Assembly: GCA_964036155.1 (NCBI GenBank)
Contig: OZ038422.1
Location: forward strand, 41,253,201 to 41,317,200
DNA from: Diploscapter coronatus
Taxonomy: Eukaryota > Nematoda > Chromadorea > Rhabditida > Rhabditidae
Length of the DNA: 64,000 bases
Direction: 5' to 3'
Part shown: one piece after another, positions 1-64,000 of the stretch
Layout of the letters: every line of letters starts with the position of its first letter
How positions within the stretch are numbered: the stretch's first letter is position 1
Notes under the pieces: model-generated
The model's database searches: none
The model's input: the letters and a program-made list of their open reading frames with translations, nothing else
Told to the model about the DNA's origin: nothing
Translations under genes and position numbers: made by a program

Positions 1-775
1 GAAGGTGGGGAGATTGAAATTCATCACTCTACTCTATTATGCTCAAACTAGAGACATGAAATCACAAAATTGTTATGGCCAATGGTCGATAGTTTAAGAC
101 GGAATAAACAATGCACAAAATCGAATACGCAATCTGTGCATTGCGTATTACAAAATAGACGTCAAAGTCATCACTCAAATCGATGAAATGTCGTTTATTC
201 GTCTGCTAACAACGCAATAACTTTCACGCATTAAGTTTGCGTCCCTTCTATTTTATCTCAAGTAATCGGTCATTGGCAATATTTTAGGAGCCCTTACCCC
301 TCCGATCAACTACTACAGATGCTTGTGGCACTCTCCCTTGCCTAAAAGGAGCGAGACTTACATCAAAGCCAAGACCCTGATCATCTGGGGCACTGAAGAT
401 CCGTTCTTGATTCCCGAATGTGCGGAGTATAGTGCGAAGGTAATAGTCAGTTGTATAATTTTGAAAAGCTGAGCAAGTTACAAGATTTTGCATGGGTTAG
501 TAAAGACAATAGTTAGGGACGGCAATGTTGTGGGCATCTCAAGTGAACATGTGCAATGAGATAAAATTATACCATTTTAGTACTGCCACGACGTGCAAGT
601 AGTCAAAATCGAAGGAGCTTCACATTGGGTTATGCAGGACGAGCCTGAAAAGGTTAACAAGGCCATGAGGGATTTCCTCGAAAGCAATGATCCTCAACCA
701 AACATTGAGGCAGTAGTGCCGGGGTCAGAAAGAGGCATGACAACCCAGAAATCCGAGTCGAATTCGAAATTGTAA
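1..775 (+). CDS. Alpha/beta hydrolase, epoxide-hydrolase type, C-terminal exons (5' truncated)
   Basis: Two coding exons are visible, 288-439 and 581-775 (stop TAA at 773-775); the rest of the gene lies left of the window. The first exon contains a strand and turn typical of the family before the catalytic acid, ending in WGTEDPFLIPE. The second contains EGASHWVMQDEPEKV, where the histidine is in the place of the catalytic His of soluble epoxide hydrolases and haloalkane-dehalogenase-like enzymes, followed by a helix ending in DFLE. The tail of about 30 residues is polar and not conserved-looking. The splice sites are TTTTAG/G and AAG/GTAATA, then TTTTAG/T. The intron left of 288 carries a family A miniature element that ends 7 nt before the acceptor. 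Family assignment is from motif recognition; the substrate is unknown. Nematodes have such enzymes acting on epoxy fatty acids, which is a possible role. Confidence 0.8.
75..280 (+). mobile_element. Family A miniature inverted-repeat element, copy 1 (intronic)
   Basis: About 206 bp. The left end (GGCCAATGGTCGATAGTTTAAGAC) and the right end (TCTCAAGTAATCGGTCATTGGCAAT) are imperfect inverted repeats. The interior shares the phrases GTGCATTGCGTATTACAAA and TAGACGTCAAAGTCAT with copies at 21.7, 27.6 and 31.5 kb. The right end lies 7 nt before the splice acceptor of the hydrolase exon. Confidence 0.75.
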
Positions 776-807
776 ATATTATCAAACCACTCTAACAAGT
801 TATTAGA

Positions 808-1013
808 TTCAGTCCAGATCTAGGGAGCACTTTCGTCAGACGAAGATAAACTAGAGAAGGTAGATCGCACGAGCGAATTCAGTTATAATGCCAGATCGCA
901 CTGGTGGAAATTTTGGTTAAATACAGATTAGAGAAAATATTGTCAAAAATATATTGAGAGTAGGTCGCAAGGGGCTTCTGACGATCGTCCTCCCTAGGTC
1001 TGGATGCAGTTAG
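808..1013 (+). mobile_element. Family D miniature inverted-repeat element
   Basis: The left end reads CAGTCCAGATCTAGGGAGCA and the right end, reverse-complemented, reads GCATCCAGACCTAGGGAGGA, so the unit is an inverted-repeat element of about 205 bp. The left half recurs at 52.07-52.15 kb almost base for base (CTAGGGAGCACTTTCGTCAG, then GGTCGCACGAGCGAATTC). No open reading frame. It lies just downstream of the hydrolase gene. Confidence 0.6.
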
Positions 1014-1525
1014 TTTATAACAATTCTAGAATTTTGTCGATATATACGTAGTAAAACTTTATCCAAAGTCACAATTTTGCAGTTTTTGATAAGAAAGTTT
1101 CTTCAACGTGAACCCGTACATTTCAATTCATAAATCGGCACACACACTCTCTCTATGTACAGAAAAATCTACCATCTAATATGTTTACAGAGAATTCAAA
1201 CTCTTTGAATATTTGTTAAAGCTCCTAGATCTAGTGAGAAAATACAAAATTGAGAAGAGAAATGAACACTTTTGAACTGATATGTGGAATATCGTGTCAA
1301 CAAGGAGTAGTTGTAGGTTCATAGATTAAAAATGAGCTAAATTTTTCGTAATTTGGAAATAAGTGAAGGTTAGTTTAGAACAATGTAAGTTTAGTTAATC
1401 GAGAATATTTTACGGAAAGATAGGCTTATGCAACCTTACTTCAAGATTTTAGTATAAAAGCAGTCATTTCTAAATTGTCTATAATCGCTTGAAAGAAACG
1501 CCTTGATGATTTCCTGTCGATGAAT

Positions 1526-2078
1526 TTAGAAGACTTCGGAAATGTTATTGAGATGACGCTCGATTTCTTCGAAGAAGTACCAAATGCAGAACGCAATCAG
1601 GAAGACGAATATCGTGCAGATTATCAATATCGCGAATATCGTCCTGAAACGATGATTTTCTATTCGACTTCTCAATAGTTGCGAATAAATCCGTATAAAA
1701 CGTCCATTCGATTCGGGATAAAAATAAAAATTGAAACATTGAAAAGTTGGGAACAAAATGAACGTTCAGCTAATGCAAAAATCCAATTCCAAACCTCGTC
1801 TCATTTTCGCGTTCCAATCTTTGCATTTCCTTCATTGGGATAGACAGTGGTCGGACGTTCTCGAAATTCGGTAAGCCTCGGGATCTGGAGTGCCTGAAAA
1901 ATATCAATTATTAAAAACGAAACAGATCTTACGTTTAAAATTGAGGTTCAATTTCACACAATTTATGAATACTGGTAGATTTTCATCGTCGCTTTTAAGA
2001 AATTTGGCGTGTTCAGCAAATTTAAAGTGAAATGCTCTCACGGTTTGCGAATATTGAAATGGCAGATTTACACGAACT
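1526..2078 (-). CDS. Possible small single-pass membrane protein (last exons only)
   Basis: Minus strand. The last two exons, about 1893-1795 and 1643-1526, splice in frame (GAG ACG AG / G ACG ATA) and give a charged stretch (KEMQRLERENETR) followed by one strong membrane helix, IFAILIICTIFVFLIAFCIW, and a short tail ending ISEVF. A further exon at about 2078-1933, with a CTATTAG acceptor and a GTAAG donor, could encode a beta-rich external segment containing DDENLPVFINCVKLNLNF, but its phase does not match the next exon with the best acceptor, so the joint is uncertain. No family recognised. It could be a receptor or adhesion fragment, or chance coding potential; the in-frame membrane exon is the best support. 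Confidence 0.35.
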
Positions 2079-2139
2079 AATAGAAAATATAGTGAATGAT
2101 ATAAAGTCAAGGCAAAATACCCCTAGGCAAGGCTGGTAG

Positions 2140-4800
2140 TCGAAGTTATTCGCCCAGGAAAGAAAGTAAATGTCAAAGTCAAAGTCAGACGCGCGCCGCG
2201 CCAGTCAGTCAACCCACAAGCACTTGAGAATGAAGTGACCATAATTGGCCATTCGGTGAAATGAATGAACGGATGACCATTTTGAATGGGAAAAGATACA
2301 CAGAAATACGAGTTTTCGAGTAGAGTAAGGACAAGTAAAAGTTAGATTTACTTGATTTATGCATGACTTATGCAAAATGAAGCATAGATTTTCCAGAAGA
2401 AAATGGGAAATAGATTATTTTGATTAAGAAAAAAACTAATGATTTTGATGAATGAACATAGCATTAGATTACGTAAGAAATAAATAACATTTTAAAGCTG
2501 CAATCTTACAAATGACATTAAAAAACTATTGCAAATTGAGCGAATTCTAGCACGAAATCCTAGTCCCAGTTTGTTGACTTTTCAAGTGTCACGGCGTCCG
2601 ATAATTAGCTTATTACCTAATCTACCTGTTCCACTCTCATAGCTGTGAAATTTCTAAAGTCTAGTGGCCTTGAGATGAAAAAGGATTAGTGAAATCTAAA
2701 TTTCTCAATTTTGATTGATAAATTCTTAGGAGTAATTTAATTTGCTTTCAAAAACTTGAGAACAAAGTACCTAAAACTACCGCAACATGGACATGAAAAC
2801 ACATGAAAGAGAATAAATGAGTCAGATATGATAGACGGATTTTTATAAAGATAGACCCAAGCTTCATCACATCTTAGACCTAAAAAAGCGTACGCGCGAA
2901 AACTTGATAAATCTTCTGGAATATTAATGTCTTCCAAAGATAATAATGTGAAAATTATTAATGAAAAGACGACCATTGCAAGATTTTTTCAAGCTATAAA
3001 CCTTCTAAATTTTTCAAGATTTTAATTAAAATCAAGTTCAACCGATCAAAAACCCAATTTCATTGCGTAACGATTGAAATTACGCTTCTCGTTCTAGAAA
3101 ACTTTCGCGAATAATGAAGCTCGAATAGTAAAGAAACTATAATTGGTTTTAGCGACCGAACTGGCTAACCTAACTTTGAAATAAGAAATGGGACAGGCTA
3201 AAGTAATTATAAGTCGAAGCTTCATTAAAACCCTTTAGCACAATAAAGAATGTAAGTCGAGATTGCGTAAGGCAAGGGTAAGTAAAGAATAAGACATTCT
3301 AGAACATCTGAAGACTACTCTATCAGATGAGTGAATTAATCAGTTATCATAGGTTATATAGGAAGACTAGCTTGTACAAAATGTCATACACAATGTGAGT
3401 GATTCATCATGGTGGAAATGCAAGATAATAGGGGTTAAACTGCCGGGGGTTAAATCGTATTATCATTCACAAATATTGTTGTTGACTATTATATAGCTTT
3501 TACTTATGCTGGTACAGATAAAGTACAGGGTGTAAATCGAGAGAATTGAATATAGACCGGGACTAGCCGAGATTCTTATCGAGATTGAATGGTGTAACGA
3601 CGAATAGGCTAGTCGCGGATGGTTTAATCTTTGTTTGTGAAATTGCAGGGGTGTTGCCCAGATATACGCGAGATTTTAACCACGAGAACAAAAACGCCAA
3701 TATAAAGAACGACTTGATCAAGATAAGATATTCTAGCAAAAAAAGCTCAGAAGAACGTCCAATCTTGATTACCGAACAGATACATCTGTAAAAAGTGGGC
3801 CTAAAGTTGCTTGGATTGCTATAAAGGTTAAAAATGCAAGGAGTTCAAATACTGATCAGGTACAGCTACAAAAACTGACTAAAGAGGGAGAGAGCGATTG
3901 GAGAAGAATGGAAGAATCCTATTCGGAAAAAATGAAGCTTTATAGAGATACCATCCTAGCTAGGTCTTGTTTATCCTCGATGAGAGGTATGCAATTGTTC
4001 CCCGAAGGCAGTAGATTAAGCGTGACGTCTTCTCATAAATGGCCTAGGCGAGTTATCACGAAGAATGATGAAAATAATACAGGAACGGTGCGATCGGATG
4101 GAAGAGGTCTCATTAAGATATGAATAAAAATGCCTTTAATCTACAAGTTCGAAAGATCGGTGTCAACGATTTTTTCTTGTAAACCAAACTTTTTATAAAC
4201 AAAGATAAGATCAGCGAAAATCATCTAGTTTCAGTTTCGAAATGTGTCAAAAATCTACTCCTATCCAAGAAAAACTGTTACAGCATCAAAGAACCCTATC
4301 TATTCAGAACTTATAGAAATCCTAGACAAAAATGGTAGAGAAGTTTAATAATCAAGCATAAATCTCATCTATGGAATGCCATTTATTAAAGCCAAACTCA
4401 AGTCTTTTAGGTATGAGACGGTATATGGATTGTCGCCAAGCCTATCTTCTAAACCCATCTGACATCTTAGCTGATGCATCTTTGCAGCAGGGATAAAGGA
4501 TAGATTTCCCAGACCTTCTAGCTAAGAGAGCGACTTGCCAAAGGGTAGCATTATTTCAGAGGGGAATAGCATTTCCCCGAGAGGGAGTAAGGATGACGCG
4601 TGAACGAGATCTTGCTAATGAAATCAAAAGCAGATAGACGAAAACCGCCCCCGCGCGCACGCAGACGGTCATAAAAGATAAGTTTTACAGGGATAGGTAG
4701 AAATTATGATGAGTTAAGATAGCTCGAACTAAAAGTTGTAAATAGAATCATGGATTAAGGTTGAGAGGTCGAAGTTGAAATTATCGAAGATATGAATTTT
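2140..4800. other. No gene recognised
   Basis: AT-rich sequence. Open frames at 2737-2976 (minus), 3585-3791 and 3908-4123 (plus) show no family motif and no convincing splice sites. Nothing else supportable was seen. Confidence 0.5.
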
Positions 4801-4810
4801 AACCCCCAAG

Positions 4811-4969
4811 TATTATTGATATCAAAATCTGAAAGATGGGCAAAATAGTGCACAGTTATTTTTAGTGATTAGAAAATCGAGAAATAGCACGCAAAAAGAT
4901 GAGAGACTGATCTAAAATCATCCTTTTCCTCTTATTCTCGACTTCCCAGATTTCGACATCAATAATAAC
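4811..4969 (+). mobile_element. Family B miniature element, copy 1
   Basis: Ends are inverted (TATTATTGATATCAAAATCT against the reverse complement of AGATTTCGACATCAATAATA). The core contains CACAGTTATTTTTAG, then GAAATAGCACGCAAAAAGAT, then CTAAAATCATCC, shared with copies at 13.1-13.7, 30.5 and 51.0 kb. Confidence 0.7.
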
Positions 4970-5363
4970 GGAACGACTATGTGAAGGCCATTTCGATTAC
5001 TATATCAAAATGATAGAATTTCCAACTCTATAAATCTGCAAAATGTCGATTTTCAATCAAAATCTATCGTTAATTGGAGAAAAAGTCTATATTCATTACG
5101 CAAATTAGAAGTCGGATTTGTAGCGGAATAGTGAGTCGCGTAGAAGAGAAACGAGATGAGTAGCGTAATTTTTGAATATCGACGCATCCTCCTCAATTAA
5201 TAATATCAAATTTAAAAGACAATCGCTTGCAACGATTGCAGAGAACTTTAACCATCTCTTCGGCATATATGGCGTGCCGACTATTGCATTGCTTTCTCCT
5301 TCCCCATCAATCTTTTCCTAATCCCATTCTCTTAAAATTCCTGATCTTTCAAATCTCAGCCTA

Positions 5364-5387
5364 GCGATCGATCGATCGATCGATCGG
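5364..5387. repeat. (GATC)n microsatellite
   Basis: Perfect tetranucleotide run of about six GATC/CGAT units, in a gene-free stretch. Confidence 0.9.
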
Positions 5388-5891
5388 AAAACACCCTTTG
5401 AAACGAGAATTTACATAGCATAACAGACGGGAAATCTCTCGGGATTCTCGAAAGTTGCTAGTTTTCGAAGCGTTTTTTTTTTTGCAAGTCTGGCGCCGCG
5501 CCCGAAACTTATCCATCGTGGAGAAATCCCCTTCAGTCAAACTTTCCCTAGCCTACAGACGAAGAGCCCAGAGGATGAAGAAAATTCGCGGAGATTCAAA
5601 TGAGAGAAACGAATGAAACAGTGCCTTGATCGTCTAAGGATTTCTAAAATCCGAAAATCGCTGGAGAAGGATTTACAAAACGTTGCAGAAGGCGAGATCT
5701 ACGATGTAATAAAATGAAGGGATGACTGGAAAAGTGATGTGTAATTTATGGCAAACAGGTTACGCAATTCTTGCTGGCAATTTGGGTTCGAAGAAATGGC
5801 CGAACTGAGTGATATTTTCTCATACTACTTCTTCATCATAACCCTATTCCTAACGATTTACACTGTGATTTCCATAAAAGTCAATCCTTAA

Positions 5892-6387
5892 TGGCTTCTC
5901 AAAAAGTTGTTACTATATGTTTTCAGGCAGATTGAGTAGTAAGATGAAAACTTGGTCGTTTTTCTAAACGAATAGAGTGGGTTAATCTAGAAAAGTCTCG
6001 GAAAGTCCAAATTCTTACTTCATTCTGAAATCCGCAGCCACATCTAGGGTATTCTGTTTCGGTGCTAGATTCGCGGCCTGTCTTTGGCCTCTTTTTACTT
6101 GTTCCGGATCAATTGGTGGGGGTGGAGGCGGTAAATTCCGTAAAAATGAGTTCATCAACGAGAATTCCAAACTTGCAGAGTCGGTATCGGGAAACGAGGC
6201 GAAGTCTTCCACATTCTCGTATAGCGGGGGTTCTCCTGAAAAAGGTCATAAAGTTCATTTGCTTTTGAAATTTGATAAGTTTCAAATCGGTTCTTGATTG
6301 GATCAACTTTATTTTGTATAATTTAGAGAGACTCTCACCAGAATTATCATAGCAAAAAACATTCCCCAAGTTTCCAGTTCTCGTCAT
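5892..6387 (-). CDS. Candidate short gene, proline-rich cytosolic-tail-like protein
   Basis: Minus strand. Exon 1 begins at an ATG at 6387, with an in-frame stop two codons upstream, and runs MTRTGNLGNVFCYDNS to a GTGAGA donor at about 6340. Exon 2, 6236-6017, follows a TTTTTCAG acceptor in frame and encodes EPPLYENVEDFASFPD, then NLPPPPPPIDPEQVKRG, then LDVAADFRMK with a GTAAGA donor. A short last exon after GTTTAG at about 5953, ending at 5892, keeps the frame but is weak. The exon 1-2 joint, with good splice sites and no stops, is the evidence. No signal peptide or membrane helix. PPLY and YENV look like short binding motifs, but I do not recognise a family. It could be part of a larger gene extending to 7.25 kb, although the phases did not match. 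Confidence 0.4.
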
Positions 6388-7006
6388 TGCCTATCATCTC
6401 GACAACTTCCAACTATCATGTCATGTAAACAATCCTGGTCAAGTAGGGCTGTTATTTCTCATTTTCCCTATGCTTGATCCGGAAAATTCTGTCGTCACAC
6501 ACACCCACTCCGGTTACAACCTGGCATGTGTAATTGACACTGGAATGGATGATGTCTATCTCGTAAAATCTCGACATAATCTCAACAAATCTCAGCAAAT
6601 CTGCGCAAATCTCCGGGAATGATCCACGCCAAGCACAACTATTGACATGTTATTCAAACAGTTGTGTGCGTGTGTCGCAGAGGACTGGATATATGAAATC
6701 TTGACATATTGCAATTCTGCAGCTCAGCCGAGGCAAATATGAAAGGAAGATGCAATTTTGTTTTACCATTACGCTAAAAATCTGAATATGCAACCAGAGT
6801 AAAGGTTCGAAGTCTTATCAAGGGTTGCGTTGAAACATTTTTATATTTATATGAAGAAGATTCTGAAAAAAAATGCAAAAAGCTACAAGAATTTTATCAA
6901 AGATTCTTTGGAAACTTAACATAATTGTTACCAATGGAAACGACTTATACGAACGAATTAAAATGTGTTGACCAAATTTCGTCAAGGTTTGATTTGAAAC
7001 AGACTA

Positions 7007-7112
7007 TTTGGAAACCTCAAACCATGCGAAATAGGGTGAGGGATGGTAGGGAAGGCGATTCTTTTCTCACACTACTTCGCATCGCTTAGGGGTTAGAGGT
7101 TTCCAAATTTCT
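7007..7112 (+). mobile_element. Family E hairpin element, copy 1
   Basis: Near-palindrome of about 105 bp: TTGGAAACCTCAAACC and ATGCGAAATAGGGTGAG on the left, against CTCACACTACTTCGCAT and GGGGTTAGAGGTTTCCAA on the right. The core resembles the element at 35.0-35.1 kb (GGTAGG, then CACACTATTTTGCAT). Confidence 0.6.
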
Positions 7113-7146
7113 ATTTGAAACTTATCATTGAAAGAAAAATCCTTAC

Positions 7147-7249
7147 GCTCATGAATCGGACTATTGCTCCCGGCCTCTGACAGAACCACTGTTGATTGAG
7201 TACCAGAGCTGCCGCCGAAATGTTCGTAAAACGACGACGACGTAGGCAT
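7147..7249 (-). CDS. Candidate single exon, Ser/Gly-rich
   Basis: Minus strand, ATG at 7249, open to a good donor (GAG C/GTAAGG) at about 7147. It encodes MPTSSSFYEHFGGSSGTQST and ends AGSNSPIHE. It may be an upstream exon of the 6.0-6.4 kb candidate, but the phase does not fit the exon found there. No family recognised. Confidence 0.22.
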
Positions 7250-7479
7250 TGGCTTCCAAAAATAAAGCTATTTTCAAATGTTCAAACGACTGCAAAAATA
7301 TAAAGAATCACGAAAACGCTTGAAGAGTCGCAGAAAATTGCAACAAAGAAGGTTCACAAATAATGAGAGGGCGAAAAGAGAGAAATATCGCCACCAGAGC
7401 ATTTCTAATCTTGACCAAAAGAACTGTACAAATATGGGCAGAAGTGGTCAATTCGAAAAATTTGGTGCGGAATAAAATG

Positions 7480-10400
7480 CTATAATTAAAAACCTCATTA
7501 ATATTTTGAAGAAAAAATGATCATTTCCAAGATTTTTATCAAAGAATGAGGATAAAATGAAGATAAATCAGACCCATAGATCAAAAGAATGCACCAAATC
7601 TCTTGAGAGCCTAAAGAAAATGTGAAAAACTCGCGGCGCGTTTCAAATCACGCAAAAATGCACATAAATGAATACAGCAGAAGTGGATCGCACGGGTGCT
7701 CAAGAGAGACGTAAAACCGGTCAATCGCCTAGGAGAAAACAGATAACAAAAACTGCCAGAGAGAGCAAAGATTCTCGGGATTTTAGATATCTTTTCAAAC
7801 CCTTGATTTATGATAGATTGTATAAAAGTCAAGAACTTGGAAAAAGTTGACTTTTCGTCTTCTAGAAAGTTGTATCGACTTTTTAATAGGTGTAAGTAAG
7901 ATAGAAGTTACACCATGTGAAAAGCTACCAGTTTAAAATCAAGGCGAAGTTTAAGCCGAAACGAAGCTAACACATAACGTTCAAAACTGGACATCGAACT
8001 AGTAAACAACAAGTATCTTCGAGTGAAAGCCATGCTAGTCCAAAGGGAAAACTTCAGGGAAAGTAAGTACATCCGGAAACTTGAAAAGGGGATATATGAA
8101 AATATACGAAGTCTCCCTTTCATGTCTCTATGATCCTAGACTTAGTCGCTTTTTGTAAGGGGGAAAAAGTTAAGAGAACGCCGTAATGCGCGAATAATGA
8201 AGAGATTATTTTCACTTGAATTGAAAGTTGTTTTCGAATATCAATTGAAAAAAGGTTCTTAGAGTTCAAACGAAAGTCCTCCGAACTTGATCAAATTCAA
8301 TTGATTTTCAATGGTCAAACCGGTGTGGCAAAGCATCAATAGAACAAGTGTAACATTTCAAACGGGTAGATTTGTCATGCGTCAAAAATATCTGTGGCTT
8401 GATGAGTTCGATAAATCTTGAATCAAACGATAAAACATGATTACTCGCAAGATTTTGAAAAGGCATCATTATCTAATCCATCAATATTTTAGGATCATGA
8501 TTCAAAAATATTCAAAATCAAAGTCAGAGTTAGCAAATTTTTTATCTAGATGACCAATGATAAAACGATAATCAGGAATCATCACAAGGTATCCCCAAGT
8601 ATTCGACAAAATTTCTGAGTCTTTATGTACGCATGTGAAGATTTACGGACGTTCTTTGCAAAAACGCGTGAAACCGGCGCAGAGTCTAAAAAAAATCGGA
8701 AATCATCCGATCATAATGCCTCAATGTTATAGCATAAATCTAACGGTATATCCTCTACATGTCTAGTGTGTTTTTCAATATTATAAGATAGAGACTCTGG
8801 CGTAAGGATAGCAATTAACGGCACGATGGCAAGGAAAGATGATAGAAAACGATTATCTCGTTTATTTATACGGAAAAGATATTGTTGTTCTTAAAGATTG
8901 AGATATACTTAAATAAAAATATTACTTTAGTAGGAATAAGTATTTTAAATTAACATATATATTGATTATTATTTAAAGTTACGAATAAGCCGCTAACTGC
9001 CAGCGAGAATAGATAACGTTCGGCCATTAAAATAAGGAAAAGATCTCTTCCTTATTATTCAAGAGCACTTATCAATATGCAAACAGAATTGATCTTAATG
9101 TGGAAGGGATAGGAATAAATATCATTTCGAAATTAAAATGAAAGTATGAAATTTTCAGATTCTTAAAAATTAACAAAAAATATTAATGCGAAAGAATCAT
9201 AAAATTCTGCAGAATATCTAAAATCTGCAAACACAAAAATATCTTTTGCAGAAAATGACGTGACCTTCAAAATCCCTTATTTGAAATTGGGCAAATTTCC
9301 TGAATAGTAGCCATTTATCTGCCAAAAAGTTGACTTTTGCAGCTTTTAAGGAGAGATACTCAAAAGAGTGGAGATTGCGCTTCGCGTCACACCTAAATAC
9401 GAAGTTGGGATAGGAAATGAATAAGCTTGTTTTGCTGGCTACAAAAAATAGTGGAAGATTTCCAGAGGATATAAGATTGAGAAAGAGTAAGTTAGAGAAC
9501 ATCGAAAATTGCTAGAGTAAAAGAATCAGGAAAGTTAGAAAGAGTTAGGATTTCCAGAGAAGAAAGATTGAGAAAAGCTAGATTGTATAGGATTTATGAG
9601 AATAAAAGAAACAGTAATTACCAAAAGCCTATAGAGCTTCGAGATAGGAACAAGTAAGAATGGGGAAACCAAGTTCGACAATTCCTTTTCTGACTACGAC
9701 AAAATCTCACACGCTCTTTCCCCGATTCATAATTTCTTGTTCTGCGACAAGTCTATTCTGTTTTTCATTCATAACCCCGATATTTTTTCTGGAGAAAAAT
9801 GAGAAAGTTTCAAAAAGTGCGTCGGCCGGCGCCGCGGAAGACTTGTAAAATGACTTGTTGCACGATTTACGCCACAAAATAGGACAGGCAACAATTGCGC
9901 ATTTTCGAAATCGATCCAGACAAATTTCGCGCTAAAAACTCCCTGAAAAAATACTGAAGCTGGATCAAGGTTAAGGCCAAAATTTTTATAGGCTACTTTA
10001 TGTTTCGGGTAAGATCAAGGTGAGTCTAACCTAAAATAGCCAATTTCGAACTTCCGCTAAGTATTAAGAGCGAGGCTAAACCGCATTAACCTTAGGTAGT
10101 TTCTTGAAGTTTCAAGTATTATCAAAATACGTTAAAGTGTGCGGAAGATAGGGAAAATCTTATTAAGACAAACCTAAATTATTTTTTTCAGATTATTGAT
10201 TATAGATTTCGCTTTTAAAAATTAGAGTATCTCTGGGCCTCTAAATTCCATAATGTTGAAGGATAGAATAAGGAAGGGGTCAAAAGGTGATCAAGTGATG
10301 ATGTGAAAGACAGTGAGGGAAGTGAATGAATGATGCAAATCTATTCTCCCCGTTTTTGCACGAGCACTTGACTCTGTGTCAATTGAAAAAAGTGGAAAAG

Positions 10401-11900
10401 GACGAAACATGAAAATATGAATTCGATTTACAATTTATTGAATTTGAAGAGAACTTTGTTATTTTCGACTTACCCATTAGAATCTTTGAAAAGATGTTAA
10501 GTTTAAAATATTTGATAATTGCTAGATGAATTTCAAAAATAATTTATCGTCTGTCGCAATTCTTTGATACTAAATTAAAAAAAAAAAAACAATTAGTTCC
10601 AAAAATTATTGTAACAGTAGAAAGGTAGATAAAACTACTGATAGAGTTTGCCACTTTAATAAACTTAAAAAATCCGAAAAGATATTTCACTTCAAAACTT
10701 TGGGAACAAGCCCAAAGAAAGGAGTGTTCCTTTAGAAAATAAGAAAAATAGGGCTGTTCAGAGGTATATGTCCATCTGAGAGAGCATCGTCTAAAGCTGC
10801 TTATGCACACACAAAATCTCTGACTCTTTGTTAGTGAATGAAAGATAGAAAATAAAGAAGAGAGGAAAAGAGTCAGAGGAAGAAAGAAAATAGCAGACTC
10901 TTTCTCTCCATCTCTTCCTATTTGATCAAGCTTTATCTGTTTTCTTGGATTCGAAATAATTTCCATGCGTTCGGATTTTGACAGGATTTCCCTGATCGAC
11001 TCTGCGTTTCTATTTTTTCCCAAGCGAAAGATCGATATTTTCTACGATGAAGGATAGAGAAACAGAGAAGTCAAAGACTATTCCTTGACCGGAAGGCCTA
11101 TGCCGATACACACACAAACATTGAGCATTGCCGAGAGCAGGAGGATGGACGATATGTCTTTCCACAAAGACGACATTTCCACAGGCACAATTCGAGCGAA
11201 AAAGAGACTGGATTTTGACGAGTTAGAAAATGCCGAAAATGGAAAGCAAATATCAAATCCTAACTGAAGTTCTCTGAACAAAAAATATGTCGAGAAATCA
11301 CGTAATGAAAAGTGTGCATTGCAGAATAACTTCCAGATGAAAAGCTATCGTACGTTTTCTAGAAGTAGTCGTGAAAGCTCAATCGAATTGCATAAAGTTT
11401 AAGTTCAGGCATTTTAGAGACCAATTTGATGCATCATTAGTTTTCCAGTTGAATTTTCCTCCGGTTTTAGTAAACACCCTACGTGGCTTATTTTTCCGCT
11501 TCTCAATCGGCAAATGATAGATATCAATTATGCCGCTTTTCATCCAAATCTGGCCCTGGCTTTAAACTTGCTAGCTTCTCATTCGTTCTCTCACTCTCAA
11601 ACGTTCTCTCGCTCTCCCTTCCTCGATGTATCTAGCTTTAGATGTTGTGCAAAACGAGGAGACTAGTGCAGTGATAGTACACTGGTTTAGAAAATCATTT
11701 GGCAGCGGTCACGATTCTCTTCTTTGCAATAATTTTGGTATAATTCGCTTCAAGAGGCTAGAGAAAGTTGGAATCGAGAGACGAATGAAGAATGGTAGTC
11801 AAGGCCAGATTTGGATGAAAACAGAATAGCGTGTTGTGATGTAGGGGTCAAGATCGAAAGATAAAAAGACAATTGGATCTCCAGAGAAAAGGAGATAAGG
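7480..11900. other. No gene recognised
   Basis: Long AT-rich stretch. The 159-residue minus frame at 10544-11023 and the short frames at 7668-7850, 9218-9502 and 9660-9848 have no recognisable motifs. The first lies opposite a purine-rich tract, which removes stop codons by composition. Confidence 0.5.
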
Positions 11901-12041
11901 CCGGTCAGAAAGCTGAATCACCTAATGATAATGCGATAAGGAATCGGAACACAGTCAATCGATAACCTGATAGGATATCCTGCCTTATCACTTCATTATT
12001 TTCCCATCAGTATTCTATCTTCCTAAGCTGATAAATTCAAA
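11890..12041 (+). promoter_or_regulatory. GATA-motif cluster upstream of the EMI/FAS1 gene
   Basis: Within about 150 bp before the start codon at 12042 there are at least six GATA cores on either strand: near 11892, 11925 and 11934 (GATAAGG), 11960, 11969, 11983 (CCTTATCA, the reverse of TGATAAGG) and 12028 (CTGATAAATT). In nematodes, clustered TGATAA sites are the usual signature of intestinal expression through ELT-2-like GATA factors. The density is seen directly; gut expression is inference. Confidence 0.5.
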
Positions 12042-15000
12042 ATGAAGTTCTTATTATTTTTATTCTTGATATTCTACTTCAAGTCAAGTAATGCCGGAAA
12101 AGTCGGTGAAGCGTTTGAAAGTTTAGCGGGTATGGCCTTGAATGACGATGGGTCAGAGGTGAGCTTCTAGAATCTTCCGAGAAATAACCAACATTTTAGT
12201 CCAAGCAAATGAGCAGCGAAGAGTTCAGTGAAAAAATGCATACGCTGACTGATTTGGTAAGTTCTAGAAAAATTCTGGAAAAATAGCTGTTTTTTCTAGA
12301 CTTCGAATTTATTTGCCAAAATGATGCAGTTAGTTCCTCATGTAAGGATTATTTCTAAATAAATTCGAGACATGTCATTTTTAAGTCCGAGAATGTTCAC
12401 CCTCCCGAAATCGAGGTGAAGACTTATTCATCGGATGATGGCGCAGGACACAAGGCGCCGAGTCTCGTTTCATCGATCGTAGATTCGATAGGGGGAATTC
12501 CGTTCAACATGAATGCCGCTGATATACACGGGTATGATCGTTTGCAAAGCTGTAAAAAGAAGCTTCAATATTGCCTTTTAATCTATGATTTCATCAGTGA
12601 AAGGTTTTGAAACATAGAACCTTTCCGTATCATATCCCGCACACAAAGGCCTCTTGTATTTTACCCTTACCATTTTGTACTTTCTACCCCTTTTCTCTTC
12701 TCCTTGCTATTTCCTAGAAAAGGGAACAAAAAGCTACAAGAGGGTAAGGATAATTTAGGGATAAAAGGTACAATGAGCCCACACAAAGGTGTCACAAATC
12801 ATTAATCATAAAGAGAGCAATTCGTGTGTGATGGTTGACTGAAAGCATGAGATGACTTTGACATTTTGAAGACGCGCGATTTTTCAGAGAGCACGTCTGT
12901 GTTCGAGAAATCAACCGCGTTCTACCGCCAGATGCCGAGGGCGTTTCGACGTTGAAGAAGTGCTTCAGATACACTAACGCTAGGAAGTGCGTCAATCGAA
13001 GGGTTACTCCAGCGGTAATTAGTCATTTTATCACAATTAGAGCTGCCAGAGCAGCGGGAGTGCATTAACTAAACTATTGTTGATGCCGAAATCTGAGAGG
13101 TGTGCAAAGTGGTGCACAGTTATTTCACGCCGTTATCCTCTTTCCAAAAGAGAGACACTTGCCTAGAAGAGAGAAAAAGATTTTGCGCTCTGGCTTTACT
13201 CGTCGCTTATGAGACTAGTGTCAAGTTTTATTCGCGATTTATTTTCGTCCGTTTGTTCGATTTTTTCGTTTTAATTGCCTAATTACTTATTTTTTCGTGA
13301 TTAGCTAACTAATTATCGGTAATTTCAGAAGGTCTCGCTCACTGCCACTCGTAAGGACGCTTCACAGCCGCCGCAGACCTGCCCCAACCTGGAAAATTAG
13401 ATAAATTTTTTTGCGGCGGTTTGAAGCGACAGTGAGCGAGACCTTCTGAAATTATCGATAATTAGTTAGCTAATCACGAAAAATAAATAATTAGGCAATT
13501 AAAAGCGAAAAAATCGAAAAATCCAGAAACGGGAATAAAACTTGACACTAGTCTCATAAGCGACGAGTAAAGCCAGAGCGCAAAATCTTTTTCTCTCTTC
13601 TAGGCAAGTGTCTCTCTTTTGGAAAGAGGATAACGGCGTGTATTTTTAGTAGTTAGAAAATTGAGAAATAGCACGCAAAAAGATGAGAGACTGACCTAAA
13701 ATCATCCTTTCCCCCCTCATTTTCGGTATCAACAATATAGAAAATCTTCTTCTAAATATACAATGTTTCTGAAACGTTATTTTTTCAACAATAAATTTAT
13801 TCAAATTAGGGCGGTAGAGAAACCATCCGACTCTACGAGTGCTGCCAGGGCTACACGACGAAAGACATTATGGAGGATGGGTGTCGATTAGGTCATTTTC
13901 CGTTAAGTTACTCGAGAACGATATCAATTCTCACGCTCAGATTAATTCAAACAAAAATCCTATATTCCTATCCGAAACCCTAAAACATATCCATAAAAAA
14001 TCGCGATTCCAGAGCGCTCTAACGACTCTACTCTTTCTCTGCTGAATTCCGACTCTGAAGGCCAGGTCACCGCAATTTCCTATCAGAATACCGTGGTATT
14101 TAAATTCATAAAACCTGATTTTAATTTCCAAAATTAGCTCTATACTCTGCCCGGAATTCAACACATTTTTGACTGGGAGGACGGTCAAAATTTGACGACG
14201 AAGACTGGAGATACGATTTACGTCTCCCAACTTCCGACTTCAAATGGATTAATTGTTAGAAAGGTTGATTTCATTTTAAAAGAATCGAAATTTAGGAGAC
14301 CCGACTAAATTGTGTTCCTGTTGTGAATAGCATCGAAGGCACCGGAGGCATTGTGCATGAAGTATCGGACCCGATGATACATTCGGCTCACAGAAATCTC
14401 ATGGATATCATTAGCAAGGATTCCAGATTCACTATTTATAAATCACGTAGGGAGATATCTTATTTTAAATCCTCGATACGTCAAATTCAGTGCTCGATGA
14501 AAGTCTTCAAGACGCCTTATCTGATTCGTCAAAACTCTTCACAATATTCGCATTCACGAACGAAGCCTTTGAAGTGCTATCGAAGGACATTAAGTCTCAG
14601 ATAATGAGCAAGGAGGGATGCGTTACAGGTTAACTGCCTTCTAAAAATATGCTCCTGAAGCTTGTTTGGACTGATTGTTGTATTTTTAAACAATAAAGCA
14701 ATAGGTCCAGTAAGGAAAGTGTAAACATCGAAATTTGCTCTATTGTATTTCAAAAAATATTCCGTGATGGAAGCCAGTCTAATTGAAAACTGATTTTTCT
14801 AATAGATGACATTATCAAATTTAGACTTGATCAAAGGCCTGATCCTTCGTGGTGGTCACTGCTCTCGCGAGCTCCACACCCAAAGGGCTATCGATGGAAA
14901 TCAACTCGCGATTACAAACTCGGTAACTAGTCAATTAACCTTTCTAAAATCACATACCATCTTTAGATGACCAAGATCACTGTTATGGGAAGTAAAATAG

Positions 15001-16512
15001 TCGACAAAGACTTCGTAGCGGAAAACGGCGTGCTCCACGTCATAGATGAAATACCCTTGCGAGAAGAATGTAGGTTTTCTCCGTTTTTTAAAAAAATAGG
15101 TAACTTTTTAGTTCTATCCTGGAAGAATACCCTCAGACTCTACAACGAAGATCTATTCGAGATTGTGGATAAACTTCCGGAAGCTCGACTTCCAATACCT
15201 CTGACTATTTTCATACCGGAGAATAACAGTACGGTTGAGGTTGGACTTTTAAAAAATCCTAATAAAAATCTACTCCAGATGACACCCGAAATGGCTCTGA
15301 ATCAGATAGCGCCTGGATACGTTCATCTGTCATCCAGTAGGAACAAAATCACTACTCTGGGCAATAGTTCGGTAATATGGTTCAAAAGTTTCTGTACTTC
15401 AAAGTGCAATTTTTAAACGATATTGTATACAGTAATTATGTATCAAATAATCCGAATCGAATTTTTTAGCTGTTCATCTCATCCCCTCCCTCCTCACCGT
15501 TTTCCTTCCGCATGTCTGGAACGCTTTTGCCGGCCGATAGTTTGAGAATAGGGTGTGTGACGGTACGACGAAGCCAACAAGTCTGCAATGCACTGATGCA
15601 TTTCACGGAAACCGTCAGTAAAGCTTAAATTTGTCGTAAAGGATAGACATCTAGGCCTTCCACTTCACCACTGAAACGATCGAGCAATATCTGTCTCAGA
15701 GCCCGGAATTCAGCAAATTCTACAAGTTCGAGATTTCCAAGCATCATCATAAGTTTAAACTAAATCGTTCAGTTTGTGGGCGGAATCTACGGTATCTGAG
15801 AGATTAGCAAATCATCCGGCGGTCACAGTATTCGCACCGACGAACGACGCTTTCTCGAATAACTTTTACAGGAGATTGCAAAATGACCCACAAGCTCTGG
15901 ATATTTTCGTCGGAAGACATGTTGTAACTGGTAAGTACGCTTAATTTGAATGGCCTCTTATATTCCACACCCACTTGCAATTTACGTTCACTTTTTTCTG
16001 TTTCTCTACCTTCCTCCCCCTACTCTCTCATTAAAAGTGGGTATGGACTACAAAAGGCTAATTTGAATATAAATGATTCACCTCAACATGAAAATGATCT
16101 AAATCTACATCATTGAATGATAAACTCCCTAAAACATCTTTTTTCAACTTCAAAAAAATGCAACTTTTTCAGAAGCCATTTGCGAATCTGACCTAAGAAG
16201 AAGCGCCGACGAAATTCGGTTGCAGGTCTTCCAGAACCTCAACGGCGAAGCACTACATCCCACCCAAAATGGAGCGAAGCAAATTGTTTTATCGGGGACT
16301 ATCATTGAAGTAAACCAAATTAAATCAACACGAAAAGTTGGTGATAACTTGAGGACTCGCCAAAACTCCTGAGAGACGGGTTGATCTATCGATTGGAAGC
16401 GATTATCGATAAAGAGTATCGGGAGATCCGACCGAATTGGCGACAAAGACATAGGTCCTTCGGAAATCCAACTTCACTACTTGACTACTTGTTCAACTCA
16501 AAGAAGGCGTGA
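12042..16512 (+). CDS. Secreted EMI plus FAS1 matrix protein (periostin/TGFBI/midline fasciclin type)
   Basis: Eighteen exons: 12042-12158, 12200-12256, 12300-12341, 12386-12531, 12888-13014, 13810-13891, 14061-14095, 14138-14263, 14296-14446, 14491-14628, 14825-14922, 14967-15069, 15112-15371, 15470-15613, 15655-15725, 15773-15930, 16173-16309, 16354-16512. They total 717 codons with the stop and keep frame throughout, close to TGFBI (683). Residues 1-20 are a signal peptide (MKFLLFLFLIFYFKSSNA). An EMI domain follows, with spaced cysteines and YECCQGY, the hallmark turn of the family. FAS1 domains come after it, shown by HEVSDPMIHSAHRNLMDIIS, FTIFAFTNEAFEVL, GVLHVIDEIPL and ANHPAVTVFAPTNDAF, then RDGLIYRLEAIID near the end. 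A polyadenylation signal AATAAA is at 16545. The product should be an extracellular cell-adhesion or basement-membrane protein binding integrins or collagen. The exon 6-7 acceptor (CTCTGAAG) is weak; the other joints are good. Confidence 0.88.
12640..12778 (+). mobile_element. Family C miniature element, copy 1 (intronic)
   Basis: AAAGGCCTCTTGTATTTTAC on the left is matched by an inverted right end (CTACAAGAGG, then GGTAC). It shares the GGCCTCTTGTATT...CCTTACC phrases with copies at 15.95 and 26.57 kb. It lies in the 12532-12887 intron of the EMI/FAS1 gene. Confidence 0.5.
13074..13737 (+). mobile_element. Family B miniature element, copy 2, split by a nested foldback element
   Basis: The left part (ATTGTTGATGCCGAAATCT to CACAGTTATTT) ends at 13135 and the right part resumes at 13641 with TATTTTTAG, then GAAATAGCACGCAAAAAGAT, ending TTTCGGTATCAACAAT. 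The outer ends are inverted repeats. Removing 13136-13645 restores the uninterrupted CACAGTTATTTTTAG seen in other copies. It is inside intron 5 of the EMI/FAS1 gene. Confidence 0.8.
13136..13640. mobile_element. 505-bp foldback element nested in a family B element
   Basis: Two inverted arms of about 240 bp (13136 to about 13378, and about 13410 to 13640) are separated by a short loop. The terminal sequence CACGCCGTTATCCTC is exactly inverted at the other end. It is flanked by a 5-bp direct repeat TATTT (13131-13135 and 13641-13645), the expected target-site duplication. There is no open reading frame, so it is non-autonomous. As an intron insertion it would fold the pre-mRNA into a long hairpin. 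Superfamily not identified. Confidence 0.85.
15945..16062 (+). mobile_element. Family C miniature element, copy 2 (intronic)
   Basis: Left end GGCCTCTTATATTCCACACCCACTT, right end AAAAGTGGGTATGGACTACAAAAGGCT, which are imperfect inverted repeats around a pyrimidine-rich middle. It lies in the 15931-16172 intron of the EMI/FAS1 gene. Confidence 0.65.
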
Positions 16513-16559
16513 TGAACTTCAACTATTTGATCTCTAAGCTTTGTAATAAATTCGTCTAA

Positions 16560-18049
16560 CAGTAACGAGCAATGGCTAGCGCATTAAATTTAACAAAGTC
16601 TAATTTTCCCACTTACTCTTGCAACATACCCTAAACCAAATATATTTTCATTTCTTTATGTTCATACACATTCCCAAAATACTCTCGGGTGTACATGCTA
16701 TGATGATTTGCTCTCATAGAAAAGGAAATACAACATCTCAAGAAAATGCTGTGTTCGCCTAGTCTAGAGAACCAGGACTTTGCTTGGGTTTAGGCAAAGA
16801 TCCAGGAAGAACTTACCCCCTGGCCAGGTATGTTTTATTCTCTGTCACGCCGAGGTTTCAGTATCGGTCGACTACTTTTCTGCTTTTGGATATTTTCTGA
16901 GTCTTCATTCCTCCAGAAATCCTCTACTCTTTCCAAGTCCTACAAAACTCTCTTCCATCTCCTTCAAAGTTACAATATTTCCCTTAAGCTGATTCTCTAA
17001 CTCCAAAAACTTCATCATATTTCCAGATCTTTCAAAATGTTCGTTTATCTTTTGGGCCTCTCGATTTTTCTCGATATTTCCCGACCAACTTACCTTTGCC
17101 AGCCCCAAAATGACCGGAAGCGTTGGCAGTCGCGCGTGGCTTGGCTGTCCTACCCTCATCTTCACTTGGATGTAAGTGAAATGCCAAAACGGACCTCTAG
17201 CAGCAGCAGCAAGCTCAATAAGAACCACTGCTATACATATGCAATGATCATGAAAAACGGATTTCGACTTTCATACTTCATGGCTTGAATTTTAACTTTC
17301 ACATCTTCATATATTCTTAAAATTTCTTATAAGTTTGGCGACTTTACATCTAGTATTGAGAGTTTTTCAGCATGACCAGGTAGATATCAAATATCCACAA
17401 AGGCCATCAGTTTTAACACATTTCTCAAGACTCACAAGTCCTATATCTATGAGAAGATTTTACCTTTCTAAGTTTTTCAGCAAATGTAATAAATTAGAAA
17501 AAAAAGTCCTCGATTTCCCATATTCATAATATCCATCCACCTTCCAAGTTGCCGTTAGTCACATGATTTCGCGGATGCTCCAATCCGCATTTTGACACAA
17601 TAATTGTGGGTGGTGGTGGGTTTTTGAGCTTCCCTTCCATGCACCTGAGAAACCCCAGGCAATATTGCTTCCACTACCCTACTTTTCTCCTTCTTGGGCA
17701 TGCACTCTTACTTCCTTTCATTCCCCTTTCTTTCTTGAGTACATGTGCGTTTTTTCAGCATAACCATCTTAGAGCATAGGATATGGATAGATTTTTTGCG
17801 CGTTTCATAAGTAGCATTGTGATATTTCGTAACTTTTTCCTTTTCCTCCCTTTATTATCTCTTCATTATCAAAATTGAAAATTATTCCAGGCTTTCAAAA
17901 TTCTGCAACCTAGAGTCTTTCGTCTTGCTGTGATCTAGTAGCTTTATTGATCTTTCAACATTTTTCTTCTTCATTTTCTATTTTTGCAGGTAAGTTTACC
18001 CAAATTGTCCTTTGATCTCGATAAAATTCAGTGCACAATTTCGCCCAAA
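16560..18049. other. Intergenic; ambiguous exon near 17.0-17.2 kb
   Basis: Mostly non-coding. At 17037 an ATG follows a TTTCCAG acceptor and opens a hydrophobic start (MFVYLLGLSIFLDIS) up to a GTAAGT donor at 17172 on the plus strand. On the minus strand the same stretch is open, with an excellent AAG/GTAAGT donor at about 17095. Only one can be real; neither has a recognised family or a further exon that I could join. The stretch also shows a CAGCAG run at 17201-17209. Confidence 0.3.
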
Positions 18050-21000
18050 ATGCCTGCCGAGTCTGGAGGGATTTTAGCGACGGCGTTAAAAGAGTTGCGT
18101 GAGCAAGGAAGTGATGATTTACAAAGACTGGTATGACCTACGGAGTTTTTGAAATCAAACTCGTGAGGCTTTAGTACGGAGTTCCGATGCCAAAGAGGCC
18201 TAGAACCGCCGAATCTCCGGGCATTCTGGGACTCGCCTTGAAAGAAGTCTCCCAGACTATAGAGGAATTGAAAAGTGATGCGTAAGTTTACATGGAATAG
18301 TAAAATGTTTCATGGATCTGCAAGTCTTATACTGATAAAATTGCATCAATTTTGGTCGTATTAAATAGAATATTAAAAAAAAATACTAATGCCAGAGTCT
18401 TCTTTCTCTTTTAAAGCTTTCAAGACTTGTAACTTTTGATTATAATAAGTTTCATACGGTTTCGCTCAACAGAATAACGAAATCCTTATGTATTCGTTCT
18501 GCTACATCCTTGAATTTCTAAAACTCGTCAATTTTACTGATCATCGTCTAGAAAATTCAACTTCATGCTTTGTTGTCTTTCATTGTGATGTTTCAGAGAG
18601 CGACCTGACACTCGTCAAGGTATTATTGGCAAGGCTCTCGAGCAACTCCAGCATGCCAATTATCAGAGCAAGGTGGTTTTTGAAAGTTCGTATCTTGGTC
18701 TATGATTTTGTGTGTAAATTTTAGTTCCAAGATCGTCGTATGTCGCTGAAAAGGGCTCTATCGGCCGAAGACATAACCGAAAATAGACAAGGAATGATAG
18801 CCAAGTTGCTGAAGATACGGGATCCAGAGGAGTTGGAGGCTTTAGGATTAACGGTTAGAAGAGTGGTTGTGTTTGAAAACTCGGCAAAACCAAAGTGAAA
18901 ATAGCAATAGCTTCAGTTTCATGTACAAGTTTTTGAAACATGTTAAATTTATCCTGGCCATCAAAACCCAACAGGACCACACACAATGCTAAATTTTCAT
19001 CATTTTTCTTGATTAGTTTCATTAGTCTGCTCACTTTTTCGCGCCAATTTGCAATTTTATTCCCACATTCAATCATTGTGGCTTTTGCGCGTTTTACACC
19101 GACTTTATGACCGCAAAAATTACGCTTCCAAGCGCAAAAGTTCTGTAGAGATGCGAAAATTACGCCATCTAGCTGGCTTAAATTAAATTTTCATCTAACC
19201 CAAAAAGGAAGTTTTTTTCTAATTCATTCGGGCAAATTGGTCTATCCACAACAACTGACCTTGTCTGAGCTCTGGTTTGACCAGAATTATTTTTTCAATC
19301 TGAAAATTCACTATGGTCCAACCTATCATTCAACAACTACCCACTCCGGATGAAAATATCGTGGACAAGAATTTTCCGGTGATAACCGTCAATGCCGAGT
19401 CTGTATTCAAGACTCATTCTCATCTGCTTGAAATGGTCAAAATTAAATGCTCTAATTACTCTAATTTGATTAGCCTGACTAGTTATCTTTAGGAGCTCAT
19501 GGGCACTCCTCCTGCACACCGAAAGGAGAGTATTCAGAAAAGACCACCCGATCTGAATCTGAACCTGAATCTGGGCATCGGTAGATTCGTGCCGAAGCAG
19601 AAGTGGATTGGGAGTGAATTTTTGAATAAGCTAAAAGTTTAGGTCTCGCGAAAGCACGGCCAGTTCAGATGAAGGTAAATCCGCTCATAAGGCCAGATTC
19701 AAGGCGACGGAACGAAAATTCGCCGGATTGGAAGAGGAGAAAGATGAGAAGTAGGAAGTTTCAAGTTATGCTTTAAAAATTCAAAGAATGAAGGTTTCCT
19801 AAATTGTTCGACCTTATCGCATTACATTTAGTGGCGCATAATTAGCCGAATTTCTTATAAAAACCACATCACTTCATGGCGTCAAACGTTTGAGTAATGG
19901 CTTATTCGTCGAAAAAAGCGAAACATATGTGATGCAATGAACTCATGCATTGGATTATCCTTCTCAAATATTATCGGTTTTAGAACCTTCTATCAAACCA
20001 ATACATTGTCCTCCAATAACTTCTCATCGAACTTGCAAAATCTCGAAACGTGACTGTTTTATTCATTCAGACAACCCTATCGTTCTTCCACCATCCGTCG
20101 CTCTAAATTCAAGGAGTCTCATTCTCGCGGAGTGAACGGGAAGGAAGATCGGGGATCTAAAGGGAGTGCTTCCAGTACTATCGAGCAGAAAATCACGGCT
20201 GTATCGAAAGTTTTCTCGTCTTTAAAGATCGAGTAATTTCAGAAGAGGGGAAAGAATCACTACACTTCTGCGTCGTCTACAGATGAAATGATGGACATCG
20301 ACATCACTATGGCCGACCCTCAGACAAAAGTACCCTAACTTTCGGTTACTTTAGAATAAATTCGAATCTCCAGGCTCTATACCTGGCGAAGAGAGAAGAC
20401 TGGACTATCCTCGAAAACGATCTCGACAATATGCCAAGGGGTGACTACAGCATGCAAGATCAGGTTCAAAAATCCATTTGGGCTTACCTAAGTGAGAAGA
20501 ATTTTAGCATGGATTCACTCCTTTATTGCTAGCGGTGAGGGAAAATAAGTTAGCTGTTTTCGAGAAGTTACTCAAGAAGGGTGCCGACATTATGCAGACG
20601 ACAAAGGTAAGTTGGAAATTTTATTCTTACAAAAGCCTGTCCATAATAATAAAACTAAAGTTTCGTTGAAGCTCCCAAAATTCGAAACATACAAAAATTT
20701 CTAGGACCATCGGAATGCAGCCCACATCGCTTCAATGTATGCTGGATTGGAGATGCTAGACTCTATCCTAGCAAAAAATCGAGAGCTCCTTAGAAAACCT
20801 GCAGGGGTAGGTTTGCTACGTAAATAAAGCTTGCATATAATTTTTTCCTGACCAAACTTCGAAGCGTTTTTGCGAAACTTATGCGCGACAAGAACCCTTG
20901 TGCAGAAACGTAGAATGTGCGTTGCATGCGGGTGGTGGAAACGGGAGGATGTGAGAAGGTTCGATTCGAATTATCGTGTGCTGAAGCATAGAGTAACAGA

Positions 21001-24000
21001 ATTTCCCGGTTTTCGTATATCCGGACAAAACAAGCATTCTCCTTTAGAATAGAAAATTGCATGAAGATGCCGAGTTGCTGAATAACCCACACAACCACAC
21101 TGAGATTGTGAAATAATTTTCGAATTTGGCGTAGAAATAAGTCAAAACATATCGTATTCCTACGAATTGAAAGGCATACCCTTCTATTTTTCAACCCCTT
21201 AATTTTCAAACCACTCTAACCCCTCTTCCAATGATCTTCTTAATCACTTCAAATCAAGACTAAATCCACTCCATACAGTCTAAAGAATATCATACAGCAT
21301 TTTCTGAGATGATTTGAACTGGGTAGCAATGGGTAGTTATTACATTTGGGGGTGCCCTACTATTGGAGAGAATACGGTAGTTAAAATATCAACAACAAAA
21401 AATTCAGCCCAAGAAGCAACTTCCCATCCACGTTGCTTGCGAGCGTCGTTCAAAGAAGGCCTACCAAATCGTTCGTCGACTTTTGGATGAAATCGATCAA
21501 AGACTTGAAGCCGATGGGGAGGGCTCTCTGCCTGTTCATCTGGCGTTGAAGGCTGGAAACGTTTCCATCGTTGAGTTGTTGCTGTCGACTTCGACCGGTG
21601 AGCAAGCATCGTCTGTGGATGGAAATGGCGATACGTTGCTGCATTTGGCTTGTAGGGCTGGGAGTATGGGTAAGTCGAGGAGTATGTTCATATTGTCAAA
21701 TGATCGATTACTTGAGAGGCGAAATAAATAGTGCACAAATTCGACATATGCAAAGTGCATTGCGTAATATCAAATAGTCGTCAAGGTCATTTTTCGACAT
21801 CAATAAGATGTCGTATGTTTGTTTGCAAAAACAACTCGCTAATTTCGACCCATCAAGTGTTGTTTTCCCTTTTACTTTTTCTCAAATAACTGGTCATTTA
21901 CAATAACTTCTTTGAGTTATTCATTTTTAGACGAAGTCCGAGTCGTGATCGCCGCCGGCTGCTCGGACGCGAATCTCCAGAACAAAGCGGGAAGAACCCC
22001 TCTTCATGAAGTAGCGGCAATCGGCGATCAGAATCTGCTCAAAATCATGTTCAAGCTTCATGCTGACGCAAATATGCACGATAAGGTCCAGATTTTGTGC
22101 GATTTCTAAGATTTGAATAGTTTTTTATAGGACGACCGAACGCCAGTCCACGTAGCGGCGGAGAAAGGTCATACTTCGTCGGTTGAAATATTGATCGACA
22201 AGTTTGGAGGGTCGATAAGGTATTTTTTTTCGAAACAGCAACAACTCAGGCAATGCCGATAAATTTGACATCTTTATAAAGTGTTATTTTGAAATATAGA
22301 CAATTTTAGAGCCCGAACCAGAGACGGATCAACTTTACTGCACATCGCGGCATGTTCTGGCCACACCAGCACGGCATTGGCGTTCTTGAAACGAGGCGTT
22401 CCATTGTTCATGCCGAACAAGAAAGGAGCATTGGGACTCCACTCAGCTGCTGCCGCCGGATTTAACGACGTCGTCAAGATGTTGATCGCCAAGGGAACGA
22501 GTGTGGATGTTAGGACAAAGGTTTAAATTTCATGATTCATTTGCACAACGGAGTAATGTTGAAGAATCATGTCTCATGTTGAATATAAATGAAACATATC
22601 ATCATCAACCTCCATCATTGAGAGGAATCAAATGTTAAAAATATGCACCAAAGAAAAATCTGGGTAGGAAAGTGAATGATAAATAGAATATTTGTGGAGA
22701 CACAAGGACTAACAATAATAAACTATTGTATCGGTCAAATGAAGTGACAGTTCGTGTGTTAAAGAGTGCCGTTGCGAGAAATGAGCGTCACGACTATGCG
22801 CGCAAAGAGGGAGTTAGAGTGTAGAGAAAGGAGAGTCAGCGGAGGGCAATGGAAAGAGTGGTACGCAATTTTCACTGTGTCTTTCACTTCTTCTCGCTAT
22901 TTCTTCAACACACGGGTTTTCACTTCGTCCGACTGAAACAGTAATTCCAGGACAACTACACAGCTCTTCATGTTGCTGTGATGAGTGGAAAGGCTTCTGT
23001 GGTAGAGACTTTGCTGGGCGCTGGTGCTGACGTCCACGTGCGTGGAGGCGAGCTTGGACAAACTGCTTTGCATATTGGTAAGTTTCTTTCGGTGCGCCCG
23101 CAGAACAACTATTGAGAAACTGATCGTTTCTTTTAGTTATGCAGGATCCAGAAACATATATGTATTAATTTTTGAAGATCAAAATTTCAGCTGCATCCCT
23201 CGATGGACCCGAATCTCGCGAATGTGCGATGATGTTGTTGAAGTCCGGAGGTCAGCCCGATGTTGCGCAAGAGGACGGCGAAACTTGTCTTCATATTGCC
23301 GCAAGGAATGGGAACAAAGAAATCATGAAGTAACTCCGAGCTTGGATTTTTTTTTTTTTTTTTTTTTTTTAAATTTGCATTTTTTCAGACTAATGCTGAA
23401 CGAGAACGCCAACGCTCAGATCAAGTCCAATTCTGGGGAAACTCCACTTCATGTTTGTGCGAAGTCGTGCAACTTCGAGGTAGAGTCAGATTGGGGAGTT
23501 GTCTTTTCAAGTGCGACTTTAGGCAGCCCAAATGATCCTGAATCATTTATCCGAAAAATTAAGTCCTGAAGAATTGAAGGAATATGTCAATCAGAGGGAT
23601 AACGTAAGTCTAATTTCTCTAAATGGATCAAAGAAGCTGCAAATTTAGTCCGGATTTACTGCGATTCATTACGCAGCTGAGATCACGGCTAATATGATCC
23701 ATTACCCTGGAGAAGACGCCAAACTTGTCAATTTGCTCGTAGACTATGGTGGTCAGGTACAATTTCATAGCTCCATTGGTGTATCGGACCTATGTCCAAT
23801 TTAGGTCGAGCTCCAATCGTTGAACACGAATGAGACCGCTATGCATATGGCTGCACGGAGTGGGAATCAGGCTGTTCTCCTTGCGATGGTCAACAAGATC
23901 GGCGCTGGAGCCGTTCAGATCGTTCAGAATAAGCAAAGCAAGGTCTGACTTGTCTTTTTTTTTTTTTTTAATTTTCCAAAATGTTTAAAGAAATTTCTCA

Positions 24001-27000
24001 TGTTGAAGCTCAAAGAATTCCAACTATTAGATTCTCTAGCGGGGCTTTATAAAAGAAACATCTTAGAACGGCTGGTCACCTCTTCTCGAGGCATGTTCTC
24101 GGGGTCACACCGAGGTCGCCAAAATTCTGCTCCAACACCACGCTCGTATCGACGTATTTGATGACCAAGGAAGAACAGCCTTGCATTTAGCAGCTCTGAA
24201 TGGACATTTGCCCATCGTTCATCTGCTACTTCAGCATAAGGCTTTTGTGAACAGGCAAGATATTTCTTTATTCCTGTATTTATTTTCGGCCGAATATTGC
24301 ACGTAGCCAAATTACCATACTAATGCCCAGAGTATTCGAGCATTTTCCTATCAAACTTTCCGAAACTTATCAAATTTTTAGCAAGTCCAAGACCGGTGAA
24401 GCTCCATTGCACCTTTGCGCTATGAACGGACACGTCAAGGTCGTCAATGTGCTTGTACAAGATCATGGCGCCAGCTTAGAAGCAATTACCTTGGAAAATC
24501 AGGTAGCCCAATGCCAAATTGATCAAAAAGCTCCTTTTCAAGACGGCTCTCCACTTCGCTGCGAAGTACGGTCAGTTGGCTGTGTCTCAGACCTTGCTGG
24601 CTTTGGGAGCAAACCCGAATGCTCGAGACGACAAGGGTCAGACTCCACTTCATCTTTCTGCAGAGGTATGCCTGACTTTATCAGGAATTAGGTTTGCGGG
24701 AACTCTGTGAGTGATATCATTATCAGTGAGGTCCTATTCTTGAGTTTTAGGAGTTAAGAAATGATAATAACAATCTAGAACGACTACCCGGACGTGGTGA
24801 AGCTGTTCTTGAAGATGAAGCAGAATAACCGCGCTGTACTGACCGCTATAGATCACAACGGATTTACCTGCGCTCACATCGCTGCAATGAAGGTCTGAAA
24901 GATTGGCTTCATCGCAAAAATGCAACCTTCAGGGTTCCTTGGCTGTCGTTAAAGAATTGATGATGATCGACAAGGCTATGGTGATTCAGGCGAAGACCAA
25001 GACGATGGAGGTATCATGAATCAAGGACAAATAGATAAATAAATAAAAAATTAGGCCACTACCCTTCACATGGCTGCAGCAGGCGGTCACGCGAATATCG
25101 TCAAAATTCTACTGGAAAATGGCGCAAATCCTGAAGACGAAAATGCGGTATGCAAACAATTAAATACGGAAATATGTGGAAAAAAAGCGAAGCTTTATTG
25201 GAGAATAGAATATCTACGAAAATCACGTTTTTCTTGTGAAATCTCGAAGCTTATCAAATTTCTTTAGCATGGTATGACCGCTCTACATCTCGGCGCTAAG
25301 AACGGCTATGTTTCGATATTGGAGGCGTTTGATAAAGGCTTATGGAGACGGTGTTCGAGAAAGGTATGTGGTCAGAAAAATTCTTATAAAATTCGAAAAT
25401 TTCCTAACGAATAATATCTTTTATCAATTTAAAAATTTGACTAATTATTATTATTATTAAAACATTTTCATTGACACTTTATTGAATAGCGTTGGCGTTT
25501 TTCTTTCGGAATTATATGTTTGTGGATAGTTTGGTTGGGAACCAAATTCGAGGTTCTTTCGGAGTTTTTTCTTCTTATTTTCTGCCCGATTCGCTCTAGG
25601 GATTGCGCATAACCGCTTTGAAGTACATGGGTGACAGGCTGATATAGCCGCACGCGAGCGTCATCAGCACCAGCGGAACGCACATCAGAAACAGCGGCAG
25701 ACAGAAATACGCACAGAAGTAGTTGTTTTTCTGAAGCCCGCGCATTTTATATAACCATTTTATTGGTGCCAAATTTGGCGATCTACGCAAAATATCCATT
25801 TTAATTAGTTCCTCTTCAGAAAGAACTTTTCGACCTCATATTCGTAGATCAGGGCATAAAATAGTACAATTTTGCAAGAGAAACTATACTTAGTGTTGAT
25901 TTTTCGCAAAGGGAACTTCTTTTCAAGCTCATATTCATAACTAATTTTCGAATTGTCTTCTGTGCCAAATATCACGAAAAAACAAAGAAAATAAGATGAA
26001 TTGAATGGACATTTTAAAAGTCTATTTTCTCTAACCCCCGATTTCTGGCTTGGCGTCGGGTTTCGCAACGACGGCTTCTTCAAGGCGAAATATTAAAATC
26101 GAACAACGTCTTCAGACTGGACTGAACGCCCTTCACATCGCTGCTTACTATGGAAACTCGGACTTCGTGAACGAGATGCTTAAGCACGTTCCTGCGTCGA
26201 TTCGCTCTGAGCCACCGATCTATAACCATCATGTCGTCAAAGAGTTTGCTACAGAGGTACTGGAGCTCAAAATTTCCTAGGAAACGACGAAATTTAGTAC
26301 GGCTTCACACCGCTGCACTTGGCGTCTCAAAGTGGCCACGACTCTCTCGTTCGAATGCTTTTGAATCAGGGTGTACAAGTTGATGCTACCAGTACGACGA
26401 TGGTATGATGCCATTTCGAACCATCGCAATTTCATTACGGATCATTTAGAACGTGATACCTCTTCATCTAGCTGCTCAACAAGGCCACATCGCTGTCGTC
26501 GGTATGCTTCTGAGTAGATCCACTCAGCAACAGCATGCTAAGGCAAGTCAAAAGTCCTGAGCGGCCTCCTGTATTCCACACCCACTTTTTATTTTCCCTT
26601 ACTTTTCCACCTTACTCTTTCCTCGAAAACTGAGTGTAGAATGCAAAAGACCATCCTGAGTAAATTCCATTCAAACCCCTAATTTCAGGATTGGCGAGGT
26701 CGTACTCCTTTACACCTAGCGGCTCAAAATGGACACTACGAAATGGTCTCTCTGCTGATTGCCCAAGGATCGAATATCAACGTGATGGATCAGGTACCTG
26801 GAAAATGCATATAGGAAACCTTTGACAATTTTGCTATCCATCTAGAATGGCTGGACCGGCCTTCACTACGCCACAAAAGCAGGTCATTTGAACGTCATTC
26901 AACTTTTCATCAAGAGCTCTGCCGACGCGTTGGCTGAAACGAAGGAGGGCAAGGCAAGCCTAAACAAATTTCAGAGTTTTTCAGCTTACTTAAAGAATGA

Positions 27001-30000
27001 AATTTAGGTTCCGCTGTGTTTCGCCGCAGCTAACAACCATATCGAGTGCTTGAGGTATTTGCTACAGCAAAAGCATGACACCCATCTACTGATGGAGGAT
27101 AGGAAGTTCATTTTTGATCTGATGGTAGGAAAATCATGACTTTTCTTCGCCGTGACAGGAAATTTAGATTTGTGGCAAAGGTAATGACAACGAGCCTCTT
27201 CAAGAGTTCATCCTTCAAAGTCCTGCTCCAATAGACACGGCAGTCAAGTTGTCGGCCCTATATCGGTAAAAATAATATGTGCTCTGAAAAAGTGGCATTT
27301 CCCTTGCTGAGATTGACTGTTAGTGTATTGCTTCGTGTTGTATATGCCATTAGATAAATTTAATTAAAGACAAATTAGCCGAAATATATCGCCGAAATTT
27401 CAGAGATATGTCCGAGAAGGAGAAGGAACGAGCCAAGGACTTATCGAATGTAGCCGTGTTCTCCGAGAACATGGCTGTCGAATTGCTAGGAATAGCCGCT
27501 AGCGAATACAATGCTGCGATGCTACTAAAGGCGAAGGACAACAGAGGACGGCCTTTGTTGGATGTTCTTATTGAGAATCAGCAGGTAAGTACCGTCAATT
27601 ACCGATGACTTGAGACAAAATAAAGGTAAGAAATTTTGATGCACGGAGGTTAGCGCATTGTTTGCAAATGAGTAGACGACAATTCATTGATTCCTAAGAA
27701 ATAACTCTGACGACTACTTGTAGATACGCAATGCACACTTCGATATGTCGAATTTGCGCGTCGTTTATGTCGTTTCAAGTAATCGGTCATTGACAATGTT
27801 CGAAGCTTGAAATAAGTGAATCAAGCTTTAGACAAATTGATTAAGTTTCATCGTAGACTATGATAAAGTTATGAAATTCGCTAGAATTTCGTTAGCGTAT
27901 TGATAAAAAAAATAAATGTAAATAAAGCTTTAAGTTAATGATATGAATAACAAGAACGCTTTCAAACAAACAAAAAAAAATACGCAAATTCAGAAAGAAG
28001 TCGTGTCCTACGCCTCCGTGCAACGATATCTCACCGAAATTTGGACGGCCCGAGTTGACTGGTCTTTCGGTATAACAGAACGAAATAAATTCATCGAAGA
28101 ATCTCCTTTTTCAGGTAAAACATTAGCGTTTTCTCTCTTGGTTTTCATGTGCCCTCCTGCGTGGTTCTATTTCTCACTGCCATTGGATAGTCGGATAGGT
28201 AAGAACGAGAAGTTTTTTTTACCTAAAAACGATTTTTGAGGCGAAATTTTTTGAGTTTGAACGGAAAATCGATTTTTCGACTTGAAGCAGTTTTAGGCCG
28301 TGCGCCCATCATCAAGTTCGTCTGCCATATCGTCTCTCATGTGTACTTTGTGATTCTACTTACCGTCGTCGTCTTGAATATTACTCATAAAATGTACGAG
28401 TTTATCTAAAAGCGTCGGGAAAAATTTGCAAATTTGAGGTACGAAGTGACCTCAATCATTCCAAATCCTGTAGAGTGGCTCTTGCTATTGTGGTTATCGG
28501 GGAATCTCGTCTCCGAGCTGTCGACTGTCGGAGGTGGAAGTGGGCTGGGGATTGTTAAGGTAAAAAGAGTTTCGAAACAAAAAATCCTTTGAAGAAAGAA
28601 TTTAGAAAAAAAAAGAATTCTAGGTCTTAATCCTCGTTCTTTCCGCCGCAGCGATAGCGGTCCACGTTCTGGCCTTCCTTTTACCGGCAATATTTCTAAC
28701 GCATTATGACAACGACGAAAAACTACACTTCGCTAGGACTATGTTGTATTTGAAAGTAATTACTTTATACTTTTACCTAAAAAGAATAAGAAGTATTTAG
28801 AATCAGTTATTCGCGTTTGCCTTATTATTTGCTTTCGTTGAGTTTCTCGACTTCCTCACGGTGCACCATCTATTCGGGCCTTGGGCGATTATTATTCGGT
28901 TTTTATTCCACTTTCAGAAATATCTTTTTAATTGCATTCCAGAGACCTAATGTACGACTTAGCCCGATTTCTAGTCATTTTACTCTTATTCGTCGCAGGA
29001 TTCACACTCCATGTCACATCGATCTTTCAGGTATCATTCTTTCTCTGCATACTCGAAGAACTTTCTTTAGCCTGCTTACCAACCGGTAGACGAAGACTCT
29101 GCGGAGTTGATGAGATTGGCTTCTCCTGAACAAACCTTGGAAATGCTATTCTTCTCACTTTTCGGGTTAGTCGGAAGAAAATGTCTTCCGAAAAATGCCT
29201 TTCTTCAGATTGGTAGAACCAGACAGCATGCCTCCGCTGCATTTAGTGCCTGACTTTGCAAAAATCATCTTAAAATTGCTATTCGGTATCTACATGATGG
29301 TATGAAGTTATTTTAGTCTATTTTTGCCTTGACCAAATTTTAGGTCACTTTAATCGTGCTCATCAATCTACTGATTGCTATGATGTCTGACACGTATCAA
29401 CGTATTCAAGCCCAGTCTGATAAGGTAAAAATAGAAGTTCCCTAAATAATAAAAAAAAAAACAAGTTTTCGGACTTCGATTGTTAAAAGACTTGCAAAAA
29501 TTCCAGGAATGGAAATTCGGTCGAGCGATTTTGATCCGGCAGATGAACAAGCGTTCTGCCACTCCGTCACCCATAAACATGTTAACGAAGTTTATCATCG
29601 TGTGCAAAGTCGCTTGGAGGAATCGATGTAATTCGTAGACCTACTTTGCGGTCAATAAACTGCAATTTAGTGCGGGTGTGTACGCAGAAGGCTCAACACG
29701 ATCTGCGATTCGAGGAGAACATCGACGCATTCTCGATGGGCGGTGGTCAACAGGGCAGGACGAGTGGAGAGGATGGGCAAGGTATGCTTAAATTCAGAAG
29801 TGATTTTTGTCACCTTTTATGTTATTGACTAGTAGTGATCGCCGAATATTGTCTCTTTATTCACACTATCTCATAAAAGAAACTTTTGGAACTTATATTT
29901 AATTAATTAATTAATTGAGCTTTTTAATGGTAATAATATGATCGCTTCCTCGTCGAATTTGTTCAATATCATCGTCAACTAAACTGCGTTTCCATGACCG

Positions 30001-30198
30001 ATTTCTTGCACAACATATCTACCGCAAAAAAAACCTGCAATGCACATCATTTTAGATATGGAAGTCACCGGGGAGTTGGGCAAGTCTTCGGATTGGAACA
30101 TCGAAACCGTCATCGACTGGAAACGCATCGTCGCCCTGTACTACCAAATGACCGGAAAGTCCGAGGCCGCTGCCCACTTTGACACTCCAGAAGATTAA
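18050..30198 (+). CDS. trp-4: TRPN mechanotransduction channel (TRP-4/NOMPC)
   Basis: I joined 49 exons, all in phase, from the ATG at 18050 to the TAA at 30196-30198, giving about 1875 residues (Drosophila NOMPC about 1.6-1.8 thousand, C. elegans TRP-4 about 1.9 thousand). Key exons: 18050-18130, 18175-18281, 18597-18672, 18725-18853, 19493-19602, 19643-19750, 20071-20209, 20243-20329, 20374-20463, 20508-20606, 20705-20806, 21408-21669, 21931-22085, then on to 29507-29627, 29671-29781 and 30056-30198. The order is a polar N-terminus, about 29 ankyrin repeats (20.5-27.1 kb, e.g. TPLHLAAQNGH-type units), a linker with EKERAKDL and the SYASVQRYLTEIWTARVDW motif, six helices, pore segment EMLFFSLFG, NLLIAMMSDTYQRIQAQSD, then the TRP box EWKFGRA. 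The ankyrin spring tethers the channel to microtubules and gates it by force in mechanosensory neurons. AATAAA is at 30262. Introns 24255, 26543 and 26954 start with GC. Confidence 0.95.
21692..21904 (+). mobile_element. Family A miniature element, copy 2 (TRPN intron)
   Basis: ATTGTCAAATGATCGATTACTTGAGA on the left and TCTCAAATAACTGGTCATTTACAAT on the right are inverted repeats. The interior AGTGCATTGCGTAATATCAAA and TAGTCGTCAAGGTCAT match copies 1 and 4. It makes up 213 of the 261 nt of intron 21670-21930. Confidence 0.85.
23347..23371. repeat. Poly(T) tract in a TRPN intron
   Basis: A run of about 25 T just before the polypyrimidine tract of the acceptor at 23388. Confidence 0.9.
25596..25799 (-). 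CDS. Small membrane protein nested antisense in a TRPN intron
   Basis: A single-exon frame of 67 residues on the minus strand, inside the 752-nt TRPN intron 25364-26115. The start is AAAATGG at 25799, a good initiation context. It has a basic N-terminal half (MDILRRSPNLAPIKWLYKMR), one long membrane helix (FCLPLFLMCVPLVLMTLACG) and a short tail ending MYFKAVMRNP. Codon choice is richer in G and C at third positions than the surrounding intron, and a minus-strand AATAAA lies about 110 nt downstream (near 25480). The ending SPMYFKAVMR faintly recalls the FYPIYFRPLMR ending of small mitochondrial assembly proteins of the SMIM20 type, but this is a guess. It could also be a retrocopy. Confidence 0.5.
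   Translation of the reverse strand: MDILRRSPNLAPIKWLYKMRGLQKNNYFCAYFCLPLFLMCVPLVLMTLACGYISLSPMYFKAVMRNP
26563..26668 (+). mobile_element. Family C miniature element, copy 3 (TRPN intron)
   Basis: GGCCTCCTGTATTCCACACCCACTTTT on the left and AAAACTGAGTGTAGAATGCAAAAGACC on the right. It fills most of the GC-AG intron 26543-26688. Confidence 0.65.
27592..27797 (-). mobile_element. Family A miniature element, copy 3, reversed (TRPN intron)
   Basis: The reverse complement aligns with copies 1, 2 and 4 (ATTGTCAATGACCGATTACTTGA at the left end, with ATGCACA and GACTACTTGTAGATACGCAATG in the interior). It begins 7 nt after the splice donor at 27585. Confidence 0.75.
29899..29918. repeat. (AATT)n microsatellite
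   Basis: Five AATT units in the last TRPN intron. Confidence 0.85.
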
Positions 30199-30273
30199 AC
30201 TCATAGATATTTTTTATATAAATTTATTGAAATCTATTTGTTAATTTATATGAAATCTCCAAATAAATCCATA
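30199..30273. terminator. Convergent, overlapping 3' ends of TRPN and the SLC17 gene
   Basis: Only 75 bp separate the two stop codons. The plus-strand AATAAA of TRPN is at 30262-30267, next to the SLC17 stop. The minus-strand AATAAA of the SLC17 gene is at about 30228-30223, next to the TRPN stop. Cleavage 10-30 nt beyond each signal makes the two mRNAs complementary at their 3' ends. Confidence 0.7.
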
Positions 30274-33200
30274 TCAAAGACTATTCTTCTCCTCGACTTC
30301 GTCTATGCTGTAGATCACATCGTTTTCCAGGTCTTCCAGCTTTAAGCCTGCTCCGGGAGCGGCTTCGTCATCCTTGTAGGACACTCGAGACGGCTTCTTG
30401 GGCCTAAGATAAACTAAAATAGGTCAAATTTTGCGTCATCTGAAAGCCTATGGTTGATATACGCAAATCTGGGAGGCGAGTGGTGCAGTTATTTTTAGTT
30501 GTTAGAAAATCGAGAAATAGCACGTAAAAAAGAGAGAGATTGACTTAAAATCATTTTTTATTCCCTCATTTTCGACCTCCAAGATTTTTGACCTTAACAA
30601 TAAAAATATCGAAATTTTCTGTCGAAGCAAAAACCCTCTAAATAAGTATTTTAGGAACATTTACCTAGGATCGATAGGCCCTTCATCAAGCAACCTCTGA
30701 TTGTGCATTTGTACGCTGATCTGTCGTGAAGAAGAAGCGTTTCCATCGTCCTGATTTGTAGATGAAAGTCGTAACGACGCGCACGCTGATGCTGGCTCGC
30801 CCCAGGATTCGGTTTCTCCTAAACATTTCTATCATAATCTTGAAACTTGCATATTTCTTAAGACACACACACTCTCGCGTCGTTCACTGTATTAAATTTC
30901 ACTATTTGTAGGCAATTACTGAATGGCGGAGTTCTATGGCTAGAGATAAGCAAGAGAATGAAGTTTGAAAGAAATAGTGTGGAAAAGACACACTCCGCCA
31001 TTAAGTAGCCGACCTATTTACACTACCTAATCATTTGATAGCATACACAAAGTGACTGCAAAGAATAATAAGCGCAGATGATTCCTCACCGTGTCCAAAC
31101 ATCTGGAAGATCAACCCAGTCACTGCTAACACTCCCGCTAGCATATAGAAGACGTACTTCCAGGAGTAGACCGACGGACTATTGGTTATATAGCCGATAA
31201 CGTATGGAGATAATGTCGATGCCGCCATACCGTAGAGTTGGGCGTAAGATGAAATGAAAGCAGTAAACTGCAAATACAAGATAAGTCCTACGAAATTCGA
31301 ATTATTAAAAAAAAAATAATAATAACAATCTGAGCAATTCTACACGTACTTCAGGTGCAACCGACACCAAAGCCGTATTGTACCCGGGAACATACGCCGA
31401 AAACAACCCCATCGAGCAGGAAATCAGCAGAGTCGTCAAAAATCCTCGTAACGACAAAGACCAGGTCCATCTCGAATAGACCACCGCGACCCCGAGCATG
31501 CATAGCGCTGTTCCAAAGCTAGCTAAATTTAGCTTTAATTATTGCCAATGACCGAAACTTGAGAGGCGAAATAAATAGTGCACGAAATGCGCGAATACGC
31601 AAAATGTGCATTTCGTATGCACAAATAGTCGTCAACCTCATTTTTTAATATGATATAATAACGTAAAGTCCGCTGCAAACAGCGCGCTAATTCTCGCACG
31701 TAAAAAATCCGTGTCATTTACTTCGTCTCAAGTAATCGACCACTGACAATACACATTTTAAATTGATCTATACCGATGTTATTCGAAATCTTGGTGATCA
31801 AATTCGTCGAGTAGTTTCTTCGTTTCAGTGAATCTGCGATAGAGGCGAACAACAGCTTGGTGATTATTTGAACGATGAAAGGAACTGCGGACCATATTCC
31901 GTTCTATCGTATTTTTGCAATTTAGTATATGTTAAATTCACTTACATTGATCATGTTCAATTTCATGACATTTTGATAGAACTTGGGTAGATAGGTGATA
32001 AGAGCCACGAAGATGTAGGAGTGTGCGAAGGAGCAGCAACAAATGGCAAAGACGCATCCGTTGGTGAGGATCGAAAATGATTTACTTACGATATAACTAG
32101 ATATTAAAGCGACTTATGATAATCCCGCATCAAATAAATCAAATTCATTGGAGAATATGGCGACTTTTGAATCTTATTAAAATCGCCGCTGTCATTAACG
32201 CCACCTTGCAGCAGAATTTCTACGGATAAATTTACCGTTTTATAAGGAGTCGGTCTAACGATCGTATTGGCTCTCTGTCGTCGTCGTTTTCCTTGAATGT
32301 ACTCCAATTCAGTCGCAGTGATGTAATTCGAATAGCGTGGCTTGTTCTCAGCACGAATTTGCCAGACGACCAAAAACAGAAATCCGAGGATTCCTATGCT
32401 AAGAATCATCATATCTAAGGTCTCGTATATTCTTATTTACTTCTAGCTAGAGGAAAAGTTAGAGCTGATTACAATCCGGTTTTGTCAACTATCAATGGTT
32501 TCATCAATTCTAAACGTACCTGATGCTATGAACGAGAACGGCCATCCTCCGAACCAAGGAAGTTCAGATAAGTACGCTGTGAAGAACATAGCCAGCGCTA
32601 TTCCCATCTGGTTCCCTAAAATTAGGAGCGTCGAATTGAGTGGTTCCCAATCAAAATGTACCTATTGTGAAGATCGCCATAGCAGTACTCTTTTCGGATA
32701 ATGGGAACCAAGTTGAGATTATTTGGGAACATGCTGGTATCGTGACACCTAAACGTTTGAATCTATAATTTTTGCTGGACCAAAAATACCAAATCCCAAT
32801 CCCATTACAGCCCTAACTATCGCTATCCAGTAATAGGACCTCAGGAAAATCGCTACGAAAGGAGTCAACAAAGATCCGATGATGTTTATGATCAAGGCTA
32901 TTGTTATCGTGTTCTTCGCTCCTAGCCTGCAATTTCATTGAAACTCCAGATTTTCCAAAGTATTTACTTTTTGCACAGGTAATTCGTGATGAAAAGCGCC
33001 AGGAAGGCAGTGACATAAAACGTTGTGAAAATCTGGGCCTGCTGATCGGGCGTCCAGTCATTTTTGTACTGAAACGTCGAATTTTCAAGGGCTTAGAATT
33101 TTTGATTGACCTTATCCGGTTTCACTGGTATCTGTCCATGGTTCATAGTGGTGTTCTCTCTGAATACCATCGAATGTTGCCACTTTTGGTAAATGCTTCT

Positions 33201-33319
33201 TTACCTGACCATAGCTACCATGGCCATACTGAGTGACGAGCGCATGATGCTGAATATGGTCATCACTAAACTTGTCAGTAGAGCGGTTTGTAAGCGTATT
33301 GATGAGAAACTCCATAGCG
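30274..33319 (-). CDS. SLC17-family anion/glutamate-type transporter (major facilitator), 5' end not found
   Basis: Minus strand, 13 exons traced: 33319-33205, 33159-33111, 33068-32968, 32926-32790, 32748-32662, 32615-32520, 32414-about 32236, about 32070-31946, 31903-31774, 31522-31350, 31267-31090, 30818-30665, 30403-30274. Helix 1 is followed by RSSLSMAMVAMV, in the place of the NLSVAIVAM motif of SLC17 proteins. Then come YKNDWTPDQQAQIFTTFYV, IVRAVMGLGFGVTIPACSQI, a central loop, ILTNGCVFAICCCSFAHSYI, NGIWSAVPFIVQI, and the last helices ending LIFQMFGHGETESWGE; the C-terminal tail is polar and acidic. This is the sialin/vesicular glutamate/phosphate-type subfamily; the substrate cannot be told. 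The first coding exon lies above 33.32 kb. The joint 32236/32070 has no clean splice phase in my reading. Family A and B elements sit in its introns. Confidence 0.88.
30470..30612 (+). mobile_element. Family B miniature element, copy 3 (SLC17 intron)
   Basis: GGCGAGTGGTGCAGTTATTTTTAG, then GAAATAGCACGTAAAAAAGAG, and a right part CTCATTTTCGACCTCCAAGATTTT. Diverged from copies 1, 2 and 4 but clearly alignable. It lies between the last two coding exons of the SLC17 gene. Confidence 0.7.
31541..31750 (+). mobile_element. Family A miniature element, copy 4 (SLC17 intron)
   Basis: Clear ends ATTGCCAATGACCGAAACTTGAGA and TCTCAAGTAATCGACCACTGACAAT, inverted to each other. The interior GAAATAAATAGTGCACGAAAT and AATAGTCGTCAACCTCAT match copy 2. 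It ends 18 nt from the exon boundary at 31522. Confidence 0.85.
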
Positions 33320-34860
33320 CTGAAAATCTTTAATATTAAACGGTCATAGTTATCTGAAAAAACGATATAAAATACTTATAACTTTTTCCTAAATTTATAT
33401 TTTTAGAATAAAGAGGTCGTATGGCATGATTTATAGTTAAATTTTTAGTATCGTCATTCTTCCTGTTGTTTATCAAGACTTCGGGCCTGTCAGTTTACAG
33501 TCAAGTATTAATTATTTCGAAAATCGAATAATGATTAAGTTAAGCTTCTGTTTTAATGTTTCGTTGTATGAGTCCACTCTCTGGCTTATCGCGTACAACA
33601 GAAATTCGAAGGTTCTGATTTCCTTTCTTCTCTCAAATTTTAGAAGTCTTTCCAAACGGACGAATAAATGCCTTGGGCAAACAAAAAACGGAAGTCTTTT
33701 GTATTTTATATCTGATTGAAAACGGTCTAACATGTAATAATAATAATAATAAAATCCAAAGTAAAAATATTTCTACCCTTTATTATACTTGAAAATAAAA
33801 TTTACCCGAGTGAAAAAGTCTAAATTACTAACGTAAAGGTTTGTTCCGAATAACCTCTAGAGGTACTGGCATAATGCATTGGTGGGACATCGAAAATCAA
33901 TTTAGAAGACAAGTTCTAGAAATTCCAGCCTTAAAACTTGGAAATGAAAATTCTAATCTTCGCTCCCGCGAAATTGTATTTTTGTTTGTAGTTTAGAAGA
34001 AAAAACCCACCTTTTATGGTAAACAGCGATTCTTGAGTAATGTGATGCGCCGTCAGGTTGAAGTTAGAACGGTGATGAAAAATAGGCAAGTGGGAGGAGA
34101 ATAGAGAACAAAGAAACGAGGAGCAAGAAGGAAACAGAAAATGGGCTTATCACGAATGTTAGTGGTGCTTCGAGTCGGGAAAGAGCAGACCGTCTACACT
34201 CCTTCACCGTCACTTTGCATGCTGCCTTTTATCAGAGCTATCAGTGATAGTAATGGCTCAAGTGATGCATAATAAAACGTTTTGTCGACACATGCAATCG
34301 AATTACATGACGTAAGTCGGAATTAACATTTTTAAATTGCTGTAGTTTTCGTCATTCTTTTAGCTCTTCTGATTTCAGATCTTGATTCAGAAGAGTCGAT
34401 TTACTATAGAATTTTTCCTATCTATTTTTATACTCATGCTTCTGAAAGTTAGTAAACTTTCTTGGAATGATTGTTTTTTTTAAATTTTTGTGAAGAAACT
34501 AGAAATTGAGGCACACTGAATTTTTATCCATGAATAATAAAGACGTTGAAATTTTCACATAAACACCAATGATGATAAAAATAAATAAATAAGAAGACAC
34601 TTGAGGATTTACAATAGGAAGTGGATAGTATGGAGAAGAATAGGATATATCAGAAGGGAGAAAAGGCATACCAAGAATAGAAAGAAAGATTACTTTACAC
34701 AAAATTGGTATACCAAATCAGGAAAGGGGGGAGGGTAGGTTGACCAATTTTCGAAAAGAAAGCACTATCCAAAAATGGCGCACCTAAGCAGGAAGGAATA
34801 AAGAAAAGGAAGATTACGGTATCAGAATGGGGTTACGGTAATCCCGAAAAAGCCGGCTGC
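33320..34860. other. Intergenic/upstream of the SLC17 gene
   Basis: AT-rich. It should contain the first exon and promoter of the SLC17 gene, but I could not identify them. The frames at 33512-33733 and 34499-34702 (minus) have no recognisable features. Confidence 0.4.
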
Positions 34861-35644
34861 TCACATTTTGAGAGGGTCGATTTTGGCGACTTTTTTTACG
34901 TTCGCAGCTTTGGCTGCGTCCTCTTCAGCCTGCAAATAAACAAAATAAGTGATTTCTTTCCTCAACTTTAAATTTGTGTTTATTTATGGCTATCTGAAAA
35001 CCGCATGACACACATGACCTCATGATGTGTGAAATAGTGTAGGGTTTTGGGTGGTAGGCTTTCTTTCCCACACTATTTTGCATGTCATGAGGTTATGCGA
35101 TTTTCAAGTTGCCTATTTTCTCATTCTTTTAAAATTTCATCTTTCTCCAACCTTTTTCGCGGACGCCTTTTCCTGTTTGATACGCATCGCCTCGGCATCG
35201 CGTTCGAGGCGTTTTTCCGTCGTCATGCCCTGAATTTTTCACTTAAATAAAAAACTGATTTAAAAAATAAAAGTGAAAAATAAATTTTAAAAATAGTCAA
35301 ATAATTACCGCATTTCCATCCTTGCCGTTCGCGCCGGCCTTTTTCTTCATCTCCTGCTGCTTTTTGAGGTTCTTCTCGCGAGCCAGGTCACGTTGATTTC
35401 CACCTGAACATTTTATCTTTATTTTCATTTTTAAACCCAAAAGAAGATACTTATTAAGGCTATTTTCAGTCATTTTGGCATTAAAAATCTTGAAACATAA
35501 AACTATCTTTTTACCATTTTTGAAGGAAAATGATATTAGTTTCAAGATTTAGCAAGTCCAAGTTATGTTTACTTCTTTTTGCAATAGAGCAGCTTGGTTA
35601 GCTTTTCCTGCAAATCAATATTTCCAAAATTCCTTACGAGTCAT
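34861..35644 (-). CDS. moag-4: MOAG-4/SERF amyloid-modifier protein
   Basis: Minus strand, four exons: 35644-35638 (only ATGACTC), 35403-35309, 35229-35152, 34929-34861. They total 83 codons with the stop, so 82 residues, the length I recall for C. elegans MOAG-4. It opens MTRGNQRDLAREKNLKKQQE, the SERF signature, continues with RLERDAEAMRIKQEKASAKK and ends VKKVAKIDPLKM, like nematode homologues. The protein is small, very basic and highly charged, without a fold, and in animals promotes aggregation of amyloid-forming proteins by binding their early forms. All three introns have good GT-AG sites. The third (34930-35151) is largely a family E hairpin element. First-exon identification rests on the 7-nt coding part being in phase with the SERF motif. 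Confidence 0.95.
34985..35115 (+). mobile_element. Family E hairpin element, copy 2 (moag-4 intron)
   Basis: GGCTATCTGAAAACCGCATG and GACCTCATGATGTGTGAAATAGTGTAGG on the left are inverted on the right (CCCACACTATTTTGCATGTCATGAGGTTATGCGATTTTCAAGTTGCC), giving a near-perfect hairpin. The core is shared with the element at 7.0 kb. Confidence 0.7.
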
Positions 35645-35649
35645 GTTTC

Positions 35650-37400
35650 CTGTCCTTTTCTGTGTCTCCGGTTTTCCTGATCAAAATAGTCGACTTCTCT
35701 TCGCTATTTCTGCCAGCTAGCAGCCCCTCGGGGAGTTATTTCCAGCGGAAAAAGCGCTCTTCTGAAAAAAACCACCTGTTTTAAAAAATCAATAAAATTG
35801 ATCGATCAAAAACGGTCTGATAACAAAAAAAATATCGCAATTTTTAGAACCTCACTATTCTTATAAATAAAATGTCTAGAAAATACAGAAGTTTTCAGAG
35901 TAATATGATTTAGATTTTGACCGATAAATAAAGTTCCGGTTTAAAAACACCAAATAAACAGCTAGACAAATAATTTCGAGTAAATATGAAAGTTTCTAGA
36001 GCAAAGACGTCACACTAATCAAGAAATCGATATTCGAAAGGAAAAATAGTGCGGGAAGGGGAGAGATCCAGAATGTCAGAGAAAGGGAAATAGCATTGGG
36101 GAAAGAAATATGGGGCCTTCTAGAAGCTGCCTTTCCGAAGGAAACAACGATATAACAGGAAACGCTGGTCAGACTTCTGCCAAATCACAGAGAGTACGGT
36201 ATGTGAAGGAGGAAAAGAAAGAAAGAAAATCAAAGATACGAAGAAAGTGAGAGGGGAAAAGAAAGAGAAAACCAGTCTTGCGTTCGGGAAAAGTGTGAAT
36301 TGAAGAAAGAGGGAAATAGCATTGAAATTTGGGAGAGTGGAAAAGAAACCGGCAAATGTACCCGGAATGTTCCTGGCTTCATATATTCGGAAACAATCAA
36401 AGTTTGGGCTGTTCAGGAAAAAGGCCCTAAAATACAGAAGATAAGTAGAATGGGAGATGAATGAAATTCGCCGGACGACGCTGATCTGTAGAGCGACGTT
36501 GGCTTGTAAAATCCGAACATTAGGTAGAGATCGCCAACCCATGCCCCTCTACCTCGGCTCAATATTATCCATAGCTGACAGCCCTCCCAATTATCGCAAA
36601 TATGTCTTTTTTATTTGTTTTAATAATTGATGGGTACCTACCATACAATTCAATACCGCTCTTCACGTGGTGATATCGATTTATTGATTGGGTGCGAAAG
36701 AAGTCCGCAAATGCGCGTCAAATGCACATCAAATTACGACAATGCTAATATTTCGAGTTATAAAAGAGGTACGCAAAATTTGCTCACGAAACGGTTAGTC
36801 TATTCGTCTACTGTTACTGACATGAAAACAGGAAAATCCTAGGACTCGCAACTGAGATAAGGATAATCCGCGAAATATAAAAGAAGCCAATGTTGAAATG
36901 AGAGCAGAGAAAAATATTCCCGAAGACAGGAAAAGAAGGGAAGGCGAGAGAGTCAGCGCGAGACACAATGTAAACTCTCCGTCTCTGACCCATTCCACAA
37001 ATGAGAGGAATTTGTCGCTTTTTGCGTTTCAATTTTTATTTTAAATAATTTTGAATTTTTTCCTCAAAAATGGATGTAGGACCTTACGACCTTCTGATCC
37101 ATGGGTAAAGCATCACGCTAGGCTTATTTTGATAAATGGCTGGCGGTCCCTACCTTGGACTTTGGACTGTTTTGTTTTTACCGTTTTCGACGCTGATTAT
37201 CGAGATTTTCTCAAGTTCATTCTCATTCCATTTCTATAAAAAAATAAATCTTTAAAAAATTCTTTGCAACTCTTATCATTTTTGTCTATTCCTTAAAACT
37301 TCTATCTATAAAATCGCAAAATTTTCTATTTATTTAATTATTTAAATTCCTCAAATCATACGAATTTTGTTTTGTTTTTTTATTATTAAACAAATTTTCC
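35650..37400. other. Intergenic between divergent moag-4 and ETFA; purine-rich block
   Basis: 36040-36340 is a strongly purine-rich plus strand with repeated GTCAGAGAAA and GGGAAATAGCAT phrases. The 140-residue minus frame at 36120-36542 is a by-product of this composition. A TTTTCCAG acceptor at 37395-37402, 3 nt before the ETFA start codon, suggests a 5' UTR intron or a trans-splice site. Confidence 0.5.
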
Positions 37401-37405
37401 AGGAA

Positions 37406-39757
<2,352 letters not shown>

Positions 39758-39759
39758 AA

Positions 39760-40578
39760 ACCTCGTCTTCCATCGAATTTTATCAGATTTTTTCGTAGTG
39801 TAGAATGCGATTTTAACAGAGTTTATTTATTTGAGATAGGACAACGAATAAGGGTATTTGTAACAATTTTTGCATCGATAAAAGGCATTCAGGAAGATAG
39901 AAAAATGAAATGCCAAATTTGTTAGTTTTCTATGAGTACAGTAATGCTCAGATTGTCTGCAATCCGCCAAGACCCATTTTATTTCTGGATTCCAATAAAG
40001 TGATTCGATTTGAAGAAAACATCTTCAATGATGCAATAAAGAACTTGCATATAGTGCAAAAATTAGCAAAATAGCCATGCAGTCATGAAATTAAAAGGTT
40101 TCAAAGATCTTGTATGAATATTCATGATTTTACAAATCAAAGACGATTGGGAATTACATTGAATAAATATCAGTAATTTTAGATAGTTATTAAGTCAAGT
40201 TTTACTAGCAAGTCATGAGTAAACTAAGGATTACATTGGATATGAGCTAAAAATTTTAGTTTTAGATAGTGTTCAAAATTCAACTTTTATAGTATTTCTT
40301 TATTTTTATTAAACTTTGAGGCAATACAAATATTACGATCTCTCTCGATGTGTTCTCTGACAGCCTGACATGCGAATTAGGCCGACAGAGCCTGGGGCGA
40401 CGCGCGAGAGAGACAGATAAGACCGCGAAATATAACGGAGGAAAGATAAGAAGGGAAAGCAAGAATTCCCTATTCTAACGCGAGAAACAGTCGTTCACCC
40501 ACCCAACGCACTCATTGTTTCAGGGTGCTTTTCCATCGAATCGAATACAAGTGTTACTAAGCGAATTTTTGGCTGAAA
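39760..40578. other. ETFA 3' region and upstream region of the CALML4-like gene
   Basis: Contains the ETFA polyadenylation signals and, at 40320-40470, a purine-rich block. A TTGTTTCAG acceptor at 40522 opens a probable 5' UTR exon leading to the start codon at 40579. Confidence 0.4.
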
Positions 40579-41494
40579 ATGGTAAATTTTCAAAAATTCT
40601 TCTTCAGAGCGAAAATTTTCAGACTGAATTCTTCACGAAGAAGCAAATCGATGGTGAGTGTGTTCTTGATTATCGATTTTCATGCATAAATCGATACACA
40701 GTTTGATCTTTGAAGTTTTCGATTTTTACCTAATAGAGCTATTTGACGCTCACCTGCCATAATACGCTCATCATCAGATTGTATTGACCTTTCTACCTGA
40801 ATTTGGACATTTGAATATCGAATCTAAAGGCAACTTCTATTTGACGATATCTATCTTTGCTCACACTATTTCGTCCTATTTTACCCCCTCTAACTATAGG
40901 TCTCGTCATCTAGTAGTTGGCATCTAAACTTATTTCATATTTCAAGTTTCAAGATTTCAGAGATCCGAGAATGTTTCAACACCTACACTATTGGCGGCGA
41001 CACTATCCGGTCCGCAACTCAACTTCGATGTATCCTACGAAGCCTAGGATATTCTACGACTACTGCCAAGACTCTGGAATACTTCAAGAAGCATAAAAGT
41101 GAGAAAATTCCACTATTTTTTTTTTTAAGAATTCTTTAAATTTTCAGAGTGTATCGACTTCGCGACTTTCCTAGAAATTGCTAAAGAGGAGCACAATGCG
41201 CCGGATGGACTCACTGAAGTGATCAAGGCCTTGAAAGCTTTGGACAGGTAATTTTGTTTATTTCAAAAGTTCAAACCTAGCTTCAGGAACGGTGAACGCG
41301 CCATATCAGAAAATACCTTAAGAGGACTTTTAACCAATCTCGGCGAACGTCTTACGCATCAAGAAGTCGACGCTCTATTCAGTACCGTGAGTTAAAATTT
41401 TCGAGGGAATTTGGAAATGACGTTGAAATAAATTCAGGTCGCCGTAAATAAAATGATCCCGCATCAAAAACTCGTGCAGTTTATTTCGAAATAA
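40579..41494 (+). CDS. Calmodulin-like protein with degenerate EF-hands (CALML4 type)
   Basis: Six coding exons: 40579-40581, 40623-40653, 40961-41098, 41148-41247, 41287-41386, 41438-41494. They total 143 codons with the stop. The first coding exon is just the ATG, spliced to MTEFFTKKQIDEIRECF, which matches the calmodulin-family opening LSQDQINEYKECF of CALML4. Other matched parts are LRCILRSLGYSTTTAKTLEYF, CIDFATFLEIAKEE, TLRGLLTNLGERLTHQEVDALF and KLVQFISK. The calcium loops lack most of the acidic residues, as in CALML4, so calcium binding is doubtful. In vertebrates CALML4 is a light chain of the brush-border myosin of the intermicrovillar adhesion complex; whether the nematode protein does this is unknown. 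Myosin light chains are the alternative assignment. Splice phases agree throughout. Confidence 0.85.
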
Positions 41495-41499
41495 TTATT

Positions 41500-42190
41500 T
41501 TATCTACCATATAACAACTTCTAATTGATTATTTAAGAGAAGTGGGAATCTAGAAATGACGTTTCATCACCAATAAAAATTCTTTTAAAATGGTTCATCA
41601 TTTCTAAATTTTCCAAAATATGGGATCGACAAAGCTCAATGATAAGTGATATCATAACGAATCGATGGTTTTCTTTTGAATTCAACAGAGGGTATTTTGT
41701 ATCAAACTGTAAATAACATAAATTGCATTGATTTAAATATTGCAAATAAATGAGATTTTTCATCGGAAATTATTTTCTCTATAGACTATCCAGCGGTCGA
41801 ATCACGATTTTGTGCTGAGGCTGTGAGAGGACGTAGACGGATACTATGGAGACCTAAAGTTTGAATAATTTGGAATTTATAAATAATGTATGGATCGAAG
41901 CAGAAATTAAATAAAATCAACTTCAATTTGTTGGCATAAATTTTCTTGAAACAGTAAGAAATCATAAACATGATTAAATATATGTATTATTGGGTGGAGA
42001 GAACGTCGATATTCAAAAATTACGTTATTCATCTCGTTTCTCTTCTACGCGGCTCACTATTTCGCTCCAAGTTTGATTTCTAATTGCTGCTGCATGAATA
42101 TAGACTTTTCTCTCCAATCAACGATATACCTTTCCGTTATTTCAATAAAACGCGAAAGTCATACGACAATTCAAATTATTATAGTTAACT
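41500..42190. other. Intergenic between convergent genes
   Basis: AT-rich. 42004-42140 partly resembles 5040-5170 in inverted form (the stretch around CGTTATTCATCTCGTTTCTCTTC), which suggests another dispersed repeat. No gene seen. Confidence 0.4.
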
Positions 42191-42191
42191 G

Positions 42192-44899
42192 TTTACTTGA
42201 ATTCATCTAAAACCCCTACCTCAGGAGGAATTTGTGCTTCAGCCTCTGGAGTCGTAAGGAACAGTCCGTAATTGGCGCTTTCTTCTCGACTTTTTCGATT
42301 CTGAGTCAGAATTAAATCAATAGCTTCTTCGCAATTCGTCAGCGACGATAGCATTAAGGATTTGTAGTTTGACTGAAAAAAACATTAAAATAGAATTAAG
42401 TTTAAAAATTTTTTCCACGATTATTTCAGTTTAATATTAATTGATTCGATTCGTCCATAATCTGTTTCATAACCCAGATTAACCCCATTATTGTTACATC
42501 AAAACAATGATAATCCACTATATTACATAATTCATCACATGTTGAATTAAATTAAGAGTTCGTCATCGAAAGTATAATGAAACTTTCCTCTCTATTTGGC
42601 GTTTATAGCCTTTCACATTTGACATTTCCGTTACAGCGAAGCGGTTTCAAAGGGATTTCAGCCGGGTTTAAGGGGCTACCTTTCAAATCTTTCTCTCGAT
42701 TCAACTGACTTTGAATAGATTAAAAGTCTTTGAATAGGCTCTCACTCACTTATCGTATATGTCCAAATTCCGCTTTTGACTTATCGGATCAAGTCTTCAT
42801 ACCGTAAAAGTAATAAAAGATCCGCGCATATATTATAAAATGTTAATTGGTAAGAATTATCTGGACTTCAATTGATATTTAAAGAAGAGACAGTCCTACC
42901 GCTGCACAGATATTATGGTCGTACACTCGCACCAAGGTCCCAGTAGCGTTCATATGCAGTAGAAATCTGGACATTCCGGCTGGATGGCATCTGAATTAGG
43001 AATACATTTTACTTGAATGACAAAAATAAGATACCTTTGAAGCTCTAGAGGTTTAGCATCGTTTTCTAATCTTAATATCGTCTTGACGGGCTTGCCTTCA
43101 GCCTTAGTGGTCAGCTAAAAGAAAATGCGATTGATTCGTATGTTGCTCGAATTTAATGAAATCTCTATATTTATATCCAATACTTAGCTAACCACGAATT
43201 TCTACCATCCATTAAGTTTCACCAATTTAAACAATACCTCCATCCAAAGCTCAAACAGGTTAGGATCTCGGCACGTAAGCTTGAACTTGGTAAGAACCAT
43301 CTCGATGACATTTCTGGCGGTGGTCTTAGTCGAAACCCGTATCGTCTTGTAGTCAGTGCACTGTCGAATGTCGCTCGTATAAACCTTGAGCACGCCCTGA
43401 AACATCGTGGAAAATATTATAAAAAATAGGAAAATTCCCCGAGTTTTGAAAAAAGTATTTTTTCTATATTTTTAGCTCTTTTTGTTTTGTGTCTACGAGC
43501 AAATGTCATTCAAAGTGATGGGAAAATTCGCGTGGAAGGACGCGCTTTTTCGCTCAAAATAACATGTCATAGGCTTTTTACTGCAAAGTTGAACAAGTTT
43601 CAAAGAGTTTGAGAGTAAAATGCTCAAATATCAGGTAGAATATATATATTCTTTAACAAGAACACGAAAAATATGAGCATCACTTGGGTTTTTCTCGAAC
43701 CCTACTTCCCCGGTGTTTGAATTCGTAAGTTCACCGTTTGCAAGGCCGTCGTTCTCTGCGGTTTGCAATGGAATCATGTAATGGGATGACCGTTGCTCGT
43801 TTCTTTTCAATCGTTTTCTCCCAGTTATCATTCCATTTATCATTACAAGTCTATTCACTCTCAATTTTCTGTCGGAAACTGTATTACACACGTTCCGATT
43901 GATCGCTTTTTCAAATCGCATTTCTTTATTCTCTCACTTTTTTACGCTCTTCCACACTTTCTCTGCACGTCTTTTCAATGATTTTTCACTTTTTATCGCA
44001 TTATCAATTTCAGCCTGCGGTTTTTCCCCTGCGAATTTCAAACCCTCGGGTTTTTCAAGGGCGATCAGACGAAAAATCGAACCCAAGGCATTTCCGATTC
44101 GACACGAAGACATGAAAGACTCCATGAATCGAGAACCACACGTAGTAAATGATCAATGAAAGTTGGAGATAACTCCGATTTTTAAACTCGAAGAAATAAA
44201 GTTGATCTAACTTTACTAAATACAAAATTTATCAAAGTATCTTGTAATAAAATTTAGAATTGATTTTTTAAGTCTATTTTTTCCCTTTCTCAAGGTGTCA
44301 AGTGCTCAAAATAAGATCACATTATTTCCCTTTCTTTCTTTCTTTCTTTCACAATTCTTAAATTTAACCTAGCGCGAGTGTTCAACAGGTGTGCGGCTAA
44401 ATCATGAGAATTTGAAATAGAACAGGGATACGTTCAGTGAATAATGAGGTTAGGGACAGAGAAATCTTCCAAACAAGGTAAATAGAGACTTTAGATTGAG
44501 AAGGTCATTGAGGTTTAATGGGATACCCTAACCTAATGGAATACGAGCGCATAGTTCCTAGGTTGGACTTAAATGCGCATGGTTTAAAATAAATTTATGG
44601 TAGTAAGTTGATCATTATAACATCAAAGGCTTACCCAATCACCTTCTGGTCCAGAGGAGTCTAGCGAATTCAAGGAAACGAGAGAATTGGACCTGGAATT
44701 TCAATTTCCATATTTCCATGAAAGCTTCAAGAAAAAAAAGTCCAATTTTGAAGAGAACCAAAGCACCTGGAAGTCGTCAGCAAAGTCACATCGTGTTGAG
44801 ACCCATTTGACGATGAAGACGAAGGGCTTGCCGTACCATAGGATGATGGTGACGATCTCGAAGTCGATGAGTTACGAACTTGATACTTCAACATTTGCC
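42192..44899 (-). CDS. Protein with two tandem Ras-association-like domains (5' incomplete)
   Basis: Minus strand, exons 44899-44767, 44692-44635, 43396-43238, 43114-43035, 42990-42900 and 42372-42192 (stop TAA; alternatively a GTAGGG donor at 42219 leads on). Phases agree at every joint. The first two exons are Ser-rich (SSTSRSSPSSYGTASPSSSS, then SNSLVSLNSLDSSGPEGDW). Then GVLKVYTSDIRQCTDYKTIR with TTARNVIEMVLTKFKL and DPNLFELWMEV is a ubiquitin-like RA domain, completed by ILRLENDAKPLELQRCHPAG. A second unit, TLVRVYDHNIC then YKSLMLSSLTNCEEAIDLIL and NYGLFL, is a second RA-like domain. Such domains bind Ras or Rap GTPases; tandem pairs occur in several signalling proteins, and I could not name the orthologue. 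The N-terminal part lies above 44.9 kb and was not found. Confidence 0.7.
44328..44352. repeat. (CTTT)n microsatellite
   Basis: About six CTTT units, in the 1.2-kb intron of the RA-domain gene. Confidence 0.9.
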
Positions 44900-46873
44900 C
44901 TGAAACGACAATTTTCATAGAAAAAAAACGCGAATTTCACGGATAGAAACGAGGATTCGTATATTTGTATCGATTTCTAAGCCTAATAAGGTGGTTGGAA
45001 AGGCGGGATATGATAAGATTAAAAAAGCTGTTTGTTTAGGGGAATTAGTGACGCACTTTGATTCGTGATCAGAATAGTGGACGAACAAGCTTGCCACGCC
45101 TATATAAGAAAGTACAAAGAAGGAGGTAACTATGCCCAAGGTGTTATGATAGTTTATCACCAAAATAACATGACGAAAATCATAGGGGGTATGGCATTTC
45201 TATCAGAGGAACCAGTAAAGCGACACTTTTAGCAGCAGCCGAGCGTTTCTAAATAGATTCTGAACGATAACAACATCAAGTCATCAACCCTTTTAATGCT
45301 CATGAAGAAAATTTTCATATATTTATGAATATATGAGGGTGTAACTCTTTCCCAAATAGGAGTCGACTTCTCCTAAAATGAATACTTAATGGCGCTAGTG
45401 ATAAATGTGGCTTATAAAAATAGGTCATATACTTTAGAGGCTGAATATAAAGTGGATGTGAACTTTCCAAGAGTCCCGAATGAATCCTTAATAGAGAAAG
45501 TGATAAATGATGGATGTAGGCAGGACGAATCGCGATAATGGCGTTGATGGAAATAGACTATCTGCAGGATAGGAAAGCCGTGGTGTTCCTGCCCTTTCAT
45601 CCTTCTTCCATCAAAATCTTCATCTCGAGAAAACCGCGCGGGGCAATTTCAATGAGAATTTCGCACCGACGGTCAAACACTTATTGTAACGAGAAATAAT
45701 GGATGTCGGAAGATGAAACAAGACAAACTAATGATGAAAGCAAAAGCTGGAAGATTGAATATTGAATATGATTGAGCGAACGCGTATTACATTGTTGTTC
45801 ACGACTTTCACTATAAGTCAATTAGGATTACATTGGATCATGATGAATATCTCGGAAAGATCACAAGTAGTCACGAGATATTGTTCACATATGATTGAGG
45901 ATGAATGGTGCTCATCACTTTCACTGAAGACCGATTGGTGTCTTCGACTGCAATATCTAGAAAAAAGTAGGCGAGAGAAAGTTTTAGAAGCTGCAAGATC
46001 ATGTTAATAAGCATGATTATGCGTCAATGACCTAAAGATCTAAGGATGCGATTGTGTATTATGGTGGATATTCTCTCCGTCAAGAAAAGGATGAAATTTC
46101 TAAAGACTTGATTAACTCGAATTCTAAGAATTGCAAAAGATATCTAGTTCAAGATCACATTAAGAAGCTTGACTTTAAGTATGCAAGATAGTATCGTTTG
46201 TTGAAATCGTGTAATAAGGATAAAAACTATGTCGAATAAACGGTTTTGTTTATGAATGAAGAAATGGATGCTTTTCCGCCGGAAACGAGATTCTTACAAA
46301 CAGCCTAGGAAGCTTCCATCTTATTTTAAATGAAAAAGATATGAAGAAAACAATAGATCCACGATCTTCGGCCATTTTAAAAGAATGCAAGAAACTTTTG
46401 GAATAATAGATGATTTTTGAAGAGGTTTAATGCGCCCTTATAAGTCTATCATCGAAACTCGGAAAAACCCCACCAAGCATTTCAGAGAAAGAAACGAAAG
46501 ACACGGAAATTGTTCAGTAAGAAAACACATAATCCAATCTTGTTGCCAACATTAGTGACTTTAGAAAATTGGTATTAGAACAATTTCCTTGCATCTCGTG
46601 ATAGTGACTTAAAGGGCCTTCGATGTATTCAATGAGAAGAAATTTTTAGACTTTTCGACGTCCAGCTAACGGCGAGCCTAAACCTTCAAAACAGTGAGAA
46701 ATAGCTCGTGAAAATTTAAGATTCAGAGAAATTGAACGTCTTCGAGAGTGTGTTTGATTTATGAGAGGCAGAGAAAAAAGTTGGGGGAAAGCAGGAAACG
46801 ATACGGGGTAGCGGAAATCGTTAGGCAGCCAAGACAAATAAATAAATACCTGAATGATGGCCGCGCGCGCCTT

Positions 46874-46878
46874 CTTTG

Positions 46879-46909
<31 letters not shown>

Positions 46910-46911
46910 AT
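46874..46911. repeat. (CTTT)n microsatellite
   Basis: About nine CTTT units inside a pyrimidine-rich stretch at 46870-46955. Confidence 0.9.
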
Positions 46912-49458
46912 CTCTTTCCTCCTCTCTTCTTTCTTTCTCACTCTCTTTCTCTCTTAGTTTCATAGAGCAACCCCCTTCATTAATTCACCGTACAAACAGA
47001 ATCAGAGTCAATCAACCAGCATCACTTGCAGATTACAGAATTAGCCGATATTCCATGACATGACAAGCCTACGAACTTACGCTACACGATAAAGGATAGG
47101 AAAATAAACACAAATTTAATACGACGCTAAGAATTTGGACAGTTACGAAAGCTACATGATCGGCAAACTAAATGAAAGAATTTTTGGGGTGGAAAATTTG
47201 CCGAGCTTGTGGGAAAGCATGGAAATTACCCGGTGAGTACGGTAAGTTAAGCTAAATGAGACAGTACGTAAAAACGAGAGATCGAAAAAAAAAAAAAAAC
47301 GTCAGAGAACATGAAAATCGTCTAGCGACTGACAGGAGCCACATAGGCAAATTTAGACATTTGTCAAAGTCAGAGTCAGTCAGAAAAAATGGAAATAGTA
47401 TGGAAAAAAGGAGATAGATTCTCCCAAGTAAAGTGAAAATATTTGGAGTGAATTTCAGAGAAAAAGATTGAATGAATTGAAAATTGCAGAGAACGGCGGA
47501 AGGCATAGAGAATGATAAATTCGGATGGAGAAAGAGAGAACGAGAGAAGTCAGAGAACTGTCATGAAAGGAAAAGGCAATAGTATGGGATGGACAGGAAA
47601 ATGTAAATTTTAACAGGAAAGATAGATCTTTTTTCTGAAATAGTACATGAATTTCTCATAGGGAAGATAGTCAGAGAACTTTACATTTGGAAATAGTGAT
47701 TCCGAAAGGAAAAGACGGAATAAATCAACGTAAAAACTCGGGGTGAATTGAAGAAATTGAGGAAATGCTAAATGCAGTCGCGAAATGGAAACCATCTGGA
47801 GGCAGTTAGGCAAAGGCGAAAAGTCATTGGATTTCGATGCAAAAGCAGGAAAGTCAGAATCACATTTGAGATGACCTACACACATGTAGTTTTCAGATTT
47901 CACTAGAAATACGATGAAAGTTCAAGTTTTTTTTTTAGGATTTAGACGAAACTCGTAAAATTTGATTCAGAAAGTCACAAGTCCAAGAAAAAAATGAACA
48001 TCCAAAAGTCACAGATATGTCATGCGTTCAAGAAAATCCTATATGAACCTGCATTATTATTCAACTTGAAGAATGTCATCGTTCGTAATCTATATTACTA
48101 ACAAGGAATCGGAATTTAAGATTTTAGAGGAAAGGGGTGAAACGTATGATGGTTCAAAAATAATTCTCAGTCAATATCAAAAATGTTTCATTTTACCATT
48201 ATTTCAAAGCAACCTTTTATTTCGATCGTTGCAAAACGCCGTCGGGAAAATTAACCGACATTTTCGCTTGGCGGACAACTTTTTGTGAAGGAAATCGGCA
48301 ATTAGTCAAAATATGTCGCGTCACGTGTATAAGAATAGCTGCGTGAAACCGGCTAGTTTATAAATCACCTTTTTCTTAGAAATAGCGTGTGATGAATAGA
48401 CACAATTTCTCTGTAAATCCGGATTTGTTGCTAGATAATTGTCCGCGCAAAACATTGAATATTTCGGGAAGCGCTGTGACTTTTTTATGCCGGTAAAAAT
48501 ACCGCAAAATAGGTAATTATGCCCCGGCTAAAGGCTATGTTTTCTTCGGCTGTTTGTACCTAATGTACCTAACCTACAGCGTTATGCTTATCCATCCGGA
48601 GATATTTAATAAAAAAAACAAGTAGATATCAAGTATGCTTATGGTGACCATAGGTTAATAGTTGGGTATGCGGCAAAGTAATGACCTAGGAAATGGTATG
48701 AGGGAAACAACAACCCGTTCAGGATGCCTAATCGAATATGGAGAGAATTTTTTTTTATGATGTCAGCAAGTCTAAGGGTGTTCTAACATTTCTAACATTT
48801 TATCAGTAATAAATCAATCAATCAATTGAGTATTCTTATCAAAGGCCACTCTTTGTCAAATGACTTAATCTAGTCTTTACCTTGAATCGTATTCTTCTAG
48901 GATAGAAGTCTTTTATCATAAAGGGAGATCAGAAAGTAAGAAGTTCTTGGGTAATCAGACTAATAAGGAAAAACAAAAAACTTTTTAAGTTATATTAGCA
49001 TAGAGGAAAAACTGGAATAATTGAAGTTTTTCGAATTGCACATCAGCGAAAACTCATAACATATGCTAAGCCAACTTCATTCTCTGACTCAAAAATGACA
49101 TGATATTCTCATTAAAATGGAAATCTATAGATTTTTTTTGAAAACCAACCATATTTTCGTCTCGATTTAGAACAAAATTACCTCTGTCCGAGAGGCCTAA
49201 ATCTCACTTTATAGGGGATAAAATTTTATATCGTCAAAAATCCGCTCAAATAGGGTAGTTTGAGCCAAAACCGATGCCAAATCGAACCTGTTCTATTGAA
49301 AACTCGAGAATGACGGGGATTTTGGAGATTTATCATATCCGATAGGAAAATAACGAGAATTTAGGGTATTCGTGTAGATCTCGAGCCAAATATAGAAAAT
49401 GGTGAATGTAAATGGAAAATAGCTATAATTTTCAAGTGATATATGAAAATGGTGCGAT

Positions 49459-49481
49459 TTAAAAAAAAAAAAAAAAAAAAA
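49459..49481. repeat. Poly(A) tract
   Basis: A run of over 20 A, not preceded by a recognisable retrogene. Confidence 0.85.
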
Positions 49482-50942
49482 GTTAAAAAATCGAAAAATT
49501 TTCGCTTTTTTATCGTGTGATCTAGTGATCTGGCAACAATATAGTCATAAAAAGTAAAAAAATGCTATTTGCAAAATTTTATAAAAAAAAAAAGAGATCC
49601 AGAATTTTCAAACATCGTAAATTTAGCCGCCAAAGCAAAATGAAGAGATCGGATTTAGAGAAGAGTGGCCACCTGAAGAGAGTGAGAAAATGGATAAATG
49701 GATGAGAGATTATGGGGTTTGAGAGAACCAAAGAAATGGGAAGAAAGTTGTGACAAGATATCGAAAGTGACATGTAAGACTGGGCATATCGGGAGAGGGC
49801 AAAAATACCCTCTTTAGAAATTTCATAACTTTTTCTTTCAAATCTTAGGAGAATTTGAATTATTCCCACATCAATTAAATTTTCGGCCTAAAATTATAAT
49901 GGAACTTCGTGAAGCATAACTCTCAAACTATGCCTACATTTTATATTACAGTCTAAGCTACAGTTAGATTTATGAAGATCGAGTAAATTAGATAATGAAT
50001 AAAATTGAGGATGAAATTAATTTAGATTGAGAGTATATGATGATATTTCGGGGTTATTATGAAATACTATCTGTTCGATCGGGCATAAGACGAAATATTA
50101 TGCGATGTAGTAAGCAATAAGCAAGCGGAATGAAAGTGAAGAAGCTCCGTCCTTCATTTTTACAACTAATGAAATCTTAGATGACGAAAATTCGCGGGAG
50201 CGAAAAACTATACGTTCGTTCGAGGAGGGTTGAAATCGAGAATAATATAGAAATCTTGCAAAATAATAAATGACAACAATACTCTAGCCTATTTAGCATG
50301 CTTTTATTGAAAATATACGCAAAGCCGATCCTATTAGCTATTTTAGACATCTATTATATTCCACAAAATAGCCTAGAAATTTTTAGTAAAACAAATAGTT
50401 TTTAGATGCAAGTAGAACTATCGAAGTTCATGAATAAACATACGTTTTTGTTGAAAATGGAAAAGCGAATTTCAAGCATGTGATAGATAGCTCAAAATCG
50501 TGCTTTTCGAAAGATACAACGATCATAAAATTTTACGATATCACACAAAAACGCTAAAATTCTTGTTCGAATTCTCAAAAACGACTCCTCGACTTTGGCA
50601 AAAGACATTGTTTACACTTCCCATATAAACGTCTGAAGTGAGAACAAGCAATTTATGAATTTTTAGGGAAAACTCGAAGAAAATAATAATAAAAGTGGTC
50701 ATAAGGGTTGAGAAATGGTAAATTATTCGTAATTTTTTGCCGATTTGCACTTTTAATAAAGAGACGGATTAATTACGCTGATAACTATGAATGGTATGAC
50801 TCAAGAATAATTCGAGCGCTCCAAAAACGCAAAATATGACTAATTCACGCCCATGTCGAAAGAGAGAGGGATAGAGTATTGGTATTAAGAATTTGCGGGT
50901 TTTTGTGTGTGCAATATGACTAACAAAAAGGTTCTAATACTT

Positions 50943-51090
50943 AAAGTATTGTTAGTGACCGAAAACGATAAGTGAAAGAAGCGCGATTTTAGGCCAATCT
51001 CTCTCCTTTTCGCGTGCTATTTCTCAATTTTTAAACATTAAAAATAACTGCGCCACTCGCCTTCCAGATTTCGGCATCAACAATACTTCA
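50943..51090 (-). mobile_element. Family B miniature element, copy 4, reversed
   Basis: The reverse complement contains ATTGTTGATGCCGAAATCTGG, CGAGTGGCGCAGTTATTTTTA and GAAATAGCACGCGAAAAGGAG. The right end mirrors the left. Intergenic. Confidence 0.75.
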
Positions 51091-52069
51091 TGAAAAGTGG
51101 AATATTGTTCCTGATTTTAAAATACCAATCATTCAGAAAACGAATAGCGTTTTTCCCTATAAAATATAGTCTAGGCTTAAGATATTGAAAGAATCTATTC
51201 ACTGGTCTTCAAAATTCCTGAAACATTTCTCAAACTTAAAGGAAAAATGTACAATTTTCAGGACTTGATAATCAGATAGTGAACTTAAAAATCTGAAAAT
51301 CTCCAATTTTCAGACCTCCAGTCGCATGCAAGAATGAATGAACTCCTTCAGGACAGCTGTCATCAAAGTTGCACATCCATTTGTCACCAGCGGATATCAA
51401 GGGACATCAGGTTAGAGAGTGGTCAAGTCGGAGAGAATCAGGGAAATCAGACAGAGCAGAAACACATCATCGAAAAAGCCGATAATTGAGCACTGGAATT
51501 GAAGATGGATCGGCGCATGTGGTCAATTTGGGGGAGAGGTAGAAAAAATCGCAAAAAATAATCTCGCAATATGCTTGGGAGATAGAAATTGTTATAACAT
51601 TTTCCAATAATTATTTTATGAATTAAAAATTAGCATACATTTCTCAATTTTCTATCTATATTAGGAAGAAGTTAGAGAACAAATAATGAAGATCTAGATG
51701 AGAAGCACCCACATTGAAAAAAGTCGGTGATTGAGCGAACATCCAATCGAGCAATGACTCAGTTTCTTTGCACATGCGGCCAATTTGTGTGAGTTTTGTC
51801 TCTCTAGCTCTGATCTTTCGTCGAGCTCTCTCCCCAAGATGCCATGCTATTTCCTTATCTTCTCTATCTCGTCTTCTCTATCAAAAACCCTTGCTATTTC
51901 TCAATCCCGAACCCAGATTCCATAAATCTCTTCCAGCTAAAAGTAGTCCAGTAGCTTCTGACAAGTAGACAAGTGACATAACAATCGGCTATTCGTACCA
52001 GATACTACTAAGATAAAAAGGCAAAGAAGAGATTTCATACACCTACGAAATAGATTAGAGAAATGACTT

Positions 52070-52152
52070 CTAGACGGACCTAGGGAGCACTTTCGTCAGA
52101 CGAAAATAAACTATAGGGGGTAGGTCGCACGAGCGAATTCATAGTTATAACT
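52070..52152 (+). mobile_element. Family D element, truncated copy
   Basis: ACGGACCTAGGGAGCACTTTCGTCAGACGAA and TAGGTCGCACGAGCGAATTCATAGTTATAA repeat the left half of the element at 0.81-1.01 kb; the right half is missing. It abuts the Kelch pseudogene fragment. Confidence 0.6.
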
Positions 52153-52159
52153 CGAGGAT

Positions 52160-52430
52160 CCAGTTTCCCAACTGTTCTCCGCTCAGCACAACCAATTATA
52201 TGTGGTGGATTATTATATGGTTTATTTTTTAATTTCATCATCATTATTTACAATTTTCAATGTTCAGTAACTGGCTGTTGGAGTGGAAAGATATTTCGAT
52301 TATCTGATGATGAACGAGAGTGGATTGAAGTGGGAGAAATTGGAGATAATCGAAGCTGTTTTACATCGCACCACTAAATGGAAAAATTTATATTATTGGA
52401 GGACAGAAGTAAATTTTGGAGGAATTCGAG
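52160..52430 (+). pseudogene. Inverted, decayed copy of two Kelch exons
   Basis: Plus strand, opposite to the Kelch/kinase gene. 52165-52215 encodes FPTVLRSAQPIICGGLLY, matching the Kelch-array exons at 56.9 and 55.75 kb (PLPIAFAQAITCDGILY). After an intron ending TGTTCAG at about 52268, the next exon encodes GKIFRLSDDEREWIEVGEI, matching RKIYRLSDDELEWTEIGEI. A one-base frameshift near 52358 then breaks the frame; beyond it, in the shifted frame, is APLNGKIYIIGGQK, again Kelch. So this is a remnant of a paralogous array in inverted orientation, ending next to the 3' end of the kinase gene. Confidence 0.8.
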
Positions 52431-52497
52431 AATTGAATCATCAAGTAGCTTCATTTGATGAAAATTCATATTTTCAAAAATACTTTATTGAGCTAAA

Positions 52498-54250
52498 TTA
52501 CTCCAAAATTGTGGATACAGGACAAATATCACTCAAATTGTCAGAGTCGGAGTCTTCATGAGTTTCGAGGTAACCGTAATAATTTGTTATCATCAGGAGG
52601 CACTTGGAAATCTCCGATTTTAGCTGAAAAATCAATTCTCTCAGAGAGCGAATAATACTCACCTCATCAAATGATAGTCGACCCTCAGGATTTATACTCC
52701 AGCATTTCTCCATCAGTTCATACCTAAAAACCAAATGTTATTCAGAAGAGATCATGCCTCACATTTCATCAGGACACAATTCCGGTTTCGGAAGTCGATT
52801 TCCTTCTCTTAAATGAGCCATCAAATCAGACGGTGCAATGTCGTGGTAGGGTCGTTGTCCTAGAGAGTAAAATTCATAGAGGGTCACACCAAATGACCAG
52901 CTAAATGATTATCTTATCAAAAAAAAAACATCTAATCTCTGATAATTACACATCGCTCTTTGATGAAAACTCGGAATTAGTAAATGCCTCGGGAGCCGTC
53001 CACTTCAGAGGCAGCAATCCTCTCACCACTTTATCCGATTCATCACTTTTGATGGCTAATCCAAAGTCAGATATCTGCAACAAGATCACAAATTGATTAC
53101 CAATTCTCGAAACTGCATACCTTTGCCTTGTGGCCCTTGGTCAAAAGAACATTTCTTGCTGCTAGATCTCGGTGCACAATATCTTTAGAGGCCACATAAC
53201 TCTGAAGTTGATCAGGAATGATGCATGAGTGAGAATTGAGAATTGGGAATCTATTACCATTCCGTCGCAAACTTGCCAAGCAAATGATGTGATTTCTTTA
53301 ATACTGATAGTTCCACTCTAGACTGGATATTTACAAGCTGAGATATTAAAGTCATTTACCTTGAAACTTTCTTCATTATCAATAAGGTATTTCAAAATGT
53401 CGCCTAGTTCACAGTGTTCGAGTATCATCAAGGGAATGAATTTACTGGGTACGTAACCGTACATGCTGAATGTCAAAATCATGGTTTATGAAGGGTTTAA
53501 CATTCAACTTTTACCTAACAATATGCAGATTGTATTCGAGTCGTTTCATAATTTCAATTTCTCGATAAAAGTCCTCATGATCTCGATCAGATGCATGTCC
53601 TTGAAGACGTTTCATTGCCACATGAAATAAATTCATAAAGTTGACTCTATCACTTCAAAGGCTACTTCGACTACGTCCTTTTTTGAATTTGGATGTAAAT
53701 GAACTTCGATATTACGGCTAATCGAAAATAGGGGAATCCGACCTATTAATTTTCATTTCATTGCAGAACGATAAATGAAAACTATTCGAACCAGACACAA
53801 CTCCAACATAAACCTCGGAAAATGCTCCCTTTCCTAGTAGTCGATCCTCATAAATTTCCACTTCTGATTGTTTGATCGCCCAAGCGTCCCTATAATTCAT
53901 CTTCTAATCAGATATTCGAGCATTCGTACATACTCTTTAAAATCCGAACAATTAATGTATTCGTTACGATGCTTAGAGTTTCTAAAATGAAAGAAAGCGC
54001 ATTTTGTTTTAAAAAATCGATTACTTTAAATGATTTGAGATGAATATGTCGATGTGTTTCCGTCTATAGTAAATCGTACAAACGACGAATATGATAGATA
54101 AGACAAATACCATTGGAATAGAGATGATTAGGGCTGATGATATTTATTATTTATTATAGGATATTGTCAAATGATCTCACTTATTTTTCCATAATCGGTA
54201 GATGAAGTGGGAGTTGATGAGGTAGGAGTCTTTGGATCCTGATTCATTTC
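52498..54250 (-). CDS. Receptor tyrosine kinase: stalk, transmembrane helix and kinase domain (3' part of a probable Kelch receptor gene)
   Basis: Minus strand. Exon 54250-54181 encodes a Ser/Thr/Pro stalk (EMNQDPKTPTSSTPTSSTDY). 54133-54025 is a membrane helix (IPMVFVLSIIFVVCTIYYRR). A juxtamembrane exon, 53981-53934, follows. The kinase domain shows the glycine loop GKGAFSEV (about 53830), VAMK lysine (about 53610), IVHRDLAARN (53201-53121), DFGLA (53074-52950), LKWTAPEA, DVWSFGVTLYEFYSLGQRP and CWSINPEGRL. HRDLAARN and TAPEA mark the tyrosine class. The stop TAA is at 52498 with AATAAA about 10 nt beyond. All catalytic residues are present. Two joints are unresolved: between 53.94 and 53.90 kb, and near 53.64 kb, the frames do not connect by a normal intron (micro-introns, assembly indels or decay). 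No signal peptide was found between 54.25 and 55.19 kb, and exon 54250 is in phase with the upstream Kelch exons, so I read both as one gene. Confidence 0.9.
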
Positions 54251-54542
54251 CTGTAACATTCTTAGTGTGAAAGTATCACAAAATCATAAAGAAACGCATT
54301 TATGGGGTAATCGAGTATGTCTACAATAAATCTGAAGATTTTTCGTCATTTTTTCAACAAATTTACGAAACGATTTTTTCCTGATTTTTCTTTTCCCACT
54401 ATTAGATATAGGCCTAAGGAATTTTTGCACTCAAATTGCAAAGTAGGCTGGCTTATCATATTATCACAAAAAGAAATTATCGAAATTTTAGAATGTTCCA
54501 GAAACAAGCAAAGAAATTCAAACGAACGTCCTTAAAAAGCCG

Positions 54543-54722
54543 TTCTCCCTTTGAAATGGCTTTTTGAATAGTTCACCCCTTCACCTGCTCACCCTTTTGA
54601 ATAGTTCACCCTCTTAAATTGGTCACCCCTTTGAATTGTTAAGGGTGAACAGGGTGAACTATTCAAAGGGGTGAGCGGGTGAAGGGGTGAACTATTCAAA
54701 AAGCCCTTTGAAATAGCCTTTG
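54543..54722. mobile_element. Family F foldback element (intronic)
   Basis: Arms of about 55 bp, GGCTTTTTGAATAGTTCACCCCTTCACC then GAATAGTTCACCCT, are inverted at 54650-54710, with an internal loop that itself repeats AGTTCACC/GGTCACC. It lies in the intron between the Kelch exons and the kinase stalk exon. Confidence 0.8.
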
Positions 54723-55199
54723 CTCTATTCACTGCAAAGGCAGGGCACGCTTTTTGCTTGACAAAAAATGAAGAAAAGGGGTTTTCGAATCATCATTTTC
54801 AGAAATTCATATCTTTGGTTACACTGATCCGTTTTTCATGCGATTTCCTGCTATAAGCTTGATTAGCCCATCAGATTTTGAGAAAAATACTTTCATAATT
54901 CTGCCTTCATATAGGGAATATCACTTGCGCTCCCTAGATAAAAGAGCAAAGTTCCACTTAACAATCGATAATCTAATCATAATTAGCACTAATTGCCATT
55001 AATTATCGATAGTTAACGGACAATTAGTGAAATTTCGACAGAAAATCGAAAAATGAGAATTTCGCGTGAAAAATTCTCACAATGGAAGCCGCAACGCATG
55101 AGAACGCAATGCGTTTCGCACCTCCCCCTTTCACGAAGGGCACTGGCGACGGACTTGTCATTCACAATGGACAATAATAATAATAATATATTAATTTAC

Positions 55200-58100
55200 T
55201 TTTTCAACTATTTCCCATCTATTCGCCTGTGGATCGTATTCCTCAATTGAATTACGAAAATTGTCAAATAGCACTTTTTGAAGTCTAAGTTAACAAATAT
55301 TTCGTACAAAAATATGCAAAATCTCAGCTCACCCTCCGATTGCATACAATTTCCCGTTGGCGACAATGAGCGAATGTTCATGTCTCTCATAATTCATATC
55401 AGCGATTCGAGAAATTCGACTGCCAACTGGAGCTGAGGGATCGAAACACAGACAGGATTTGAATGTATTATTATAACTAAATATATAATGATACATTAAT
55501 TATCATATAAAATTAACGTTTTCCATCCTCCAGTTATATAAATTTTCCCATTAAGCGATGCAATTCCGGAATAGCCCCGTGTTTCTGGAATCTCTCCTAT
55601 TTCAATCCATTCTCGTTCATCGTCTAATAATCTATATATCTTTCTATTTCCAAAACCATCAATAACTGAATGTCCATAATTACAATAATGAATATGCTAT
55701 AATGTGACCGTATAAAATTTCATCACATGTTACTGTTTGAACAAGATTAATTGAAAAAGGAAATTTAGGTCCTGTTTGCCATCTTCCATCTATTAAAACC
55801 TGAATAAATTATTTCATGGTCTTTCATCCGATCTTCTTACATCAACTCGATTCGTATTTCCACCCAAATAATACAATTTGTCTTTGAAATAAGCGACAGA
55901 TGCGTCGCGCCATTCAGGAGGAGCTGGACCTGTAAAATTATTTGAATCGATCATTCATGGATTTGCTGATAAAACCTCTTGAAAATTGTCGAGTATTCAG
56001 ATCGAAAATTTCAAACAAGTTGCTATAAGATGCAATTGCAAAAATCTGAACTTTGATAAATTATTCAAAATAACGAACATAAGAGTTTACTTTATTCTGT
56101 GTAGTTGCTACTTGAAATGGCCGATAATAATTGTGAAATTTTGCAATCTCTTCGACTGAGTAGGTAAATGAATTGAATAAGCCTATTCTTCCTTCATATT
56201 TGCCATTATTATTTGAATAGAAGTCTAAATTATAATAAATTATTAAATCTTCTATTCGTTAAATTTATTCTTATTTCTTACGATAGAATAAAATGCTATC
56301 CAAATTATTGAATAAATTGTCTCCACCAATTTGCAAATGAATTTTTTCGACTTCTCGCCATTTATCTGTTTTTGGATTGTATTCCTCGATTGAGTTGCAG
56401 AAAACGTGAAACATGATGTCGTGAAATCTAGGTTAGCAAATATTTCGTATAAAGATATGCAAAATCTCAGCTCACCCTCCGATTGCATATAATTTCCCGT
56501 TAGCGACAATGTGCGAATGTTGATGTCTTCCATAATTCATATCAGCGATTCGAGAAATTCGACTGTCAACTGGAGCTGAGGGGTCGAAACACAAACAGGA
56601 GTTCAATGCAAAAAAATCACTAAATATACAATGATACATTATTTATCATACAAAATTAACTACCGTGATCCTCCAGTAATGTAAATTTTTTCATTTAGCG
56701 ATGCAACTTCGAATGAACCTCGTCCTTCTGGAATCTCTCCAATTTCAGTCCATTCCAGTTCATCGTCTGATAATCGATATATCTTTCTATTTCCAAAACC
56801 ATCAATAACTGAATGTCCATAGTTACAATAATGAATATTCTATAATGTGACCGTATAAAATTCCATCGCATGTTATTGCTTGAGCAAATGCAATTGGAAG
56901 AGGAAATGTAGGTCCTGTTTGCCATTCTCCATCTATTAAAACCTGAATAAATTATTTCATGGACTTTCATCCGATCTTCTTACATCAACTCGATTTGTGC
57001 TTCCACCCAAATAATACAATTTGCCTTTGAAATAAGTCACAGATCCACCATTACGCCATTCAGGAGGATCTGGACCTGTAAAATTCTTTGAATCGATCAT
57101 TCATGGATTTGTTGAACAGACCTTTTGAAATTTGTCGAGTATTCAGATCGAAAATTTCAAACAAATTGCTATAAGATGCAATTGCAAAAATCTGAACTGA
57201 TAAATTATTCAAAATAACGAACATGAGAGTTTACTTTATTCTGTGTAGTTGCTACTTGAAATGGGTCATAATAATTGTGAAATTTTGCAATCTCATCTAC
57301 TGAGTAGGTATGTGAATCGAACAAACATATTTTTCCTTCCTTATCACGACTATTTGAATATAAATCTAAATTATAATAAATTATTGAATCTTTTATTCCA
57401 TTAAATTTATTCTTATTTCTTACAGTAAAACAAAATTATATGCAAATTATTGGATGAATTGTCTCCGCCAATCTGCAAATTATTGATATTTCGGGCTAAT
57501 TCATTCATTGTATTATTAATCAATGGGATTTCAATTTCTTTCTGGAACCATCACTTCCATTTTAGTTATGAGCTATGTATTTTCAAAATGCAAAAAACGA
57601 CATTTTGGATCACTCATCAAACCTCCCAACGGTTTATGATGAATTGAAGTCTTGCGATAATGTTTAGACAGGAATCATGCATGGAGAGATCCTGCCGCAT
57701 CTATTTTGTGTTCTCGCATTGTAAAACGGAAATTTTGATACATTATTTTGATATTGAAACAAGAAATGAATCCATTTTCATTCGTTACTGCCGTTTTTTC
57801 TTTGAATCTTTGCAACTCCCTCCCTCAAGTGAACGAGAAATGACGATTTTGGACAATTTTCAATCGTTTGGATATATCCGAAAATCGTGATCGCGAATTC
57901 AATTGACGAAAAATGCCAGCAAAATTGGAAATTCGGAAAACGTAATCAACCTTACATAACAACTTACCGATTGGGAAATTGATCTCTTTTTCACAGCTTC
58001 CTGAATTGGAGGTTCCTTGAATTCGATTTCTTCATTCTCCATCCGTTTGTCGGAAGCATCTGGGTTATTCACCATTGGCTTTATGATCTTATTCTACATA

Positions 58101-58927
58101 ATAAGTAGCGCACATTTTATGTGGCATCAAAAAGAGAGATTCTTTGTTTTCTTCTAAATTTTAGGCATTTTGGGTAGCTTATATCAATAATGCTTTAATA
58201 TGATGCTATCGCAAATAAAGTCACTTTAACTGTTTTTCAGCCAGCTAAAATCTAATATAGCAGAAGCACTAATATTTATGAATGAAGATCACCTCAATAT
58301 TTGAGCGATAGTGTAACAGGTGGAAAGTAAAAGAACAATCAAAAGAATTCACGGATACTAATAGGTTTCGAGTCAAACATTTTCTTTAGGAATCAAATCT
58401 AAAATGGCCATTTAGCAATTGTTGCAACTCATGAGGCTCCATCGACCTTTCAAAGTTGACAAATATTTCTTCACATGTTCTATCGAAGAATTTTACCGCG
58501 ATTATCATTTTAATCGCGCACTTCCACCAAGTACCTGCACTTCTTCTAGACATAGTTTAAAAAACAATTCCCGACTTTTCCTTTCTGAGAGGGTGAGTAA
58601 AAAGTCTGGGTCGTTTTTCAATTATAAAATCTACGTTATAAAAATCATAAATTCATGACGAAATAAAATAAAAATATACAGATAGATAGAATATGTATAG
58701 GAGAAGGTAATATTCAAGCTTCTGGAAAGGTTTTGCTATTTTTATTCCGGTGGTGATTTTTAAAAGTAAATCTAAAGCGACCCAGACTTTTGCGCACCCT
58801 ATAAATATTTGAACAATGAAAATCTTGACTTACCTTTAGCTACATTCTTAGTACTATCTTGTTTATTTCCTGAGATGAGCTGAGACTGGTTTATTAGTAA
58901 TAATAGTGGAAATAGCTTCAATAACAT
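55200..58927 (-). CDS. Secreted/extracellular Kelch-repeat array (probable ectodomain of the adjacent tyrosine kinase)
   Basis: Minus strand, 17 exons in phase: 58927-58834, 58059-57968, 57472-57424, 57365-57235, 57191-57122, 57075-56984, 56942-56852, 56808-56664, 56619-56476, 56427-56282, 56224-56091, 56045-55976, 55929-55841, 55799-55709, 55665-55518, 55476-55333, 55284-55200, totalling 605 codons. The start is a signal peptide (MLLKLFPLLLLINQSQLISG). Two homologous blocks of seven exons each follow, with Kelch signatures KLYYLGGSTNRVDV, KIYRLSDDELEW, KIYITGG, HSHIVANGKLYAIGG and SIEEYNPKTDKW; each block makes about five blades, and exon 10 bridges them. The array ends EYDPQANRWEIVEK at a GTAAAT donor; reading through gives a stop two codons later. 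The donor is phase 0 and fits the acceptor at 54250. Extracellular Kelch propellers usually bind proteins or sugars. If not fused, this would be a secreted Kelch protein. Confidence 0.85.
58588..58802. mobile_element. Family G miniature element (intronic)
   Basis: AGGGTGAGTAAAAAGTCTGGGTCG on the left, and the reverse complement of CGACCCAGACTTTTGCGCACCCT on the right. Terminal inverted repeats of about 24 bp around 165 bp of AT-rich filler, followed by TA. The ends recall Tc1/mariner-type elements. It lies in the first intron of the Kelch gene. Confidence 0.7.
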
Positions 58928-58986
58928 AAGGGTATTTTATCTGCAAAAATATCTTAAGAGCCATTTCACGAATAACTGTAACAAGG

Positions 58987-59898
58987 GTCCGGACAATTGT
59001 AAAAGTGTCCTGGATCCGAACCAAACCTGTATGGGTTGAGTCCGGATTCGAAATACTTTTGCAATTGTTCGGTCACTCTTTATATTTTGTTCTGGTTATT
59101 CAAAGAATGCGTCTTAAATAATACTTGATTTTGAAAGACTTACTAAATTGTTCAGCAATAATAAATACGAACTAAGAAATGTGTGAACAGTAAGAACTAA
59201 CAACTGAGTCAGTTCTGACTGTTCAAAGAGAAAGACTCTAGTAAATTTCGGATCGTTATTAAAATTTCGATTGCAATGATATTTATCAATCGATTAGAGG
59301 GAAGCGTTATCGAATTCTCTCAATTTTCGTATATAGCATGTCCCGAAATTCTGGGTACACCCCTTAAATCGAGAATTTACATAATCTACTATGTATACAA
59401 ATGCTAATTTTCGCTGTATATAAATTCTGAAGAGTGGAGAAGCATAACTCAAAAAGAAATAAAGCATGCATGTTGTTTACAAAGCGTAATTTGAGCAAAA
59501 TGCTATATTAAGACGCATTCTTTGAATAACCCGAACAAAATATAAAGAGTGGTCGGACAATTGCAAAAGTATCTCGGATCCGAACCAAGCCCATATGGGT
59601 TGAGTTCGGATTCGAAATACTTTTGCAATTGTTCGGTCATTCTTTATATTTTGTTCTAACTACTCAAAGAGTGAATCTTAAATAATACTTGATTTTGAAA
59701 GACTTACTAAATGGTCCAACAATAATAAATACGAACTAAGAAATGTGTGAACAGTAAGAACTAACAACTGAGTCAGTTCTGACTGTTCAAAGAGAAAAAT
59801 TCTAGTAAATTTCGGGTCGTTATTAAAATTTCGATTGCAATGATATTTATCAATCGATTAGAGGGAAACGTTATCGAACTCTCTCGATCTTCGTATAT
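58987..59898 (+). repeat. Direct duplication of a 350-bp unit containing a hairpin element
   Basis: 58987-59336 and about 59553-59898 are near-identical, including GAACTAAGAAATGTGTGAACAGTAAGAACTAACAACTGAGTCAGTTCTGACTG and a following GATTGCAATGATATTTATCAATCGATTAGAGGG. Each begins with an inverted-repeat hairpin (GGACAATTGCAAAAGTAT...ATACTTTTGCAATTGTTCGGTC). A third half-copy of the hairpin is at 60086-60135. The units lie upstream of the Kelch gene start. Confidence 0.9.
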
Positions 59899-60139
59899 TA
59901 AGAGTTTTTTTTCTGTGTTTGATGGCGATATTTTTATACCGATAAGTAACTCGGCGTTTTGAGCGGTGGTGGAAAGATCGTAATCATGTAGTCATTGAAA
60001 ACGTCGAAATGACAAAAAAAAACTTTTTTAAATTACCTACCTTTTTCTTAAGAGCCATTCTACGAATAACTGTAATAAGGGTCCGGACAATTGCAAAAGT
60101 ATTTCGAATCCAAACCAAATCCATATGGGTGGATACACC

Positions 60140-61790
60140 CATGGGCCCTAATCACAAAAATGGGGAGATCAGGGCCCGTACCAAAGTCCTAGATTGAACT
60201 CAGTCCAATCAGTTAGATTCACCTGAGGACTAGACTCATCTCGTAAAAAGATGGCGTCAATCTAACTCAATAGTTCACAAAGAAAATGTTTGGAAAATCA
60301 GATAAATTTATATTGGGGACGTGCAGAAAGGCCTAATTTAGCTGTCTATAAAGTCAAAATTGCAAAATAATTAGGTAATTATCTCTTAATTAGTTAGAAT
60401 GAGCTCTATCCAAAAATTCATCAAAGTTAGGCTGAGCCCAATCGAGTTAGATTGAACCAGTTAAATGGATCTAACCTTCGATTGAACTCCGCCTAACGTT
60501 CGGCCGAGCGAAATAGCGTGCATATTGGAGGAGTGTACCTCAGCCGAATATTGGGGGACAACTCTGCCTCCCCAACTTCCGTCGCAGCTCAAAAAGGGAA
60601 GAACTAGTTCGATTAAACTTCGTTGAAAGCGCTCATTATTCGATTCGCTTCAATTGTTTCAATTTTCGCCTTAGTTTTCTCATATTCTATCCTTATCTCA
60701 TTATTTCAAGCTCTTTGAAATATTCCAATCTTCTCTTCAAAACTCGTTCTACTGCATCGGAACAGCTTCTAATAGTTTTAATTTAAACCAAGTCCTCACA
60801 TTGTCCTATGATTTTTGCGAATATTGTGGAGTCTATCCAATAAAAATGCAAGTAAAACTAAATAAGAGATCATTTTAGCGCGATTTAACCGTCGTCAATA
60901 AAATATTTTACCTACCTCTTATTCTTTGACAAAATAATTTTATCATGAAGTAAAATGAAAGTACCCTTCACGCGGGGGTTTTTTTTAATTATATTTAATT
61001 ATTGAGATAATTGCTACCAAATTCATAGTTTTTCACTAATTTGCATTAATTTCGCTGCTTGATTACGAATGAAATCTTGATGAGGAGATAGATCAAGAAT
61101 ATTAATAACGCAGAAAAAAGAGTCTATCGGAAACGAGAATTTACTAGAGAGGTGTCAGAAAGATACGCTTTCTCTCTTCATTATGCACGTTATTTCATCG
61201 AAGGGACGGAGGAAGTTTCAATCGCCTGCATTCCCCTTTACATGTTCGAATGATCGTTTTTTTGCGCATTAACAATGCAGTGATTTGATGTAAAATCATT
61301 TCAGGTTCAATGCTAAAACTTCTTGGAAGTGTTAAAAATCAAAGTCTGAAACACCTTCTAAACATTGAACACGAATTAATGATGCGTGCACTGATGCTTG
61401 TAATCATGTGAAAGGACAAAATATGATCATAATCTCATTTTCATAACAAGGAATAGAATTCTCCTCGTTTAATCCCAGATGAAATTGCCTTTAACTTTAT
61501 CATATCATTTAGATTTTCTTAACTTCAAACTTTTAGAATTTACCTCGAAAATTCATTATTATACCAAATATCATTCGTTTGCATCGTCATCAAAGCAGAT
61601 GTTTCATGAGTTTTCAGCACAAAATCTATAGGCTCCAACAAAATTCAAATAATTGACAGTCAAAAGTGTCTAGACCGGCCGTCTATTTGAAAATTATTGC
61701 TAAATTATATTCAATATCTATTTATAACTCAATTTCACCAGAGATAGTGTAATAAATTGACCTATTATATTCTGTATGGTTTAAAATTAT
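60140..61790. other. Intergenic; possible further inverted repeat
   Basis: 60190-60500 carries weakly inverted copies of TTAGATTGAACC/AATCTAACTCG-like phrases, possibly an old element. No gene seen. Confidence 0.35.
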
Positions 61791-61795
61791 GATAA

Positions 61796-63868
61796 ATGGG
61801 CACTAATTCAAGCAGCAGTCATCTCGCGAATTTTGTCGAAGTCTATGAGTATCATAAGAATCATTACTACATCACCATTAGTCAGTATCTCAACTATATT
61901 GTGGCGATTTTAACGAATATCGTTGCGACTTTTACATTTTACGTTATTAGAAATTATGGCAAGAAACTTGCAACATTTTACAGGTCTTATTACATTTTCC
62001 AATACTGCTAATCATCACGAAAAAGATATTTTAGCAGAAGCATTGTAGTGCAAATTGTATTTGGCGTCGCATTTGCAAATGGTATAGCAATATTCTCTCC
62101 ATACATTTGGGTATCAAGCACGGTTAGTTTACATTCATTCCATTACAAGGTGCATAATAACACTGATACCATCCAGTAATTCAAATTTCACTGATAACGT
62201 TCATTGCCTGGGAGTTGTTTAGACATTTTTGAAGTGTTACGGGACCAACAACTTCAGAACTTGATAAATCACCAATTTTGGCAAAATTGATACTAATGAA
62301 GCTTGCCGCCTGCAGAACGGCGAGTGGAGTATACATTGAAATTTCAGTAGAAGAATACTTGAAATGGGATCAGTATTTTTACGCACTTTGTATTTGAGAA
62401 ATATATTTCAGAATCCGCTTTTTGGAAATATATAAAGAAATTAATAAAGTAACGGAAATATTTAAATTCCAGGAGAAATCTTGTCGGGTCATCCAATATT
62501 TTTTACTTCAGACAGCAACGATGGAAGGCCTACTGGGAAAGAAGTCAATTATGTTCGATTTTTGCTTTTTATTTATGGGCGTCGTACTAGCGATCACGAT
62601 CATATTATGCTGCATATTTCAAGTATTGCTTCATATGATTACTGTGTATAAATTGCATCTCAATAGGAAAGGATATTCATTATCATCATACATAGTCATT
62701 TTTGCAGTATTTTTTGGTAAGATGTGATGCGTTCTCCTAGATTAATCATATTTTACCAGTATTTCCACTATATCTTCTTAACTTTTGGATATTGTATGAA
62801 GGTCTCGACTTCAATGGAGATGATTGTCGAAATCTTTCGCCCGAGGAAAGACAATACGTAGAGAAATTAGTATTGTTGTCATTTAACTTCGAAACTCGGC
62901 CTATAATAAAATGGATATTGGTTGAATTTGTTCTATTTAGCATCGCCATAAATATTTCCACATTTTCTGCTATTAAAATGTACGCATTATCTTACTTTCA
63001 ATAAAGGTCATGCTGGTTCAGATAGCTTACGCGTTAGATTTTAACATGAGATTTTTCGAGGGCTCTAATCGAAAGAAAAATTGTAACATTTATCAGCGTT
63101 CTTTTATTCTGAACTCAGCATGGTCCTAATTCCAAATATTAAAAATTAATTTTTTTTGTAGAGAAAGTGGAATAATTCAGAACGAAACGTATTCTGTCGA
63201 GTAGTCGAAAGAAACTATCGAACCATACCATCTCTCAACATAAAACCGTCCTTCGCGGAATCACTTGTTATCAGGGATGTTGGCGGTGCAGTGAAGTGGC
63301 GCACCGCACCGCACCGCACTGCAGACCCCCCTGAACCGCACCGCACCGCACCGCAAAAAATTTTAAAAATCGCGCACTGCACCGCACCGCACCGCAAAAA
63401 ATTCTAAAAATCGCGCACCGCACCGCACCGCACTGCAAGACAAAATTTTCAAACTCTCAATTACAAAGAAAAAATTTTTCTAAAGTGCTCAAATAGGCTC
63501 TAGATAGCTTCTAAATACATAATTTAATGATTTTAAGCTGAAATATGCATAATTTTCGTAAGAGAAATGGATTTGAAAAATTATGAATTTTGAAAATCGC
63601 ACACCGCACCGCACCGCACCGCAGATCATTTTGAAAAATGGCGCACTGCACCGCACCGCACCGCAAGCTCTTCCAAAAACTGCGCACCGCACCGCACCGC
63701 AACCAAAATTTACTGCACCGCACCGCACCGCACCGCAGTTCGCACCGCACCGCAAACATCCCTGCTTGTTATGTCATTATGTATGAAGTTTATATCGGAA
63801 TACCTGCAATTATTATATGCTCTTTTATACCATTTATCAATTTGGATTTACTGATTTTCGACAAGTAA
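61796..63868 (+). pseudogene. Seven-helix chemoreceptor-like gene interrupted by a hAT-type element
   Basis: Exon 1, 61796-61983, encodes MGTNSSSS, with sites for sugar attachment, and a first membrane helix (LNYIVAILTNIVATFTFYVI). It splices in phase to 62035-62122 (SIVVQIVFGVAFANGIAIFS). Later open pieces are at 62404-62720 (hydrophobic FCFLFMGVVLAITIILCCIF), 62757-63001 (WILVEFVLFSIAINIS) and 63205-63868. The last reads SNHTISQHKTVLRGITCYV, then VYIGIPAIIICSFIPFINLD, the pattern before and within the sixth and seventh helices of nematode serpentine receptors (Srh/Sri/Str groups). This last exon is split at 63272-63764 by a transposon; omitting it and one target duplication restores the frame. 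The middle exons (62160-62400) contain stops in every path I tried. So the gene is probably inactive, unless my splicing is wrong. Confidence 0.5.
63272..63764. mobile_element. Non-autonomous hAT-type element with GCGGT-rich tandem interior
   Basis: 493 bp. Ends CAGGGATGTTGGCGGTGC and, inverted, CAGGGATGTTTGCGGTGC. Flanked by a perfect 8-bp direct repeat CTTGTTAT (63264-63271 and 63765-63772), the target-site length of hAT transposons. The interior consists of clusters of CACCGCACCGCACCGCA separated by AT-rich spacers, plus a unique 180-bp AT-rich centre. No transposase. The plus/minus frames seen here are repeats of the pentamer, not a protein gene. Confidence 0.9.
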
Positions 63869-64000
63869 GAATATAGCCTATTTGAGAGTATGGCAATTAA
63901 TAAAAGGGATAGTAGCGTAGTACGGCAAAAGCGAGCAAAGTAATTCTTGTATTTCTACAACAAGTTTTGTTGACTTTTTGTACTGTTGTCTTATGAAAAG

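Follow-up and report, generated by a model that had tools for sequence, protein, structure and literature searches.

A Predicted Receptor Tyrosine Kinase with a Kelch-Propeller Ectodomain in the Nematode Diploscapter coronatus

Results and Discussion

The Kelch and kinase exons on the minus strand at 58927-52498 of the window (the whole stretch of 64,000 nucleotides of D. coronatus DNA that was analysed) are likely, judging from their sequence, to be spliced into one receptor tyrosine kinase with a predicted two-propeller ectodomain. The strongest evidence for this better-supported reading comes from sister loci outside the window. The receptor kinase put forward in the original prediction, with Kelch blades as its ectodomain, is thus favoured through these loci; it is still a prediction, however, and the tail GTAAATTAA at the end of its Kelch half is an inherited stop that is found on Kelch copies near which no kinase was seen.

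Gene Model of the Window Locus

Spliced alignment and direct translation gave a chain of 30 exons (3090 nt) encoding 1029 amino acids and a stop, with no internal stop and no frameshift if the TTTCAT acceptor at 53622 is accepted. When only AG acceptors were allowed, the aligner needed a frameshift at the VAMK exon; the non-AG acceptor in front of it had been overlooked in the earlier reading. The predicted protein consists, in order, of a signal peptide, two Kelch units, a Ser/Thr/Pro stalk, one membrane helix and a tyrosine kinase, encoded as follows:

58834..58927, minus strand: exon 1, carrying the start codon and encoding the predicted signal peptide MLLKLFPLLLLINQSQLISG; its donor AAAG/GTAAGT is strong, phase 1
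57968..58059, minus strand: exon 2 (DASDKRMENEEIEFKEPPIQEA...); acceptor AACCCAG, phase 1 in and phase 0 out
56282..57541, minus strand: exons 3-10, remnant of an HSP70 linker (IPLINNTMNELARNINNLQIGGDN), the first Kelch unit and the beginning of the second
55200..56224, minus strand: exons 11-17, second Kelch unit, ending VEK/GTAAAT (phase-0 donor)
54251..55199, minus strand: spacer, a predicted intron of 949 nt
54181..54250, minus strand: exon 18, encoding the Ser/Thr/Pro stalk EMNQDPKTPTSSTPTSSTDYGKI behind acceptor TTACAG; codon 2 is an in-frame ATG
54025..54133, minus strand: exon 19, encoding the one membrane helix and a basic stop-transfer sequence (YYRRK)
53666..53981, minus strand: exons 20-22, juxtamembrane part, glycine loop (GKGAFSEV) and an insert ahead of the lysine exon
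53515..53621, minus strand: exon 23, VAMK lysine exon behind the non-AG acceptor TTTCAT at 53622
52498..53465, minus strand: exons 24-30, remaining tyrosine kinase (HRDLAARN, DFG, APE) and tail

The 17 exons of the Kelch half remain in one frame, as had been predicted, with 628 codons in the present model instead of 605. The phase-0 end of this half (donor GAAAAA/GTAAAT at 55200), the phase-0 start of the next exon, 54250-54181, after TTACAG, and the downstream stalk, helix and kinase with its HRDLAARN, DFG and APE motifs were all recovered in the translation. In the window copy AATAAA lies 8 nt downstream of the kinase stop codon. Exon 1 is also present in the other three Kelch-kinase loci of the signal-peptide type, and the exon 2 acceptor is common to all four. 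For the copy at C1:69.96 Mb, the weak exon 1 and exon 2 sites that were the aligner's first choice (768 amino acids) were replaced via the shared phase-1 acceptor AACCYAG, giving 761 amino acids; the 768-residue version served as the query in part of the searches. Searches for NCBIfam, Rfam and tRNA matches added nothing further.

In the window protein Kelch_1, Kelch_6 and PF24681 scored above the Pfam cut-offs, and PK_Tyr_Ser-Thr matched residues 719-992 (E 4.8e-77, 259 bits). The repeated Kelch motifs and the propeller fold are those of a Kelch beta-propeller, and the unit length of about 250-270 amino acids would fit six blades per unit. A structure model of a D. pachys homologue was of low confidence. 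The 50 fold matches listed were Kelch propellers or designed Kelch-like proteins, a listing that does not speak against other families. The strongest hydrophobic 19-mer, and the single strong one, lies at residue 651, between the ectodomain and the kinase, and is followed by YYRRK; the N-terminal 19 residues form the third most hydrophobic 19-mer. The catalytic motifs, the VAxK lysine and the single helix with basic residues inside are as in receptor tyrosine kinases.

Sister Loci in the D. coronatus Genome

A same-strand Kelch sequence lies upstream in seven of the eight close kinase loci, that at C1:70.13 Mb being unscored, which rules out a bare kinase duplication without a link to Kelch. 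The order signal peptide, Kelch, spacer and kinase is common to the window and the loci at C1:38.92, C2:65.33 and C1:69.96 Mb, and all four are open end to end, with 1029, 787, 761 and 761 amino acids, respectively. The window and C1:38.92 copies are open only through the TTTCAT acceptor, whereas those at C1:69.96 and C2:65.33 Mb have AG acceptors throughout. Since three further loci, each read completely, show the same order with an open reading, that of the window is not due to chance; together with the clean 30-exon chain, this also rules out an artefact of reading. At C1:32.66 Mb, Kelch and spacer matches were found upstream of the kinase. The copies share non-coding flanks and, being copies of one another, are not independent witnesses.

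At C1:69.93 Mb and its apparent allele C2:65.29 Mb the same kinase follows a divergent Kelch (28-35% identical), equipped at C1:69.93 with a signal peptide of its own. A 29-nt exon (GRLPEDQDAQ) at these loci converts phase 1 to the phase 0 that the stalk requires. Before this exon there is a possible separate end of the divergent Kelch, MLE and a stop, with AATAAA nearby at C1:69.93 and AATGAA at C2:65.29, which counts against fusion. In favour of fusion, part of the divergent Kelch, the 29-nt exon and the kinase are combined in P0080, a gene model of D. pachys; against it, P0080 was generated automatically, omits both stalk and helix, and has the 29-nt exon in a different reading frame. D. 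pachys P0200 supports the exon chain upstream. A full Kelch-kinase composite did not appear among the D. pachys proteins listed. The suggestion that a nematode lineage created the receptor fits so far, close relatives being confined to Diploscapter among the matches listed.

One Receptor or Two Genes

Reading past the VEK donor gives V, N and a stop. This stop codon is inherited: it stands two codons past the donor, six bases after the Kelch half, in the position of the stop of stand-alone Kelch genes. The same exons could instead belong to two neighbouring genes, one for a secreted Kelch protein (...VEKVN-stop, with its end at about 55191) and one for a kinase with a very short ectodomain that starts from the ATG in 54250-54181, perhaps as the trans-spliced downstream gene of an operon. 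We regard this arrangement as unlikely. The homologous stop speaks for it: the tail is also carried by the Kelch copies L054 and L055, and no kinase was present within the 1.4 kb examined at L054. Since the GTAAAT donor also occurs in Kelch copies near which no kinase was seen, it was not accepted by itself as proving fusion. The signal-peptide Kelch found at C2:76.13 Mb, for which no close kinase was seen, likewise points to two genes, as does the length of the spacer: it is 949 nt long in the window copy and 669-729 nt in the other three loci of this type, far longer than 19 of the 21 remaining introns in the C1:69.96 copy (39-58 nt). The spacer is also the less conserved, with 80.9% identity between C1:69.96 and C2:65.33 against about 90% for the short introns.

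The original prediction had seen no alternative start between the two halves, which does not hold. The stalk exon has an in-frame ATG 3 bases past its acceptor in the window, and an ATG also directly follows this acceptor in the copies at C1:38.92, C1:69.96 and C1:70.13 Mb; this position, a frequent one for the start codons of trans-spliced genes, also speaks for two genes. The window spacer, which contains part of a dispersed repeat and an inverted repeat found only in the window, holds 16 ATGs, six of them with a phase-0 donor ahead of the stop. The longest such frame (MTSPSPV..., 45 codons, with a hydrophobic stretch) lies mostly within a stretch absent from five aligned sister loci.

Against two genes stands the stalk exon, whose length is 1 mod 3 in all seven copies read (70, 124, 73, 73, 37, 73 and 73 nt; the pattern search gave none at C1:32.66, the remaining one of the eight loci); across these four different lengths the stalk has no stop and its frame is kept. 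The stalk exon at C2:65.29 has no Met, and those at C2:65.33 and C1:69.93 have Met only at the last codon, yet kinase dN/dS was 0.14-0.49 in 21 of 21 pairs (the C1:38.92 kinase half having been aligned separately from its Kelch half), indicating purifying selection; the kinase thus seems to need a start further upstream. In six distant kinase paralogs a stalk-like exon was recognised by eye that is likewise internal and enters the helix in the same phase, with other conserved sequence upstream. Two separate genes would also make it a coincidence that two unlike Kelch genes, each type having at least one copy with a signal peptide, stand before the same kinase. Neither AATAAA nor AATGAA occurs in any of six spacers, the window's included, whereas AATAAA lies within about 20 nt of the stop in 12 of 30 other Kelch loci; this absence is weakened as evidence for fusion, and is not specific to the composite loci, because L054 also lacks AATAAA within 880 nt. 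That a dispersed Kelch repeat merely landed by chance beside a kinase and was later block-copied is very improbable. There are at least 345 Kelch matches in the genome and the loci with their shared flanks are not independent, but two different Kelch lineages occupy the same place before the same kinase, both with signal peptides, whereas in D. pachys the proteins of the amplified family begin with HSP70.

State of the Window Copy

The single-receptor reading is compatible with the window copy being a decaying hemizygous duplicate, whose kinase could not be made for loss of the lysine-exon acceptor; this is a real possibility that we nevertheless hold to be somewhat doubtful. TTTCAT stands where TTTCAG is expected before VAMK, and a 19.3-kb segment that includes the copy is absent from the other haplotype. 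The splicing of its kinase is possibly impaired and the copy damaged. The TTTCAT acceptor is, however, found at three of the eight loci (the window, C1:38.92 and C1:32.66, the other five having AG), and dN/dS among these three kinases is 0.21-0.34. The remaining kinase splice sites and motifs are intact, and skipping of exon 22 onto the AG at about 53651 would retain both frame and lysine. The window copy is one family member, with a predicted doubled propeller, and is hemizygous, lying on one haplotype only.

Origin and Possible Function

The window Kelch probably descends from a hugely amplified HSP70-Kelch family. The D. pachys proteins P0001, P0002 and P0004 combine HSP70 and Kelch, with the HSP70 domain at the start; the window linker is 83% identical to P0015 over 42 amino acids, and the Kelch exons match P0004. 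The Kelch unit and linker of the family are thus present, while its N-terminal HSP70 nucleotide-binding domain is absent: of the HSP70 part, only the last residues and the linker match, in the window and in three other signal-peptide copies, and HSP70 was not found at C1:69.93 or C2:65.29. The Kelch unit may have been taken from this family, which lacks signal peptides, shed the HSP70 part and acquired a signal peptide. It may then have displaced an earlier secreted Kelch from its place before this kinase, possibly through recombination within a repeat-bearing intron. We tentatively propose, as an idea falling a little short of probable, that a nematode receptor tyrosine kinase family had its older secreted Kelch exchanged wholesale in this way for a signal-peptide-fitted HSP70-Kelch propeller; the two haplotypes of an asexual worm would then carry different, rapidly evolving sensors.

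In such a receptor the Kelch propellers would bind an extracellular ligand, which would cluster the molecules through the stalk and single helix and activate the tyrosine kinase inside the cell. The KIN-16 receptors of C. elegans offer an analogy from which one could guess at a role in the epidermal sensing of a microbe. Should RNA confirm the junction, the protein would represent a new ectodomain class for animal receptor tyrosine kinases, and the side-by-side loci would document an exchange of sensing domains with retention of stalk, helix and kinase.

Comparison with Known Systems

Attractin/MEGF8-type proteins have an extracellular Kelch propeller and, to our knowledge, no kinase; the window protein resembles them in its Pfam match to Beta-prop_ATRN-LZTR1. 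The KIN-16 receptors of C. elegans have a short ectodomain, in contrast to the Kelch ectodomain of the window protein. The earlier statement on Kelch outside the membrane (none known) was too wide, Kelch being also among the domains of unicellular holozoan Eph-like proteins in the legend of Fig. 3 of PMC6993872. The latter are similar in that Kelch occurs in proteins compared with Eph receptors; they differ in not being animal, and section 5 and this legend give neither the Kelch-bearing protein nor the membrane side. No report of a Kelch receptor tyrosine kinase in any animal was found in the portions of the literature searched.

The KIN-16 family (KIN-15, KIN-16, OLD-1 and FLOR-1) is termed C. 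elegans-specific in PMC10523662, whose relevant passages do not mention Kelch. The likeness lies in both being lineage-specific nematode receptor-type tyrosine kinases; the window kinase core is that of an ordinary tyrosine kinase, and a kinship of the two is putative. The D. pachys proteins P0001, P0002 and P0004 would appear to be members of the HSP70 cluster III described for Diploscapter in PMC6872716, the main text of which does not contain the word Kelch. That cluster is the probable source family of the Kelch unit, and its proteins differ in starting with an HSP70 domain where the window protein has a signal peptide.

The 120 matches listed included none with a C. elegans name, and the closest named nematode kinases from outside Diploscapter included Auanema P0088 (37% identity) and P0092 (43%, named after F09A5.2). 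By eye, P0088 shares the hydrophobic start, ectodomain, helix and kinase, but these two proteins carry a C-type lectin domain (P0088) or no recognised domain outside the membrane, where the window protein has its Kelch propellers.

Predicted Exon Chain and Domains in the Window

Spliced alignment and translation gave a chain of 30 exons on the minus strand (58927–52498; 3090 nt in total), which forms a single open frame of 1029 codons and a stop, with an AATAAA motif 8 nt downstream of this stop. The features of the chain are the following:

N-terminal start, minus strand: predicted signal peptide, then a short acidic stretch
After the acidic stretch, minus strand: linker of HSP70 proteins
Exons 3–17, minus strand: two Kelch units (Pfam)
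Exon 18 (54181–54250), minus strand: Ser/Thr/Pro stalk
Exon 19, minus strand: one membrane helix
Exons 20–30, minus strand: tyrosine kinase (Pfam)

The spacer, the predicted intron of 949 nt that follows the Kelch part (54251–55199), contained neither AATAAA nor AATGAA in a motif scan. An inverted repeat of TTCACCCCTT-type units, recognized by eye at 54700–54560, sits in this spacer and is missing in the four sister loci aligned there. One splice site of the chain is irregular, TTTCAT preceding the exon with the kinase lysine (53622). Among the eight loci with this exon the acceptor is TTTCAG in five and TTTCAT in three (the window and, named by contig and Mb position, C1:38.92 and C1:32.66). 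According to dN/dS, the kinases of the three copies with the non-AG acceptor are still under purifying selection.

The assembly (169.7 Mb) consists of three contigs, two of them of 88 and 82 Mb, and was taken to represent a Diploscapter with two haplotypes; Diploscapter pachys is the source of the closest named proteins among the matches listed. The allelic match on contig C2 runs to window position 52148 and restarts 19.3 kb further along C1, with about 290 bases intervening on C2. The C2 allele (38735683–38735971) lacks a 19.3-kb C1 segment extending from 52149 to about 7.5 kb past the window end (C1:41324698), and the whole module is therefore carried by just one of the two haplotypes.

Sister Loci and Distant Relatives of the Kinase

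A genome search with the kinase revealed at least eight closely similar loci: the window, C1:38.92, C1:32.66, C1:69.93, C1:69.96, C1:70.13, C2:65.29 and C2:65.33 Mb. Same-strand Kelch sequence was present upstream in all seven loci other than C1:70.13, as read in the DNA at six and placed by coordinates at one more. Signal-peptide exons were found in five of the seven (the window, C1:38.92, C1:69.96, C2:65.33 and, of an unlike kind, C1:69.93); no match to the window-type exon was obtained at C1:32.66, and the stretch examined at C2:65.29 was too short to show its presence or absence. With exon 2 placed at the common acceptor, the frame is open from Kelch through kinase, free of stops and frameshifts, at C1:69.96 and C2:65.33 (761 residues each; all acceptors AG, one GC donor apiece) and at C1:38.92 (787 residues, dependent on the TTTCAT acceptor). 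These readings strengthen the frame evidence and leave the odds of a fusion unchanged, since the additional loci arose by copying and are not independent.

The stalk exon, readable at seven of the eight loci, measures 70, 124, 73, 73, 37, 73 and 73 nt, in every case 1 modulo 3 and fully open. Its in-frame Met is codon 2 in four loci and only the last codon in two, and is lacking at C2:65.29. Each of six spacers holds two to six candidate start exons, and none common to all six was found. The dN/dS values among copies were 0.14–0.49 for the kinase (all 21 pairs) and 0.49–0.62 for the Kelch part (all six pairs); for the short stalk–helix region they exceeded 1 in 19 of 21 pairs, with one pair undefined and a value of 0 for C1:69.93 versus C2:65.29. 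A kinase that selection maintains, yet that has no start of its own ahead of the helix, speaks for coding exons farther upstream.

Six more kinases in the genome show 52–70% identity over the matched pieces. No credible Kelch match was found within 4.6 kb upstream of them, where another conserved sequence takes its place. In alignments read by eye, an internal stalk-like exon meets their helix exon in the same phase, which suggests that kinases of this group are usually built with a stalk exon behind an ectodomain.

Origin of the Kelch Part and the Question of Fusion

A genome search with the window Kelch part gave at least 345 matches, scattered across both haplotypes, of a massively amplified family of HSP70-Kelch fusion genes. 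D. pachys proteins (P0001, P0002 and P0004) show the family architecture to be an HSP70 nucleotide-binding domain followed by Kelch, and HSP70 exons lie near nine of 30 Kelch loci (3.4 kb each), directly upstream in the same orientation in seven and downstream in two; the linker is the sole part of HSP70 kept in the receptor copies. A cluster of 59 Diploscapter HSP70 genes is described in a paper on HSP70 expansion (PMC6872716), the main text of which does not contain the word Kelch. One D. pachys gene model (P0003, WR25_13422) unites a protein-kinase domain, Kelch and HSP70; its kinase domain matches Pkinase better than the tyrosine-kinase model, and it may be a run-on gene model.

Counted by hand, 12 of the 30 Kelch loci have a stop a few codons past the last blade and AATAAA within about 20 nt of it; elsewhere the frame enters another Kelch unit or has a different ending. 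In one copy (L059) it continues about 40 codons beyond the usual stop (ELIKSGIEKSRKS...), giving a different C-terminal tail. The main argument against a fusion is that the donor after the Kelch part may be there by chance, as a leftover of an ancestral gene end, since the receptor tail GTAAATTAA is homologous to the stop of the Kelch family and occurs also on two other Kelch loci, L054 and L055. At L054 the 1.4 kb examined contained no kinase, and there was no AATAAA for 880 nt. The signal-peptide Kelch at C2:76.13 Mb, with no close kinase nearby among the matches listed, likewise counts against it.

A second Kelch type precedes the same kinase at C1:69.93 and C2:65.29; the former is inverted relative to C1:69.96 and the latter relative to C2:65.33, at a distance of about 34 kb in each case. 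It shares 28–35% identity with the Kelch of the other loci (matched pieces only), starts at C1:69.93 with its own signal peptide (MVFHWRSSLFLLFTVLNLAFTQ), and its hand-read exon chain is matched by D. pachys protein P0200. Its final exon leaves phase 1, which a 29-nt exon converts to the phase 0 required by the stalk exon. Another D. pachys protein, P0080, unites a piece of this divergent Kelch with the kinase and with the 29-nt exon, which it reads in another frame, and skips the stalk and helix; as an automated gene model independent of the present reading it lends weak support to the joining. Against the joining, the divergent Kelch may already terminate ahead of the 29-nt exon, where AATAAA or AATGAA lies close to a possible end. 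About 360 nt of the Kelch-kinase spacer (4890–5250 of the spacer-containing sequence L071) belong to a dispersed repeat that occurs in at least 33 other genomic places (best 40 of 566 candidates scored). Similarity between the C1:69.93/C2:65.29 type and the C1:69.96 type starts at the edge of this repeat, from which we infer that the two Kelch types may have been exchanged through recombination there.

Proposed Function and Comparison with Known Receptors

In a fused receptor, the extracellular propellers would bind a ligand or one another, the single helix would pass the clustering on, and the kinase would then signal. The Caenorhabditis elegans KIN-16 receptors OLD-1 and FLOR-1 are described as functioning in oomycete recognition (PMC10523662), and ectodomains that vary in copy number and change fast would suit a role of this kind. 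Receptor tyrosine kinases and Kelch propellers are each already known; as far as our literature search goes, their combination in an animal, as predicted here, is reported nowhere. A partial precedent is provided by a figure legend (PMC6993872) in which Kelch is listed among the domains of Eph-like proteins of unicellular holozoans.
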